Assembly (NCBI GenBank): GCA_945863875.1
Contig: CAMBBS010000019.1
Coordinates: forward strand, 1 to 64,000
Direction: 5' to 3'
DNA length: 64,000 nucleotides
Source of the DNA: Desulfopila aestuarii DSM 18488
GTDB taxonomy: Bacteria > Desulfobacterota > Desulfobulbia > Desulfobulbales > Desulfocapsaceae
Under the pieces are notes generated by a model. That model worked only from the letters and a program-made list of their open reading frames with translations, was not told where the DNA came from and ran no database searches. The first letter of the stretch is position 1. Each line of letters starts with the position of its first letter. A program made the translations under genes and the position numbers. Shown one piece after another: positions 1 through 64,000 of the stretch.

Positions 1-26
1 CCCCCACCGACATCGAAACAATTTTT

Positions 27-141
<115 letters not shown>

Positions 142-147
142 TTTTAT

Positions 148-191
148 ACGACAAAAGCCCCTGACACCTTCGTGTCAGGGGCTTTTGTCGT
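148..191 (+). terminator. Intrinsic terminator of the rRNA operon
   Basis: A perfect inverted repeat of about 20 bp (148-167 with 172-191) closes on a four-base CTTC loop and follows the 5S gene by a few bases. The stem itself carries an A4/T4 stretch, and T-rich sequence is seen on both sides. It is the obvious end of the rRNA transcript. Confidence 0.9.
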
Positions 192-547
192 TTGCGGCTA
201 GCAGCTGGGCAGTTTGACCACCAACATAGCTTTATCTGTACGTTTTCCTAATCAAAAACCATTACAACAAGTCTCTCCGCTGAGATTTAATCTTTCGATT
301 TTCTAGCCAATTCATTAATCTTTTGCTATAGTACTTTTTATTGGGGTGATGCAAATACATTCAGAAAGATTGCCCCATTATTATCTTACAGCTTGTTTGC
401 TTTTTTTTAAAAAAAACGGTCTCACGGCACTTATACCCGTGCTTTGCGGGTACTGAAAAGAGCCCCGGCTGGTGTCCCCTTTTATCGGGGTTAGGTGTCT
501 TGTTTGGTATTTTTCATTTTTTTCATTCCTGTCATATAGGTGAAAAT
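192..547. other. Gene-free leader region upstream of the fructose bisphosphatase gene
   Basis: No convincing gene lies here. Two small hairpins are visible near the downstream end: ACCCG/CGGGT at 435-451 and CCCC/GGGG at 476-490. A third weak one (TGGGG/CCCCA) lies around 341-376. They could be parts of a structured 5' leader for the gene starting at 548, but they match no riboswitch consensus I recognise. An AGGTG ribosome-binding site sits just before the 548 start. Confidence 0.4.
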
Positions 548-2404
548 ATGTCCCCTCCCCAGACACAAAACAATGTTAACAGACGAATCACCCGAGTCAG
601 GGTCAGTGAAATCGACAAACTTTCGAATAAACTGCTTGATCTTGAGCTGGAACTGAATTCGAATATCCCTACGACATTGTGGATAAGTGATCTCCATGGA
701 GAAGGCGACCGGTTTAAATCGATTCTCAGAGGTAGATTCGGTATGCTGTACCAAACCTGCAAAGAGGCTTTACCCACAACCTTCAGCTCTGAAAAAATCC
801 AATACCTCACGAAAATTATCAGAAAGCAGCATTACTTTCATGATGAAAGTATCCAGATGGATATGCAGGATGTGATACTGTGCTTTGTTGAAATACTCAA
901 ATACAAGCTGACCAACATTCGGTCGCAAGAGCGCGAAATATTCCGTCCTGAATTCAGGGATGTCATCAATCGACTTTTGTCCGGGTTACCGGTACCTGAT
1001 CCAATTTTTGAAGAAAAAATAATTGCGGACCGGTTAATTTCTCATTTATCCCATGCAATCCGTCAGGTCTTGCTTGACCGTATTCAAGTCTTAGGGGATG
1101 TTTTCGACAGGGGTCCACAACCCGACAAAATTCTCCGCATACTCTCTTCCCACTTTTATCGAAACGGGGTTGATTATGTCTTTGGCAACCACGATATCCT
1201 CTGGATGGGAGCTGCCTCCGGAAATCGCTCCCTCATCGCCGAAGCACTGCGCATTACCTGCCGTTATGATCACTTTGAGTTTCTCGATCGGCTACGTTTT
1301 GATACGAAACTACTCGCTGAATTTGCCGAACGGACCTACCCTGTGCAAAAAGTTACCGGCAATTTCAAGGCAAAGACCGATAAAGGCCGCTCCATGGAAA
1401 AGGCCCTGGCGATAATTCAATTTAAACTCGAAGAACAGACCATACTTAACTTTCCCCAGTATGAGATGAATTCTCGACTCTGGCTCGGCCGGCTGGCCGA
1501 GATGCTACGATCCGCTACGGCCAAAGGTCTTAATGACACGCATTTTCCCACTCTCGACGACAATGATCCCGGCAAATTGACGGAAGAGGAAGCGATGATT
1601 GTCGAAGATCTCGTCAAGCAGTTCACCACCAACCGCCATCTCAAGCGGCTGCTTCAGTTTCTTTTTACAAAAGGTAAAACCTATCATATTCAGAATAATT
1701 TTCTCAACATTCATGCATTAGTACCGTCAACTCCTGATGGAGAATTCGAAGAATTTCTTGGTCGAAAAGGAAAGAATCTCCTCAATTTTATCCAGGATAC
1801 CATTGCCAGAGTCGGCGACAATTATCTTGAGGGAAAAGACCAGAAAGATGCAGATCAGGCGCTCTTCTTCTATTTGTGGTGCGGTCCAAAATCACCTTTT
1901 TTCGGCAAACATGCCATGAAGACCTTTGAAAGATATTTTTTGATAGATAAAGATACACATCTTGAGAGAAGCCTTTTCTGGAAGGACAATATGCAGACGA
2001 GTTCTTTTAAGAAAAAAATGCAGCAGGAATTTGGCGTGCAAAGGGTCATTTTTGGCCACACGCCAGTGAATTACAAGAAAGGTATCCAGATGGCCAGTGA
2101 AGATGGTGTCGCTATTAATGTCGACGGTGGTTTTGCTGCCGCTTACTATAACAGGGGACATTCCCTGGTGCACACCCCCCATCAGCTTTACGGGATCATT
2201 CTGCCCACGCCTGATGAAATCAGGGAAGCAGAAAAAAAACTTGAATCAGCCCCTCTCGATATTGAGTTGATTGATGAGTTTCGACGGCCCATGAAAATAA
2301 AAGATACGATAGCCGGGAAAAAACTCATGCAGGAAAGGGATACAATCATGCAGCGTCTGTTGGAATGCGGAGAACAGAACGGCCTCCCCTCTTCCTCCTT
2401 ATAA
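548..2404 (+). CDS. fbp: Fructose-1,6-bisphosphatase class III
   Basis: Hydrolyses fructose 1,6-bisphosphate to fructose 6-phosphate, the gluconeogenic step. The about 618-residue length fits the class III (Bacillus Fbp, COG3855) family and not the roughly 330-residue class I or II enzymes. Calcineurin-like metallophosphatase motifs are clear: [10 protein letters not shown] near the N-terminus, GDVFDRGP and GNHD in the first third, and FGHTPVN near residue 500. The ATG at 548 is preferred over an upstream in-frame start at 500 because AGGTG lies just before it and the extra 16 residues look unlike a protein start. The stop is followed after 20 bp by a GlpX-like gene, so the two are probably co-transcribed. 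Confidence 0.93.
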
Positions 2405-2424
2405 AACTTTTCTAAAAAACCGCC

Positions 2425-3372
2425 ATGGATACTAACTACGGAATGGAAATTGTCCGGGCCACCGAAATTGCTGCATTGACGGCTGCCCGCCTGCAGGGCC
2501 TCGGTGATCATATCGATATCCTTAACCAGACCCGAAGAGCAATCACCAAGACCTTGAACCGTCTCGCTATCGAAGGCGTGTTGATGAATGACCGTTTCCT
2601 GAATCGGCCGGAAACATTTCAATTACCACCTGTTCTCGGTAAAGGTGGGGAGAAGACCGATCTCATGGCCATCGCCCTGGAAGCATATCGTTCCGCAGCT
2701 GACGGAAAAAACAACTCAACCTCATTTGCCGTCATAGCCAAAACCGGATCAATACAATCTGTACCTAATCTTAATATGTACAAGATTGCCGTTGGCCCAC
2801 AGGTCGGTGAAGTGATCGATATAAATCAACCACCCATTTTAAATGTCAAGCGAGTTGCCAGAGCTCTGAAAAAATACACCGAGAATGTCACGGTCTGTAT
2901 TCTCAACCAGACCAGACATAAACAGTTGATCCATGAGGTACGAAGTTGCGGTGCCCGTATCAAATTGATTGACGAGGGGGAGGTGTCCGGCTGTCTTGCC
3001 GCTATCACCGGCGAGAAGGCCGATATTTATATTGGCTACGGCTACGCTCCGGAGGCGGTCTTGGTCGCTGCGGCCATCAGTTGCCTCGGGGGCTATTTTG
3101 AGGGAAAGATTTTCTACGAAAATGATCGAGACCGGAAAGAAGCAACCCAACACGGCATTACTGATTTTGAGAAAATCTTCCGCGCTCAGGATCTTATACG
3201 CAGTAAAGAAGTTGCTATTGCCGCAACAGGTATTACAGATGGTGAGTTTCTTGAGGGCGTTCGTTTTACCCCCAATGGTGCAATTACCCAATCCTTTGTT
3301 GCCCGGGGTGAAACCCACACCTATAGACGGCTTGAGACCCGTCATTTCTTCGACTTCAAGCCTGTTTACTAA
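2425..3372 (+). CDS. GlpX-like (class II fructose bisphosphatase fold) protein lacking key catalytic motifs
   Basis: The 315-residue protein follows GlpX from end to end: RATEIAALTAA at the N-terminus, GLGD (D28), VGPQVGEVIDINQPP in the middle and GYAPEAV with a conserved Glu near residue 210. Two sites that bind metal and phosphate in E. coli GlpX are gone. The GEGE segment is replaced by MNDRFLN (54-60), and the DPIEGT segment by sequence around 82-92 (IALEAYRSAAD). It is therefore probably a non-catalytic or altered-substrate homologue. It lies 20 bp after a class III bisphosphatase and 38 bp before a siroheme protein gene, suggesting one operon. A regulatory role towards the true bisphosphatase is possible but only an inference. 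Confidence 0.8.
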   Translation: MDTNYGMEIVRATEIAALTAARLQGLGDHIDILNQTRRAITKTLNRLAIEGVLMNDRFLNRPETFQLPPVLGKGGEKTDLMAIALEAYRSAADGKNNSTSFAVIAKTGSIQSVPNLNMYKIAVGPQVGEVIDINQPPILNVKRVARALKKYTENVTVCILNQTRHKQLIHEVRSCGARIKLIDEGEVSGCLAAITGEKADIYIGYGYAPEAVLVAAAISCLGGYFEGKIFYENDRDRKEATQHGITDFEKIFRAQDLIRSKEVAIAATGITDGEFLEGVRFTPNGAITQSFVARGETHTYRRLETRHFFDFKPVY

Positions 3373-3410
3373 TATTTATAAAATCATTTACTCTTTATCA
3401 GGAGGATATC

Positions 3411-4067
3411 ATGCCACCGACCCCAACCCAAAATGCTATTTTGCAAAGAGATAATACAACCTATGCGATTGTCCCCCGCATTCCCGGGGGCTTACTCGAT
3501 CGAAACCATCTACGGGCCATAGCTGATGCAGTGGAAAAATACGACATTCCGCTTGTCAAACTCACTTCCGGCCAACGCATTGCCCTGGTTGGTTTAAAAG
3601 AAAAAGATCTCCAGGACGTCTATCACGATCTTGGCATGGATCCGGGTCAAGCAACAGAGCTTTGTCTCCATTATGTCCAGGCCTGTCCAGGAACCGAAGT
3701 GTGTAAATTTGGGGTACGTGACTCGCTGGGATTCGGCATCCGTCTAGAAAAGCTCTTGGCCGAGAAAACAATGCCAGCCAAACTTAAGATTGGCGTTTCC
3801 GGATGTCAGTTTTGCTGTGCTGAAAACTTTGTTCGGGACATCGGGTTACTTGGCAAAAAAAACGGCTGGACAATTTCTTTTGGCGGTCATTCAGGAAATA
3901 AAGCCAGGGTCGGCGATATTATCGCCACCGATCTGTCGGATGATGAGGCAATTCTGCTGATCAACAAGTGCGTATCTTTCTACAAGGAACATGCAAAGAA
4001 AAAAGAACGGGCATCGCGTTTCATAGAAAGAATCGGCGTTGAGGAATTCAAAAAAAATATCGCCTGA
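3411..4067 (+). CDS. Small siroheme/[4Fe-4S] nitrite/sulfite reductase-family protein
   Basis: The 218-residue protein is a single nitrite/sulfite reductase unit: an N-terminal ferredoxin-like half domain (VPRIPGGLL, residues 21-29) and the siroheme-[4Fe-4S] cysteine pattern C92-X5-C98 ... C132-X3-C136. Length and layout match the low-molecular-weight assimilatory-type sulfite reductase of Desulfovibrio, whose physiological role is unsettled. A good AGGAGG ribosome-binding site precedes the ATG. It is 38 bp downstream of the GlpX-like gene and probably in the same operon, which is an unexpected association of sulfur or nitrogen redox chemistry with a gluconeogenic enzyme. It is too small and lacks a DsrAB-like partner here, so it is not the dissimilatory sulfite reductase. 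Confidence 0.85.
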   Translation: MPPTPTQNAILQRDNTTYAIVPRIPGGLLDRNHLRAIADAVEKYDIPLVKLTSGQRIALVGLKEKDLQDVYHDLGMDPGQATELCLHYVQACPGTEVCKFGVRDSLGFGIRLEKLLAEKTMPAKLKIGVSGCQFCCAENFVRDIGLLGKKNGWTISFGGHSGNKARVGDIIATDLSDDEAILLINKCVSFYKEHAKKKERASRFIERIGVEEFKKNIA

Positions 4068-4208
4068 GAAAGGCGTTTGTTTTGAGAAGACACCAGAGGG
4101 GCAGACCGGTTTTCCCCTGTTACGCAGAATCTCTCCTATAGATGTTTCATTTTTTGACGATATGATAGGGAGAGCAGTGGTGAAGCAACAAGACCAGCAG
4201 GAAAAGGG

Positions 4209-5453
4209 ATGTTCCTGTTTTTATCCTCAGGACTGATATGGTCATACCATATAATTGTGATGACAAATATAAGCGCACATCCGGAGGAACGAACATCCTC
4301 TCGTTCCTCCCAGGAAGGTTTCCTGAAAATTAATGATTTCCCAACCGGATCGGCCAGAAACAGCTATGCTTCGCATTTTGTCAATATTGACAGGCGATTT
4401 CCGAGCAATACTGTTTTTCATATTGACGACAACACCTTTACTTCCTCGTTACCGCGTGCGTCGCATTGGTCGATAGCCTGGTCCGATCTAATGATGACCA
4501 TGTTTGTCCTTTTCCTCAGTATGTATGTCTATCAGACGGCAAACCAGGAATTTCTTCAAAAAACGACACCGGAAATCATTGGCGGCGATACGACTGAGGC
4601 CCTGCAGACCCTCGATTCGAGCGGTGCCTCTTTTCCTTTTGCGCCAATACATCCCAGCCTGCCTCTTATTACCGGGGGGACGGTTAAAAAGGTCGAACAA
4701 GTAAAAACCGAGTCCCTGGAAGCTGATGCAGTTTATCCCGCCGAACCCATGCTGCCACCAGAGACCGTCGGGTCTGCAGAAAATCACCAACAGGCAGCTG
4801 AGCCGATAGCCACCACCACTCAACCGGATCAACCCGCCCCGATTGTTGCTAATGGCGAGACGAGCCCGGTTCAGGACGCTGTTTCTCCGCCTCCAGCCCC
4901 AGAGGAGGCAATCCCTCTGCCCCCACCACTGGGAATTGAACAACCCCAACCGGCAGAAGCCGACAAATTCCAGGAAATCTACGCCCTGAGCAAGGAGGCT
5001 CTGCACACTAATAACCTTGATAAATTCGCCGCAATCGATATCATTCCAGATAAAACAATGCGCATTATGCTTACCGGTGATCTTCTGTTTTCTCTTGGGG
5101 AGAGCGAGCTGTCTGAAGAGGCAAGAACATCACTGCAGAAAATCGTCGAATTCATGATGCATACGCCCTACATGATAAATATCGTCGGCCATACGGACAA
5201 TCTGCCGATGCGTTCCAATCGGTTCAAAAGCAATTGGGAACTTTCGGTCGCCCGGGCGAGTACCGTGGCTCAATTTCTGATTGATGAAATGGACATGAAT
5301 CCGAATCAATTCGTGGTCAGCGGATATTCCTCCTATCGGCCGATCGCCCCGAACACCACAGCCGAAAATCGTGGTAAAAACCGCAGAGTTGAAATCATTA
5401 TCTCCAAAAGACTGCCCAATCCATTACCGGCCACACCGGAAAACCTGCAGTAA
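4209..5453 (+). CDS. motB: MotB-type flagellar stator protein with long N-terminal extension
   Basis: One membrane helix around residues 89-110 carries the MotB pattern IAWSDLMMTMF, in which D93 corresponds to the proton-carrying aspartate (D32 of E. coli MotB). A long Pro/Glu/Ala-rich linker (about 140-260) leads to a C-terminal OmpA/MotB peptidoglycan-binding domain (VGHTDNLPM, NRRVEI). The helix is preceded by about 85 residues, far more than the roughly 20-30 usual. The ATG at 4209 has AGGAAAAGGG in front; an alternative ATG at 4260 lacks a good site and would still leave about 70 residues. It lies 17 bp before motA, the reverse of the common motA-motB order. A proton- or sodium-driven stator role is likely; ExbD/TolR-like use is less likely because of the OmpA domain. 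Confidence 0.85.
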   Translation: MFLFLSSGLIWSYHIIVMTNISAHPEERTSSRSSQEGFLKINDFPTGSARNSYASHFVNIDRRFPSNTVFHIDDNTFTSSLPRASHWSIAWSDLMMTMFVLFLSMYVYQTANQEFLQKTTPEIIGGDTTEALQTLDSSGASFPFAPIHPSLPLITGGTVKKVEQVKTESLEADAVYPAEPMLPPETVGSAENHQQAAEPIATTTQPDQPAPIVANGETSPVQDAVSPPPAPEEAIPLPPPLGIEQPQPAEADKFQEIYALSKEALHTNNLDKFAAIDIIPDKTMRIMLTGDLLFSLGESELSEEARTSLQKIVEFMMHTPYMINIVGHTDNLPMRSNRFKSNWELSVARASTVAQFLIDEMDMNPNQFVVSGYSSYRPIAPNTTAENRGKNRRVEIIISKRLPNPLPATPENLQ

Positions 5454-5470
5454 CAATATCCGCTATTTTT

Positions 5471-6319
5471 ATGAAAAACAAAAACATCCTCGGCCTCATT
5501 CTCAGCAGCGGCCTCTTCATTATCGGATTTATTATTCACGGCAATGTCAGTCTCTATTTTAATATCTCCGGTCTCCTGATTGTTTGTGGCGGTACCGTGT
5601 CCGCCGCGCTGATCAGCTTCAAATTTGAACAGCTGAAAATCGTGACGAAAGTTCTGATTACCTCATACCGTAAGCCGATCATGAAGGAAACAGAGATAAT
5701 CAATATTCTCATTGACTTATCTATTCGATCCCGAATGGAAGGCATACTCTCCCTGCAGGACAAAGAAAACGAAACAACAATACTTTTTCTGAGGAGGGCC
5801 CTTGGTTGTCTGGTTGATGGGTATAAGATCGACCAGATTCGTGATATCCTGAACACGGAGATGTACTTTTTCCGTTTGAGACGAGAAGATTCAGAACGGG
5901 TACTGAGGGCGATCGCCGACTACCTTCCAGCCTTCGGCATCGTCGGATCAGTGGTTGGTCTTATTACCATGCTGGGCGGTATTGGTGACACTTCTGTGAT
6001 ATTGCGGGCCATCCCCATCGCGCTCACCTCAACCTTGTACGGCCTGATTCTCGCCAATTTTTTCTTTCTTCCATTTGCCTCAAACATCAAGGAACGGACA
6101 AATCAGGAACTGCTGCTGCAAAAGATCATAATGGAGGGGGTTATCTCTATCAACTCCGAACTCAATCCGGTTATTCTGAAAACCAAGCTCGAATCTTTTC
6201 TCACCCCGTCAGACCGGGAGGTGGAACTTGTTTCCTACGCCAAAATTAAAGAACGTTTTAACATTGAACGGGACCGGCAAAAGGAGGCGCAGAAAAGCGC
6301 TCCGGTCCACCTCGAATGA
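5471..6319 (+). CDS. motA: MotA-type flagellar stator protein
   Basis: The 282-residue protein has four membrane helices in the MotA arrangement: two near the N-terminus (about 6-22 and 30-48), a large cytoplasmic loop with the charged motor-interacting region, and two in the second half (AFGIVGSVVGLITMLGG and IALTSTLYGLILANFF). The proline in the fourth-helix region and the following NIKERT segment fit MotA/PomA. It would form the ion channel with the MotB-type protein encoded immediately upstream. No other flagellar gene is in the window. Its 3' end faces a gene on the opposite strand only 24 bp away, with no clear terminator between. Confidence 0.88.
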   Translation: MKNKNILGLILSSGLFIIGFIIHGNVSLYFNISGLLIVCGGTVSAALISFKFEQLKIVTKVLITSYRKPIMKETEIINILIDLSIRSRMEGILSLQDKENETTILFLRRALGCLVDGYKIDQIRDILNTEMYFFRLRREDSERVLRAIADYLPAFGIVGSVVGLITMLGGIGDTSVILRAIPIALTSTLYGLILANFFFLPFASNIKERTNQELLLQKIIMEGVISINSELNPVILKTKLESFLTPSDREVELVSYAKIKERFNIERDRQKEAQKSAPVHLE

Positions 6320-6343
6320 GGGAAGAATTGTTCGAAATAGCGG

Positions 6344-6859
6344 TCAAGACGACTCATCTAGGCGGACAATGCCTTCTAGTATCAGATGATCAATACGCTC
6401 ATTTATTAAAATCTCTTCCTTTGCCGGATATTGTTCGGAATAAAAGAAAAACATGCCTTTTTTCCAGGAAAGGGTGGCAAAAAACGCCTCTTTCGCCTGT
6501 ATTTTCAGCATTTCTGCCAAACTGTCGAATTGGAGAAATCCTTCTCTCACAAGAATTTCACCGAGCCGTCGCCGTCTGTGGTGCTGCGCGTGAATATCGA
6601 GACAACGCGACAATTGCGCGGAAGTTACAAGCTTAGACTCGAGCAGTAAATCTCCTATCTTTTTCTGATTGACACGTAAGGCGCCATATATGAGCATTCC
6701 CTGCTGGAAAAAAAAGTGCGCGTTGTTCTGCTCGGTGACAATACGCAATTCCCCGGAAACTGCGGCATAATCAAAAAACTGGAAAATATTGTTCAGCTCA
6801 ATGGTGGCGATATTGCCCTGCAGGGACACTTCAACATCGTGACGTGATTCAAGTTCCAT
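6344..6859 (-). CDS. DUF4388 (PATAN-like) domain protein
   Basis: The 171-residue protein has an N-terminal DUF4388-type domain, LQGNIATIELNNIFQFF near residues 13-29 followed by GELRI and GMLIYGALRVNQKKIGDLLLE. The C-terminal half resembles the coiled LGEILVREG repeats often joined to it. Such proteins are common in Deltaproteobacteria and are associated with response regulators and gliding or secretion, but the biochemical role is unknown. The ATG at 6859 is chosen because GAGGGGGT lies a few bases upstream; a TTG directly in front is also in frame. It is transcribed toward motA. Confidence 0.75.
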   Translation of the reverse strand: MELESRHDVEVSLQGNIATIELNNIFQFFDYAAVSGELRIVTEQNNAHFFFQQGMLIYGALRVNQKKIGDLLLESKLVTSAQLSRCLDIHAQHHRRRRLGEILVREGFLQFDSLAEMLKIQAKEAFFATLSWKKGMFFFYSEQYPAKEEILINERIDHLILEGIVRLDESS

Positions 6860-7303
6860 CAATACCCCCTCATACTGCTCTTTCTTGTACTGCTCTTTCT
6901 TATAATTTTAAAACCGATCATGAAATATGCCAAAGAAGGGCCACCTGAAGTTCTTTCAGCGCAAGGTTATGCAAACACATTTTACCTTTCGACTCAAGTT
7001 TATCATGAAGTAAAATTTTATTTCCGGTTATTTAAGAAAAAAACAGGAAGCCGGGCTGCCGTAATCTCTTCTTAGTGGTATGCTATCAGAAAAAATGGCA
7101 GCTGACCTCAAAGGACAACGCGTCTTCCAGCCAAGAACAACAAGCGGTGATACCGATATATATATATATGTTTTATCATCATTTATTGCCAGAAGCTAGC
7201 CCCGATGAATTCTTGTGCAAAAAGTTTTTTTCTGTGCTATTACTTTAGTTTCAACCTCCATCTGATAACCATTCCCAGATCATTCACCCCAAGGAGTAGC
7301 TGA
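6860..7303. other. Intergenic region between divergent genes, with AT dinucleotide run
   Basis: This divergent region should hold promoters for the DUF4388 gene (-) and the lipoprotein-dnaE pair (+). A TA dinucleotide run of about 13 bases lies at 7157-7169. No RNA gene or strong hairpin was recognised. An AAGGAG ribosome-binding site at about 7291 serves the GTG start at 7304. Confidence 0.4.
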
Positions 7304-8179
7304 GTGAAACGTCAACTACGCTGTTATTTTTCATTGGTGATTCTCACGCTGCTTTGCGCTTGTGCGCCTGTGACAATAAACCAATTTCTGGCCGACGGGA
7401 AAAAACCCCTCCCCCAGCAACAGTTGCAGGAATTGATCAGCAACCAGAGTCTCCACCTCGAAGCAATCGATTTTGATGCACAAGTGCACTATCTGCCAAA
7501 TGGTCACCTGGCCGCGACAAATCGCCAGGGCGTCAAAGATTCGGGAAAATGGAGTATCTCGTCCGATGGCCGGCTCTGCATGAAATTTGATCTCTGGTAT
7601 TATGGGGATCTTAAATGTTACCAGGTTTTTAACGATAAAGGCCACTATGTGTTTTTCACTACAAACGGTGCACGATATTACACCGGCACGATGTCGGCGG
7701 GAAATGACCTTCAAGCCGCAGACCACTCCCGAAAAGAAAGCAATTATCCTGATGGCCAACGCCCCAGGAGCCCCGCTGACCTCTCCGACTCGAACCATGC
7801 CAGGACGACCGTCGTCCTTTCCGCAGCGGAGAAAAAACGTGCCCTGCTCAGCCTTGCCCGTAATTGTCCTGCTTGCAATTTTGCCGGTGTTGATCTCAGA
7901 GGTGCCGAGCTGATTGCCGCGAACCTTGCCGGGGCTGATCTGTCGGATGCCGATCTGCGCGAAGCCAATCTGCGTCGGGCAAATCTCTCCGGGGCCAATC
8001 TCGCCAGGGCAAACCTTGCCGGAACCAATCTGGCCGGCGCCGACCTGAGCAATTGCGATCTTTCAGACGCAGACCTCACCGGCAGTAATCTTATTCGCGC
8101 AACCGTAACCGGTGCAAAACTTGATGGCACTGTCCTCCTCGGCGCGCATCTCGAAAGCATACAAGGATTAAAAAAATAA
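7304..8179 (+). CDS. Pentapeptide-repeat lipoprotein
   Basis: A 291-residue exported protein. The N-terminus has a short basic stretch, a hydrophobic core and a lipobox ending at C20 (LCAC), so it should be lipidated and membrane anchored. Residues about 45-130 form a beta-rich domain of unknown function with two cysteines (GRLC, LKC). From about 195 to 290 the protein is built of A(D/N)LXX pentapeptide repeats, predicted to fold as a right-handed quadrilateral beta helix. A CPxC pair (NCPACNF) precedes the repeats. The start is GTG with AAGGAG upstream. Only two bases separate its stop from dnaE, so co-transcription is likely. The substrate or partner is unknown; periplasmic location makes a gyrase-mimic role unlikely. 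Confidence 0.82.
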   Translation: MKRQLRCYFSLVILTLLCACAPVTINQFLADGKKPLPQQQLQELISNQSLHLEAIDFDAQVHYLPNGHLAATNRQGVKDSGKWSISSDGRLCMKFDLWYYGDLKCYQVFNDKGHYVFFTTNGARYYTGTMSAGNDLQAADHSRKESNYPDGQRPRSPADLSDSNHARTTVVLSAAEKKRALLSLARNCPACNFAGVDLRGAELIAANLAGADLSDADLREANLRRANLSGANLARANLAGTNLAGADLSNCDLSDADLTGSNLIRATVTGAKLDGTVLLGAHLESIQGLKK

Positions 8180-8181
8180 TT

Positions 8182-11100
8182 ATGAGTGCAGGATTTACCC
8201 ATCTTCATGTTCATTCCCAATACAGCCTGCTCGACGGAGCTATCCGCATTGCCGATCTTCTCGACAAATGTAAAGAATACGGCATGGACAGCGTGGCGAT
8301 TACCGATCACGGCGCAATGTATGGCGCACTGGAATTCTATTCAAAGGCGAAAAAGGCCGGCATAAAACCAATAGTCGGTTGTGAATTGTACATCGCCCCG
8401 GGGGATATGCGGGTTAAAAAAATAGTCGACGGCACCATCGCCTTTCACATCGTCCTTTTGGCTATGAATCACACAGGGTATCAAAACCTGATGAAACTGG
8501 CGAGTATCGCTCAATTTGAGGGATTTTATTACAAACCAAGAATAGACATGGCTCTGCTGAAAGAACACAACGCCGGTATCATAGCCATGACCGCCTGCCT
8601 GCACGGGCAAGTCCCCTATCTCATAGGCAAAAATGATATGCCCGGTGCTGAAAAAAAGGCCCGGGAACTCTACGATATTTTCGGCGATCGCCTCTACTTT
8701 GAGATTCAGGAAAACGGTATCCCCGAACAGCAGATCGTCAACAATGGCCTGAAGACTTTGGGGTCGAAAATGGGTATCAAGCTGGTCGCCACCAACGACT
8801 GTCACTATCTCAATCGAGAGGAGGCACATGCCCATGAACTGCTGCTGTGCATCCAGACCGGCAAAACGATAAACGACCCAAAGCGCTTTAGATTCTCCAC
8901 CGACGAGCTCTACTTCAAGTCTCCCGAGACGATGAAGAAAAACTTTAAACACTGTCCTGAATCGATCACCACCACCCAGGAAATCGCCGATCGCTGCAAT
9001 CTGGAAATCGACTTCGGCGACTACTATTTCCCGAATTTTCCGATCCCCGAAGGACAAAGCCTCGATTCGATGTTTAAAAACGCCTGCTGGGATGGCCTCA
9101 AAGACCGGTTTAACCAGATGCGCAAGGCCGGGACCTTCAACGCGGAGGTTGAAAAAATCTATACGGATCGACTGGCGATGGAAATCGACGTCATCATCAC
9201 CATGGGCTTTCCCGCCTATTTTTTGATCGTGGCCGATTTTATTACCTGGGCAAAAAAACAGGCGATTCCCGTTGGCCCCGGTCGAGGTTCGGGTGCCGGC
9301 AGTCTGGCCGCCTACTGCATGCTCATCACCAATATCGACCCCATCCCCTACGGGCTTATCTTCGAGCGCTTTCTCAATATCGAGCGCAAATCGATGCCTG
9401 ACTTTGATATCGATTTCTGTCAGGAACGCCGCGGGGAAGTCATCGATTATGTCCGTCAGAAATACGGCGGTGCCGCCCATGTCGCCCAGATCGTGACTTA
9501 TGGTTCGATGAAAGCCCGGGGGGTTATCCGCGATGTGGGACGTGCTCTCGATATTCCCTTTGGGGAAGTAGACAAGGTCGCCAAGCTCATCCCCGATCAG
9601 CTGAAGATGACCATCAAAAAAGCCATGGCCGAGGAACCAAAGCTCCAGGAAGCGGCCGATCACGACCCGCGCATTGCTGAACTGCTTTCCGTATCCAAGA
9701 CCCTGGAGGGTCTCGCCCGGCACACCTCAACGCACGCCGCCGGAGTCGTTGTTTCCCCCGGTCCCATGACCCAGTATCTCCCCACCTGCCGAGGAAGCAA
9801 TGAGGAGACCCTGACCCAGTACGACATGAAACATACCGAGATGACCGGCCTGATTAAGTTTGACTTTCTCGGACTGAAGACCCTGACGGTCATCGACAAG
9901 GCACTGAAACATATCAAAAAAGACATCGGCATCGATCTAGACATAGACACCATCCCCATGGATGACGCCAAGACCTTCGATCTCCTCTGCAAAGGCGATG
10001 CCCAGGGGGTTTTTCAGCTGGAGAGTTCCGGCATGCGCGAACTGCTGGTCAAGCTGGCGCCGGAGCAGTTCAGTGACCTCATCGCCCTTGTCGCCCTCTA
10101 TCGTCCCGGCCCCCTTGACTCCGGCATGGTCGACGATTTTGTCGAGACCAAACACAGGAGGAAAACCGCCAACTACCCGCTCCCGGATATCAAGCATGTT
10201 CTCGAGGAAACCTACGGCGTCATCGTCTATCAGGAACAGGTTATGAAGATAGCCAATATCCTGGCCAGTTACTCTCTCGGCGACGCCGATATCCTGCGTC
10301 GGGCCATGGGCAAAAAGATTGCCTCGGTCATGGATGAGGAGAAGGTGAAATTCATGGCCGGCGCCTTGAAAAACGGCCATCCCCAGGACAAAGCGGAATA
10401 TATCTTTGACCTCATGGCCAAGTTCGCCGGCTACGGTTTCAACAAATCCCACTCTGCCGCCTATGCCCTGGTTTCCTACCAGACGGCCTACCTGAAGGCA
10501 CACTACATGCCCCAATTCATGGCCGCCCTTCTTTCCTGCGACATGAACAACACCGATAAGGTCGTGCTCTACATCAATGAATGCAAAGAACACACTATCG
10601 AGGTGTTGCCCCCCGACATCAACGAGAGCATTAAGGATTTCAGCGTCATCAACGATAGAATTCGTTTTGGGCTGGCGGCGGTTAAAAACGTCGGGGAATC
10701 GGCTCTCGATTCGGTCATTGAAGAACGGGAAAAAAACGGCAGATATACCTCCCTGAGTGATTTCTGTAATCGGGTCGACTCCCGTCGGGTCAACAGCCGG
10801 GTCATTGAAAGCCTTATCAAGTCCGGATCTTTTGACTCCCTCGGTCACAGGCGGGCGCAATATTTTGCCATCCTCGATCAGGTAATGGAACAGGCAAAAG
10901 CGGTTCAACGCGACCTGCAAAGCGGTCAGATGTCTCTTTTTTCCGTGGCCCGCGAGGCACAGGGGCAACCAAAAATCTCCGCTCTGCCGATGCCTGACAT
11001 TCCGGAATGGGAGGAACGAAAAAGACTTGCCCACGAGAAGGAGACGGTCGGCTTCTATATAACCGGTCACCCGCTCGATATCGCCATCCATGATATCAAT

Positions 11101-11709
11101 ACGGTAACCGACTGTACGATACAGAATCTCGCCGAATGGGGCGACGACCAGCCGGTGCGGATTGGTGGCCTCATCCGCACATGCAAGAAACTAAAGAGCA
11201 AACGGGGCGATCCGATGGCTTTTCTGGCCCTGGAGGACATCTACGAATCAGTGGAAGTCGTTGTTTTTCCGGACACCTACAGCCGCTGCGAAGAAATACT
11301 CTCGTCAACGGACCCGATTATTGTACAGGGAACGGTACAAAAAGATGAGCGGGGACCAAAAATCATCGCCGACGCCATTGATTCTCTCGAGGAGGCAAGG
11401 GAAAAATACACCGAATCAGCACGGATAGTACTCGAAGCGGACAAACTGTCCAGACTGCAACTGGAGAAGGTGAAAAAGATCCTCTATCAATTCCACGGCT
11501 CCTGTCCCGTCCTGCTGACCCTCCATTTTCAAGGCCGCGGCGAGGTCGATATTGAAGTGCTCAAAGACGTGACGATCAGGCCATGCCGACAACTGACCGA
11601 GCAGATTGAAGAGGTCCTCAACTACAAGGCTATCAGCTTTTCGAAAAAACCAATAGCCCTGACACCACGAAAAAAACGTTGGGACAACCAGACAGCCAAA
11701 CCAAACTGA
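8182..11709 (+). CDS. dnaE: DNA polymerase III alpha subunit
   Basis: Main replicative polymerase subunit, 1175 residues, the normal DnaE1 size. The N-terminal PHP domain starts at once (HLHVHSQYSLLDGA, residues 7-20). The palm motif PDFDIDF, with the catalytic aspartates, is near residue 406. The finger and beta-binding regions follow (GYGFNKSHSAAYALVSY around 753-770), and an OB fold lies near 990-1080 (VRIGGLIRTC). It is two bases after a lipoprotein gene and its ribosome-binding site (AAGGA) is rather far upstream, so translation may be coupled. It converges with a zinc-ribbon gene 18 bp beyond its stop. Confidence 0.97.
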   Translation: MSAGFTHLHVHSQYSLLDGAIRIADLLDKCKEYGMDSVAITDHGAMYGALEFYSKAKKAGIKPIVGCELYIAPGDMRVKKIVDGTIAFHIVLLAMNHTGYQNLMKLASIAQFEGFYYKPRIDMALLKEHNAGIIAMTACLHGQVPYLIGKNDMPGAEKKARELYDIFGDRLYFEIQENGIPEQQIVNNGLKTLGSKMGIKLVATNDCHYLNREEAHAHELLLCIQTGKTINDPKRFRFSTDELYFKSPETMKKNFKHCPESITTTQEIADRCNLEIDFGDYYFPNFPIPEGQSLDSMFKNACWDGLKDRFNQMRKAGTFNAEVEKIYTDRLAMEIDVIITMGFPAYFLIVADFITWAKKQAIPVGPGRGSGAGSLAAYCMLITNIDPIPYGLIFERFLNIERKSMPDFDIDFCQERRGEVIDYVRQKYGGAAHVAQIVTYGSMKARGVIRDVGRALDIPFGEVDKVAKLIPDQLKMTIKKAMAEEPKLQEAADHDPRIAELLSVSKTLEGLARHTSTHAAGVVVSPGPMTQYLPTCRGSNEETLTQYDMKHTEMTGLIKFDFLGLKTLTVIDKALKHIKKDIGIDLDIDTIPMDDAKTFDLLCKGDAQGVFQLESSGMRELLVKLAPEQFSDLIALVALYRPGPLDSGMVDDFVETKHRRKTANYPLPDIKHVLEETYGVIVYQEQVMKIANILASYSLGDADILRRAMGKKIASVMDEEKVKFMAGALKNGHPQDKAEYIFDLMAKFAGYGFNKSHSAAYALVSYQTAYLKAHYMPQFMAALLSCDMNNTDKVVLYINECKEHTIEVLPPDINESIKDFSVINDRIRFGLAAVKNVGESALDSVIEEREKNGRYTSLSDFCNRVDSRRVNSRVIESLIKSGSFDSLGHRRAQYFAILDQVMEQAKAVQRDLQSGQMSLFSVAREAQGQPKISALPMPDIPEWEERKRLAHEKETVGFYITGHPLDIAIHDINTVTDCTIQNLAEWGDDQPVRIGGLIRTCKKLKSKRGDPMAFLALEDIYESVEVVVFPDTYSRCEEILSSTDPIIVQGTVQKDERGPKIIADAIDSLEEAREKYTESARIVLEADKLSRLQLEKVKKILYQFHGSCPVLLTLHFQGRGEVDIEVLKDVTIRPCRQLTEQIEEVLNYKAISFSKKPIALTPRKKRWDNQTAKPN

Positions 11710-11727
11710 TGCTGCATTCAGCGGACG

Positions 11728-12321
11728 CTACTCAAAGCAGAGACCGCACTCCGGACAGGCGCCAACTGTAGGGGAAAACCGGCAACCGCAGGCCGGACAG
11801 ACAGTCTCTGCGGCAAGTTGGTCAAACACCGCGGTCGCATGCATCAGATCATGGCTGTCGAGGGCTGTGCTTTTGATAAAGTCCCTGGCGAGAACCTCCA
11901 TGGCCAGGGGCAGATCTTCCTTTTTGATCTGCAGATACAGCTCAGGACCACAGCATCCCTTACCACAGCCCCCTTCGTCGCCGGCCAAAAGCGCCGGTAC
12001 CCGCTCTTGTGCAAGCACTCTCTGCAAGGTTTTCATATCCTTGAGAGGACCCTTGCGAATATTGACCAGTTCATCCGTCGGCAGAATCTGCATGGATCTT
12101 TTCGCCAGGGCCTGTTTTTTTTCCCGCACCTGTGCCAGTTTGTCCCTGCCGTTGATAAGAGGAACGTCACAGGTCGCGCAGTGCTTGATATCGGCGCGGT
12201 ACTCAGCCTTGCACAAGGGGCAGTAGTTCATTTCCTGATCAATGCCATCAACGATGACCGGCTGTTCAGCTTGAGGCCGGCTGCTTTTTTCGGACTTTTT
12301 GCCGAAAAATTTCAAAAACAT
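11728..12321 (-). CDS. Zinc-ribbon protein of unknown function
   Basis: The 197-residue protein has a CPLC...CATC zinc ribbon at about 34-52 and a second one at the C-terminus (CPACGC...CPECG). Between them are a basic helix and a segment with a Gly/Cys cluster (GGCGKGCCG, about 118-126) in a domain resembling the DUF2007-type signal-transducing fold. The gene has a GGAG site and follows hslU by 29 bp, so it is probably the last gene of the xerC-hslV-hslU operon. The partner is unknown; recognition of HslUV substrates is only a guess. Confidence 0.65.
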   Translation of the reverse strand: MFLKFFGKKSEKSSRPQAEQPVIVDGIDQEMNYCPLCKAEYRADIKHCATCDVPLINGRDKLAQVREKKQALAKRSMQILPTDELVNIRKGPLKDMKTLQRVLAQERVPALLAGDEGGCGKGCCGPELYLQIKKEDLPLAMEVLARDFIKSTALDSHDLMHATAVFDQLAAETVCPACGCRFSPTVGACPECGLCFE

Positions 12322-12350
12322 TCTTTTTTCTCCACATGCAGTAAGTGCAG

Positions 12351-13754
12351 CTACAGAATATATCGACTCAAGTCCTGATCTTTGACGATCTCGTTCAGCC
12401 GTTCCTTAACGTACTCGGCGGTAACGATAAAGGTTTCATTTTCCCGCTCGGAGGCATCAAAAGACAGCACATCAAGAACCCTCTCCAGCACCGTGTGCAG
12501 TCGCCGGGCACCTATCTCCTCGGTCCTCTCGTTGACCTCGACAGCGATTGCGGCGATGGTGTCGATGGCATCATCTTCGAATATCAGTTCAACCCCTTCC
12601 GTCTTCATAAGCGCCACATACTGCTTGATCAGAGCGTTCTCCGGTTCGGTGAGGATACGAACGAACTCTTCCTTGCCAAGGGAATGCAATTCGACCCGAA
12701 TGGGAAAACGGCCCTGCAGCTCGGGGATGAGATCGGAGGGTTTACTCATATGGAAGGCGCCGCTGGCAATAAACAGGATATGGTCAGTTTTCACCATGCC
12801 GTGCTTGGTGGAAACCGTCGCCCCCTCGACGATCGGCAGCAGGTCGCGCTGCACTCCCTCACGGGAGACCTCGGGACCATGGCCGCCACCGCCGCGGGTG
12901 GCCACCTTGTCGATTTCGTCAAGGAAAATAATGCCCGATTCCTCCGTTCGCCGCAGCGCCTCCTTGATGACATTATCCATGTCGATCAGTTTTTCCATCT
13001 CTTCTTTTTTGATGGCCTCCTTGGCCTCCGGTACCTTCATTTTCCGATTCTTTTTCTTTCTTGGAAAAAGTTTACCAAAGGCATCCTGCAGATTGGACTG
13101 CATATCTTCCATGCCGGAGGTGGTCATGATCTCGACCATGGGCATCGATTTCGATTCACTGACAGCCACTTCCAGTTCGCGATCATCCAACCTGCCATCT
13201 CGCAACATCTGCCTGAATTTCTCTCTGGTCGAACTCAATTCGGTCGTTTCCGTTCGAATGGGCAGATCAGGATTTTGAATGGTGAAGGAATGGGAGTGAT
13301 CCGGACCGGACGTCACAACGGAGCCGGGCCGAGGGGGCAGCAGCAGATCAAGAATCTTGTCTTCCGCGTTTGCTTCAGCCACTCCTTCGATGCGATTCTT
13401 TTCCTCATCTTTTACCATATTTACTGCAAGATCAACGAGATCACGGACCATCGACTCAACATCCCGACCGACATAGCCTACCTCGGTATACTTCGATGCC
13501 TCAACCTTGATAAAAGGGGATTGGGCCAGGGCGGCCAGTCGGCGGGCAATTTCCGTCTTGCCGACGCCGGTTGGGCCGATCATAATGATATTTTTCGGGG
13601 CAATCTCTTCGCGCAGGGGAGATTCGACCTGCCGACGCCGCCACCGGTTACGCAGCGCAATCGCCACGGAGCGTTTCGCATCGGCCTGGCCGACGATATA
13701 TTTATCGAGTTCCAGCAGGATTTCTTTTGGAGTCAGGGACTGATTCGAGATCAT
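12351..13754 (-). CDS. hslU: HslU, ATPase subunit of the HslUV protease
   Basis: AAA+ unfoldase that feeds substrates to the HslV peptidase. The 467-residue protein begins with the conserved [17 protein letters not shown]. Walker A is GPTGVGKT (60-67), Walker B is IIFLDEID near 275, and the intermediate I domain lies between them. The C-terminus DLSRYIL is the tail that inserts into HslV. Its ATG overlaps the hslV stop (ATGA), so translation is coupled. Confidence 0.97.
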
Positions 13755-14281
13755 ATTTTTTCGACGATGATTGAATTATTGGTAAAGACACAGATACTGG
13801 CCGCAATCTCCATTGCTTCTTGGCAGATGGACGGGGCATCAAGATCACTATGGGCAACAAGGGCAAGTGCTGCCGCCAGGGCATAGGGACCACCTGAACC
13901 TATTGCCAGTACCCCTTTATCCGCTTCAATGACATCACCGGTTCCGGAGAGGAGCAGTGAGTGTTCTTCATCGACGGCGATGAGCATGGCCTCCAGCCTC
14001 CTGAGAAATTTATCCGTCCGCCATTCCTTGGCCAGTTCGACGGACGCGCGCATCAGGTTGCCGTGATACTGCTCAAGTTTCTGTTCAAGCTTGTCATAGA
14101 GGGTGAAGGCATCGGCAGTGGCGCCGGCAAACCCGGTTATGACCTTGTCATGATACAGCCGCCGTACCTTACGGGCCTGATGTTTCATAACGGTATTGCC
14201 AAGTGACACCTGCCCGTCTCCGGCCAGGGCAACCTGCCCTTTATGGCGTACCGCCAGTATTGTTGTTGATCGTATTTTCAT
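13751..14281 (-). CDS. hslV: HslV, peptidase subunit of the HslUV protease
   Basis: N-terminal nucleophile threonine peptidase of the proteasome type, 176 residues. The [19 protein letters not shown] signature is present. The threonine pair is at residues 6-7, so a short leader MKIRS must be removed to expose the catalytic Thr, unlike E. coli, where the Thr follows the initiator Met. It overlaps hslU by 4 bp and lies 54 bp downstream of xerC, the common xerC-hslV-hslU order. Confidence 0.96.
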
Positions 14282-14335
14282 TCGAACACTTTGTGGTAAA
14301 TGGTTTCCGGAGCGACAAAATTTGTCCCTGTCCGG

Positions 14336-15295
14336 TTATTTTATTTCTTCTATCGATAACGGATGGGATTTATCATAGACATCCGCCAGGTGATCCAGAG
14401 TCAGATGGGTATAGCGCTGGGTGGTTGACAGGCTGGCATGGCCGAGTAACTCCTGAACGGATCGAAGATCCGCACCCATTTCCAAAAGGTGGGTGGCAAA
14501 AGAGTGGCGCAGGGCGTGGGGCGTAACCGTTTGGGTTATGCCCGCCTGTTCTCCGTAGGCCTTGACCAGCCGCTCAACACTGCGGCTGGACAGGCGACTT
14601 CCCCTGCCGTTCAGAAACAGGGCTTCTTTCTCAACCGCCCGTCCCCTTCCGGCCCGTTGCTCTATCAACTGCAGGCGCTGGGGCAGCCAGGCACGCACCG
14701 CCTCGATGGCGGGGCGACCGACCGGCACCAACCGCTCCTTCTTTCCTTTGCCCCGTACCGTAAGCACTCCCTCGGCAAAATCAAGATCGACAAGGGTCCT
14801 TGACACCAGCTCGGAAACCCGCATTCCGGTGGAATACAGGAGCTCAAGAATGGCCCGGTCCCGTAATGCATAGGTATCTTTTTCGCCGGGGGCCTCCAAC
14901 AGAGCAAAGGTCTCGTCCACCGTAAGAAAAACAGGAATAAACCTGCCGATTTTAGGACCGACAATTCCGGCAAGGGGATCACTGTTCAGTAATTTTCGAC
15001 GTTGGGCAAATCGAAAAAATGACCGCAGAGCGGAAATCTTTCTGGCAACGGTGGCCGCACTGTTTCGTCCGTGCAGGCTGACGATAAATTTCCGGACATC
15101 AGCTGAACTTATGTCATCGGGAGAAACATTCGGTGCAGTTTGGTCTTGTTGCGGACCTTTTTTGCCTCGTTTACCAATGTTATTTCTATTGTTTTGAAAT
15201 TCCAGCAGATCTCTTTGATAGCCACTGACCGTATGCGCTGAATATCCTTTTTCGGTGGCCAGCCACCTTGTAAACATTTCAATAGATTTTATCAT
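14336..15295 (-). CDS. xerC: Tyrosine recombinase XerC
   Basis: Site-specific recombinase that resolves chromosome dimers at dif with XerD. The 319-residue protein has the N-terminal SAM-like DNA-binding domain and a C-terminal catalytic domain with R159 (TGMRVSEL), H260-R263 (HALRHSFATHLL), H286 and nucleophile Y295. The N-terminal domain has an extra basic, low-complexity insertion at about 36-58, longer than in most XerC proteins. Position upstream of hslVU is the conserved arrangement, which favours XerC over a mobile-element integrase. Confidence 0.92.
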   Translation of the reverse strand: MIKSIEMFTRWLATEKGYSAHTVSGYQRDLLEFQNNRNNIGKRGKKGPQQDQTAPNVSPDDISSADVRKFIVSLHGRNSAATVARKISALRSFFRFAQRRKLLNSDPLAGIVGPKIGRFIPVFLTVDETFALLEAPGEKDTYALRDRAILELLYSTGMRVSELVSRTLVDLDFAEGVLTVRGKGKKERLVPVGRPAIEAVRAWLPQRLQLIEQRAGRGRAVEKEALFLNGRGSRLSSRSVERLVKAYGEQAGITQTVTPHALRHSFATHLLEMGADLRSVQELLGHASLSTTQRYTHLTLDHLADVYDKSHPLSIEEIK

Positions 15296-15514
15296 TTAAC
15301 ACTAGTTCTTGTAAAAGTATCGCCACGGGGAGCGTGTCAAGGTAGAGGCTTTGTCTATTGTATTCCGCTCGACTTCCAGACATAGACCGAATATATACAA
15401 TGCTTTTTTCTTTATTTTATGCTTTGTTTGTGCAGTTATTCTGCAATGTGATTCGCTCAATTTGATCTGCTGTAGTTGTAGTCTGAAACAGAGAACGAGG
15501 CAACTTTCTTTTAT

Positions 15515-15784
15515 TTGAAAAACGTGCAACCTATTATGGCTAAAAAAACCTTTGAATCCGCCCTTTCCCGGCTGGAACAGATTACCGAAGAACTTGAAGA
15601 CGGTGAGCTGAGCCTTGAAAACAGCTTAAAAAAATTTGACGAGGGAATCAAACTTGCCGGTTTTTGCACGGAGCAGCTTTCCGAAGCGCGGGCAAAGGTT
15701 GAAATATTGCTTGAAAAAGACGGCAAACTTGAAGCCATTCCTTTTGACGGACAAGAAATTGGACATACAGATCTATCTGAGTGA
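15515..15784 (+). CDS. xseB: Exodeoxyribonuclease VII small subunit
   Basis: Small helical subunit of ExoVII, which degrades single-stranded DNA. The family signature is complete: [35 protein letters not shown] split across two helices. The frame opens with TTG at 15515; ATG at 15536 would give 82 residues starting MAKKTFE and fits family length better, though neither has a strong ribosome-binding site. The 3' end overlaps ispA. No xseA is in the window. Confidence 0.92.
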
Positions 15785-16655
15785 AAAGCGCAGAGTAGTA
15801 GAAGACGCTCTGGAGAAGTTGATGTTACAGGCGGTTGCACCGTTTGAGCAGCATATTGAGGCGATGCGCTACAGTCTTTTCGCCGGCGGCAAACGAGTCC
15901 GGCCGATACTCTGTCTCGCCACCGGGGAGGCTGTGGCCAAGTCGTCGGATACGGAGAAAAACCTGCTGCCGATTGCCTGTGCCCTGGAGTGTATTCACAC
16001 CTACTCCCTGGTCCACGACGACCTGCCGGCAATGGACGATGATGATCTGCGCCGGGGAAAACCGACAAACCATACCCTCTTTGGCGAGGCCGGGGCAATC
16101 CTCGCCGGCGACGGTTTGCTTACCTGGGCCTTTGATCTGCTGAGCTCTCCGGATGCCGGCACACTGACACCTCTCGAGCGGCTGAAGATCATTCACATCA
16201 TCGCCAGAGCTGCCGGACCACAGGGAATGGTCGGCGGTCAGGCACTTGACATTGCTTGTGAAAACACTTCTTTTCCTTTTGAAACGCTGCAAACCATCCA
16301 TAAGAACAAGACCGGTGTCCTGATTACCTGCTCTGTACACGCCGGAGCAATCGGCGCAGGCGCCTCACCGGAACAGACGGAAAAACTCATTGCCTATGGC
16401 AACAACATAGGCCTTGCCTTCCAGATAGTCGATGATCTGCTCAATGCAACGTCAACCACCGAACAGCTCGGCAAGGCGGCAGGCTCAGACGCCAGCCGGG
16501 GCAAAGCGACCTACCCTGCTTTCTTTGGTATAGAAAAAACACGGATAAAAGCACAAGAAGCGGTGAAGAGAGCTATCGACGCCTTGAGTGAATTTAGTGA
16601 AAATGCCGACCCTCTGCGAGCCATCGCTGAATATATTTATACCAGGAGTCATTGA
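15759..16655 (+). CDS. ispA: Polyprenyl (farnesyl/geranyl) diphosphate synthase
   Basis: Condenses isopentenyl diphosphate with allylic diphosphates. Both aspartate-rich motifs are present: [10 protein letters not shown] after LVH, and DDLLN in the second half (QIVDDLL). GGKRVRP and the KTG motif are also clear. The open frame extends upstream to 15636, but that part is only xseB read in another frame; the TTG at 15759 gives the normal N-terminus ([17 protein letters not shown]) and overlaps xseB by 26 bp. The length of about 298 residues fits IspA. xseB-ispA-dxs is a widespread operon. Confidence 0.93.
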
Positions 16656-16805
16656 TTACTAATCCATCTTTTTTGCGTATTGAGAGCTTCAGGGCTCATG
16701 AAGGCGCCGGAAACGGCCAATACCAGCCACAGTAAAATACTACTCGACCATAGCCGGTAAGATGATTTTATATTTATCCTGACTTCATTTCCGGCCACTG
16801 TCTTA

Positions 16806-18722
16806 ATGAAAGAAGCTATGTCAACACCACTACCTACCATCCAGACAACCTTGCTGGAACAGATACATTCGCCTGCCGATATCCGACATCTGTCTATTGA
16901 AAAACTTGAAGAACTGGCCCAGGATATCCGCGACACTATAGTGCAGACAGTGTCACGAACAGGGGGCCATCTGGCGCCAAGCCTTGGTGTTGTAGAACTT
17001 ACCATCGCTCTCCACTATGTCTTTGACACCCCCAATGATAAGCTCATCTGGGACGTGGGGCATCAATCCTATGCCCATAAAATCCTCACCGGCAGGCAAA
17101 AAATGTTTGCCACACTTCGCCAGTACAAAGGGATGAGCGGCTTTCCGAAATTAAAAGAAAGCATCTACGATGCCTTTGAAACCGGACACAGCTCCACTTC
17201 GATCTCCGCCGCTTTAGGGATCACTCTGGCCAAAAATCTAAAAAAGGATACCCACCGTGCAATTGCCGTCATCGGCGACGGTTCGATGACCGCCGGTTTG
17301 GCCTTTGAGGCACTGAACCATGCCGGACATCTTGATAAGGACCTCATTGTCATACTCAATGATAACGAAATGTCCATTTCACCAAATGTCGGTGCTCTTT
17401 CCAGTTTTTTAAGCCGTAAGCTCACCGGAAAAACCATGAGCCGCGTCAAGGCGCATCTGGTCGAGAAGCTGCAGATATCCGATGTCGGAGAAAATATTTT
17501 AAATATTCTCCGCAAGAGCGAGGAAAGCTTCAAAAGCTTCTTTACCCCAGGCATGCTCTTTGAGGCCTTTAAATTTGACTATGTCGGTCCCATTGACGGC
17601 CATAATCTGGAAGACCTGCTGGAGACGCTGGAAACAGTTCGTGACACCTCCCACGGTCCAATGCTCATACATGTGCTGACCAAGAAAGGCAAAGGATACG
17701 AACCGGCCGAAAAAGATCCTGACATCTTTCACGGTATCGGTCCTTTTGATATTGTCAGCGGCAAACCTCACTCCTCGAACGGGGCGCCGACCTATACCAA
17801 GATCTTCGGTGATACAATGACCGAACTGGCCGGAAAAGATAAAAGGATTGTCGCAATTTCCGCGGCCATGGTTTCCGGCACCGGTCTGAAAAAATTTGCC
17901 GCGGAGTTTCCCGATCGCTTTTTCGATGTCGGCATCGCCGAGCAGCATGCGGTGACCTTTGCCGCCGGCCTGGCGGTTGAAGGATTACGACCGGTCGTTG
18001 CCGTGTATTCAACCTTTTTTCAACGGGCGCTGGATCAGATAATCCATGACATCTGCATTCCCAATTTGCCGATTACCCTGGCCATCGACCGGGCAGGGGT
18101 GGTCGGGGACGACGGCCCGACACACCATGGAGTTTTTGATATATCGTTTCTCCGCTTCATCCCCAACATCGTCATCATGGCCCCCAAGGATGAAGATGAG
18201 CTGCGGCATATGCTCTATACGTCCATTTACCACGACGGCCCTTCTGTCGTCAGATATCCGCGGGGAGGTGGTTACGACGTGCCACTCGCAGCCAGCCTGC
18301 ACAAGCTGGACCTCGGTAAAGGAGAATTACTGCAACCAGGTGACGATATCCTTTTGCTGCCGGTGGGCAACAGGGTTTATCCTGCTCTGGAGGCCGCCAA
18401 AGGTCTGGCAAAGGTCGGCATTCAAGCTGCCGTTATCAATCCTCGTTTTATCAAACCACTGGACGCCGAGCTCATCTGCCAGTGGGCCGGCCAGACCAAA
18501 CGGGTCGTGACCATTGAGGACAATGCCCGGCAAGGTGGTTTCGGCAGCTCCATACTTGAGCTCTTCAGCCGGCGCGGATTGTCCTCCGTGCAAACCTGCC
18601 TCCTCGGTCATCCGGACCATTTTGTCGAACATGGTCCGCAAAAGACCTTGTGGAAGAATAGTTTCATCGACACGCCGGCGATTATTCGGGCAGCCATCAA
18701 ATTAATGGGTAGAGAAAACTAA
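16806..18722 (+). CDS. dxs: 1-deoxy-D-xylulose-5-phosphate synthase
   Basis: Thiamine-dependent first enzyme of the MEP isoprenoid pathway, joining pyruvate and glyceraldehyde 3-phosphate. The 638-residue protein shows WDVGHQSYAHKILTGR, the ThDP motif GDGSMTAG...LNDNEMSI, and the transketolase-like half with DRAGVVGDDGPTHHG. A second ATG at 16818 (MSTPLP) has a slightly better upstream sequence and may be the real start. It follows ispA after 150 bp with no terminator in between. ispE of the same pathway lies at 57-58 kb. Confidence 0.97.
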   Translation: MKEAMSTPLPTIQTTLLEQIHSPADIRHLSIEKLEELAQDIRDTIVQTVSRTGGHLAPSLGVVELTIALHYVFDTPNDKLIWDVGHQSYAHKILTGRQKMFATLRQYKGMSGFPKLKESIYDAFETGHSSTSISAALGITLAKNLKKDTHRAIAVIGDGSMTAGLAFEALNHAGHLDKDLIVILNDNEMSISPNVGALSSFLSRKLTGKTMSRVKAHLVEKLQISDVGENILNILRKSEESFKSFFTPGMLFEAFKFDYVGPIDGHNLEDLLETLETVRDTSHGPMLIHVLTKKGKGYEPAEKDPDIFHGIGPFDIVSGKPHSSNGAPTYTKIFGDTMTELAGKDKRIVAISAAMVSGTGLKKFAAEFPDRFFDVGIAEQHAVTFAAGLAVEGLRPVVAVYSTFFQRALDQIIHDICIPNLPITLAIDRAGVVGDDGPTHHGVFDISFLRFIPNIVIMAPKDEDELRHMLYTSIYHDGPSVVRYPRGGGYDVPLAASLHKLDLGKGELLQPGDDILLLPVGNRVYPALEAAKGLAKVGIQAAVINPRFIKPLDAELICQWAGQTKRVVTIEDNARQGGFGSSILELFSRRGLSSVQTCLLGHPDHFVEHGPQKTLWKNSFIDTPAIIRAAIKLMGREN

Positions 18723-18775
18723 CCCCGGCAAACGGAAAACACGCGGGGATTCTCTACAAAAAGAGCGCCAACAGA

Positions 18776-18808
18776 AATACCGGTTCCTGTAACGGAGCCG
18801 GTATTTTT
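18776..18808. terminator. Bidirectional terminator between dxs and the epimerase gene
   Basis: A 12-bp stem with one G-T wobble (18776-18787 with 18794-18805) around a six-base loop. The A/T-rich ends give a T run on the plus strand, so it can end dxs transcription; it lies between two convergent genes and may serve both. Confidence 0.75.
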
Positions 18809-18830
18809 ACCCGGTCACCCCGGCGATCTT

Positions 18831-19853
18831 CTAGCTGATGCGGTAATAGCCTTTGTACCAATCGACGAACCTGCCGATACCGTACTCAAGAGTTGTGCCG
18901 GGTTTATAATTAAAGTCGGCAACCAGATCATCGACATCGGCAAAGGTGGCCGGGACATCTCCCGGTTGCATCGGCAGAAAATTCTTCACAGCTTTCCGCC
19001 CAAGGCAGTCCTCAAGGACTTCTATATACCGCAACAACTTTTCCTTATTGTTATTGCCTATGTTATAAACGCGGTAGGGGCAATAGGATGTCGCCGGATC
19101 GGGCGCACCGCCGTCCCAGCGGGAGGAGCCTTCCGGTATCCTCCCTATGACCCGGCAGACCCCTTCGACAATGTCATCAATATAGGTAAAATCCCGTTCC
19201 ATCTTGCCGTTATTAAAGACATCGATCGGTCGATTCTCCAGAATCGCTTTGGTAAACAGGAACAGGGCCATATCCGGCCGTCCCCAGGGTCCATACACGG
19301 TAAAGAACCGCAATCCGGTCGTCGGTAGCTGAAACAGATGACTGTAGGTGTGGGCCATCAATTCATTGGCCTTTTTTGACGCGGCATAGAGAGACACCGG
19401 ATGATCGACATTGTCATGGACGGAAAAGGGCATTTTCGTGTTGGCGCCATAAACCGAACTTGAAGAAGCATAGATCAGGTGTTTGACCCCGGAGTGCCGG
19501 CAACCCTCAAGGAGATTGACAAAACCGACGATATTGGTGTCGACATAGGAATGGGGATTGATCAACGAATACCGCACCCCGGCCTGGGCGGCGAGGTTGA
19601 CGACCGCATCAAAACTGTGTTCCTGGAACAGATTCTCGACCGCTTTTCTGTCGGCGAGTTCAATGTTTACATGGCTGAAACGCGGCCCTTCGGCAAGCGC
19701 GGCCATGCGATCTTTCTTTAATTGCGGGTCGTAGTAGTCGTTGAGATTATCCAGTCCTACGACTTCCGCCCCGCCGGCGATCAATTTTTTCGATAAATGT
19801 GCCCCGATAAATCCGGCACTCCCGGTGATAAGTATTTTTTTCATCTGTTCCAT
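18831..19853 (-). CDS. NAD-dependent epimerase, UDP-glucuronate 4-epimerase-like
   Basis: Short-chain dehydrogenase fold sugar-nucleotide epimerase, 340 residues. It has the [14 protein letters not shown] Rossmann motif near residue 11, the S(S)S catalytic region in YASSSSVYG, and YAASKK with the catalytic Tyr and Lys. The [14 protein letters not shown] segment and [13 protein letters not shown] are typical of UDP-glucuronate 4-epimerases of the CapI/LspL group, giving UDP-galacturonate for surface polysaccharide. It lies 45 bp after the aldolase gene on the same strand. Substrate specificity is inferred. Confidence 0.85.
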
Positions 19854-19898
19854 TGGGTAGTAATTTTAACAAGCGCAGTCCTAATGAATCGATTCTTC

Positions 19899-21170
19899 TC
19901 AATCATCAAAATCGCCCTGCGGTCCCTTCTCCACAACCAGCGATTTAGCCCGTTCAACGATCAGCTCCCTGGTCCATTCCTGGGGATTTTCAATCTGCTT
20001 TCCTTTCGAACCCAAATCAAAGGAACCTGCCTGCAAAATCAGCTCCTTTGCCAAGGTGGCTGTGCCATCGGCATTAAATACTCTGGTCAGCATATTGTAA
20101 ACAAACTCCTCCACTCTTTTGCTCATTCGCTCTCGAATCGCTCTTTCCTGGGCCAGCAGCAGGTTTTCAAAAGGCAGGTTGAGATTCTTGTAATTCCCGC
20201 CCTTCCAGCCTTTTTCAGCGGCATATGTGGTCATCCGCTGCCACATCTCTTCGGAGACGCCCTGCCCGGCAACTTTAATGAAATTCCCGTCGCTGTCCTG
20301 AATGGCATTGCCGTAATCATTCACCTCAACGCCCCAGGAAATCATCTGCAACGCCGTCGCCACATTGGCCTTGGTGGTATGGGTTTTTGTGGCAATGGCG
20401 CGTAACTTATCCGAGTTATTGCCCGAGGTACCATGCTGCGCGCCGGAGACACCGTATGGCTCGAGGGCCTTGTGGATTTCGGCGGTCAATTCAACCTGAA
20501 TGCCCTGGCCGCTTGCCTCAAGTCCATGGGTGGAGCCGTTATTGAGGGCAATCCAGTCGGGAAGTATGCCGTGGGCGTTGAGGCCTTTTACCAAAAACGA
20601 GGCGTCTTCAACGGTGGAGAGGCCCTGCTCGCCCTTAATTTCCCCCACCTCGGTCTCGAGTCCGGCCCATTTGGGAATGCATGGATTCAGTTCGAGATTT
20701 ACCAGCAGATTTTTATCATCAGCCATATGGGAGGCATCGACGGCAATCGAGGTTATCCCGGCATCGAACATCGACGGAATTTCCATTTTTGCAAATGGTA
20801 CATCGCTCTCGCTTTTTATGCCGTAATGATCGGCATGGATGGCCACCGGGACGGTAATGCCGAGTTCGTTACAGATGCAATCAACATGCAGGGCAATATT
20901 GTAAAAATTTGTCGGGCAATAGTTCGATTCCGACCGGGCAATTTCGATAAGCAGTGCTGCATCAGCTCGCTGGGCGGCCATAAGCGCCCCCCGAATGATG
21001 AAACTGTTCCGGCCATTGGCGGCGATGGCCATGGCCTTGCCCTTGGCCACCAGGGCCTGATCAATCACCTTGCCGCTGACGATCAGCGCTTGTGAATGGG
21101 GAAAGCGTTGACTTATATTGGGGGGTCTGCCAATCCGGATCAATTTTTCGTATTCTGCTTTTGCACCCAT
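19899..21170 (-). CDS. fba: Class II fructose-bisphosphate aldolase family protein
   Basis: The 423-residue protein carries the zinc-binding class II aldolase motif VAIHADHYG (HxDH) near residue 112, GITSIAVDASHM, a second metal-ligand region ETEVGEIKGEQ, and NNGSTHG and SGNNSDK-type phosphate-binding segments. It is longer than E. coli FbaA (about 360) because of a C-terminal helical extension. The start has a GGAGG site. With the bisphosphatase at the window start it would support gluconeogenesis, though a different aldol substrate (for example tagatose bisphosphate) is not excluded. Confidence 0.85.
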   Translation of the reverse strand: MGAKAEYEKLIRIGRPPNISQRFPHSQALIVSGKVIDQALVAKGKAMAIAANGRNSFIIRGALMAAQRADAALLIEIARSESNYCPTNFYNIALHVDCICNELGITVPVAIHADHYGIKSESDVPFAKMEIPSMFDAGITSIAVDASHMADDKNLLVNLELNPCIPKWAGLETEVGEIKGEQGLSTVEDASFLVKGLNAHGILPDWIALNNGSTHGLEASGQGIQVELTAEIHKALEPYGVSGAQHGTSGNNSDKLRAIATKTHTTKANVATALQMISWGVEVNDYGNAIQDSDGNFIKVAGQGVSEEMWQRMTTYAAEKGWKGGNYKNLNLPFENLLLAQERAIRERMSKRVEEFVYNMLTRVFNADGTATLAKELILQAGSFDLGSKGKQIENPQEWTRELIVERAKSLVVEKGPQGDFDD

Positions 21171-21315
21171 AAAATACCTCCATAAGTGTTTAATTATTGA
21201 TCGTATACGGTGAACACATCCTGACGAAGAGAGAAGAAAATCCTGGCTAAATATAATGAAAAACCTCTCTCATTTATAACGCAGACCGAGCAATAAATCC
21301 AGTTAGGAAATTCTT

Positions 21316-22106
21316 TTACTCCGAGGTGTTTTCACTGGGGGGCATGGCATCATCAAAGCCGGAAAATCCCTTTTTACCAAAAGCCCAGACAGCCAGGACA
21401 CTGATTTCATAAAGGACTATCAGCGGGATGCCCATCATCATCTGGTTGACCACATCAGGGGTAGGGGTGAGAATTGCCGCAATGATAAAATTGATCAGAA
21501 TGGCATATTTTCTGTTGCGCTGCAAAAAAGCGACATCAACCAGCCCGACTTTGGCCAGAAAGACCATGAATATCGGCATCTCAAAAATAACGCCGAACGC
21601 CAGCAGAAGCCTTGTCGCCAGAGAAAAATATTCACCCACCGCCGGCAGAGAGGTCAGAAATTCATTGTTATATCCAACCAGAAAACGAAACGCCGGGGGA
21701 AAAACGACAAAGTAACCAAAAGCTGCTCCACCGAGGAAACAGAGAGAAGAAAGAACCGAAAAAGGCACAACGACGCGCTTTTCATGGCTATACAGGCCGG
21801 GTGCGACAAAACGCCAGATCTGCGAAAAGATTACCGGACAGGCCATCAATACGCTGCAGACCAGGGCGAGTTTTAGATAAAAAAAAACCCTTCCTGATAC
21901 GAGGTGAAAATAAGTGACGTTCCTTCCGGAAGAACATCGATAAGGGGTTTAAAAAACCAGGTTCCGATCGGCCGGATGACCGTATAGGACAGACAAAAAC
22001 CGATAAACACAGCGACAAACGAGATAATCAGGCAGGAACGCAGTTCCTTGAGGTGTTCGGTGAGGGCCTGTCTCTGAAGGTTTTCATTACCATCTTGCGA
22101 ATTCAT
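21316..22106 (-). pseudogene. tatC: Sec-independent translocase TatC, apparent single-base frameshift
   Basis: Two adjoining frames together give a full TatC of about 263 residues. The first (22106-21873) holds the N-terminus LTEHLKELRSCLIISF and the first membrane helix, and ends in YQEGFFFI. The second (to 21316) continues in another frame with LMACPVIFSQIWRFVAPGLYSHEKR and the remaining helices. The break is at a run of nine T in the coding strand (A9 at 21879-21887). One more T would restore the frame and give the expected YLKLALV. No tatA/B is next to it. It could be a sequencing or assembly error, a true lesion, or a site of transcriptional slippage. Confidence 0.85.
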
Positions 22107-22296
22107 GTGTCATTTATCCTGAAAATTGACTATTCAAGTATATTCAACTTGGGGCAATTCAAAGAGAGTTGCATACCATCTGCGAATGGATTTGGCAAGA
22201 TGGACAAAAAAAGATCGTCCTCTGGCGGCACACCCTTTTCTCGTCCCCCCATGCACCATAACGCAGGCCCCGTCTGCCCAAACCGATAAAAAGCCA

Positions 22297-22659
22297 ATGA
22301 CCAAAGAAGAACAACTCCTCCCGAGCGAGCCCACACCGACCTGGCATGTCTACATCGTCAGCTGTAACGACAATTCCTATTATACTGGTATCACAACAGA
22401 TCCGCACCGAAGGATCGAGGAGCATAATTCACTCAAAAAAGGTGCGCGCTATACCCGCTCGCGACGTCCTGTTGTACTGGTTTACAGTGAAAAAGCCGCA
22501 TCCAGAGCCGTAGCAACCCGGAGAGAAAATCAGATCAAGAAACTGACTCCGGCCGGCAAAAAACAGTTGATTACAACCTATCGACCCGGCAAATCCCGCA
22601 GTGCGTCTGTCAAAGCAAAGGCGTATCCCGTATTATCCAGCGAAGGATCAGGAAAATGA
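22297..22659 (+). CDS. GIY-YIG family protein (UPF0213/YhbQ-like)
   Basis: A small single-domain GIY-YIG nuclease-fold protein: WHVYIVSCNDNSYYTGITTD, then RRIEEHNSLKKGARYTRSRRP and the conserved Glu in RRENQIKKL. The frame is open from 22126, but the first 57 residues look non-coding and the ATG at 22297 gives the normal family length (about 120 residues). The DNA activity of this group is poorly defined. Its 3' end overlaps the convergent gene by 12 bp. Confidence 0.82.
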   Translation: MTKEEQLLPSEPTPTWHVYIVSCNDNSYYTGITTDPHRRIEEHNSLKKGARYTRSRRPVVLVYSEKAASRAVATRRENQIKKLTPAGKKQLITTYRPGKSRSASVKAKAYPVLSSEGSGK

Positions 22660-23715
22660 TGCCCTGATTTTTTCAGCAACCCCTTTTGTCAGCGCCAGAA
22701 CCTTTCTCGCCTGCTCATTTGAAACGGTGCCGGTGCCGCAGCTGGGGGTTATCAGAGTCTGTTGATAAACCGTTTTCTGATCAATGCCAATGGCCTGCAG
22801 CTGCCGACACTGGTCAAACCATTTGGCGACCAGCGCGTCCACCGTTTCAAGATCGATGAATTCGGGTGTCGTCGGCACGATGCCGGTGGCAAGAATCCCG
22901 CCTCGCGAGAAGAACCGTACCAGGTGGTCGGCATACAGAACCAGTTTATCAAAATAGGCATAGGCATCATAACTGACAATATCGACACCGGAGTCAAAAA
23001 GAACCGGCCATTCGGTATTGGCACAGACGTGCACGCCGGTGAGCCCCCCTTCCGCCCGTACTGCTGCAAAAACCTCGCTGAAACAGGCGATAATATCATC
23101 ATTGGTGATGGTGATAAATGCCGAGGAACCGAGTCCGGCCAAGCCAGGCTCATCAAAGAACATAATCGGCTGCCCGCCGATATCGGCCATTTTTTTCGTC
23201 TGCCATCTGGCCTTCAATGCCAGATGCTTCACTGCTGCATCGCGAAGCTGATCGTTGTAAAAAATCGCCCTGCCGGCCTGGTCTGCCAGGCCGGTACAAA
23301 AGGTTATCGGCCCGGTGGTCTGCCCTTTGAGACCGATCAGGCCGTCCTTCTTTTTCTCGGCCTCGGCCAGAAAAGTATAAAAGCCCCTGGCGACATCCGG
23401 CGAGAGTACAAAGCGTGATTCGGCAAGAGGAATCTCCCCTTCCGTGACCAGCAGATACTCTTCATAAAAGGCAAGCAGTTCGGTTGCAAAGTCTGGGCTG
23501 TCCGTATCAATATATACTTTCCCATTCGTACTGGTCAGACCCGGAAAACCAGGGGCATACTGAAGGATCATCCCCTCTTCCTTGTGCACCGGCAACTGCG
23601 GCCACAAGGGGATTTGCGGGGTGTAGGCAAAAATAAGTTCCGTTGCTTCCGTATGGTCGACGAGGGGCAGACTGCCAATCAAGAGCGGCAGACACTGTGG
23701 TGTAAATGAAGCCAT
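22648..23715 (-). CDS. MetE-core/UROD-like methyltransferase family protein
   Basis: About 355 residues resembling the C-terminal half of cobalamin-independent methionine synthase. The zinc-ligand pattern is present: HVC (GVHVCANTEW) and the later Cys in TPSCGTGTVS, with LKGQTTGPIT and FFDEPGLAGLG upstream. It lacks the N-terminal half of MetE, so it belongs to the short core group, thought to take methyl from a corrinoid protein and not from methyl-THF polyglutamate. The ATG at 23715 has GAGGT at good distance; an in-frame ATG at 23730 lacks one. In this one-carbon-rich genome a corrinoid methyl donor is plausible, but this is inference. Confidence 0.75.
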   Translation of the reverse strand: MASFTPQCLPLLIGSLPLVDHTEATELIFAYTPQIPLWPQLPVHKEEGMILQYAPGFPGLTSTNGKVYIDTDSPDFATELLAFYEEYLLVTEGEIPLAESRFVLSPDVARGFYTFLAEAEKKKDGLIGLKGQTTGPITFCTGLADQAGRAIFYNDQLRDAAVKHLALKARWQTKKMADIGGQPIMFFDEPGLAGLGSSAFITITNDDIIACFSEVFAAVRAEGGLTGVHVCANTEWPVLFDSGVDIVSYDAYAYFDKLVLYADHLVRFFSRGGILATGIVPTTPEFIDLETVDALVAKWFDQCRQLQAIGIDQKTVYQQTLITPSCGTGTVSNEQARKVLALTKGVAEKIRASFS

Positions 23716-23861
23716 TTGCAGGTACCTCATAAAATCTTATTAAATGGAATTGCCGCGATTACACCGAAGAGAATAGTCCTGAAATGAGAATTGTCATCCC
23801 TTTTTACCGGCAACACTTGTTCTTTCCAGGCTCTTTCCAGGCTATCAACGGCACATTCAGC

Positions 23862-25052
23862 CTATCGGCTCATCAGATGCTGCACCCCTTTCTCGAGCCC
23901 GTCGAGGGATAATTCAAACATCGGAAAAATGGACTGTATGACATTGATGGAATGGGTGTAGGGCCAATGTTCGGCGGGAATTGGATTGAGCCAGATGGAT
24001 CGGTGAAAAAATCCGCTCAGAAATCTGAGCTGTTCAATAGATGGCCGGCCGCTCCTCTCGAAAGCATAGATTGAGCCGTCGGTGGACATCAATTCGTACG
24101 GGGCCATGCTGGCGTCGCCGACGATGATCAACCTGGTATCCGGATCGAGCTTCTTGAAATCTTTTATCTGTACCGGTTGCTTATATCTGGCCGGGTCCTG
24201 CCAGAGAAGATCATAAATGGTATTGTGAAAAAAATATGTCTTTAGATCCTTGAATTGCGATTTTGCATAACTGAACAGCGTCTGCACGAGATCGACATGG
24301 GGTTCCATGGACCATCCACCATTATCGATGGCGAGGATAATCTTCAAACGATCGACGATGCCCCGGTCAAAGACCAGTTCAATTTCCCCACCATTTCTCA
24401 AGGTCTGGTAAATGGTGGCATCTATATTCAGTTGATCTTTTACACCCTGGGGTACAAGGTTGCGTAGCCTTTTCAAGGCTTCGCCCATGGAATTTTTCGT
24501 CAGAACGCCATGGACCGAATAATCTTTATAGCGTCGCTCATTGGCGACCTTTACCGCAGACTTGTTTCTCGCTTCGCCCCCTACCCGCAATCCACCCGGA
24601 TGAACACCGGAATGACCGACCGGAGAAGTTCCCCCAGTGCCGATCCATTTTGAGCCTCCGTCGTGTCGTCCTTCCTGATCCTTGAGCCGCTGTTTAAAAT
24701 ATTCGAGCAACTCTTCAGGATCCATTTGACTCAGTTGCTTTTCATCAATACCTAACGCATCAGCAAGGGATTTTGGATCTTTGAGCCATTCGTGGAGCAT
24801 GCTTTGCGCCAGCAGATCTATGGCAAGCTCATCGATATTGGGCAACTCCACCCCGGCAAAGATGTGGGCGAAGACCTGGTCGTACAGATCAAAATATTTC
24901 TCACTTTTCACAAGGGTCGTTCTGGCGGCGGTGTAAAGATCATCAATGGAATTCACCAGTCCACCGGCAATAGCCTTGTGCAGGGTAAGAAAAGAGGTCG
25001 GGCTGACCGGTATGCCGACCTCTTTTAATTTGTAAAAGAATTCTATAAACAT
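23862..25052 (-). CDS. CoxE-like VWA domain protein
   Basis: A 396-residue protein of the VWA/CoxE family that pairs with MoxR ATPases. The N-terminal helical part is followed by a glycine-rich, charged linker (about 130-165) and a C-terminal VWA-like domain (KIILAIDNGGWSMEPHV, about 238-254). The metal-ion site is degenerate: the usual DxSxS reads DNGGW. It lies 15 bp after the moxR-like gene in the same direction. Such pairs act in metal-centre insertion or complex assembly; the client here is unknown. Confidence 0.8.
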   Translation of the reverse strand: MFIEFFYKLKEVGIPVSPTSFLTLHKAIAGGLVNSIDDLYTAARTTLVKSEKYFDLYDQVFAHIFAGVELPNIDELAIDLLAQSMLHEWLKDPKSLADALGIDEKQLSQMDPEELLEYFKQRLKDQEGRHDGGSKWIGTGGTSPVGHSGVHPGGLRVGGEARNKSAVKVANERRYKDYSVHGVLTKNSMGEALKRLRNLVPQGVKDQLNIDATIYQTLRNGGEIELVFDRGIVDRLKIILAIDNGGWSMEPHVDLVQTLFSYAKSQFKDLKTYFFHNTIYDLLWQDPARYKQPVQIKDFKKLDPDTRLIIVGDASMAPYELMSTDGSIYAFERSGRPSIEQLRFLSGFFHRSIWLNPIPAEHWPYTHSINVIQSIFPMFELSLDGLEKGVQHLMSR

Positions 25053-25067
25053 TTCGTAATCTTCCGA

Positions 25068-25922
25068 TCAAAAGAAGCGTTTTTTGAGAAGGCTGCTCGA
25101 GGATCGCTGATAATCGCCGCTTTTCTTAAACAATACACCAAGATAGGGTATCTGTTTTTTCAGACGCTCTCCATCATGAAAATCCGGATCAGCCGCCAGG
25201 GCCCGCAGCCAGTTGATCAGTTCCCGGGTGGCCGGTTTTTTCTCTACCCCTTCGATATTTCGCAGATCATAAAAGGTGTTGATGGCATTTTCCGCCAATT
25301 TTCGATCAATCTGCGGGAAATGGACGGCAATGATATTGCGCATCATCTTCGGCTCCGGAAAAGCAATATGATGGAAATTGCATCGACCGAGAAAGGGATC
25401 GGATAGGTCTTTTTTCGCATTCGAGGTAATGATGATTACCGGTCTCTGCTGCGCCTGCACCGTTTCATCCGTCTCAATGATATCAAACTGCATCTGATCG
25501 AGCACATCGAGCATGTCGTCCTGAAACTCCGTCTCCGCCTTGTCGATTTCATCGATCAACAAGACACAGCGACTCTCCGAGGTAAATGCCTGACCTATTT
25601 TTCCCATTTTTATATATTCTTTAATGTTACTGACATTTCTGCTGGAATCGCCGAAACGGCTGTCGTTGAGACGGGTCAGGGTATCATACTGGTATAACGC
25701 CTCGACGAGTTTCATGCTCGATTTTACGTTGAGCACGATAAGCTGCATTCTCAGCGTTTCAGCAATAGCATGGGCCAGCATGGTTTTTCCGGTGCCGGGT
25801 TCGCCTTTCAGCAGCAACGGCATTTCCAGCACCATGGAAATATTGACAATCTTTGCCAGTTCCTGATCTAAAACATACCTTGCCGACCCGGTGAAGGGGT
25901 TATCATTCATGTCAATCCTCAA
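25068..25922 (-). CDS. MoxR-family AAA+ ATPase
   Basis: A 284-residue AAA+ ATPase with Walker A GEPGTGKT (40-47), Walker B VLLIDEIDKA near 120-128 and a sensor 1 region IIITSNAKKDL. It pairs with the VWA protein downstream, the usual MoxR-CoxE arrangement of chaperone-like assembly modules. A second ATG four codons in (MNDNPF) is an alternative start. Confidence 0.87.
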   Translation of the reverse strand: MRIDMNDNPFTGSARYVLDQELAKIVNISMVLEMPLLLKGEPGTGKTMLAHAIAETLRMQLIVLNVKSSMKLVEALYQYDTLTRLNDSRFGDSSRNVSNIKEYIKMGKIGQAFTSESRCVLLIDEIDKAETEFQDDMLDVLDQMQFDIIETDETVQAQQRPVIIITSNAKKDLSDPFLGRCNFHHIAFPEPKMMRNIIAVHFPQIDRKLAENAINTFYDLRNIEGVEKKPATRELINWLRALAADPDFHDGERLKKQIPYLGVLFKKSGDYQRSSSSLLKKRFF

Positions 25923-26229
25923 AATTTATTAAATTTATACCTGTCGCAGAGGGTATCATAAAAAATCTCGACACATTTGCCGCTTAATCGTGTAATAACT
26001 ACCATCTCGAATGAATAATTTCGACTGCCTTTTTCTCTTCAATTATTCTAGATATTTAACCAAGTATTATTGATAAACAAAAATAGCCGCTCCCCTTTAC
26101 TTCCAGCAGAGTAGCCTGCCCCCCTGCAAGGCCTAAAGACAAAAGGATTCAGAACAGGCACCAGCTTTTTTTTTGATACTTTCTTAAATACAACAATCCC
26201 GTACAGGTTTTCAGACTATTCCATAGGGA

Positions 26230-26258
26230 TTGACTTTTAATTTACCTATTTGTAGATT
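26230..26258 (+). promoter_or_regulatory. Possible sigma70-type promoter
   Basis: TTGACT and TAGATT are separated by exactly 17 bases. It would drive transcription rightward into a gene-free stretch. Nothing confirms its use. Confidence 0.3.
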
Positions 26259-26718
26259 CAACGGGTGCTGGAATTTGCAGGTGGGGATTTAACAGCGGAT
26301 GACCGCGTCAAACTGACCAGTCTTCCGCTATCGCATTTCACTTGACTGCTCGGAGGGCATACGAAAGATGCAACACCTGATTTCGCCCAAGAACATCATT
26401 TCTTCTGCGGGGGCATACAATTTTTGCGGAGATTGGTCAATCTTTCGCCGGCGAACATCTTCCCCAGCTATCTTTTTTGCCCCCTTTTCTTTTCTCACAG
26501 CAATGTTTCTTCCTGCTGGAATCAATTTTTCTTGCCAAAGCGTTATAAATCCGGCGACACGACCTCCTTTACAAGGAATTGCCACACAAAAATATGCCCC
26601 CCTATAGGCATGATATATCATGAAAATAGTAACTTTTCAGCTGTCAATGCTGTAGGCCTCAAGGAGAGAAGCAGATTATTGATCCAATGCGAATCCAAGA
26701 GGGTATGAATGTAATCTG

Positions 26719-26750
26719 AAGTATCTCAAAAATTCTTTTGAGATACTTTT
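26719..26750. terminator. Perfect 13-bp hairpin upstream of the selenoprotein operon
   Basis: AAGTATCTCAAAA (26719-26731) and its exact complement (26736-26748) flank an ATTC loop, followed by two further T. It could terminate a transcript coming from the left, such as the putative RNA starting near 26265, or act as an operator or attenuator for the operon that starts 175 bp later. Confidence 0.5.
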
Positions 26751-26924
26751 ATGAAACGACGAGAGCAAACCAACTCCGCCAGACAACAAACGCCAAAGAG
26801 GAGGTTCGTAGTAGACACACTGGCCCCAAAAAATCATTTTCAAACCAAAGTCAAATAGTGTCGGCGAGGCATTGCACTGCATCACCGACTATGGGTAATT
26901 GGATAGGAAAAAAGGAATAACTCA

Positions 26925-28247
26925 ATGTCAGAAAGCACCATTAAAATCAAAGGAAAAAAGCAAAGCTCCTTTCTTGACAAGGTTAAGGAGATCATCCCGG
27001 ACGGTGGAAATCTGAATCTCTGCCTCACTTGCGGCGCCTGTGCTTCAGGCTGCCCTGCGACAGGACTGGCGGATATGGATCCACGCAAATTCCTGCGCAT
27101 GTGCGCCATGGGAATGGACAAAGAGGTGACCACGCATCCATGGGTATGGATGTGCACCATGTGCCAGCGCTGTATCTATGTCTGTCCTATGAAAATAGAT
27201 ATACCGCAGCTGGTCTTTAACGCAAGGGCCGAATGGCCCCGTGAAGAACGACCGTCGGGTATCATGAAATCGTGCGATATGGCACTCAGAAATGACTCCA
27301 ACAGCGCCATGGGCACGGCCCCCGATGATTTTATCTTCGTCGTCGAAGACGTCCTCGCCGAATATCAGGAGTCCCAACCCGAATTTAAGGATATGGCGGC
27401 CCCCATAGATAAGGAAGGCGCCTTTTTCTTTATCAATCAGAATTCCAGAGAGCCGGTCACCGAACCTGACGAAATGGTCCCGCTGTGGAAGATTCTCCAC
27501 CTCGCCGGTGTCGACTGGACGTATGGCAGCAAAGGCTGGGCCGCGGAAAACTACTGCATGTTTCTCGCGGATAATGACTGCTGGGAACGGGTCACCAGGG
27601 TATCGGCCAAGCAGGCCGACCAACTTGGCTGCAAGGTCTTTCTCAATACGGAGTGAGGACACATCACATACTCAGTCCGGGCTGGACTGAAAAAATTCAG
27701 TATTGACCATAAGTTTGAAGTTGCTTCTATTTATACCTACTACGCCAAGTGGATCAGAGAGGGCCGGCTCAAAGTCAGCTCCGCCTGGAACAAGGACCGA
27801 AAAATCAAGTTTACAATTCAGGACCCCTGCCAGATTGTCCGTAAAGGCGAAGGCGACAAAATCGCTGATGACCTGAGATTTGTCATCAAGTCAGTGGTCG
27901 GCGAAGAAAATGTCATCGAAATGACCCCCAATAAGTCAAACAATTACTGTTGTGGTGGTGGCGGCGGGTTTCTGCAATCGGGCTACACTGAAGAACGCCG
28001 CGCCTACGGTAAAGTTAAATTTGACCAGATTATGGCCACCGGTGCGGATTACTGCATCACCGGCTGTCACAACTGCCATGCCCAGGTCCACGATATCGGT
28101 CATCATTTTGGTGCTCATTACGGTACCGTTCACGTCTGGACACTGATCTGCCTGTCTCTTGGAATCCTTGGTCCCAACGAACGAACCTATCTCGGAGACG
28201 ATCTGAAAGATGTCGACGTTTTTCACCCGGAAAGTTCCCTGTACTAA
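26925..28247 (+). CDS. Selenocysteine-containing HdrC-HdrB-like Fe-S oxidoreductase (TGA read as Sec244)
   Basis: Read through an in-frame TGA at 27654-27656, this gives one 440-residue protein. The N-terminus is HdrC-like with two [4Fe-4S] motifs (C33-X2-C36-X2-C39-X3-C43 and C77-X2-C80-X2-C83-X3-C87). The rest is HdrB-like: a first CCG-type domain ending in NTE-Sec-GH, where Cys is expected, and a complete second one (C302, C333-C334, C372-X2-C375). Coding continues with no gap or frame change after the TGA, and a SECIS-like hairpin follows it. The start is ATG at 26925 with a GGA-type site (AGGAATAACTC) upstream. It heads an operon with MetF, HdrA, MvhD and MetV homologues, so it probably carries the HdrBC function, passing electrons from HdrA. 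A nonsense mutation is the alternative but is less likely. Confidence 0.85.
27672..27690 (+). promoter_or_regulatory. Putative bacterial SECIS hairpin
   Basis: TCAGTCC (27672-27678) pairs perfectly with GGACTGA (27684-27690) around a GGGCT loop. The loop starts 22 bases after the TGA at 27654-27656 and has G in its first positions, the placement and loop character known for bacterial SECIS elements that recruit SelB. Confidence 0.7.
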
Positions 28248-28312
28248 ACACGCACAGCGTATATAGGGACAAAAATAAACTGGTTTGCTCTGATGAGGAG
28301 GAAAATAAGCCT

Positions 28313-29185
28313 ATGAGTTTTCAAAAAAGATTAGCGGCAAAAGAATTCGCGGTATTGGCGGAAATGCATACCCCTAAAGGAATCAACATTTCCAGACTGG
28401 TCAATGATGCTCGCCGTCTTAAAGGAAGGGTTGATGCCGTGGTTGTGCCCGATATGGACAACGGGATCATGCGCATGAGTGCACTGGCCGGGGGAGTTTT
28501 ACTGCAGCAGCAGGGAGTCGAAACGATCATGCACATGTACTGTCGCGACCGTAACCGAATGGCTCTCCAGGGAGATGCGCTGGCCGCTCACGTTCTTGGC
28601 ATCCAGAACATCATTGTCACCGGCAGTGAAGATATGAGCGAAAGTGATCACAGTGACGCAAAAACCGTCAATGATCTCGACGAGGTTCAGCTTATCGAAG
28701 CTCTCATGACCCTGCAGACCGGGAAAGACATGAGTGGCTTTGATCTCGATGGCGCCCCCGATTTTTCCATCGGCTGCACCATAGGTTCTTTTGCCGACGA
28801 CAAAGGCAGAGATGAGGCCCTGCTCGCCACCGAGGCAAAAATTACGGCAGGGGCGAGATATGTCATCACACCACCAATTTATGATGTGCCGGCCAGCGCC
28901 GATTTCCTGTCCAGGGTGAAGGAACTGGGCGTGCCGGTCATCACTACGGTGTTTTTGCTGAAATCCCTGGCCATTGCGCAATATATTACCAACAGTGATC
29001 CCGGTGCAAATATAAGCAACGAGCTCATCCGTCGTATCCGAAAATCCTCCAACAGAGAACTGGAAGGAATCAAAATTGCCGGTGAGACTATCCAGGCACT
29101 CAAAGAGAAGACCCAGGGCGTGCTTATACAGACACTGGGCTGGGAACACAAATTACCGGAAATTCTCGATGTTGCCAAAATCTGA
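28313..29185 (+). CDS. Methylenetetrahydrofolate reductase-family protein (MetF paralogue 1)
   Basis: A 290-residue MTHFR TIM-barrel protein: the N-terminal glutamate in LAEMHTPKG, MYCRDRNRMALQGDALAAHVLGI and the flavin region NIIVTGSED. It aligns with the second MetF-like protein of this operon but differs at several sites (AEMHTPKG versus SECGPPRG). Gene position between the selenoprotein and hdrA suggests it is a subunit of the same complex or a second isoenzyme. The ribosome-binding site is GAGGAGG. Whether it acts on methylene-THF or another one-carbon carrier cannot be told from sequence. Confidence 0.8.
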   Translation: MSFQKRLAAKEFAVLAEMHTPKGINISRLVNDARRLKGRVDAVVVPDMDNGIMRMSALAGGVLLQQQGVETIMHMYCRDRNRMALQGDALAAHVLGIQNIIVTGSEDMSESDHSDAKTVNDLDEVQLIEALMTLQTGKDMSGFDLDGAPDFSIGCTIGSFADDKGRDEALLATEAKITAGARYVITPPIYDVPASADFLSRVKELGVPVITTVFLLKSLAIAQYITNSDPGANISNELIRRIRKSSNRELEGIKIAGETIQALKEKTQGVLIQTLGWEHKLPEILDVAKI

Positions 29186-29270
29186 TATTTGAAAAACCAT
29201 AGCAATTTATCCAAGGATTGACCGAATAATTCGTTTAACCCTGCTAAACCTGTGACAAGAAAAGGTAACA

Positions 29271-32200
29271 ATGCAGAACTCAAATACAATCGAAACCCAA
29301 AATAACAAGGTACTTGTTGTCGGCGGTGGTCTCGGTGGGATACGAACGGCTCTGGATTTAGCTGAAGCAGATAAAGATGTCGTTCTCGTTGATAAGGACT
29401 TTACCATCGGGGGTCTTATGACCCAGCTGGACCGAACCTTTCCAACCAATAACTGCGATCTCTGCACCATTGCTCCGCATCTTTCGGAGAGTAACCGCCA
29501 GGAACATATCGAACTCATGACCATGACGAGTGTCGAAAATGTCGCTGGAGAAAAAGGTAACTTTTCGGTAACCCTTAAAACTAAACCCAGATTTATTAAT
29601 CTTGACAAGTGCACCGCCTGCGGAGAATGTTTCAAACAATTCCCGGAATTCGTCCGTTTCAGCCCCGGTCTTGACCACCGGGCACCAACCTGTATGCGCT
29701 ACCCCCAGGCCACCCCGCAGGCATTTTCCATTGATCTGGATAAATGCACTGACGTCAAGGCCCTGGTTGATGTCTGCCCCGCCGGGGCAATAAATCCGGA
29801 CGATATGCCGATAATCCGTGAGATCAAATGCGCGGCGATCGTTTTGTCGCCGGGGGCATCGCTTTTTGACCCCACACCGCTCGACTATCTCGGCTACGCC
29901 ACCTTACCCGATGTGGTCACCAGCCTCGAATATGAGCGTATTCTTTCCGCATCAGGACCGACCTCAGGCAAGCTGGTCTGCCCGTCAAACGGGAGACAGC
30001 CTAAAAAAGTAGCCTGGATTCAATGCATCGGTTCCAGAGGATTGCAGAAAGGCGCCGGGGCCTACTGTTCCAATGCCTGCTGCATGTTTGCCCTGAAGGA
30101 GGCGATCGTCACCAAAGAGCGCTTCCAGGAAGATATAGAAACCACTATCTTCTATATGGATATGCGGACCTTTGGCAAAGATTATGAGCTCTACCTCAAC
30201 CGGGCTATAAATGAATACGGTGTTCGTTTTCTGCGCAGCCGCCCCCACTCTATCCTCCAGAAGGACGGGGAAGACGACCTCACCATGACCTATACCATGG
30301 ATGACAGCACCAAACAGTTTGAAGAAAAGTTTGATATGGTGGTCCTGTCAACCGGTTTTAAAACCTCTGATGAATCCCGACTTCTCGCCGCCAAAATGGG
30401 CGTTGAACTCAACAGTGATTTTTTCCCGGTGACCGTCGGCCTCAATCCCGTTGTCACCAGCAAACCCGGCGTCTATGTGGCCGGCACTTTTGAGAGCCCA
30501 AAGGATATACCGGAAACGATGGTCCAGGCAAGTGCCGCGGCCTGCATGGCCGGAGCCGATCTGCCGAAATATGACAAAAAACCGGCGGAAGAGTCCGAAG
30601 GCGTCCGGGAAAGAGACATAAGTCTTGAAGAGCCCAAGGTTGGCGTTTTCATCTGTGACTGTGGCGAAAACATCGGTGGAGTCATCGATGTGGAAAAACT
30701 CGTTGAGCATGCCGCCAAACTGCCATATGTGGCTATTGCCAAGGCCGAAGGACATGGCTGCAGCCGCTTGTCCATGGCAAACATCCGACAGACTATAGAG
30801 GAAGAACAACTCAACCGTGTCGTTATCGGTGGCTGTTCTCCGCGTACCCATTTGACGAAATTTCAGGATCTGCTCGGTAAGGCCGGTCTGAACAAATATC
30901 TGGTGGAAATCGCCAATATCAGGGACCAGGCGACCTGGGTCCATTCAGGAAAACCGGACGAGGCCACGGCAAAGGCCAAGGATCTGATTAAAATGGCGGT
31001 CGGGAGTGCCGTCAAAGCGCAACCGCTCACCGACCAGAGCCTGCCGATGAATAAAAATGTCCTGGTTGTCGGGGGCGGTGTTACAGGAATGACGACGGCG
31101 CTGCAGCTTGCCGAGCAGGGTTTCCAGATTTATCTGGCGGAAAAAAGTGACAAACTTGGCGGCCTGGCCAAGCAGCTGATCAAGACCCTCGAGGGTGATG
31201 ATGTCCAGGCCTTTGTCGGCGACCTGATAACAAAAGTTCAGAACCATCCGAAAATTCAGATCTTCACACGGGCAATGATCGTCGACCACAGCGGCATGCC
31301 GGGAATGTTTAAGACCGGCATGCAAAGCGGGCCGCAGATGTTCTACAGACAGCTCGAGCACGGCGTGACGATTCTGGCGACAGGTGCCCTGTCAAATCGT
31401 CCGGCGCTCTACCTGCTCGACCAGTCAGCTGCGGTGCGCACCCAACTGGAAACGCAAAAATATATCCATGACAATCCGCAGGCCGTGAAAAATTGGGAAA
31501 ACGTAGTGATGATACAGTGCGTCGGTTCCCGGACGGCGGAAAATCCTAATTGTTCGCGTATTTGTTGCCAGAACGCCATCAAAAACGCCTTGGCTATTTT
31601 AGAAATCAACCCTGAGGTACGGATCTTTGTTCTCTATCGAGACATGAGGACGTATGGCTTTCAGGAAGAGTATTACCAGAAGGCACGCAGCAAAGGGGTC
31701 ATATTCGTCCGCTATGATGTTGATAGCCCACCGAGTGTCAAGGCGGCAGGCGCACAGGTCGACGTGACCTATTTTGATGTCATTCTCGGCATGAAAATTA
31801 CTGTTACCGCTGACAATCTCAGCCTCAGCACCGGCATGATCGCCGACATCGATTCCACTGAGGAACTGGCGATGATCTTCAAACTGCCGCGTACCAACGA
31901 TGGCTATTTCCTTGAGGACCACGTCAAACTGAGGCCGGTGGATATGTCTGTCCCCGGATTCTTTGTGGCCGGCACGGCGCACTCGCCCAAACTGATAAGA
32001 GAGAGTGTTACCCAGGCCAATGCCGTCGCGGCAAGAGCCCAGACCATGCTTGCCAGGGAAATTATCAATCTGGGGGCAGCTTCTGCTCGTGTCGACAGTA
32101 ACTTATGTGCCGCCTGTCTGATCTGCGTCAGGGCCTGCCCGTTTGACGTTCCCTTCATCAATGCGGATGGGTATTCCGAAATAGATCCGGCCAAATGCCA

Positions 32201-32315
32201 TGGCTGCGGTGTCTGTGTCGCGGAATGTCCGGCCAAAGCCATTCAACTGATGCAATTTGAAGACGATCGAATTCTTGCACAGGTGGAACAACTTTTTGAA
32301 AGGATAAATGCATAA
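29271..32315 (+). CDS. HdrA-like protein with two fused FAD/Fe-S modules
   Basis: A 1014-residue cytoplasmic flavoprotein made of two HdrA/QmoB-type halves. The first has an FAD GxGxxG near 15-25 (VVGGGLGGI), HdrA cysteines in NNCDLC near residue 62, and a Fe-S segment around 112-170. The second has another FAD motif near 596-606 (VVGGGVTGM), and each half has a matching IQC(I/V)GSR segment. The C-terminus holds two full [4Fe-4S] motifs (CAACLICVRACP near 945 and CHGCGVCVAECP near 976). Normal HdrA is about 650 residues with one FAD. It overlaps mvhD by one base. Role inferred: the flavin hub, and possible bifurcation site, of the MetFV-Hdr complex. Confidence 0.88.
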   Translation: MQNSNTIETQNNKVLVVGGGLGGIRTALDLAEADKDVVLVDKDFTIGGLMTQLDRTFPTNNCDLCTIAPHLSESNRQEHIELMTMTSVENVAGEKGNFSVTLKTKPRFINLDKCTACGECFKQFPEFVRFSPGLDHRAPTCMRYPQATPQAFSIDLDKCTDVKALVDVCPAGAINPDDMPIIREIKCAAIVLSPGASLFDPTPLDYLGYATLPDVVTSLEYERILSASGPTSGKLVCPSNGRQPKKVAWIQCIGSRGLQKGAGAYCSNACCMFALKEAIVTKERFQEDIETTIFYMDMRTFGKDYELYLNRAINEYGVRFLRSRPHSILQKDGEDDLTMTYTMDDSTKQFEEKFDMVVLSTGFKTSDESRLLAAKMGVELNSDFFPVTVGLNPVVTSKPGVYVAGTFESPKDIPETMVQASAAACMAGADLPKYDKKPAEESEGVRERDISLEEPKVGVFICDCGENIGGVIDVEKLVEHAAKLPYVAIAKAEGHGCSRLSMANIRQTIEEEQLNRVVIGGCSPRTHLTKFQDLLGKAGLNKYLVEIANIRDQATWVHSGKPDEATAKAKDLIKMAVGSAVKAQPLTDQSLPMNKNVLVVGGGVTGMTTALQLAEQGFQIYLAEKSDKLGGLAKQLIKTLEGDDVQAFVGDLITKVQNHPKIQIFTRAMIVDHSGMPGMFKTGMQSGPQMFYRQLEHGVTILATGALSNRPALYLLDQSAAVRTQLETQKYIHDNPQAVKNWENVVMIQCVGSRTAENPNCSRICCQNAIKNALAILEINPEVRIFVLYRDMRTYGFQEEYYQKARSKGVIFVRYDVDSPPSVKAAGAQVDVTYFDVILGMKITVTADNLSLSTGMIADIDSTEELAMIFKLPRTNDGYFLEDHVKLRPVDMSVPGFFVAGTAHSPKLIRESVTQANAVAARAQTMLAREIINLGAASARVDSNLCAACLICVRACPFDVPFINADGYSEIDPAKCHGCGVCVAECPAKAIQLMQFEDDRILAQVEQLFERINA

Positions 32316-32737
32316 TGGAAAAATTTGAACCGGTAATTGTAGCTTTCTGCTGCCACTACTGTGCCTATACTGCTGCGGATATGGCGGGAAGCTTACGCCT
32401 GCCGTATCCGTCAAATATTAAAATCATTCGGGTACCCTGTTCCGGCAAGGTCGATGCACAGCATATCGTCACCGCCTTTGAAAAAGGCGCCGATGGTGTC
32501 TTTGTCGCAGGTTGTCTGGAAGGGGATTGTCACTTCAAGAGCGGTAACGCACGAGCTGCACGACGCGTCGAATTTGTCAAAAAGTATCTTGAAGAAATCG
32601 GCATCGAGAGCGAACGACTTGAAATGGTCAATATGTCAGCAGGCATGGGACATCGATTTGCCCAGGTGGCGACGGAAATTACGCAAAAAATTCGCAATCT
32701 CGGTCCCAGCCCTGTACGGACGACTATGGCGCAATAA
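32315..32737 (+). CDS. mvhD: MvhD-like iron-sulfur electron transfer protein
   Basis: A 140-residue MvhD/FrhD family protein with the conserved cysteines C12, C13, C16 (AFCCHYCAY), C42 (VPCSGK), C67 and C72 (AGCLEGDC), which bind a [2Fe-2S] cluster in this family. MvhD links hydrogenase or other dehydrogenases to HdrA. Its start overlaps the hdrA-like stop (TAATG), so the two proteins are probably made in equal amount. No hydrogenase gene is in the operon. Confidence 0.9.
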   Translation: MEKFEPVIVAFCCHYCAYTAADMAGSLRLPYPSNIKIIRVPCSGKVDAQHIVTAFEKGADGVFVAGCLEGDCHFKSGNARAARRVEFVKKYLEEIGIESERLEMVNMSAGMGHRFAQVATEITQKIRNLGPSPVRTTMAQ

Positions 32738-32787
32738 CCGACAGCTTTTGTAGTTGACGGCATAAAAAACAAGGAGAGTGAACCACC

Positions 32788-33456
32788 ATGATCACTGCTG
32801 AACGAAAACCTTTAGAAGAACTTATTGAATACATTAAGCCTTTCAAGCGCATTTTGCTGCTTGGCTGTAATGAATGTGTAACCGTCTGCGCCGCCGGCGG
32901 CAGAAAAGAAGTTGGACTGCTCGCGTCTGGCCTGCAGATGGCAATGCTGAAGAATGGCAGCAATATTGAAATACGCCAGCATACCCTCGAGAGACAATGC
33001 GATCCGGAATATGTCGAAGAACTCGTGCCCATGATCGATTCTGCCGATGCGGTGATGTCCATGGCCTGCGGCTGTGGTGTCCAGCAAGTAGCCATGCGCT
33101 TTAAGGACAAACCAGTTTTCCCTGCCGTCAACACCACATTCATGGGCGCGTCCGAGCGACAGGGCGTCTGGGCGGAAAGATGCCAGGGCTGCGGCAACTG
33201 TTTGCTTGGTCTTACCGGAGGGATTTGTCCTATTGCCAGATGTGCAAAACAGCTGATGAATGGGCCCTGCGGTGGCTCAACCGGCGGTAAATGTGAGATC
33301 AGTAATGATGTTGACTGCGCATGGCAACTCATCTGGGATCGGCTAAAGGCCCTTGGCCTGCAGGATAGATATTTGGATATTATCCCGGCGAAAGACTGGA
33401 GATCTGGTGGTGGCAGTGGACCGAGAAAGATTATCAGAGAGGATTTGGCAGAATGA
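32788..33456 (+). CDS. metV: MetV-like zinc/Fe-S subunit of methylene-THF reductase
   Basis: A 222-residue cysteine-rich protein of the MetV (methylene-THF reductase C-terminal) family. Cys clusters are at C27-X2-C30-X3-C34 (LLGCNECVTVC), ACGCG near 104, and CQGCGNC...CPIARC near 141-162, followed by NGPCGGSTGGKCE. In acetogens MetV is the partner of MetF. The stop overlaps the start of metF by 4 bp (ATGA), supporting a MetVF pair. The ribosome-binding site is AAGGAGAG. Confidence 0.9.
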   Translation: MITAERKPLEELIEYIKPFKRILLLGCNECVTVCAAGGRKEVGLLASGLQMAMLKNGSNIEIRQHTLERQCDPEYVEELVPMIDSADAVMSMACGCGVQQVAMRFKDKPVFPAVNTTFMGASERQGVWAERCQGCGNCLLGLTGGICPIARCAKQLMNGPCGGSTGGKCEISNDVDCAWQLIWDRLKALGLQDRYLDIIPAKDWRSGGGSGPRKIIREDLAE

Positions 33457-34376
33457 AAACTGAAAGCAGATTAGAAAAAGTTTTGGCAGCAGGACATCTG
33501 GCAGTTACCTCTGAATGCGGGCCGCCACGGGGAACAAATTTTGATGAAGTAGTCAGAAAATCAAAATATCTGGAAGGTATTGTCGATGCGGTAAACGTGA
33601 CCGACAACCAGACGGCTATGGTGCGCATGTCAAGCCTGGCAGCTTCCATTATTATCAAGCAGCAGGGCCTGAATCCTCTTTTTCAGGTTACCTGCCGCGA
33701 TCGGAACAGACTGGCGATGCAGGCGGATATCCTTGGGGCCTATGCCTTTGGCATCGATACCATGCTTTGTCTGTCCGGCGATCATACCAAATTCGGTGAT
33801 CACCCGATGGCCATGAACGTTCACGACATCGATTCCATCCAGATGATCCAGATGGTAAAAGATATGCGTGACAAAGGATTATTTCAGGGTGGTGCCGATA
33901 TCAAGGGGCCGCCAAAAATGTTTATCGGCGCAGCCGCCAATCCTTTTGCCGATCCTTTTGAGCTGCGGGTGATGCGCCTGGCAAAAAAGATCGCCGCCGG
34001 AGCTGATTTTATACAGACCCAGTGTATCTTCAACGTTGATAAATTTGAAAAATGGATGGAAGGAGTTCGGGAAAAGGGACTGCATAAGAAATGTTACATT
34101 TTAGCCGGCGTTACCCCATGTAAATCACTGGGTGCCGCCCGGTACATGGCGAATCGGGTTCCGGGCATGGATGTACCACAAGAAATCGTTGACCGGATGG
34201 CTTCAGTACCGAAAGAAAAACAAGCTGAAGAAGGCCTTACCATCTGCGTCGAGACCATCGAAAGACTGAAAAAGATTGAAGGGGTCGCCGGTTTTCATAT
34301 CATGGCCATCGAGTGGGAAGAAAAAGTCGAAGAAATTTGTGAAAGAGCAGGACTTCTTCCTCGACCTCAGGTATAA
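33453..34376 (+). CDS. metF: Methylenetetrahydrofolate reductase (MetF paralogue 2)
   Basis: Reduces methylene-THF to methyl-THF. The 307-residue TIM barrel has the catalytic-type glutamate in SECGPPRG (residues 20-27), CRDRNRLAMQ and the flavin-contact region LCLSGDH, and TQCIFNVDKFEKW. It is translationally coupled to metV and is the likelier true MetF of the two paralogues here. In the Wood-Ljungdahl pathway it makes the methyl group for the corrinoid protein. Confidence 0.92.
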   Translation: MKTESRLEKVLAAGHLAVTSECGPPRGTNFDEVVRKSKYLEGIVDAVNVTDNQTAMVRMSSLAASIIIKQQGLNPLFQVTCRDRNRLAMQADILGAYAFGIDTMLCLSGDHTKFGDHPMAMNVHDIDSIQMIQMVKDMRDKGLFQGGADIKGPPKMFIGAAANPFADPFELRVMRLAKKIAAGADFIQTQCIFNVDKFEKWMEGVREKGLHKKCYILAGVTPCKSLGAARYMANRVPGMDVPQEIVDRMASVPKEKQAEEGLTICVETIERLKKIEGVAGFHIMAIEWEEKVEEICERAGLLPRPQV

Positions 34377-34423
34377 ATAACAAATATGTCTTCAACCAAT
34401 AAGCAGATGGAGGAGAATTAAAC

Positions 34424-34807
34424 ATGAGCGATAGTAAACTTATTCTTGTGGTAGATGACGATACAGATCTCGTGGAAATGGTCTCCATGAAGTTGGAAAG
34501 TGCCAACTTTCGCGTTGCCAAGGCATACGATGGCGTCGAAGCCATGGACCGCATCAAGGAAGCACGCCCTGATCTGATCATTCTCGATGTCATGATGCCT
34601 CGAAAAGACGGCTACACGTTGTGTGACGAACTGAAAACCTCTGATGAATATAAAGATATTGTCATTGTGCTGCTCACTGCGGTTACTGAAGCAATAAAGT
34701 CGACGAATTATACCCATATGGGTGGTAAAACGACCCTGGCTGATGATTTTGTCCCCAAGCCTATTGATCTCGACAAGCTTATGGAAATAGTCCAGGACAA
34801 TCTCTAG
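34424..34807 (+). CDS. Single-domain response regulator
   Basis: A 127-residue receiver with no output domain. The acid pocket D11-D13, phospho-acceptor D55 (LIILDVMMP) and K112 (VPKP) are all present. It sits 47 bp after metF with an AGGAG site and before a terminator, so it is the last gene of the one-carbon operon. A histidine kinase gene 1.2 kb downstream may be its partner, but this is not shown by the sequence. Confidence 0.87.
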   Translation: MSDSKLILVVDDDTDLVEMVSMKLESANFRVAKAYDGVEAMDRIKEARPDLIILDVMMPRKDGYTLCDELKTSDEYKDIVIVLLTAVTEAIKSTNYTHMGGKTTLADDFVPKPIDLDKLMEIVQDNL

Positions 34808-34814
34808 TACCTCT

Positions 34815-34863
34815 GCCGTTATTCCCCTGCCCATCCTGATGCGGCAGGGGATAACGGCTTTTT
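34815..34863 (+). terminator. Strong intrinsic terminator after the one-carbon operon
   Basis: An almost perfect 16-bp GC-rich stem (34815-34831 with 34843-34858, one bulged base) followed by TTTTTC. It ends the metF-response regulator transcript and finishes only about 15 bases before the start codon of the next gene. Confidence 0.88.
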
Positions 34864-34879
34864 CTTATCCGGCGTACCA

Positions 34880-35398
34880 ATGGAAAAGGGTCAAAAAGTT
34901 CGCATTGGTGGTATCAAATTCAGTGAAGAACTGGTACAGGTGACGGTTGCCTGCAAAGCATCGGACGATTCCTCGATTTATCAGTTGTTACATCTGCTTG
35001 CTGAAAAAAGCATTAACATACCTTTTCTTTGCCATTCTGCCGTCACCAGCATCCCTGCGAGCAGTTTTTGTGTTGATCGTTCCGAACTTGGCAAGGTGCA
35101 GCAAATCCTCAATTTTTCATCCTTTCAAAATGAGCATGTCAGTTTCATCTCCTCCGTCGGTACGCTGACTCTTTTTCCGCACCGAAACAGCTGCAGGCTC
35201 CTGGGGCTGCTCATGGCCTTTTTTGCGCGACACGACTTCCCTCTTCACTCGCTCAGTACATCCATTTCGGCCATTGCGCTGAATACAGAGTATACCCTGC
35301 TCGATGCTGTTGCCGACAAGCTGCAGGATGTCCTTGAACTCCCTCTGAATCACGCGCCCTTTCGGCAGGGATTTCGGTTAACACAGATCCAGCCGTGA
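34880..35398 (+). CDS. ACT-like domain protein
   Basis: A 172-residue protein with two ACT-like segments: LVQVTVACKASDDSSIYQLLHLLAEKSINIPFL near the N-terminus and VGTLTLFPHRNSCRLLGLLMAFFARHDFPLHSL in the middle, split here across motifs. ACT domains bind amino acids or similar effectors; no enzyme domain is attached. There is no clear ribosome-binding site, and the start lies directly after a terminator. It is followed closely by a related gene, so both may form a sensor unit with the kinase downstream. Confidence 0.7.
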   Translation: MEKGQKVRIGGIKFSEELVQVTVACKASDDSSIYQLLHLLAEKSINIPFLCHSAVTSIPASSFCVDRSELGKVQQILNFSSFQNEHVSFISSVGTLTLFPHRNSCRLLGLLMAFFARHDFPLHSLSTSISAIALNTEYTLLDAVADKLQDVLELPLNHAPFRQGFRLTQIQP

Positions 35399-35423
35399 TC
35401 TGCCCATGTGCGGAGGAAGAGCA

Positions 35424-35930
35424 TTGGAAACAATTGCAGTGTATAAAGAAGCGCGGGTTAAGGTCTACGGTATCACCGAAAAGGATGGTCGGGCCCTGGT
35501 CACGCTGTCCTTCCCGGCAAACCAGATGGAACAATGGGGGCAGAGAGTTGTGCTGCTGGAGGAGCATATAAAACGATTCGAGCTGGTCACGTATCACGCC
35601 GCCGATAAAGAAAGGACTGAACTTCACCTGCTCTTTGACCAGATTCCTCCTGCACCATTACGCGACACGTTAGAAAAATGGGTCAAAAGCGATCAGCAGT
35701 CAACATTTCAACTCAGGCAGCCTGTGGATATATTATATCTGCATGGCCCTCATTTCCAAGATAGATTCGGCATAGCTGACATCGCCTTTGCTGCCCTCAA
35801 GCAAAACAATATTGAAATTCTGGTTTCCGGTTGTGCCGGGACAAGCATGTACCTGGTTACTCCGGCACACCAAGGGGCAACGACTTTAAAGCTTCTTACC
35901 GAAACCTTTCTCATACCGACCTCGGTATGA
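35424..35930 (+). CDS. Aspartokinase-like ACT domain protein
   Basis: About 168 residues. The C-terminal part (FGIADIAFAALKQNNIEIL, VSGCAGTSMYLVTP) resembles the regulatory ACT repeats of aspartokinases, but no kinase domain is present. The TTG at 35424 is chosen because GGAGGAAG lies just upstream; an ATG at 35406 is in frame but has no such site. It lies 25 bp after the first ACT gene. The ligand is unknown. Confidence 0.7.
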   Translation: METIAVYKEARVKVYGITEKDGRALVTLSFPANQMEQWGQRVVLLEEHIKRFELVTYHAADKERTELHLLFDQIPPAPLRDTLEKWVKSDQQSTFQLRQPVDILYLHGPHFQDRFGIADIAFAALKQNNIEILVSGCAGTSMYLVTPAHQGATTLKLLTETFLIPTSV

Positions 35931-36023
35931 GCAGAAGACAGCCGGCAAAAGCAAAGCAGCAGGAATTTCACCTGCGCACCTCGCCGGTCTTTGAGACTCA
36001 GACTCTTTGCAGTTCTTGACCCT

Positions 36024-37559
36024 ATGATAGATTCAACCGAATTTGATACGAACGAAACCGAATGGAGGCTTCGGGTTTTTGATGCCCTGTCCTTTCCGAC
36101 CCTCATTCTCAAACCGGACCGGACGATACTTGCGGCGAATAAAAAATTTCTTGAACGCAATAATCTCGGTGACAGAAAAATCGTCGGGAGAACCTGCAAG
36201 AGTATTTTTTCTGAAGATCAATCGATCAAACATCTCGCCTGTATCGGGGCAAACTGCCCTTTGCAGCGAGTATTGCAATCCAAACAGAATCAGTCCGTTG
36301 TCCACAAAAATATTACCGCTGATGGGGATATCAACTGGGAGGAACGGGTTTTCTCGCCAATTTTAGGGGAAAACGGCGAGGTGAAATATGTCATTGAAAG
36401 CCTCCGGGACATAACGAAAATTAAGCACCTGGAGAAAAAGTACAGCGACATCCGCCAGTTCATAGACAAAGTTTTGCAAAGTTCGGTCAGTGCCATCATG
36501 GCCGCGGATCGCAAGGGTGAAATCATCCTGATGAATAAGGCCGCGGAGGACCTCTTTGGTTACTCCGCTCATGATGCAAACTTCGTCAATATTGAAGATT
36601 TCTATCCACCTGGTGTCGCCCGCGAAATTATGAAAAAACTTCGCGATAAAAATATCGGCGAGACAGGAAAACTTCCCAGTACCCAAGTCAGCATCATCAA
36701 CAAAAATGGTGAGCAGATCCCCGTTGAAATGACCGCTGCCATCATCTACGAGGATGGCCTGGAGGCGGCAACCGCAGGAATATTTAACGATTTACGAGAA
36801 AGACAGGCGGTCCAGAAAAAACTTGAGGAAACGGAAAATCAGCTTTTCCAGTCCGAAAAGCTCGCTTCTCTTGGCCGGCTGGCAGCTGGTGTCGCCCATG
36901 AAATAAACAACCCCCTGACCAGTATCCTCCTATACGGTAATCTCATGCGGGAAAAAATAGAGGAAAACCACCCCCTGGCGGTCAACCTCGACTACATCCT
37001 CGAGGATGCCGAACGATGCAAGGACATTGTCAAAAACCTCTTGGCCTACAGTCGCCAGACCCGGCCTGCGAAAGATGTCTTTTACCTCAACAATCTGGTC
37101 AGCGAAAGCTTGCGGCTGATCCGCGACCAGAAACTTTTCATGAATGTGAAAATCATCAAAGATCTCGATGATTGCCAGATTCTGGTCAATGCCGACAAAA
37201 ACCAGCTCTGTCAGGTATTGATCAATCTGATCATCAATGCCATTGACGCCATGGAGGGCAGTGGCACCCTCACCCTCAGGACCTATCGCGATCGTGAGGC
37301 GCACAAGGCTTATATTGAGGTATCCGACACGGGAAGCGGCATTCCCCAGGAAAATCTGTCCAAAGTATTCGATCCGTTTTTTACCACCAAGGAAGTCGGC
37401 AAAGGTACCGGACTCGGATTGAGTATGGCCTATGGTATTCTGGAAGAAAACCATGGTAAAATATCCATTAAATATACTGGCCCGGAGGGCACGACAATTC
37501 TCCTGGAACTTCCCGAAGAGCTGATCTCAGACGAGTTCCAATTCATGTCCATTGGCTGA
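36024..37559 (+). CDS. PAS-domain sensor histidine kinase
   Basis: A soluble kinase of 511 residues with no membrane helix. It has two PAS domains (about 10-130, the first containing CIGANCPLQ cysteines that might hold a cofactor, and about 145-265), a HisKA domain with phospho-acceptor H292 (GVAHEINNPL), and a HATPase domain (NLIINAIDAM, DTGSGIP, GTGLGLSM). A TTG 33 bases upstream is in frame. The cytoplasmic location, PAS domains and two ACT-protein neighbours suggest that it reads an internal metabolic or redox signal. Partner inferred: the orphan receiver at 34.4 kb. Confidence 0.85.
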   Translation: MIDSTEFDTNETEWRLRVFDALSFPTLILKPDRTILAANKKFLERNNLGDRKIVGRTCKSIFSEDQSIKHLACIGANCPLQRVLQSKQNQSVVHKNITADGDINWEERVFSPILGENGEVKYVIESLRDITKIKHLEKKYSDIRQFIDKVLQSSVSAIMAADRKGEIILMNKAAEDLFGYSAHDANFVNIEDFYPPGVAREIMKKLRDKNIGETGKLPSTQVSIINKNGEQIPVEMTAAIIYEDGLEAATAGIFNDLRERQAVQKKLEETENQLFQSEKLASLGRLAAGVAHEINNPLTSILLYGNLMREKIEENHPLAVNLDYILEDAERCKDIVKNLLAYSRQTRPAKDVFYLNNLVSESLRLIRDQKLFMNVKIIKDLDDCQILVNADKNQLCQVLINLIINAIDAMEGSGTLTLRTYRDREAHKAYIEVSDTGSGIPQENLSKVFDPFFTTKEVGKGTGLGLSMAYGILEENHGKISIKYTGPEGTTILLELPEELISDEFQFMSIG

Positions 37560-37949
37560 GCCGCGCTATGCAGGCGATCTCACAGGGTATTACAGATACA
37601 CATGATCAATTTTTTTTATACCATGGCAAATGACTGCTCGACTCGTGAAATAAAAAACGGTATATTCTGTTCTGGTTCTCTTTGCCGCACCGGCCGTACT
37701 GGTGGCTGCGCGGAAAAACATCACAACGGAACAGCTTTTTTAGTAAGAAAAATCATTGAACAAAAGTACCTTTTGCACGGATTGCACATTCGGTAATTAA
37801 CAAGAATAAGGTGGAGATTAAGAGGAGGCAGCGAGTATCATTTATGAATATCAGGAATCTCATTCGGCGCAACTGATATATCATACATTGATAAACCAAT
37901 AACTAATTCCAATTATTGGAAAAAAAACTGAGGGTATAGAGATTTAACC
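37560..37949. other. Gene-free region before the membrane Hdr-like pair
   Basis: About 390 bases without a credible gene. A GAGGAGG sequence at about 37823 is followed by a tiny ATG frame of ten codons ending before 37880, too small to judge. CCAATTATTGG (37910-37920) is a short palindrome close to the downstream start. The promoter of the next operon should lie here. Confidence 0.35.
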
Positions 37950-39692
37950 ATGAATTTCAATATACTTAATGTACTAACAGGAATTGCTGTTGTCGTTTGT
38001 CTGGTCGGGTTGGTTTTTCGATTGTCCATCTGGTTTACCCAGGGCATTCGTCCCGCTTCAGCACCTTCTCTGCCGACCCTCAGTGCTGGCGGCAGAATCG
38101 TTGCTGCCCTGCAAGGGGCTTTGCAGGTACTCTTCAGTTCCAGGATTGTTCTCTTCTGCAAATCGGTTTTCGTTGATCTCGTCTTTCAGAAACGCATTTT
38201 TGATAAGAGCTTTCTCCGTTGGACAGCGCACTCCCTTATTTTCTTTGGCTTTATCCTGCTGTTTTTTATGCACGCCCTTGACTCACTAGTGTCTGCATCA
38301 TTGTTCAGTAATTATCAACCCACACTCAATCCCTTTCTTTTCCTGCGAAATCTCTTTGGTGTCATGGTCCTTGTCGGCGTGGGATTAGCCGTCTATCGAA
38401 GACTTTCAATGAAAGCGCAGCGACTCAAGACCTATGCAAGTGACTGGACGGCTCTATTCTTTGTCGGGGTCATTATTTTTTCAGGTATGCTCCTTGAAGG
38501 CGCAAAAATATCCTCCTTCACGGTCTACCAGAATATGGTCGATGAATATGCCTCTGTGGACGAAGAGGAGGCAAAGGCCCTTGAGGCATTCTGGGTTGAG
38601 GAAAACGGAGTTGTATCCCCCCATGCCGTACAACCTTTTTCCGCGGAGCTCATTGCGCGAGGCCGCGAAATAAATGGTGACAGCTGCATTGAATGCCACG
38701 CTTCCAACAGAGCTGCTTTTGCAAGTTTTACCATAGCGAAAATCAGTCGCCCTTTCTCGGCAATGGTAGGTGATGCTGCCGCAGTAACCATATTTTGGTA
38801 CCTGCATATTCTCGCCTCCTTGTCCTTTTTGGCCTGGCTGCCATTCAGTAAAATGTTTCACATCCTTGCCGCACCAGTCAGTCTCATCATCAAGAGTGTC
38901 ACCGGCGATGAGATCAACGAACCGGCAAATATTCTCAACCGGCAGATGATTGGCCTCTCCGCCTGCACCCATTGCGGAACCTGTTCAATAGAATGTTCTT
39001 CAAGCATGTTCTATGAAACATTTAAGAATGATTTCATTCTGCCATCAGAAAAGGTTCAATACCTGAAAAGATTTGCCGCAAACAAGGAGCACGACCCCGG
39101 GATCGTAAAGCGTATGCAGCAGGGCCTGTATGTCTGCACCAGCTGTGACCGCTGCACCACCGTCTGTCCTTCCGGCATCAATCTGAAAGAACTCTTTGTC
39201 AGCGCAAGATACAGTCTGCTCACTGCCGGAACGCCGGAAACCACCATGCTCAGTCACTTCTCTTTTCCCCTGGCGCTGGCACAAAACTTTGTCGACGACC
39301 ATCTCAAAGCCCTGAAAAAGGTTACTGAGCTCTTTAAAAAGAATTTTCAGCATTTGTCGGATCTCACGTCCCCAATAACTCTTGGCAGGCCATCACCTTT
39401 TGGCAATAACAGCTATAAAGGCTGTTTCTCCTGCCAACGCTGCACCAATATCTGCCCGGTGGTCAGAAGCTACGACAATCCGGTGGAAGCACTTGGCCTG
39501 CTGCCCCATCAGATCATGTTCAGTTTAGGTATCGGTAATGTGGAACTGGCCATGGGTTCCCAGATGATATGGAGCTGCTCCACCTGTTACCTCTGCCAGG
39601 AGCACTGCCCTAATCAGGTGGAACTTTGTGATATTTTCTATAACCTAAAGAATAGTGCCATTAACAAAATCGAGGCAGGAGCGAGTTCATGA
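37950..39692 (+). CDS. Membrane cytochrome b/c and tandem HdrC-like Fe-S protein
   Basis: A 580-residue membrane protein joining an NarI/DsrM-like cytochrome b part to cytoplasmic Fe-S modules. Helices lie at about 8-25, 92-112, 130-150, 165-183 and 280-298. Between the last two, an external segment carries one c-type haem site CIECH (246-250). After the last helix come four cysteine motifs: C339-349, C396-406, C492-502 and C543-553, equal to two HdrC units. The stop overlaps the next gene (ATGA), which encodes an HdrB-like protein. The pair should pass electrons between the quinone or periplasmic cytochrome pool and a cytoplasmic acceptor. It resembles DsrMK, TmcBC and HdrDE but has a distinct arrangement. 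Confidence 0.8.
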   Translation: MNFNILNVLTGIAVVVCLVGLVFRLSIWFTQGIRPASAPSLPTLSAGGRIVAALQGALQVLFSSRIVLFCKSVFVDLVFQKRIFDKSFLRWTAHSLIFFGFILLFFMHALDSLVSASLFSNYQPTLNPFLFLRNLFGVMVLVGVGLAVYRRLSMKAQRLKTYASDWTALFFVGVIIFSGMLLEGAKISSFTVYQNMVDEYASVDEEEAKALEAFWVEENGVVSPHAVQPFSAELIARGREINGDSCIECHASNRAAFASFTIAKISRPFSAMVGDAAAVTIFWYLHILASLSFLAWLPFSKMFHILAAPVSLIIKSVTGDEINEPANILNRQMIGLSACTHCGTCSIECSSSMFYETFKNDFILPSEKVQYLKRFAANKEHDPGIVKRMQQGLYVCTSCDRCTTVCPSGINLKELFVSARYSLLTAGTPETTMLSHFSFPLALAQNFVDDHLKALKKVTELFKKNFQHLSDLTSPITLGRPSPFGNNSYKGCFSCQRCTNICPVVRSYDNPVEALGLLPHQIMFSLGIGNVELAMGSQMIWSCSTCYLCQEHCPNQVELCDIFYNLKNSAINKIEAGASS

Positions 39693-40621
39693 AATACGCA
39701 TTTTTCCAGGGATGCAACATCCCCATACGTATCCAGCAATACGCAACGTCCACCGAAGCGGTATTGAACAAATTCGGTATCGAACTCCAAGTTGTTCCCG
39801 ACTTCAACTGCTGCGGCTATCCGGCACGCAACGTCGACGAGAAGGCCTATCTTCTGCCATCTGTTCGCAACATGGCCATTGCCGAAAAAATGAATCTGGA
39901 TATCCTGGTTATCTGTAACTGCTGTTTTGCCAGTCTGCAGAAGGCAAAAAATGCTCTGACCAAGGACAGTCCGTTAAAAGATGAACTGAACGGCTATCTT
40001 GCCAAGGAAGGATTGCAGTATAATGGCACCGCACAGATCAAACATTACCTGACCGTTCTCTATGAGGAGGTCGGAACGGAGAATATTAAAAGCCAACTTG
40101 TCAATCAATTCAATGCGCTGAACATCTCGGTAATCCATGGCTGCCATATTTTAAGACCAAGAGAAATCACCACCTTTGACGACTCCTTTGTGCCGAAGAT
40201 TACCGAAGAACTTCTTCAGGTTACCGGCGTAACGAGCCTTGACTGGCGAGGCAAGCTCGAATGCTGCGGCGCGGCACTCGCAGGAATCAACCCTGAGCTC
40301 TCCGAAAAACTGTTGCATGAAAAGATCACCGGCGCCCAGACAGCCGGGGCCGAATTTATAACCCCTATCTGCTCATACTGTCATTTGCAATTTGACACGG
40401 CTCAGAAAAACATGGCGGACGTCAACCCCTCGGCAAAGCTTCTGCCGGTACTTCTCTATCCGCAACTGCTCGGTCTGTGCCTTGGCATCGACGAACAGAA
40501 ACTGGGAGTCAGACAAAACAGTACCATTAATGCTGCAGATATAGCGCGTATTCACTCCCTTCTTGGGCCTCCGGTCGCAGACAAGAAAAAGAAGAAAAGA
40601 AAATCAGCGGCAGCTGCCTGA
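39689..40621 (+). CDS. HdrB-like CCG-domain protein
   Basis: A 310-residue protein with two complete CCG domains of the heterodisulfide reductase HdrB type: GCN near residue 8, NCCGYP and CNCC in the first, and HGCH, ECCGAALAG and CSYC in the second. These motifs bind the unusual [4Fe-4S] sites that reduce disulfides. A Lys-rich tail ends the protein. It overlaps the upstream membrane protein gene by four bases, so the two likely form one complex. The disulfide substrate is unknown; methanogen CoM-CoB is not expected here. Confidence 0.88.
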   Translation: MKYAFFQGCNIPIRIQQYATSTEAVLNKFGIELQVVPDFNCCGYPARNVDEKAYLLPSVRNMAIAEKMNLDILVICNCCFASLQKAKNALTKDSPLKDELNGYLAKEGLQYNGTAQIKHYLTVLYEEVGTENIKSQLVNQFNALNISVIHGCHILRPREITTFDDSFVPKITEELLQVTGVTSLDWRGKLECCGAALAGINPELSEKLLHEKITGAQTAGAEFITPICSYCHLQFDTAQKNMADVNPSAKLLPVLLYPQLLGLCLGIDEQKLGVRQNSTINAADIARIHSLLGPPVADKKKKKRKSAAAA

Positions 40622-40740
40622 CGCGTTGACCGTGCCTGCGCCAAAAAAGACCCTCGCCACAAACAACACCCGATGCGGCGCCCTGTAGCGAAGACTATAT
40701 AACGCTGCCCCTGCAGGGTACCGGTGTTTTGACGAAATTA

Positions 40741-40790
40741 AAACCATCTCTCCATCCTGAGCGGAAGAGATGGTTTTTTTCTTTTTTTTT
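40741..40790 (+). terminator. Intrinsic terminator after the HdrB-like gene
   Basis: An 11-bp stem (40741-40751 with 40766-40776) with a 14-base loop, followed by a long T-rich tract. It separates the Hdr-like operon from cooC. Confidence 0.88.
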
Positions 40791-40896
40791 CACTGAAAAT
40801 GTTTACTATGCACATGAAGTTAAAAATTATGCCAAGATATGGCAAAATTCGAATGAATCTAATCATTTGCTTTGTATCTTTTTTTTGGAGACTTGT

Positions 40897-41658
40897 ATGA
40901 GTAAAGTTATAGCTTTTGCCGGAAAGGGCGGTGTTGGTAAAACTACCGTGGCATCACTGGTAATCCGTTACATGAGTGCATCAGGAAAATCTCCGGTGCT
41001 TGCGGTCGATGCCGATCCGAACAGCAACCTGGGAGAAACCATCGGCCTGGAAGTTCCGAAAACTATTGGTGACATTCGTGAAACCTACATGAAAGATCCG
41101 CAGGGCATCCCTTCCGGGATGGATAAAATAAATTACCTCCAACTTCTTGTCGAACAGGCACTGATCGAAAGGCCAACCTTCGATCTTCTGGTTATGGGCA
41201 GGCAGGAAGGCCAGGGCTGCTATTGCATGGTAAATAACATCCTGAATAATTTCACAGACAAACTCAGCGCTCACTATAAATATATGATCGTTGACAACGA
41301 AGCTGGGATGGAACACCTGAGCCGACGTACCAGCGGCCGGGTGGATATGCTCTATCTGGTCACCGATTACTCCCTGCGTGGCTTACGGGCTGTTCGACGC
41401 ATCCACACCATGCTCAAGGGGTTGAAGCTCGATGTGAAAAACCTGGCTATTGTCGTCACCCGAGGCCCGGAAAAGCTCAGCGACGCCTTTCTTGCAGAAG
41501 TCGCAGAAATCGGCCTGCCCATAGCCGGTGTTATCCCCAACGACGCTGCCCTGCTTGAATTCGATATGGAGCGCCGCTCCCTCCTCGAATTGCCCGATGA
41601 TTCTCTTTCTGTACTCGCCGTTAAAAAACTGATGGACGAACAATGTCCCGTTTTGTAA
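40897..41658 (+). CDS. cooC: CooC-like nickel-insertion ATPase for CO dehydrogenase
   Basis: A 254-residue P-loop ATPase of the MinD/CooC group with FAGKGGVGKTT at 6-16. The CYC pair at C108 and C110 (GQGCYCMVNN) matches the metal-binding CxC of CooC proteins, which separates it from ordinary MinD. It matures the Ni-Fe-S cluster of CO dehydrogenase or acetyl-CoA synthase. The frame is open upstream to 40729, but that includes a terminator; the ATG at 40897 has GGAG at good spacing. No CODH subunit gene is in the window. It is flanked by terminators on both sides, so it is probably a single-gene unit. Confidence 0.88.
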   Translation: MSKVIAFAGKGGVGKTTVASLVIRYMSASGKSPVLAVDADPNSNLGETIGLEVPKTIGDIRETYMKDPQGIPSGMDKINYLQLLVEQALIERPTFDLLVMGRQEGQGCYCMVNNILNNFTDKLSAHYKYMIVDNEAGMEHLSRRTSGRVDMLYLVTDYSLRGLRAVRRIHTMLKGLKLDVKNLAIVVTRGPEKLSDAFLAEVAEIGLPIAGVIPNDAALLEFDMERRSLLELPDDSLSVLAVKKLMDEQCPVL

Positions 41659-41681
41659 TGGCCGCTGCCTTGTATTAACCA

Positions 41682-41717
41682 AAAAGGGAAATACCGTTAT
41701 GACTGTATTTCCCTTTT
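41682..41717. terminator. Terminator after cooC
   Basis: A perfect 13-bp inverted repeat (41682-41694 and 41705-41717) with a ten-base loop; the descending arm ends in CCCTTTT. It lies 23 bp after the cooC stop. Confidence 0.82.
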
Positions 41718-41755
41718 GCGTTGCTACTAAAAATATCATCATATTTGACCTGCTT

Positions 41756-41796
41756 TTGACCTATATCAAAGGCATTGTTGCGATTCACGTTATAAT
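41756..41796 (+). promoter_or_regulatory. FNR/CRP-like site and TATAAT promoter
   Basis: TTGAC-CTAT-ATCAA (41756-41769) is one base from the FNR consensus half-sites, and a perfect TATAAT lies at 41791-41796. A start near 41803 would place the site centre at about -41, the usual position of an FNR-type class II activator. No good -35 box is seen, as expected for an activated promoter. The gene starting at 41872 would be the target. Confidence 0.55.
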
Positions 41797-41871
41797 TAAC
41801 GCAACATTACCCCACTATCCATTAAGCAGATCAATTACGGATGCGGCGCACAATATCTCAGGAGAGTTCTT

Positions 41872-42546
41872 ATGAAATGCCCAGGCCAGGATATGAAATA
41901 CTGGAAAGACGATGCAATCTTTGAAGCAAACTGTCCAAAATGTGGCTCCATTATTGAATTTTATAAAGACGATACCACCAGAAAATGTAGTCATTGTCAA
42001 CATCGACTGGTCAATCCAAAAATGGATTTTGGCTGTGCCTCCTATTGCCAGTTTGCCGAGCAGTGCCTCGGGACACTGCCCGAGGAATTTATGGGATCAA
42101 GAGAAGATTTGCTCAAAGACAAGGTCGCCGTGGAAATGAAACGCTACTTTCACGCCGATTTCAAAAGCATTCGAAAAGCCACTACTGCTGCCAGACATGC
42201 GGAAAATATTGGCAAAGCGGAGGGGGGAAACCTTGCGGTCATCCTCTGTGCCGCCTACCTCCACGATACAGGACAGGAGAGCGCCCGGTCTATCCTGCAA
42301 AAAGTTGGCGCCGGCGAACAAATGATTCTTGATATTTTCCGGCTTCTTGAAGACCAGGCCAGCCTGGGGCCAAATACTTTTCTTGAAGCACAAATAGTAC
42401 ATGACGCGTTGACCATCAACCAGCTCCAGGACGACCTGAAAGAGGGTCGAATCGACACTGACAGGGCTAAGCAACTCGTCGACCAACAGCTGTTGACCGC
42501 CTCAGCTCAATCTATTGCGGCTGCTCTACTGCCAGAAAACCGCTAA
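41872..42546 (+). CDS. Zinc-ribbon and HD-domain protein
   Basis: A 224-residue protein. The N-terminus has a ribbon CPKC...CSHC (21-42), then a further cysteine group (GCASYCQFAEQC, about 54-65). The C-terminal part is an HD-like phosphohydrolase: H in AARHAENIG, then AAYLHDTG, and a later H in IVHDALT. Genes of this kind are seen near CO dehydrogenase genes in anaerobes, but no biochemical role is established. It has a GGAG site and lies behind the FNR-like promoter. Confidence 0.72.
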   Translation: MKCPGQDMKYWKDDAIFEANCPKCGSIIEFYKDDTTRKCSHCQHRLVNPKMDFGCASYCQFAEQCLGTLPEEFMGSREDLLKDKVAVEMKRYFHADFKSIRKATTAARHAENIGKAEGGNLAVILCAAYLHDTGQESARSILQKVGAGEQMILDIFRLLEDQASLGPNTFLEAQIVHDALTINQLQDDLKEGRIDTDRAKQLVDQQLLTASAQSIAAALLPENR

Positions 42547-42725
42547 AAAAAATGAAATAATGTTCCCAAGCACACTTTCTTTCCTTAAGCACTTCTGTAT
42601 CCGCACCTTGTCTCTTGTTGTTATTTAAGATATTATCAAGACATACTTGGTTTTTTAGTACATCGACGGGATCCGGCTTCGTCGTACAAGATGTCAAAAC
42701 TTATCATTATTTCAGCAAGGTGGCC

Positions 42726-44108
42726 ATGGCCTCGGTATTAATCGTCGACGACGAACGCAGCATGCGGGATTTTCTGAAAATTCTTCTTGAAAAAGAAGGT
42801 CATGAGGTAACGACAACAGACAGCGGAGCGCACGCTCTTGGGATACTCACCAAGCAATTGGTTGATGTCATAGTCAGTGATATCCGCATGCCCGGCATGA
42901 CCGGCATTGAACTCCTGGAAACAGTGAAGGAAAAATCACCGGAGTTGCCGATAATCCTCATCACCGCCTTCGCCTGCCCAGATGATGCAGTTCTGGCAAT
43001 GAAAAATGGGGCGTTTGATTATATCAGCAAGCCCTTTAACGTCGACGAAATAAAATCGGTTATTGAATCAGCCACCAACAAAAACAGCCACAGCAGTAAA
43101 TCGCAGGAACTCACCACAGCCTTTCCGGAAATCATTGGCAAGAGCCGGGAAATGTTGAAAATTTTCGACATGATCAGACGTGTTGCCCCTACTCCGGCCA
43201 ACGTTCTTATCTATGGGGAATCAGGCACAGGCAAGGAACTCGTCGCCCAGGCGATTCATAATCACAGCAAGGTTGCCTCGCACAACTTCGTCCCCATCAC
43301 CTGCAGTGCCATCCCCGAAGATCTGATGGAAAGCGAACTTTTTGGTCATGTCAAGGGATCCTTTACCGGGGCAATACATGATAAAGCCGGATTGTTTGAC
43401 GAAGCGGACAACGGCACCGCCTTTCTCGATGAAATTGGTGAACTGACACCTATTATCCAGACGAAACTCCTTCGCGTTCTCCAGGAAAGAGAGATTAAAC
43501 CGGTTGGCGGGACACGAACAAAAAGAATCAATGTCCGGATCATTGCTGCTACCAACAAAATACTCGAAGATGAAATCAGGGCCGGCAGGTTCAGAGAAGA
43601 CCTCTTTTACCGGCTTGCCGTTGTGCCGCTGCGTGTACCATCACTCCGGGAACGCAAAGACGATGTCCCCGTTCTGGTGAATCATTTTCTGAAAAAATAT
43701 TCCCGACGGCTTGGCAAGGAAATTCAAGAAATATCTTCCTACGCCCTGCAGGTGCTGATGAATTATAACTTCCCAGGCAATGTCAGAGAACTGGAAAATA
43801 TAATTGAACGGGGCGTTGCTCTGGAAAGCTCGAATATTATCCTCCCGGAAAGTCTCACCTTTGCAGGCGGCATCAAGGAGTCCCCGCACGAGACCTCCTT
43901 CTCTTCCGCTAATCCTCTGATGCAGGCTGCGGAAAGTGAAGAGGAACTCTACGATCTCGGTATTGAAAAGGTGATTGAAAATCTTGAAAAACGACTCATT
44001 TCACATACCCTGACAAAAACCAACAATTCGAAAATGAAAGCTGCTGAGCTCCTGCAGATCAGTTTTCGATCTCTGCGTTATAAAGTGAAAAAATATGGTT
44101 TAAGCTGA
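42726..44108 (+). CDS. pilR: Sigma54-dependent response regulator (PilR/NtrC-like)
   Basis: About 460 residues: receiver domain with the Asp in VSDIRMPG near residue 53, AAA+ sigma54 activator domain with Walker A GESGTGKE (164-171) and the sigma54 contact loop GSFTGA near 212 (one change from GAFTGA), and a Fis-type helix-turn-helix at the end (AAELLQISFRSLRYKVKKYGL). The ATG at 42726 with AAGGTGG is preferred over the open-frame start at 42615. The kinase gene follows after 4 bp, and its PilS-like layout points to a PilR role, but no pilin gene is nearby. Confidence 0.87.
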   Translation: MASVLIVDDERSMRDFLKILLEKEGHEVTTTDSGAHALGILTKQLVDVIVSDIRMPGMTGIELLETVKEKSPELPIILITAFACPDDAVLAMKNGAFDYISKPFNVDEIKSVIESATNKNSHSSKSQELTTAFPEIIGKSREMLKIFDMIRRVAPTPANVLIYGESGTGKELVAQAIHNHSKVASHNFVPITCSAIPEDLMESELFGHVKGSFTGAIHDKAGLFDEADNGTAFLDEIGELTPIIQTKLLRVLQEREIKPVGGTRTKRINVRIIAATNKILEDEIRAGRFREDLFYRLAVVPLRVPSLRERKDDVPVLVNHFLKKYSRRLGKEIQEISSYALQVLMNYNFPGNVRELENIIERGVALESSNIILPESLTFAGGIKESPHETSFSSANPLMQAAESEEELYDLGIEKVIENLEKRLISHTLTKTNNSKMKAAELLQISFRSLRYKVKKYGLS

Positions 44109-44112
44109 CCCC

Positions 44113-45810
44113 ATGGATTTTTCCATTCTTTTAGACCGAGCCAGAAACACCATCAGCACAGATCAGCTCCAAAGGAACCAGCTCCTCTGGATGCTGCTGC
44201 TGCGGACTATTCTCTATACCTTGCTGCTCGCTGTCAGCTATATCTTTCAGGGCTCAGAGTTTGATATAATCATAGTCCCGGCCAATTTGTTTATCCTGCT
44301 TCTCCTGGCAGTGTATCTGGCAACAATTTTTTCCGCTTTTTGGTTGCTGATTTACCAGGGGAGCCTGCGTAAATTCGGTTTTATCCAGACCCTCATCGAT
44401 ACCTGCTTTGCCGCTCTTCTCGTCTTTTTCTCTGGATCTTCGAGCTCAATCTTCAGCTCGGTATTCTTTTTTCCCATTGTCGCCGGTGGGCTCATCCTGC
44501 CAAGGAAAGGGGGGCTGGTTGCCGCAGCCGCCGCCACGCTTTTATTCGGCGCACTTCTTTTTCTGGAAACCCACAGGCTCTACCCGGCGTATATATTGGA
44601 ATATGTCGCTTTCCCCTCGACCTCTTCCATGGCCAACCTCAACAATTTTGCCGTCCACGGTCTGACATTTTTTCTCGCGGCTATCCTGAGCGCCATGTTC
44701 GGTAAACGCCTGCTGAAGACGGAAGATGCGCTCAACGATTCCCTCAAGAATTTCGATCGCTTAGCCGTCCTTTATAAGCAAATATTCGACAATATCTCCA
44801 CCGGCATAGTCACTATCGACGAAGAAGGCATCATCACTTCAGCCAATGCGGCAGTTGATAAAATTGTCGGCCACAACAAGGCACTGGCATTGATCGGCAA
44901 AAAGTTGGCCACCGTTTTTCCCAACATAGAGCTTTCGGAAGAAAATCACCGGCTCACCACTGATTTTCAGAAAGATGATGGAACGAAAGTACGTCTTGGC
45001 TATGCCCACATGATTATTCAAGGTTCGGAGAATGAAAAGCAAGGCTCCACCAACCCGCACAAGATAATTACCCTGCGTGATATCAGCGAAATCGAAAAGC
45101 TCGAACAACAGGTTAGACAAACGGAAAAACTTGCCGCCATCGGTATGATGAGTGCCAGTATTGCCCATGATTTTCGCAACCCACTCGCTGCCATATCAGG
45201 TTCTGCTCAGGTGTTGGCCAAAGAGTTCTCGGAGGAAGGGACGAAGAGTTACGCCAATTTTCAATTGACCAACATAATCCAGAGAGAATCAAACCGGCTG
45301 ATTACAACTATTTCAGATTTCTTGAGATTCTCACGACCTGAACACTGTCATTGTAACTGGTTTTCACTGCGCAATTGTCTGGACGAAGTTCTGCAGGTCC
45401 TGAGAGCAGATCCAGTCTGGCCGGCAACAGCTCAGATCATTTTCGACTTTAACAGGACGCTTGATATATGGGCGGATGAGAAACAGATGTTTACGGTCTT
45501 CAATCATTTTATTCAAAACGGTCTGGCCTTTTGTCCGGCAGGCAATGAACGTATCACCATTACGGCCCATGAAACGAAAACCGCTCAGAACTACGACGCG
45601 ATTTTAGTTTCATTTCACGACAATGGAGCGGGAATCGCCGAGAACCAGATAGCCCAGCTATTCGAGCCGTTTTTTACAACCCGAACGGATGGGACCGGGC
45701 TGGGATTAGCGATCGTCAAACAGACCATAGATGAACATCATGGCACTGTTGTCGCGCAAAACGCTGAGACAGGGGGAGGACTGTTTACCATAACCATTCC
45801 TCTACCCTGA
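44113..45810 (+). CDS. pilS: PilS-like membrane sensor histidine kinase
   Basis: A 565-residue kinase with about six membrane helices in the first 200 residues, a PAS domain (about 215-330), a HisKA domain with H352 (SIAHDFRNPL) and a HATPase domain ending the protein (DNGAGIAENQ, GTGLGLAIV). The multi-helix sensor plus PAS is the PilS layout. It starts 4 bp after the regulator gene, so the two form one operon, in the order R then S. The signal is unknown. Confidence 0.85.
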   Translation: MDFSILLDRARNTISTDQLQRNQLLWMLLLRTILYTLLLAVSYIFQGSEFDIIIVPANLFILLLLAVYLATIFSAFWLLIYQGSLRKFGFIQTLIDTCFAALLVFFSGSSSSIFSSVFFFPIVAGGLILPRKGGLVAAAAATLLFGALLFLETHRLYPAYILEYVAFPSTSSMANLNNFAVHGLTFFLAAILSAMFGKRLLKTEDALNDSLKNFDRLAVLYKQIFDNISTGIVTIDEEGIITSANAAVDKIVGHNKALALIGKKLATVFPNIELSEENHRLTTDFQKDDGTKVRLGYAHMIIQGSENEKQGSTNPHKIITLRDISEIEKLEQQVRQTEKLAAIGMMSASIAHDFRNPLAAISGSAQVLAKEFSEEGTKSYANFQLTNIIQRESNRLITTISDFLRFSRPEHCHCNWFSLRNCLDEVLQVLRADPVWPATAQIIFDFNRTLDIWADEKQMFTVFNHFIQNGLAFCPAGNERITITAHETKTAQNYDAILVSFHDNGAGIAENQIAQLFEPFFTTRTDGTGLGLAIVKQTIDEHHGTVVAQNAETGGGLFTITIPLP

Positions 45811-45948
45811 AAACCTCTGCTGTCGGCATGCAAATAGCATATAAACCGTGGTTACAAAAGGCCGTGGAATGTTCCCCGACAAGGCAGAGGCCGGCGTTCA
45901 AAATGGGCAAAAATGGCCGTCTCATTTGGTAAATGCCCCCCTTGGGAT

Positions 45949-46548
45949 TTATTCTTGCGGAGTGGGTTGCAGGAAAGGCGGTTCAGCACCAATTCGAAGC
46001 TGATCGGTTTCAAGATATACCGTGCCTGTTCCAGCCGCATCGACTGCCAGTATCTTGCCGCCGATCCATATTTTTTCTCCACGGGCCAGCTCGAGAAGCC
46101 GGGGATAGAGGCCCAGGTCGACAGCACTTTCCAGCACCACCCCAAAGCCATCTTCCGACACATCAAGCACGAGCTGCATCCGACCATCTGCGCCCGGTTG
46201 AAGGGCGAAAAAATAGGCTGGCCACAGCACGGGCATTTGGGCAATTTTTTCGTCAATGGCATCCGCATTGAGATTTCCCATGGCCGCCAGCTGCTCCAGG
46301 AGCTCCTCTGGCGAAGGCTTAAGAAAATAGGACGTCGTCGCGGCTACCGGCTTCGCCGGGCCTTGGCTTTTTTGCATTTGCGGAGGCTCGGTCTTGAGTT
46401 CGACGCGCACCGGCTCGGCTGCAGGCAGAGGCTCTGGCTCTCGTTTATTTTTCTGTAGGTATATTCCACCGATGATAAAAATGAGGAAAGCTATACCTAT
46501 TCCGACTAGAGCCGCTCTCTCTTTATACTTTTTTAATAATTCAATCAC
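45949..46548 (-). CDS. Single-helix membrane-anchored protein of unknown function
   Basis: A 199-residue protein that I do not recognise. A GTG start leads to a short basic segment, one membrane helix (about 12-32), a Pro/Glu-rich linker (36-70) and a periplasmic domain of about 125 residues with mixed helices and strands and no cysteines. It is the last gene of the murA side of the minus-strand block, 76 bp after murA. A long inverted repeat at 45814-45890 lies beyond its end, between it and pilS. Confidence 0.6.
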   Translation of the reverse strand: MIELLKKYKERAALVGIGIAFLIFIIGGIYLQKNKREPEPLPAAEPVRVELKTEPPQMQKSQGPAKPVAATTSYFLKPSPEELLEQLAAMGNLNADAIDEKIAQMPVLWPAYFFALQPGADGRMQLVLDVSEDGFGVVLESAVDLGLYPRLLELARGEKIWIGGKILAVDAAGTGTVYLETDQLRIGAEPPFLQPTPQE

Positions 46549-46624
46549 AGAAATAAGATCTTCCAGCGCATGTTTAAGGCGTTGTCCAGAGAAAATTGTT
46601 TAACGTCAGTTAAACTGTACCGCA

Positions 46625-47905
46625 TTATTCCTGTTCTTTCCAGACTCTTGCCCCAAGCCCGGTAAGTTTATCAACTAAATTTTCATAGCCCCGTTCTAAA
46701 TGATAGATACGCGAGATTTCCGTACGACCGGAGGCAGCCAGGCCGGCAATGACCAGCGAAGAACTGGCGCGAAGATCGGTGGCCATGACCTGTGCACCGC
46801 TCAAACCGCTCATCCCCCGACCGGTGACAACGGCAAAGTGGCCATCAACTTTGATCCTGGCACCCATTCTATGCAATTCCGCCACGTGCATGAAACGGTT
46901 TTCAAAGATCGTTTCGTTAATGACACAGGTGTCGGAACTCAGGGACATGAGGGCCATAAACTGTGCCTGCAAATCCGTCGGGTAGCCTGGATAGGGCATT
47001 GTCTTGATATCGACATTGCCCAGCCGTTGCTGTTTATCTTCCCGTTTTGGCCAGTCGAGGCTGATGGTCGACTCGGTTTCGCTAATCCTCAGTCCGACAT
47101 CACGAAGCTTTTCGAGAAGTGAAGGCAGATGGGCGGGGTTGCAGTTGGTCACGGTTCCAGCCCCTCCGGTTGCCGCAAGGGCAATAAGATAGGTGCCGGT
47201 TTCGATTCGATCGGGAATTATCGCACAATCTGCCGGCGAGAGAGAAGAGACGCCATGAACGGTTAATCTATCCGTGTCCCTGCCTTCAATGTTTGCCCCC
47301 ATGCCATTCAACATGTCAACGAGATTACCGATCTCTGGTTCTTTTGCGGCATTTTTTAAAACCGTCGTCCCCTCGGCGAGAACCGATGCCATGAGGAGGT
47401 TTTCCGTACCGGTAACCGAAGGAATATCAAAGTAAATGACATCGCCGCGCATTGGTCCTTCGATAGCGGCATCGACATAGCCGCCCTCCAGTTTACAGGT
47501 GACCCCTAAGCGTTCCAAGCCCATTATATGAAAATTAATTGGCCTCGCACCGATGGCGCAGCCCCCCGGCAGCGAAACCTTGGCCTTGCCGAACCTCGCC
47601 AGAAGTGGCCCTAGAACAAGCACCGACGCCCGCATTGTTTTTACCAGCTCATAAGGAGCCTCGGTATGGAGAATGTCCGTGGTATCCAAAACCAGCACAT
47701 TCCCGGTTCGTTCACTTTTTACGCCGAGATTTGCCAGAAGGCGTATAAAGGTGCGGGTATCACGCAAGTCAGGCATATTACGTAAAATATGTCTTCCTGG
47801 AGAGAGTAATGTTGCAGCCATGAGAGGCAGGGCTGCATTTTTCGCACCGCTGATTTTCACCTCACCGTACAGTGGCCTGCCACCTTCAATAATCAGTTTT
47901 TCCAT
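46625..47905 (-). CDS. murA: UDP-N-acetylglucosamine 1-carboxyvinyltransferase
   Basis: First committed enzyme of peptidoglycan synthesis. The 426-residue protein starts [16 protein letters not shown], has [13 protein letters not shown] (K22), and carries the catalytic cysteine C116 in [11 protein letters not shown], so it should be sensitive to fosfomycin. It lies 19 bp after prmC in the same direction. Confidence 0.97.
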
Positions 47906-47924
47906 TGTCTAGAATATCCTCTTT

Positions 47925-48797
47925 TCATTGGGCCAGCCTGGCGTGGACAACCCGATCACGACCAGCATAATCGACAAGTATCTCAACCTGCTGAAAACAC
48001 GACCGACCTGCTCCATTTCTCAGAAACATTTTTTTGACCGCCTCACCCTGATCTGCCCCTATCTCGATAAAACAGTCCCCCCCCGGACAGAGAACCATCG
48101 GTAATCCGTTACAGATTTCTGCTATACGTTCAAGTCCATCTCTTCCGCCATCAAGGGCCAGATGTGGTTCATAGGCCTCGACTTCCGGCATGAGATTCTG
48201 CGCAAGGTCAACATCGCTCACATAGGGTGGATTGGAAACAATCAGGGAAAATTGGCCGTGGCCGGCAAAGGGGGAGAGAAGATCTCCCTGAACGAGTATC
48301 GGTACAACATCAAGATGATGCCTCTGGGCGTTTTTCCTGGTCATCTCCAGGGCCGCTCTGGAAATATCCGAGGCGAATATCGTCTTACCCGTCTCAAGGC
48401 TGAGCACGGTGGCAATCACGCCACTGCCGCAACAGAGATCAAGAATATATCCTTTTTGAAAATTTTCCGGATCGGTGAGAGCAAAAACGCGGTCGAGAAG
48501 AAATTCCGTCTCCGGCCGGGGAATAAGCACATCCGGACTGACGTAAAAGGGCAAAGACCAAAATTCTTGTTCACCAAGGATATAGGCGATTGGTTCTCGT
48601 TTTTTCCTGCGTAGAAGAAGCAGCCGATAGCTTTGCTGAATGTTCTGATCGACCTCGGCTTCACTTTCGAGGAAAATCTCCGTTCTCCTTTTTCCGGTAC
48701 AGTGCTGCAGAAGAAGACGGGCATCAAGTGGCGCTTCCGGCACCCCGGCAGCGTGCAACTCCATCTCGCCGCAGTGAAGCAGTTCTCTCAACCGCAT
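47925..48797 (-). CDS. prmC: Peptide chain release factor N5-glutamine methyltransferase
   Basis: Methylates the GGQ glutamine of release factors. The 290-residue protein has the SAM motif LDLCCGSGVIATVL and the substrate motif SNPPYVSD, with an N-terminal helical domain. It lies between prfA, which encodes its substrate, and murA, a common arrangement. Confidence 0.95.
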   Translation of the reverse strand: MRLRELLHCGEMELHAAGVPEAPLDARLLLQHCTGKRRTEIFLESEAEVDQNIQQSYRLLLLRRKKREPIAYILGEQEFWSLPFYVSPDVLIPRPETEFLLDRVFALTDPENFQKGYILDLCCGSGVIATVLSLETGKTIFASDISRAALEMTRKNAQRHHLDVVPILVQGDLLSPFAGHGQFSLIVSNPPYVSDVDLAQNLMPEVEAYEPHLALDGGRDGLERIAEICNGLPMVLCPGGDCFIEIGADQGEAVKKMFLRNGAGRSCFQQVEILVDYAGRDRVVHARLAQ

Positions 48798-48864
48798 TGC
48801 ATAGAGAGGTAATGAAGTTGCAGATCAGTCACCGGACGAAATATAAAATATTGCTGCATGGCAC

Positions 48865-49935
48865 TTATTGGATAGCCTTAAGTTTTTCGGCCTGATCATG
48901 GGTAATCAGAGGGTAAATGACATCTTCAAGCTTGCCGCTGATTATAGCATCGAGCTTATACAGGGTGAGGTTTATGCGATGATCGGTCATTCGGCCCTGG
49001 GGAAAGTTGTAGGTGCGAATTCGCTGACTTCTATCACCACTGCCGATCTGGCTTTTTCGGCTCTCGGAAATTTTATCATGACGTTCCTGTTCCAGCTTAT
49101 CCAGCAGACGGGCTCGAAGGACGGTCAAGGCTTTGGCCTTGTTTTTATGCTGCGACTTTTCATCCTGGCAAATAACCACCAGTCCACTGGGCAGATGCGT
49201 TACCCGCACAGCCGAGTCGGTAGTATTTACCGACTGCCCCCCCGGACCGGAGGAGCGGAACACATCAAATTTCAGCTCATGCATGTCGATTTTCAGATCC
49301 ACTTCATCAGCTTCGGGCAAAATTGCCACGGTTACCGCCGAGGTGTGAATCCGCCCCTGTGTTTCCGTCTCAGGGACTCTTTGCACCCGATGGACGCCGC
49401 TCTCGTACTTCAGTTTTGAATAGACCTGCTCGCCGCTTATCAGGGCAATAATCTCCTTAAATCCCCCTATTCCAAGCGGATTTGAGCTCATGACCTCAAC
49501 CTTCCAGCCCATTTCTTCGGCGAAACGGGAATACATGCGAAAGAGATCGCCGGCAAAGAGTGCCGCTTCGTCCCCCCCTGTACCGGCCCGAATTTCAAGA
49601 AAAGTATTTCTATCGTCATTGGGATCTTTTGGCAGGAGAATGATTTTCATCTCCTGGTCCAGTTTTTTTTCCTTGGCCGCCAGTTCTTCAAGCTCCGCTT
49701 TAGCCAGTTCTTTCAGCTCCTGATCTTCATCCTCATCATGGATGATTTTTCTATTATCTTCGATATCGCCCTGAACTTTCATATATTCCAAATATTTTTC
49801 GTTCAGTCTGGTCAGATTGGAATGTTCCCGGACAACTTTTTGATATTCCTTCTGATCACTTACCAGCTGAGGATCAGACAACCGGCCTTCCAGATGAGAA
49901 ATTTTGTCTTCAAGATCAGCAAATTTTTCAAACAT
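48865..49935 (-). CDS. prfA: Peptide chain release factor 1
   Basis: Reads UAA and UAG. The 356-residue protein has the GGQ motif in GPGGQSVN near residue 230 and the RF1-type stretch [13 protein letters not shown]; it lacks the SPF region of RF2. RF1 does not read UGA, which matters here because a UGA is proposed to encode selenocysteine elsewhere in the window. No terminator lies between it and prmC. Confidence 0.97.
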
Positions 49936-49954
49936 AGCGTTTAATCGGGGGAAG

Positions 49955-49995
49955 AAAGAAAAAAGTCCACAACCATGGCAAGCATCGTTGTGGAC
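49955..49995 (-). terminator. Intrinsic terminator after rpmE
   Basis: On the minus strand, GTCCACAAC (49995-49987) pairs with GTTGTGGAC (49973-49965) around a 13-base loop and is followed by six T. It lies between rpmE and prfA, so prfA needs its own promoter or read-through. Confidence 0.85.
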
Positions 49996-50050
49996 AGATG
50001 GGAAAATTCGGTAGTCGGGGATGGACTCCGACAGGGAAAAAATGTCGAAA

Positions 50051-50278
50051 TTAAGCCTTGTCCTTCTCTAACTTGGCATAATGATTTGCATAACGCTGCT
50101 TGAATTTTTCAATACGACCTGCGGAATCGATGAGTTTCTGCTTACCGGTGAAAAACGGGTGACAGGCAGAGCAGATCTCAACCTTCATCTCTTTCATTAC
50201 CGTCCCCAGCTCAACTTCATTGCCGCAGGCACAGGTTGCGGTAATTTTATGATATTCCGGATGTATACCTTCTTTCAT
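50051..50278 (-). CDS. rpmE: 50S ribosomal protein L31
   Basis: A 75-residue protein with the four zinc cysteines of the zinc-binding L31 form (TCACG near 16-18 and CSACHPF near 37-40). The start has a strong GGAGGA site. The order rho-rpmE-prfA-prmC is common in Deltaproteobacteria. Confidence 0.96.
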
Positions 50279-50394
50279 AGCTATTATTCCTCCAACTCAT
50301 CATGATGAGCGATAATCAATTTATAGTTTTGTTACGATGTTCTCAGGAAACAGGTTCGTTATATTACTCAAACAGCGGATTTTTTCAACATAAA

Positions 50395-50423
50395 TTGACA
50401 GGGCCTCAGCAATGCCCTGTCAA
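50395..50423 (-). terminator. Terminator after rho
   Basis: A perfect 10-bp stem (50395-50404 with 50414-50423) and a nine-base loop immediately after the rho stop codon, followed on the minus strand by TTTATG. The short T tract makes it moderate. Confidence 0.6.
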
Positions 50424-50427
50424 AAGA

Positions 50428-51678
50428 TCATGTGTTCATAGAGTCCAGGAAGTCTGCATTCGATTTCTGATGTTTCAACTTATCGACCAGAAAATCCATA
50501 CAATCGGCAGGATTCATAGTATTGAGAAGCTTTCTGAGTATCCAGATCCGGTTGAGGGTGTCAGGCTTCATCAACAGCTCTTCCTTTCTGGTCCCGGAGC
50601 GCTTGAGATCGATCGCCGGGAAAATACGCTTGTCGGCCATTTTTCGATCAAGAACCAGCTCCATATTACCAGTTCCCTTGAATTCCTCAAAGATTACTTC
50701 ATCCATGCGGCTTCCTGTTTCGATAAGGGCGGTGGCCAGAATGGTCAGACTGCCCCCCTCTTCAATGTTTCTCGCCGCACCAAAGAAGCGTTTTGGTCTA
50801 TGCAATGCATTGGCCTCGACTCCACCGGAAAGAATCTTGCCGCTGGCTGGCGTCACCGTATTATATGCTCTGGCCAGCCGGGTTATACTATCAAGGAGAA
50901 TGACTACATCTTTTTGGTGTTCCACCAGCCTTTTCGCTTTTTCGATAACCATTTCGGCAACCTGAATATGGCGCTGGGGAGGTTCATCGAAGGTTGAACT
51001 GACCACCTCGGCAGTTTTGACACTCCGGGTCATTTCCGTTACCTCTTCCGGACGTTCATCAATGAGCAGAACGATGAGATACACCTCTTTGTGGTTTCTC
51101 ACAATGGAATTGGCTATTTTCTGCATCAGCACGGTCTTACCGGTTCGGGGGGGAGCAACGATAAGTCCTCGCTGTCCCTTGCCTATCGGCGCAAACAGAT
51201 CCATGATTCTCATGGACATGTTATCCGGCTGCCATTCCAGATTGAAGGCTTCATTTGGATGAAGCGGCGTCAGATTGCCAAACAGTGTCTTCTGTTTAGC
51301 CGCATCCGGTGGATCGAAATTGACACTGTCAACCTTCAAGAGAGCAAAGTATCTCTCCCCTTCTTTTGGCGCTCGGACAAGTCCTTCAATGGTATCCCCG
51401 GTTCGAAGATTCAGTCGACGTATTTGTGAAGGAGAAACATAAATATCGTCAGGCCCCGGCAGATAGTTGTAATCCGGCGCTCGGAGAAAACCGAAACCAT
51501 CTGGTAGGATTTCCAGGACACCACTGCCACGCATTTTTCCGTCTTTGACAGACTGGGCTTTTAATATCGCAAAGATCAGTTCCTGTTTACGTAACGAACT
51601 GTACCCCTCGATCTTTAAAGAACGTGCTAGCTGTACCAATTCACCGATTTTCATCAGTTTGAGTTCCGCCAGATTCAT
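50428..51678 (-). CDS. rho: Transcription termination factor Rho
   Basis: Hexameric RNA helicase. The 416-residue protein has the N-terminal helix bundle and RNA-binding cold-shock-like domain ([14 protein letters not shown]), Walker [10 protein letters not shown] near 180 and Walker [17 protein letters not shown]. The length is the compact, standard form with no insertion. Its leader of about 440 bases has no gene. Confidence 0.97.
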
Positions 51679-52118
51679 TAATCTTCTTCTCCTTTGTGGG
51701 ATTATTGGCAGGATATTCGGGATTTACCAATTGTAAGGCTCATCCTGCGGACGAGATGTACAATATTGCCGGTGTAGGTTATATTTTGTCTGTCATGTCT
51801 GCGCATTGGGAAAATACCGAAGCCCAGTCAACAGCAAGTGAAATCATGGCTGGTTGTCAAGAAACTATTTTGAGCTTTTTCGTCGCTTAGATTAAAAAAC
51901 AGAGTGGAAAAATGGCCAGATCTGTGGAGACTCCACACCAGATAAATCTGCAGATCTTCATGACACCATCGTCGGAACAATCTGTTCCAGGGTGATTTTA
52001 ACGGGATCCAAAGAAACGATTTAGCAATGAAAGGCATTTGAATTTCAAAATCATCGTCTCTTTTATACGTTTTCAGCTCTGTACTGTCAAGCTATTTAGG
52101 TCGATTATCATTGAATAA
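51679..52118 (-). other. Long untranslated region upstream of rho
   Basis: About 440 bases with no credible gene. On the minus strand a TTGACA is seen at about 51860, but no matching -10 box at standard spacing. The AAGGAG site of rho lies just before its start. Rho genes in other bacteria control themselves by termination in the leader; this length would allow that, but it is not shown here. Confidence 0.4.
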
Positions 52119-52721
52119 CTAGACTTTTGACTTTCTGGAAAGCTTTTTCGATAGCCAGGCGATCTGCTGCACCGTACTGACAAATGTGCCGGAATTGTCG
52201 ATTATAAAATCGGCGTAATGCCGTTTTTTATCAATGGACATCTGACTCCGCATGATCTGCTTGATTTCCTCGACAGCCAATCCGTTTCGCGCCCTCACCC
52301 TTTCTATACAAATTTTTTCAGGCACATAGACAACCACAGAGGCATCAAATTCATCCTGCCAGCCGACCTCGTAAAGTAAAGGAACCTCCACGACGAGGAT
52401 TTTTCCGCGGCGCCTGCACTCTTTGCAATAAGAGGAGACTTCCCTCTGAACGAGTGGATGAAGAATCCTTTCCAGTTGAGTTCGGAGTTGTTCATCCTGA
52501 AAAACAGCCAGCCGCAGGGCCTGACGATCGATGGTGTTATCGCTCTGGTTGAACTTTTTACCGAAAGTTCGACGAAAGTCTTCAAACCCCTCGGTCCCAG
52601 GTAACATTTGCCGGCGGCACAGTTGATCTGTATCGAGCAGCTCGGTTTCGAGTGCCGCAGCAAGAATTTTTGATACAGTCGATTTCCCGGTTCCTAAACT
52701 ACCGGTTACGGCAATATTCAC
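52119..52721 (-). CDS. coaE: Dephospho-CoA kinase
   Basis: Last step of coenzyme A synthesis. About 200 residues with the P-loop GSLGTGKST at the N-terminus, LDTDQLCR and VVEVPLLYEVGW. The GTG at 52721 is chosen: it starts two bases after the rluD stop and has GGGGGA just in front. The open frame continues upstream into rluD without a good site. Confidence 0.93.
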   Translation of the reverse strand: MNIAVTGSLGTGKSTVSKILAAALETELLDTDQLCRRQMLPGTEGFEDFRRTFGKKFNQSDNTIDRQALRLAVFQDEQLRTQLERILHPLVQREVSSYCKECRRRGKILVVEVPLLYEVGWQDEFDASVVVYVPEKICIERVRARNGLAVEEIKQIMRSQMSIDKKRHYADFIIDNSGTFVSTVQQIAWLSKKLSRKSKV

Positions 52722-52723
52722 TT

Positions 52724-53698
52724 TTATTCCCCCACGGCATCGGACCACCCGAGGTCACGGAGGATCTGACGGAAATCCGGCCATAATCCGGCGCTTTTAT
52801 CAATAAGAACCCCTGTAATCGGGTGATGAAAAATCAACCGCGACGCATGCAGAAGCTGCCGTGGAAAAAGGCTGTTGTCTTTTCCTGGGCCATATACCTT
52901 ATCGCCGACGACAGGACAACCGAGGTGGGCCATGTGAACCCTGATCTGATGCGTTCGGCCAGTCTCAATCACAATTTTCACCAGACTGTATCTGTTCTCC
53001 AAAACGTCGACAACCTGCCAGGAACTGACGGCATGTTTTCCTCCGGTAACCCGCACGGCCATTTTCTGGCGCTGCACCGGATGACGCCCGATTGAGGCGA
53101 CAATTCGCCCGGTTTTCTCCTTGAGCACGCCATGAACCAGCGTCAGATATTCCTTCTGCAACCGTCGGTTTTTAAAGCCGTCCACCAGCAATTGATGCAC
53201 ACTGTCGGTTTTGGCAATGACCATTATACCGGAGGTATCCTTGTCGAGCCGGTGGACGATGCCAGGCCGCAGTGTGTCTCCGGCATCGGCAATTGATTGG
53301 CAATGATGCACCAGTCCGTTGACAAGAGTTCCATGATGGTTGCCGCTGCCAGGATGCACAACAAGTCCGGGAGGTTTTGACAGAAGCAGCAGTGCGTCGT
53401 CTTCATAGAGGATCGGGAAGTGAATTTTTTCAGGAAGAACATCGATCGCTGGTTTGCTTTCGATAGAACCGGTCAACGTCTCATCTTCTTTAAGACGATA
53501 GCTGCTCTTTTTTTGTACATTATCAACGAAAATCAATCCGTTCCGGATTGAAGAAATGATCAGATTTCTGGATACTGCAGGAAGATAATGGGAAAGGAAC
53601 TGATCCAGGCGCATCCCCGTCAGTCCAGCATCAATCGTCACCTGAAAATGGTCGCCCGACCTTCTGGATCTGCCCGGAGCTGCTTCTTTAGAATCCAT
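52724..53698 (-). CDS. rluD: 23S rRNA pseudouridine synthase RluD family
   Basis: A 324-residue enzyme with an N-terminal S4 RNA-binding domain (MRLDQFLSHYLP...SRNLIISSIRNGLIFVD) and the catalytic aspartate in HRLDKDTSGIMV near residue 155, followed by the GRTHQIRVH segment. The RluD/RluC/RluA branch is clear; the exact target sites are inferred. coaE begins two bases after its stop. Confidence 0.93.
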   Translation of the reverse strand: MDSKEAAPGRSRRSGDHFQVTIDAGLTGMRLDQFLSHYLPAVSRNLIISSIRNGLIFVDNVQKKSSYRLKEDETLTGSIESKPAIDVLPEKIHFPILYEDDALLLLSKPPGLVVHPGSGNHHGTLVNGLVHHCQSIADAGDTLRPGIVHRLDKDTSGIMVIAKTDSVHQLLVDGFKNRRLQKEYLTLVHGVLKEKTGRIVASIGRHPVQRQKMAVRVTGGKHAVSSWQVVDVLENRYSLVKIVIETGRTHQIRVHMAHLGCPVVGDKVYGPGKDNSLFPRQLLHASRLIFHHPITGVLIDKSAGLWPDFRQILRDLGWSDAVGE

Positions 53699-53751
53699 AC
53701 AATTGCGCCTGCAACGGCTGTCGTGGAAAAAACAGGGCGCGTGCTCTGTCG

Positions 53752-54231
53752 TTAGGAGAAAATAGCGTCAATGGTTTTGCTGACACTGGCTTCTTCTGTA
53801 TTTTGCGCCAGAGACAATTCTTTGACAATAAGGTTTTTAGCCGTGTCCAGCATCTTTCTCTCACCATAACTCAGATCCTTGTCTACGCTGAGCAGAAAGA
53901 GATCACGAAGCACTATCGCCACCTCATGAACAGAGCCGGTTTTAATTTTTTCCATATAATCACGATAGCGCCGGTTCCATGTCTGCGTTCCTAACTCTAC
54001 AGAACGGTCGGCAAGGATATCGAGAACATTTCGCACCTCACTTTTACCGACAATTGCCCGCAAACCAACATTTTTACTGCTGGCGGTGGGAATCATGATC
54101 CTCATGCTGTTATCCAAAATCTCCAGGATATAGAATGATTGATCAATTCCTCCAATAGTTTTAGTTTCGACAGCTTTGATAACGCCAACGCCATGGGCCG
54201 GATAAACTGCCATATCACCTTCAGTAAACAC
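53752..54231 (-). CDS. carD: CarD/CdnL-like RNA polymerase-binding regulator
   Basis: About 159 residues. The N-terminal RNA polymerase-interacting domain (VYPAHGVGVIKAVE...YILEI) and the helical C-terminal domain with WNRRYRDYMEK are both complete. CarD/CdnL proteins stabilise open complexes, often at rRNA and growth-related promoters. The GTG at 54231 has AAAGGAG eight bases upstream; the open frame above it adds an unlikely hydrophobic start. Confidence 0.92.
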   Translation of the reverse strand: MFTEGDMAVYPAHGVGVIKAVETKTIGGIDQSFYILEILDNSMRIMIPTASSKNVGLRAIVGKSEVRNVLDILADRSVELGTQTWNRRYRDYMEKIKTGSVHEVAIVLRDLFLLSVDKDLSYGERKMLDTAKNLIVKELSLAQNTEEASVSKTIDAIFS

Positions 54232-54544
54232 AGGTATCTCCTTTAAAAACAACGCCTTGCACAAGGCCGCAAAAGATAGACAAAAGAAGTACAAGACACA
54301 ACGCAGTTATTTGCCATACAAGGGGAAGCTTCGGATTATTAAAGGTATCTTGTTAAAGGTATCTTACTTTTATCCGGAATTTTGATATTTTGCTGCAGCG
54401 GATGTTCCTGTTTAGTAACCAAATTCGGACTTCAAGAAATGACTATAACACATTTCTCGCGCAATTACCGTACCTTTTTCATTTTGGACAGATAATCGCC
54501 CCAGAGACCGCAGAAAGGCGAGAGAAACGCTAGGGAGGATACTT
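54232..54544. other. Gene-free region between pth and carD
   Basis: About 310 bases without a gene. It includes a 14-bp direct tandem repeat at 54339-54366. The promoter of carD is expected near the left part. Confidence 0.4.
54339..54366. repeat. Tandem 14-bp direct repeat
   Basis: TTAAAGGTATCTTG is followed directly by TTAAAGGTATCTTA, two copies with one difference at the last base. It lies upstream of carD and could be a regulator-binding repeat or a chance duplication. Confidence 0.6.
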
Positions 54545-55138
54545 CTACTTCAGGCCATTGAGGAGATTCATGGCTTTGGCGGGCCCCCCCTGCAGGAAGA
54601 GACGAATGCCGTTTTCTAAACTGTCGTATCGAGACTGTAAAATCTCCAACTCACCCGCCGGGAAGCCGCTTAACACGTATTTATCAACGGGAAAATCCGC
54701 ATGGACTAACCCACTTCCCGGCCTGCCGATGCCTATTTTCAGACGGTAAAACTCCTTCGTTCCCAGCATTTCCACCAAGGATTTTATGCCATTATGGCCC
54801 CCCGCCCCGCCACCTTTGACGAGTTTCACCCGTCCAGGCGCCATATCCAGGTCATCGTGAATCACCAGTAATTGTTCCGGAGCAATCTTGTAAAAACGAA
54901 AAAATTGCATTACAGCTTTCCCGCTGCGGTTCATAAAAGTTACCGGCTTGACAAGATGGACCTTTTCTTCGTTGACTGCCAGAGAAAGGTACTGGGCATG
55001 CCATTTTTCCTGAAAAATGGCCGAACCCCATCTTCTTGCCAGTTCATCGACTATGAAAAAGCCAACATTATGCCTGGTGGAACAATATTGTTCCCCGGGA
55101 TTGCCTAATCCAACAATGATATAATCTTTCTTTTCCAT
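54545..55138 (-). CDS. pth: Peptidyl-tRNA hydrolase
   Basis: Recycles peptidyl-tRNA. The 197-residue protein begins KDYIIVGLGNPGEQYCSTRHNVGF with the catalytic His in RHNVG, and has the HDDLDMAPGRVKLVKGGGAGGHNG stretch in two parts. The ATG at 55138 gives the family length; the frame is open 45 codons further but that part includes a C10 homopolymer and has no family match. It follows rplY in the same direction. Confidence 0.95.
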   Translation of the reverse strand: MEKKDYIIVGLGNPGEQYCSTRHNVGFFIVDELARRWGSAIFQEKWHAQYLSLAVNEEKVHLVKPVTFMNRSGKAVMQFFRFYKIAPEQLLVIHDDLDMAPGRVKLVKGGGAGGHNGIKSLVEMLGTKEFYRLKIGIGRPGSGLVHADFPVDKYVLSGFPAGELEILQSRYDSLENGIRLFLQGGPAKAMNLLNGLK

Positions 55139-55271
55139 GCGTCGTGCATCGGTAACCCGATTAAACGGGAAATAGGTTGCTGCTCTTTTCATTCCCCCTT
55201 GGGGGGGGGGAGAAGTGCCATGACGAAATTTTTCACAGAAATTAAGCAAAATCCTCGAGGCATTAAATAGC

Positions 55272-55307
55272 AAGAGGTCCGGAAAAAATATATTTTCCAG
55301 ACCTCTT
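55272..55307 (-). terminator. Hairpin after rplY
   Basis: A 15-bp inverted repeat with one mismatch (55272-55286 with 55293-55307), 70 bases past the rplY stop on the minus strand. Only a weak T tract follows, so it may attenuate and not fully stop transcription into pth. Confidence 0.5.
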
Positions 55308-55377
55308 AGAAACTTCGCTATGAAACCGTGCCCCGAGCAAGGATCGGCCGGGACCGGCTACCGCTTTTCCCGGGGAC

Positions 55378-55995
55378 TTATTTTTTTGACTTTTTCACAT
55401 CTTTGCCAGCTTTGCCAACCGGTTCTTCAACTTTTTCACCGCCAGGCTTGATAATAGATACAGCCACCGTGTCAGGATCGGTCAACATTTTTACGTTCTC
55501 AGGAAGACCGAGGGATGCACATTGCATTTGATCCCCTATGGCCATAGATGCCACATTAACTATACATTCATCAGGAATATCGAGAGGTTTCCCCTGAAGA
55601 ACGACCTTGGTGCAACCAACGATCATGTGCCCGCCGAGGTCAACGCCTTTGGCTTTGCCCTGTAAAATGATCGGTACGCTGAAGGCACGTTCCTTCCCGA
55701 GGTCAATTTCACAAAAATCGACATGGATAAGCGTATCGCGGACAGGGTCGGTCTGCACTTCACCAACCATAACGCTCTTGTCCCCGGCACCATCCACCTT
55801 AAGGGTAACAATGGTATTTTTACGGTAAAATTCGAGCAGCTGGGCCATAAGTGTTTTGGTGTCCAGCTGGAGGTTCTGCGCCTCAGCGCCCCTACCGTAT
55901 ACCACAGCAGGAGTAATTCCCTGCATACGCAGCTGACGCATGGGCCCCTTACCGGAAGTATTTCTAACAGAAGCGGATATTTCAACCTGAAGCAT
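55378..55995 (-). CDS. rplY: 50S ribosomal protein L25 (CTC family)
   Basis: Binds 5S rRNA. The 205-residue protein is the long CTC/TL5 form: an N-terminal L25 domain (VRNTSGKGPMRQLRMQGITPAVVYG) and a C-terminal beta domain (VDLGGHMIVGCTKVV...DIPDECIVNVASMAIGDQ). A Lys-rich tail ends it. The start has a GGAGGA site. It lies between prs and pth. Confidence 0.95.
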   Translation of the reverse strand: MLQVEISASVRNTSGKGPMRQLRMQGITPAVVYGRGAEAQNLQLDTKTLMAQLLEFYRKNTIVTLKVDGAGDKSVMVGEVQTDPVRDTLIHVDFCEIDLGKERAFSVPIILQGKAKGVDLGGHMIVGCTKVVLQGKPLDIPDECIVNVASMAIGDQMQCASLGLPENVKMLTDPDTVAVSIIKPGGEKVEEPVGKAGKDVKKSKK

Positions 55996-56081
55996 TTTTC
56001 CTCCTTTGCCAAACAGTCGTTACTACAGTAATGTACATCGACCGAGCAGAATATGATAAATTTTAAACTTAAAGAGTCTTA

Positions 56082-56110
56082 GAAATGCTTTTCTTTCAAA
56101 AAAGCATTTC
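56082..56110. other. Perfect hairpin between prs and rplY
   Basis: An 11-bp perfect inverted repeat (56082-56092 with 56100-56110) with a seven-base loop. No T tract follows on either strand, so it looks more like an RNA-processing or attenuation structure than a full terminator. Confidence 0.45.
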
Positions 56111-56213
56111 AAGCAGATACTTACACCCCCTCGGGCAGACGATAGCCGCCAAGGAGATGCTGCAGATCATCCCGGATACCGGGGTTACAATTCTGGTTAT
56201 ATTCTATCGTCAG

Positions 56214-57155
56214 CTAAACGAACAATGAACTGACGGAATCTTCATTATGGATTCTGCTTATCGCGTCGGCGAGCAGTTCCGAGACGGAAAGCACCTTGAT
56301 CTTACCACACTCTTTTGCCTCCCTTCGCAACGGGATCGAGTTGGTAACAACCAGGGACTTCAAGTCGGAACTTTTCAGCCGCTCAATAGCCGGACCGGAG
56401 AGAACCGGATGTGAGCAGCAGGCATGCACCTCTTTCGCACCATTTTCCAAGAGTGTTTTCGCGCCCGCGCACAAGGTACCGGCCGTATCGACCATATCAT
56501 CCATCAAAATCGCCGTTTTTCCCTTTACATCACCAATGACATGCATTGCTTCGCATTCATTCGGCTTGTCCCGGCGCTTGTCAATGATCGCCAGACCGGA
56601 ATTGAGCCTCTTCGCAAAGGCCCGGGTTCGTTCAACGCCACCGGCATCGGGAGAAACCATAATAACGTTATCGTCAAAAGATTCCTGGATGTATTTAAGG
56701 AGTACCGGAGCAGCATAGAGATGATCGACGGGAATGTTGAAAAATCCACCGATTTGTCCGGCGTGCAGATCCATACAGAGTACTCGCCGTACGCCCACCG
56801 CCATTAACATTTCCGCCACAACCTTCGCGGTAATCGGCACCCGGGGAGCATTTTTTCTGTCCTGCCGGGCGTAGCCGTAATAGGGCAGTACAGCGGTAAT
56901 TCTTCTCGCTGACGCTCTCCTGAGAGCATCGACCATAATGACCAGTTCCATCAGGTTATCGTTCACCGGGGTACAGGTCGGCTGAACGATGAAGACATCA
57001 GCGCCGCGCACATTCTCTTTTATCTCGACAAATATCTCCCCATCACTGAATTTTCTTACTTCGGCTTCACTGAGGGGCATTTCCAGATAACCGACAATCT
57101 CCTCGGCCATCTTTTTATGCGCATTGCCTGAAAAAATCTTTATATCTCGCATCAT
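56214..57155 (-). CDS. prs: Ribose-phosphate pyrophosphokinase
   Basis: Makes PRPP from ribose 5-phosphate and ATP. The 313-residue protein has [12 protein letters not shown], the catalytic loop region YARQDRK, the metal site DLHAGQI and the PRPP motif [13 protein letters not shown]. It follows tRNA-Gln by 40 bp on the same strand, in an ispE-tRNA-prs-rplY-pth order. Confidence 0.97.
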
Positions 57156-57188
57156 TTTTCGGTGTATTCGGAATAACGTGAAAACCTA

Positions 57189-58154
57189 TTAGTGATGGCT
57201 GGGGCGGCAGGATTCGAACCTACGGATGCCGGGATCAAAACCCGGTGCCTTACCGCTTGGCGACGCCCCAGTACACGCTCTTGCTAAGAAAACCTTTTCC
57301 CCGTATTCCTGACGCAATCGACCAACAATACGCTTTAAATCAGAACCAGACGGCATTGCCGTGTCTGGAAATACTCCAAAAACCGTCGGCCCGCTGCCGG
57401 TCATCAAAACCTGCGATGCCCCACAAGCCAGCAATGATCTTTTCATTTCTTCTATTTTCGGATAGTGCCCACTGGTGACCGGTTCCAGGTCATTATGCAT
57501 ATCCTGTAGAGAAAAAGATGTTCCCTGGGGCTTTTGAAAGCATGACAATTTAGAGTTTTTCGAAAGACTTGTCAATGTTAAATTTTGAAAAACCCATGCG
57601 GTGGCCACAAAAAAAGACGGATTCACTAAAACAAACGAACAATTACCCACAGAATCCACGGGGTGCATGATATCGCCGATGCCCGTGGCATAGACAGCAC
57701 CATCGTCGACGGCGAAAAAGGGGACATCGGCGCCGAGGGGACGTGCCAGTCCAATCAGTTGTTTTTCCGAGAACTCCCGATCGAACAAATCGTTCAGGCC
57801 GCGCAGTACCGTCCCTGCATCGCTGCTTCCTCCGCCAAGGCCCGCCGCAACCGGGATTTTTTTCTGAAGGGTTATCCTTACGCCATACCCTTTGCTGTTG
57901 TTGCTCACCCGAAAAAAGGCCTTCGCCGCTCTGACGGCCAGATTCGTTTCATCCGCCGGGATTGCCGTGTCATCGGTGCCAAACTCTATCCGCTCTCCGG
58001 AACATATTTCCAGTTCGATAAGATCATACAGATCAATCTTCTGCATCCAGGTTTCCAGGTCATGATAGCCGTCGTCACGTCTGCCCAGCACCCTGAGAAA
58101 CAGATTGATTTTGGCCGGCGCCTGCAAAAATATTTTCCGGCCTGGCTGAACCAT
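57189..58154 (-). CDS. ispE: 4-diphosphocytidyl-2-C-methyl-D-erythritol kinase
   Basis: MEP-pathway kinase of the GHMP family: APAKINLFLRVLGRRDDGYHDL at the N-terminus in two motifs, the ATP loop PVAAGLGGGSSDAG near residue 105, and MTGSGPTVFG. The normal end of the family is about VFLARAC, but no stop follows. The frame runs on through the whole tRNA-Gln gene and ends with TAA at 57189, adding about 27 residues. The ATG at 58154 with CAGGGA upstream is used; a TTG at 58175 is also in frame. It follows the DUF1844 gene closely. Confidence 0.9.
   Translation of the reverse strand: MVQPGRKIFLQAPAKINLFLRVLGRRDDGYHDLETWMQKIDLYDLIELEICSGERIEFGTDDTAIPADETNLAVRAAKAFFRVSNNSKGYGVRITLQKKIPVAAGLGGGSSDAGTVLRGLNDLFDREFSEKQLIGLARPLGADVPFFAVDDGAVYATGIGDIMHPVDSVGNCSFVLVNPSFFVATAWVFQNLTLTSLSKNSKLSCFQKPQGTSFSLQDMHNDLEPVTSGHYPKIEEMKRSLLACGASQVLMTGSGPTVFGVFPDTAMPSGSDLKRIVGRLRQEYGEKVFLARACTGASPSGKAPGFDPGIRRFESCRPSHH
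57196..57270 (-). tRNA. tRNA-Gln (anticodon TTG)
   Basis: On the minus strand the acceptor TGGGGCG pairs with CGCCCCA, the anticodon loop reads TTTTGAT with TTG in the centre, and the T arm holds GTTCGAATC. A 3' CCA is encoded. The whole gene lies inside the 3' end of the ispE reading frame. The window also has glnS, so glutaminyl-tRNA is made directly. Confidence 0.96.
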
Positions 58155-58180
58155 TTTCCCTGAGCAGTTTTCCAAAAGAA

Positions 58181-58510
58181 TTACTTCTTAACCGCTTTGA
58201 CAAAACGGATTTTGATATCGTAGAGAATGTTTTTCAGCAACTCTTCCTCTTCTTTTGCTAAATTCCCCTTGGTCTTATTCTGCATCAGCGCCAGGGTATC
58301 GATTGCATGTTTGGCAAGATCCAGGTCCAGGATCTTTTTCCCTGTTGTCGGATCGGCAATTTCTCCAAGGTGATAGAGTGCAGAGGTATTCAGAGACATG
58401 ATAAAAGCAGGGAAGGTAACTTCCGGCATAACGCATCTGCCCTGCTTATCGGGCACCTTTCCCTCGCCACATCCACATTCGTTGTTCGTTTTATTCCCAG
58501 CGTCAAGCAT
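58181..58510 (-). CDS. DUF1844 family protein
   Basis: A 109-residue small protein with the DUF1844 core FPAFIMSLNTSALYHLGEI (residues 33-51) and a helical C-terminus rich in charged residues. The N-terminus has a short Cys-containing segment (ECGCGEGKVPDKQGRC) that may bind a metal. Function unknown. It lies between serA and ispE, 33 bp after serA, with a GGAG site. Confidence 0.85.
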   Translation of the reverse strand: MLDAGNKTNNECGCGEGKVPDKQGRCVMPEVTFPAFIMSLNTSALYHLGEIADPTTGKKILDLDLAKHAIDTLALMQNKTKGNLAKEEEELLKNILYDIKIRFVKAVKK

Positions 58511-58543
58511 CTCTTTACTCCTCTGCAGACAAATTTTGTTGAT

Positions 58544-60136
58544 TTACACCGAAGTCAGGTCCAGCACCTGCGCTTTAGTAATGTTTTTCAGATCTTCAAC
58601 CTTGGCAAGCAACTCTTTTGAGACAATCTCATCGGTACTGAGAAGAATAATATTTTGCTGACTCTCTTCTTCCCGCCCGACCGTCATCCTGGAAATGTTC
58701 ACCCCGGCAATGCCAAGGGTCGTTCCCAGTGCGCCGATAACCCCCGGCACATCGTCATTAAATACCAGCAGCATGTGACCGGATGGCAGCGCTTCTAGTC
58801 GAAAAGAGTTCAAGCGGACGAGACGGGGCTCGTTGCGGCCAAAAACAGTGCCGACAAGAGTATTTTCCCCTTCATTGGTGACCACTTTGATCGACAGAGT
58901 ATTGACAAAGTCGTCGGATTGTTGACTCTTTGACTCAACAATGCGAATGCCTCGTTCTTTGGCGATAATCGGCGCATTGACATAATTCACCGCATCCTTC
59001 AGGATGGGGGTAAACAGTCCTTTCAAAAATGCGACGGTAATCGGGCTGGTATTCAGTTCAGCCAGTTCGCCGCTGTATTCAAGATTGACCTCGGCCACTC
59101 CTCCCTGCGCTATCTGCATGTGCAGGCAACCCAACATTTCCCCAAGCCTCAGATACGGTCCCACCTGGGCCAGGACATCACTGCTGACCGACGGGACATT
59201 CACCGCGTTCGTCACTGAACCTTTCAGGAGAAAATCAGCCACCTGCTCGGCAATAATGAGCGCCACACTTTCCTGTGCCTCATTGGTCGAGGCGCCAAGA
59301 TGCGGCGTACAGACAAAATTATCCAAACCGAGGAGGGGACAATTGTCAAGACTGGTAGGTTCTTTGATAAAAACGTCAAGGGCCGCCCCGGCAATTTTGT
59401 TATTTACCAGGGCTTCATAGAGGGCTTGCTCATCACAGACACCACCTCTGGCACAATCGATAAACATGGCATCGCTCTTCATCATAGCAAAAAACTTGGT
59501 CGACACCAGGTTCCTTGTCTCCTGGGTAAGCGGTACATGCACGGAAATATAGTCGGATCTCCGCGCTAAATCGTCGAGGCTGACCAACTCCACGCCTATT
59601 TTCTCGGCCATCTCCCTGGGCATATGCGGGTCATAGGCGATAGTCTTCATCTTCAACCCCTGCGCCCTGCTGGCGGCAATGCCGCCGATCCGGCCGATAC
59701 CGATGACGCCGAAGGTCTTGCCAGTAACCTCCCTGCCCATGAATTTTTTCTTGTCCCACTTGCCCTCCTTCATGGACATACAGGCCTGCGGAATATTACG
59801 GGAAAGAGCCATCATCATGGCGATCGCATGTTCCGCGGCGGTCGTTGCGTTGCCGTCCGGAGCATTCATGACGACAATACCTTTTTGGCTGGCTGCAGGA
59901 ATATCGACATTATCAAGACCAATTCCGGCACGACCGACAACTTTCAGTTTATGGGCCATTTCCAGCAGGTCAATGGAAACTTTTGTCGCACTGCGGATAA
60001 TCAACCCATCATAATCGCCAATAATTTGTTTTAGTTCTTCCGGCGCAAGTCCCGTGTTGACATCAACGTCCAGACCTGCTTTTCTGAGGACATCCACCCC
60101 AATCGGGGATAAATTGTCGCTGATCAGTACTTTCAT
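58544..60136 (-). CDS. serA: D-3-phosphoglycerate dehydrogenase
   Basis: First enzyme of serine synthesis. The 530-residue protein is the long form: catalytic and NAD domains (VVGRAGIGLDNVD, GIGRIGGIAASRA, CARGGVCDE, HLGASTNEAQ), then an allosteric substrate-binding domain and a C-terminal ACT domain (VPGVIGALGTTLGIAGVNI), so feedback control by serine is likely. The start has a GGAGGA site. Serine is a one-carbon source, which fits the folate genes elsewhere in the window. Confidence 0.96.
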   Translation of the reverse strand: MKVLISDNLSPIGVDVLRKAGLDVDVNTGLAPEELKQIIGDYDGLIIRSATKVSIDLLEMAHKLKVVGRAGIGLDNVDIPAASQKGIVVMNAPDGNATTAAEHAIAMMMALSRNIPQACMSMKEGKWDKKKFMGREVTGKTFGVIGIGRIGGIAASRAQGLKMKTIAYDPHMPREMAEKIGVELVSLDDLARRSDYISVHVPLTQETRNLVSTKFFAMMKSDAMFIDCARGGVCDEQALYEALVNNKIAGAALDVFIKEPTSLDNCPLLGLDNFVCTPHLGASTNEAQESVALIIAEQVADFLLKGSVTNAVNVPSVSSDVLAQVGPYLRLGEMLGCLHMQIAQGGVAEVNLEYSGELAELNTSPITVAFLKGLFTPILKDAVNYVNAPIIAKERGIRIVESKSQQSDDFVNTLSIKVVTNEGENTLVGTVFGRNEPRLVRLNSFRLEALPSGHMLLVFNDDVPGVIGALGTTLGIAGVNISRMTVGREEESQQNIILLSTDEIVSKELLAKVEDLKNITKAQVLDLTSV

Positions 60137-60565
60137 TTTCTTGACTTCCTCCCATTAAACCCATGTAGACTCTTCCCGGCCATCCAAGAGGACAAGCCAG
60201 CAAAAAAAAACAGCGCATGCGCACAAGAAAACAGAAGAAACAACAGGCTAACAGGTCTTGGCAACAGGCAAAAAACTATACAAAGTTCCCCAGATGAGAA
60301 CAACAAAAAAACTATAGCCCACCTCGCCCACTATCCGTTCTAAAGTGCTTTTCACGCCTCGGAGCAGCACCATGCTATCTTAATAGTATTGAACATTGAG
60401 CGTGAAAAAGATATATAGCAGCCAGATGTTCTTTTTGGTGGAAAACACTTTTCAATCGATGGTAACGCCGGGGTATATGAAGAAATTGTCTTGCCACAGG
60501 ACGGAGAACATTACAGCTGATAATGTTATTTCCAGCGGAACAAGCTGGTTCAAGGAGTTTTTTAA
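60137..60565. other. Divergent promoter region between serA and gltX
   Basis: About 430 bases with no gene. It should hold the serA and gltX promoters. A GCGTGAAAA segment near 60401 is complementary to TTTTCACGC near 60350, a weak long-range inverted repeat. An AAGGAG site lies 8 bases before gltX. Confidence 0.4.
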
Positions 60566-62044
60566 ATGAGAGAAACACGCTTACGTTTTCCGCCGAGTCC
60601 AACCGGTTATCTGCATATCGGCGGGGCCAGAACGGCACTCTACAATTGGCTCTATGCCAGACAGACCGGCGGTAAACTTATTCTCAGGATTGAGGACACC
60701 GACACCGGGAGATCCACCGAGGAATCGATCCAGGGGATCATCGAAGGCCTCGAGTGGCTGGGTATCGATTACGATGAAGGTCCTTATTTCCAGACGGATT
60801 TTGAACAGGATCACCTTGCCGCCGCCCGGAAACTTCTAGAAAAAGGCGCCGCCTATAAATGTTTTTGCAGCAAAGAAGAGCTGGAGGCAAAACGTGAAGC
60901 TGCCCTGGCTGCCAAAAAACCGCTGGGCTACGACCGCACCTGCCGAAACCTCTCGCCGACGGAAATCACCGAAAAGGAGGCCGCCGGGATTCCTTCGGTG
61001 CTCCGCTTCAAGGTGCCGGAACGATCCGGCAACCTCGGCTATGACGACAAAATCCTTGGCCGTATCGAATCGAACTATTCTGAGATTGATGATTTTGTTA
61101 TCGTCCGATCTAACGGCAAACCACTCTATCTGCTGTGCAATGTCGTCGATGATATCCGCGACCGCATTACGCATATTATCCGCGGCCAGGATCATATGAC
61201 CAACACCCTCAAACAGGTGCTGCTCTACGAGGCGCTCGAGGTGCCGCTGCCGGTTTTTGCGCATATGCCGCTCACTCTTGATACGAAAAAGGCTAAAATA
61301 TCCAAACGCAGCCATGGTGAAATAGTCGCCGTGCAGTTTTACCGGGACAGCGGTTTCATTCCCTGGGCCTTTAACAATTTCCTTGCTCTTCTCGGCTGGT
61401 CCGCCGGCAATGATCAGGAATTTTATTCGAAAGAAGAACTCATCAAGGAGTTTTCGCTCGAGCGGATCAATAAATCGAGTGCCATTTTCAACTACAAGAA
61501 AAACGATCCGAAATTCTTTACCGATCCAAAGGCTATTTTCATAAACGAGCATTATCTTCGAACCATGGACATCGCAGAGCTTGGCGAATTGGTCAAAAAT
61601 GAACTGAAAAAAGAAGATCTCTGGCATGACGGTTATGACGCGGACAAAAAAGACCGGTATCTGCAGACTGTGGATCTGATTCGCGATCGCTTTCATACCC
61701 TGAAGGATTTCACCAGCCTGGGCCGGGCCTACTTCGCCGACGATTTCGCCATCGACGAAAAACCGCTGGCGAAAAATGTACTCAAATTCCCTGAGTTGCA
61801 AAAATGGCTGCCGGAACTTGCCGACAGATATGAAAAACTGGCAGAGTTCAGTCTGGAGGAAACCGAGCGGGTGGCCCGAGAATTGTCCGACGAACTGGCA
61901 ATCAAACCGGGCATCATCATCAACGCGATGCGTACCGTGGTCACCGGCCAACTCGCCGGTCCGTCCATGTTTGACATTCTCGTGACGATCGGCAGGGAAA
62001 GGGTCGTGCAAAGACTCCGGGATGTCGGCAAACTTTTTGCGTAA
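60566..62044 (+). CDS. gltX: Glutamyl-tRNA synthetase
   Basis: Class I synthetase of 492 residues with the HIGH-type motif [17 protein letters not shown] at the N-terminus and the KMSKS-type motif KISKRSHG near residue 247. A CxC near residue 106 (CFCSKEEL) belongs to the usual region of a possible zinc site, but the other ligands are not obvious. It lies 35 bp before glnS in the same direction. Confidence 0.96.
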
Positions 62045-62079
62045 CAGTATACGATCACCTTCACTTCGAGCCGTTAGTT

Positions 62080-63771
62080 ATGGAAATAATAGAAAATAAA
62101 GAGACAAGACCACTAGACTTCATTCGCCAGATTATCGCCGATGACCTGCAGACCGGCAAACACCAGGGCACGGTAACCAGATTTCCGCCGGAGCCGAATG
62201 GTTTTCTCCATATCGGCCACGCAAAATCAATCTGCCTGAACTTCGGCATCGCCGAAGAAAACCATGGCCGCTGCAATCTCCGCTTTGACGACACCAACCC
62301 AAGCAAGGAGGATGTGGCGTATGTTGAATCCATCCAGAAGGATGTCCAATGGCTGGGCTTTGACTGGGGGGAAAAGGTCCTTTACGCCTCGGATTATTTT
62401 CCGCAACTCCATGCCTATGCCGTTGAACTTATCCAGATAGGCAAGGCCTATGTCTGCCAACTCCTCCCCGACGAAATACGGCAATATCGCGGCACCCTCA
62501 CTGAACCGGGCAAGGAGAGTCCGTACCGTAATCGCTCGGTAGCGGAAAATCTCCAGCTGTTTGAACAGATGAAGAACGGCGAATTCGAGGAAGGCACCCA
62601 CGTCCTTCGGGCAAAAATTGATATGGCGTCGCCCAACCTGAACATGCGCGACCCGGTCATCTACAGAATCCTCAAGGCCCACCATCATCGCACCGGCGCC
62701 ACCTGGAAGATTTACCCGATGTACGATTATACCCATTGTCTTTCCGACATGCTCGAGGGTATCACCCATTCCCTCTGTACCCTGGAATTTCAGGACCATC
62801 GTCCGCTGTATGACTGGGTTCTCGATACACTGAACACCCCCTGCCATCCACGACAGATCGAGTTCGCCCGGCTCAACCTGACCTACACGGTGATGAGCAA
62901 ACGCAAACTCCTGAAAATGGTCGAAGGACGGTACGTCGAGGGCTGGGACGACCCCCGCATGCTGACTATTTCCGGTTTGCGGCGTCGCGGATACACGCCT
63001 GCCTCGATCCGCAATTTCGCCAGGACCATAGGCATCGGCAAGAGTGAAAGCCGTATCGATATGGGCGTGCTGGAAAACGAGATCCGCAACGACCTCAACC
63101 TCCGCGCGGACCGGCGAATGTGTGTTCTCGACCCGGTAAAGGTGATCATCGACAATTATCCCGAAGGACTGATCGAAGAAATGGTCGGTAAGAACCATCC
63201 GCAAGACCCGGCAATGGGGGAACGGATGCTGCCGTTTTCGAAAGAGCTCTACATCGAACGAGACGATTTCATGGAAAACCCGTCGAAGAAATACCACCGA
63301 CTGGGACCGGGGCGGGAGGTTCGACTGCGGTACGGCTATCTCATCCAATACGTTTCCCATGTTACCGACGAGACCACGGGAAAGATCACCGAAATCCACT
63401 GCACCTACGATCCCGAGACAAAAAGCGGGTCCGCCCCCGACGGCCGGAAGGTGAAGGGAACTATCCACTGGGTTTCCGCCGAAAAAGGACTTCCGGTCAC
63501 CGTTCGACTGTACGACAGGTTGTTCAAGGTTGAAGATCCCGAGGCCGACAAAGCGGTCGATTTTCTCGAGCAGCTCAATCCGATGTCCAGGGTGATCATC
63601 TCCGGCGCGGTCGCCGAACCAAGCCTCGCTGCACTGCAGCCTGGAGAAACAGTGCAATTTGAACGACAAGGCTACTTTTGTGCCGATCCGCTAGAATCGA
63701 AGATCGGCAGGCCAGTACTTAACCGAACGGTAACCTTGCGAGATTCCTGGGAGTCCAAAGGACAATTATAA
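62080..63771 (+). CDS. glnS: Glutaminyl-tRNA synthetase
   Basis: Charges tRNA-Gln directly. The 563-residue protein has [15 protein letters not shown], the KMSKS-type VMSKRKL near 275, LRFDDTNP and the C-terminal anticodon-binding beta-barrel pair. Presence of glnS means the tRNA-dependent amidation route is not needed for Gln. It follows gltX closely and is probably in the same operon. Confidence 0.96.
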
Positions 63772-63783
63772 TTTTTCCACAGG

Positions 63784-63811
63784 AAGGGGACGGGAGTCAT
63801 GGCGTCCCCTT
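63784..63811 (+). terminator. Hairpin after glnS
   Basis: A perfect 9-bp stem (63784-63792 with 63803-63811) and ten-base loop just past the glnS stop. Only TGCC follows and no T run, so it is a weak candidate terminator. Confidence 0.5.
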
Positions 63812-63940
63812 GCCGATCCTAAACCGGCCCGAGGAAGGATTTTTCTCCTTTGCCCGGGCCATGGATTGAACCACCAAGATCACAACGAGCTACAACTCTG
63901 CTTTTGGTATTGTTTGTATTCGTTATTAAGGGAGCAGAAG

Positions 63941-64000
63941 ATGGCACTGATCAATTTACGCCTGATGGCCAAAAACCAGTCTGGAATTATAAAATCGGTC
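63941..64000 (+). CDS. Start of an unidentified gene, cut by the window end
   Basis: An ATG at 63941 with GGGAG about eight bases upstream opens a frame that runs to the window edge and encodes MALINLRLMAKNQSGIIKSV. Twenty residues are too few to assign a family. Confidence 0.5.
   Translation, partial: MALINLRLMAKNQSGIIKSV

Follow-up and report, generated by a model that had tools for sequence, protein, structure and literature searches.

Selenocysteine (Sec)-containing Fe-S oxidoreductases, which an earlier note on the DNA analysed here had given as known from Deltaproteobacteria, are indeed already published. In the excerpted text of a 2026 review, the 'Fe-S oxidoreductase-like protein, PTHR43551, UGH' is a high-confidence predicted selenoprotein, and such Sec-containing Fe-S oxidoreductases are called largely uncharacterised (PMC13188914). 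Five Sec-containing GlpC proteins had been counted by 2006, and the operon order printed in the excerpt from that paper is glpC-hdrA-frhD-frhG-frhA (PMC1794560). Similarly, hdrD4 of Desulfobacterium autotrophicum appears in an excerpted list of Sec proteins as a soluble protein with domains homologous to HdrC and HdrB (PMC2702500). A MetFV-HdrABC-MvhD complex is described from Moorella thermoacetica, with one acceptor still entered as '?' in the relevant table of the review (PMC5861303), and metF-HdrABC is noted, in the passage available, in the sulfate-reducing partners of methanotrophic archaea (PMC10553843). For the structures, the quoted section of PMC13083937 states that in EtfD C581 ligates a linear [3Fe-4S] cluster and His583 ligates the noncubane cluster; HdrB instead uses bridging Cys81 and Cys234.

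Here we analyse a window of 64,000 nucleotides (the whole stretch of DNA examined) from Desulfopila aestuarii DSM 18488, in which the earlier note, made from the letters alone, had proposed a Sec codon in a fused HdrC-HdrB-like protein of a methylene-THF reductase operon. We have named the gene hcb; its coordinates, and those of the features around it, are collected in Table 1.

Table 1. Features of the hcb locus (positions in the window)
Feature	Position	Strand	Evidence
RBS-like AAAAGGA, 8 bases 5' of ATG	26910..26916	+	sequence, by eye
hcb (name coined here), HdrC-like dicluster ferredoxin + HdrB-like domain, 440 aa, predicted Sec244	26925..28247	+	translation, Pfam, homologues, codon divergence
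UGA codon 244, predicted to be read as selenocysteine	27654..27656	+	sequence, homologue comparison
Putative SECIS-type hairpin, 7 pairs + closing G-U, G-rich loop GGGCU, 15 nt after UGA	27672..27690	+	folding, covariation, window control
MetF paralogue 1	28313..29185	+	PF02219
HdrA-like protein, 1014 aa	29271..32315	+	NF040770 839 bits, below cut-off 1100
MvhD/FlpD	32315..32737	+	PF02662
MetV (methylene-THF reductase C terminal)	32788..33456	+	PF12225
MetF paralogue 2	33453..34376	+	PF02219

Results

One reading frame with a conserved UGA codon

The two apparent genes at this locus are, as had been claimed, one frame of 440 codons split by a single TGA at codon 244, and the read-through translation has the residues NTE-U-GH around that codon. 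Between the TGA and the final stop lie 196 codons, which include the complete second CCG motif that the earlier note had described (C302, C342-C343, C381 and C384). Its expectation that an automatic gene finder would make two calls here also stands, but the second would not start at 27657: because there is no in-frame ATG, GTG or TTG after the TGA until 27894, calls of 243 aa and 117 aa are likelier.

We searched the genome_contigs collection for relatives and confirmed 395; the 80 best were kept for analysis (73-95% identity). Their record titles are mostly of Desulfobulbaceae/Desulfocapsaceae type and Desulfobacterales type, with several given just as 'Deltaproteobacteria' or 'Proteobacteria'. 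Cultured carriers of the gene include Desulforhopalus singaporensis, Desulfopila aestuarii and Desulfofustis glycolicus (L024, L025 and L048). TGA stands at codon 244 in all 80 kept loci, which excludes a sequencing error. A survey of 395 genomes sampled from the phylum found a match (E 1e-20 or better) in 191; codon 244 was TGA in 26 and a Cys codon in 4 of 30 loci fetched from this survey, a set that includes the window itself (L132) and three repeats of the 80 (L133, L134 and L135, which equal L083, L072 and L079). Further Cys codons at this place were read in L162, L165, L167, L168 (a repeat of L150), L169, L119, L195 and L198, and in a decayed copy in L163, and a paralogue on contig C13 of the same genome (L164) has TGA. 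Among the homologues whose codon was read, a minority of the survey matches, no residue other than Sec or Cys was found at position 244. The earlier note had allowed both for a Cys codon appearing at 27654 on resequencing and for homologues with neither residue there; the conserved TGA and the codons read speak for its proposal on both counts. The Cys forms are single open frames. A quickly computed tree, in which DsrK and the C13 paralogue have very long branches, was used solely to count changes between Sec and Cys, of which it has at least four. A candidate UAG Sec codon in L159 (annotated '1 TAG') was rejected: the TAG is codon 431, and codon 244 is TGT.

The pattern of substitution is also continuous across the TGA. 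Compared with ten relatives, divergence at codon positions 1, 2 and 3 is 9.5, 5.6 and 48.6% before the TGA, 8.7, 6.5 and 44.9% from the TGA to the next in-frame start, and 8.7, 6.6 and 49.4% beyond that start. By this measure, the start-less piece after the TGA is conserved no less strictly than the rest, with purifying selection running through the UGA. As a control, we took all TGA codons in the window that separate two open stretches, each longer than 100 codons. There are 11, and the TGA at 27654 is the only one among them with a stem of at least six pairs after it at SECIS distance.

A SECIS-type hairpin supported by comparison

The hairpin with a G-rich loop that had been noticed 15 bases after the TGA was recovered. 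When a 57-nt piece of the window was folded alone, the z score was -1.13 and the minimum-energy fold differed, with the hairpin present in the centroid; for a 48-nt stretch it is the hairpin that has the lowest energy. Folding of the single 57-nt sequence is thus unremarkable, and the case for the predicted element is made by comparison. The 107 Sec matches (96 distinct 48-nt stretches) mostly have a stem of 7-8 pairs, 15-16 nt after the UGA. Among the 96 distinct Sec sequences 745/768 stem cells are paired, as against 32/72 in nine distinct Cys sequences, a count that includes a remote 30% paralogue in L071; one Cys form (L169) retains pairing in 6/8 stem cells. Paired changes occur at the fourth pair (GC to AT, 90 and 5) and at the innermost pair (GC or GT to TA or AT; 65, 6, 19 and 5), and the outermost pair is broken (G-A) in 19/96 Sec sequences. 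The observed pairing of 0.970 compares with a mean of 0.899 (maximum 0.921 in 1000 shuffles) when the 3' letters were redealt, and with 0.12-0.78 when the partners were slid by 1-6 bases. The hairpin is kept even in the 36%-identical Sec paralogue L164. On these alignments, the putative element has the position of a bacterial SECIS and is largely absent from Cys homologues. Taken together, the comparisons strongly support the view that the locus encodes a selenoprotein, in which UGA244 would be decoded as Sec by SelB with this hairpin.

Selenocysteine machinery and a tRNA with a cysteine anticodon

The earlier note had named four sel genes, and had counted a genome without any as evidence against Sec. 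Three of them are here: selA, selB and two selD genes score above curated cut-offs, with the selA and selB frames open. The fourth, canonical selC (UCA tRNA-Sec), was not found in this assembly of 93 contigs, although it was seen in relatives. The sole Rfam tRNA-Sec match above cut-off in the assembly has the anticodon GCA, and a 17-base anticodon-arm pattern with up to three mismatches gave 16 matches in this genome (control 6), none of them recognised as a UCA gene. In the nearest relative (L107) selC follows glyQ; here other sequence stands at that place, and no tRNA was found on the 17.9-kb contig in question (C64, L224). UCA tRNA-Sec is present in 15/17 related genomes, in 10/11 other genomes of the genus and in 25/30 other carriers of the Sec gene that were searched (30 of the 80 kept loci). 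As selA is kept, we think that selC probably lies in an assembly gap. Each of the two selD genes (L018 on C30 and L019 on C4) itself carries an in-frame TGA close to the N terminus.

The GCA tRNA-Sec-like gene of this genome (G000) lies on contig C30 (L163:7535-7628, minus strand; discriminator U by eye), 65 nt after the matched end of the decayed Cys form of the HdrC-HdrB fusion (HCB; L163:7694-8916, minus strand), and the two face a selD(Sec)-yedF pair. Six such genes were present in the genomes searched (G000, G005, G006, G413, G423 and G427; the anticodon in G413, a D. aestuarii genome, was set by alignment, ARAGORN making no call there), and each of them has an HCB or MvhD neighbour no more than 1 kb away. 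The neighbour in G000, G005, G413 and G423 is a Cys-codon HCB gene on the same strand whose BLAST match ends 65-95 nt upstream of the tRNA, decayed in G000 and an open frame in the other three. None of 40 canonical tRNA-Sec loci, at least five of them repeats from overlapping genome sets, has an HCB or MvhD neighbour within about 1.5 kb. A tRNA model built from the six sequences (R1) was run on 395 genomes, and many of its weaker matches read as UCA tRNA-Sec; among its 30 best-match loci an Hdr-type neighbour occurs in two, one being this genome, and selD or yedF is near in five. ARAGORN reads eight of these 30 as GCA, with the linkage in 2/8. Because just 2/30 best-match loci show an Hdr-type neighbour, the Hdr linkage of the GCA tRNA is bound to a lineage. 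The linkage may go back to a single event, since the three complete Cys genes next to the tRNA group as a single clade in a quick tree.

tRNAs of the tRNA-ReC type are aminoacylated with Cys and are able to recode UGA; recoding of UGA as Cys by such a tRNA together with SelB was reportedly described by Vargas-Rodriguez in 2018. The converse candidate, insertion of Sec at the Cys codon of the Cys paralogues beside tRNA-ReC, was rejected, there being by eye no SECIS-type hairpin after TGC/TGT in the stretches inspected. Second tRNA-Sec-like genes with a UCA anticodon, unlike canonical selC, were observed in L197, L199 and L120, and in L231 one second UCA tRNA-Sec-like gene follows HCB and MvhD genes.

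Domains, predicted fold and the position of Sec244

The description of the protein as an HdrC-HdrB-like fusion was borne out by Pfam and NCBIfam, with a dicluster ferredoxin domain at residues 30-91 (PF13183) and a CCG domain at residues 297-388 (PF02754), and by the predicted fold. An AlphaFold2 model made with 32 sequences (pLDDT 86.6, pTM 0.86) was compared with known structures using Foldseek and VIA-align. EtfD came top (Z 25.2, rmsd 3.8, 378 residues), followed by HdrB chains (Z 19.9-20.6, 243-254 residues), along with a hypothetical H. pylori protein (Z 20.3) and LutA (Z 19.4). In the model, residue 244 stands directly before a helix, as does C381, which opens the CxxC of the second CCG motif. 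A HMMER profile alignment places E-C/U-G-H onto T580-C581-P582-H583 of EtfD (25.5 bits). In the family alignment, all 32 rows share E243, H246, the eight ferredoxin Cys and the five of the second CCG motif, and position 244 is likewise invariant.

HdrB requires two complete CCG motifs, and here there is one. Compared with the two-CCG protein L205 of the same genome, the ligand places of the first motif are occupied by S174, A207, E208, U244 and I247; DsrK of this genome has S, G, G, C and M at these places, with ECGH at the Sec place. When the family was aligned with the window's own HdrB by hhalign, the second CCG domain alone was aligned. Two further residues, C117 (27273-27275) and C211 (27555-27557), are Cys in 31/32 rows and lie outside the known cluster motifs; the model of a Sec at the noncubane cluster does not explain their conservation.

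The earlier note had inferred that Sec244 replaces a ligand or catalytic Cys. It is indeed equivalent to a ligand in EtfD, Cys581, but the part of the claim that would make it an ordinary ligand has become less likely: because the other four first-CCG places are S174, A207, E208 and I247, a catalytic or second-sphere selenolate beside the remaining noncubane cluster is the more likely role. On the same structural comparison, the Sec residue probably has no cluster of its own and lies at the noncubane one.

Genomic context

The proposed methylene-THF reductase operon was confirmed by Pfam and NCBIfam, with MetF, HdrA, MvhD, MetV and a second MetF downstream of hcb. We surveyed the neighbours in the 80 loci, which are of 3-13 kb and in some cases cut by contig ends. 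MetF/MetV is nearby in 52/80, in several gene orders, and in 28/29 loci at 82-95% identity, the contig of the remaining one ending 1.5 kb on. No MetF/MetV was found in 28/80 loci, so the partner is not always MetFV, and no other gene of the window's region in 21/80. In the same genome, a Cys paralogue (62% identical) follows glpK, glpA and glpB, and the second Sec paralogue (L164, C13:68000-82000; 36% identical) adjoins frames that by eye resemble HdrA and NiFe hydrogenase subunits. One genome thus has this module in both a Sec and a Cys version, set next to genes for different dehydrogenases.

Elsewhere in the window, after other genes, two adjacent genes at 37950-40621 encode a QmoC/HdrF-like membrane protein, which has two dicluster ferredoxin parts, and an HdrB-like protein with two CCG motifs; a MinD/CooC-like ATPase follows (37950-41658 for all three).

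Discussion

In our judgement it is quite probable that hcb encodes a UGA-decoded selenoprotein that is the counterpart of HdrBC in a MetFV-HdrA-MvhD-type complex, with Sec244 at a noncubane cluster. From its Cys motifs, the protein would bear two [4Fe-4S] clusters in its HdrC-like part and, given also the HdrB/EtfD-like fold, one noncubane [4Fe-4S] cluster in its sole complete CCG motif. Sec244 would take the place of EtfD Cys581, two residues before the invariant H246, the presumed equivalent of EtfD His583, and with no Cys at the other first-CCG ligand places it could be free as a selenolate at the noncubane cluster. Judging from the operon, a soluble MetFV-HdrA-MvhD-type complex, in which the hcb protein probably replaces HdrBC, would couple methylene-THF/methyl-THF conversion to HdrA flavin chemistry; thiol/disulfide exchange of Sec244 with a protein partner such as DsrC is a guess at a further step.

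Several other readings of the locus have to be weighed against this. UGA is normally a stop, and many complexes contain HdrC and HdrB as distinct polypeptides, so that a 243-residue HdrC-like protein with a true stop might be followed by a separate HdrB-like fragment. We regard this as very improbable: the 79 codons after the UGA are under equal selection yet contain no in-frame ATG, GTG or TTG (there is a CTG at 27687), the TGA recurs in every kept locus, and the Cys forms are undivided. A decayed gene or a sequencing error, for which one might point to the decayed Cys paralogue of this very genome with its two TAG codons and a frame break, has a negligible chance, as 80/80 kept relatives share both the TGA and the open frame. 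It is harder to dismiss the idea that UGA is read as Cys, always or under selenium limitation, by SelB with tRNA-ReC (GCA). Such a tRNA is present on C30, canonical selC was not found in the assembly, and some homologues have Cys at 244. However, selA is intact, and we know of no use for selA without tRNA-Sec; furthermore, the assembly is in 93 contigs, the UCA tRNA-Sec occurs in all but one of the 11 other genomes of the genus, and the GCA type was found in just 3/30 other carriers searched. We therefore hold decoding as Cys to be distinctly unlikely.

If Sec is accepted, the questions are where it acts and with what. It might pair as a selenenylsulfide with Cys211 (or Cys117), away from the cluster, and this would suit the near-invariance of both residues (31/32 aligned rows); however, neither residue is present in the Sec paralogue L164, where the UGA is retained, and the aligned stretch of DsrK has no Cys near the place of C211, and we consider such a pair unlikely. 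A greater, if still doubtful, possibility is a selenoprotein that is no fixed subunit of MetFV-HdrA-MvhD, being instead a free-standing carrier or the partner of other dehydrogenases. The 21 of 80 loci without another gene of the window's region would fit this, as would the Cys paralogue behind glpK-glpA-glpB and the second Sec paralogue beside frames that look, by eye, HdrA-like and hydrogenase-like; against it stands the adjacency to MetF/MetV in 52/80 loci, kept through several gene orders. A selenoprotein acting as the HdrBC counterpart of a MetFV-HdrA-MvhD-type complex thus remains our preferred explanation.

A bolder extension can be made of these findings. As a hypothesis, a Cys isoenzyme and a recoding tRNA would together form a selenium-starvation cassette. 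In its full form, UGH would be a new active site, with a selenolate by a His-ligated noncubane [4Fe-4S] cluster as the redox exit of MetFV-HdrA-MvhD; the UGA would possibly be decoded as Cys by SelB and tRNA-ReC when selenium is short, and the placing of that tRNA beside the Cys isoform would be the starvation cassette. As a whole this is speculative, and we think it improbable.

More immediately, the mapping of UGH onto EtfD gives a concrete and testable role, with Sec beside a residue that ligates the noncubane cluster. The MetF/MetV genes that recur near hcb link the protein to the acetyl-CoA pathway of sulfate reducers, specifically to its methyl branch. Gene callers that stop at UGA would split the hcb gene wherever it is present.

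Comparison with known systems

In the open-licence literature searched, as far as the available text of the papers goes, we found no EtfD-based or other structural placement of the Sec of this family, no MetF linkage of a Sec-containing HdrCB protein and no biochemistry of this protein; a search of the same literature for DsrK with 'noncubane' also returned no paper. The best NCBIfam matches of the window's protein are DsrK, TmcB and HmcF, at 101.6, 160.3 and 155.5 bits against cut-offs of 400, 735 and 750; GlpC (31.7 against 279.9 bits) and HdrB (TIGR03288, 24.7 against 345.15 bits) are likewise below theirs. With EtfD (9ojn) and HdrB (5odc) it shares the fold and the five Cys of the second CCG motif, and with EtfD also C/U-x-H at the first. 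Unlike these proteins, it has no membrane part, has lost the first-CCG ligands except at 244, and has Sec for Cys.

Compared with the Moorella MetFV-HdrABC-MvhD system, as far as it is set out in the source text, MetF, MetV, HdrA and MvhD are likewise encoded in one cluster, but here one fused Sec protein with one complete CCG motif stands for HdrB and HdrC, and there is a second MetF. HdrD4 of D. autotrophicum, on its excerpted description, resembles the hcb protein in having HdrC and HdrB domains in one soluble Sec protein, and the two may belong to the same subfamily.

Finally, the UGH motif of the Sec Fe-S oxidoreductase-like family (PTHR43551) is present in the window's protein. Sec-containing GlpC, on the excerpted account (PMC1794560), shares with it the U-G-H motif, an occurrence in Deltaproteobacteria and neighbours of HdrA and FrhD/MvhD type; the Fer4 and CCG domains and the SECIS-type element are described here for the window's protein. 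However, the operon order given for Sec GlpC is unlike the MetF/MetV operon, and the window's protein forms a separate subfamily; a cluster resembling the GlpC operon, which includes the 36%-identical Sec paralogue, is found on contig C13 of this genome. The presence of Sec is therefore no novelty in this setting; what this locus provides is a new member of the UGH Fe-S oxidoreductase/GlpC proteins with a clear operon context.
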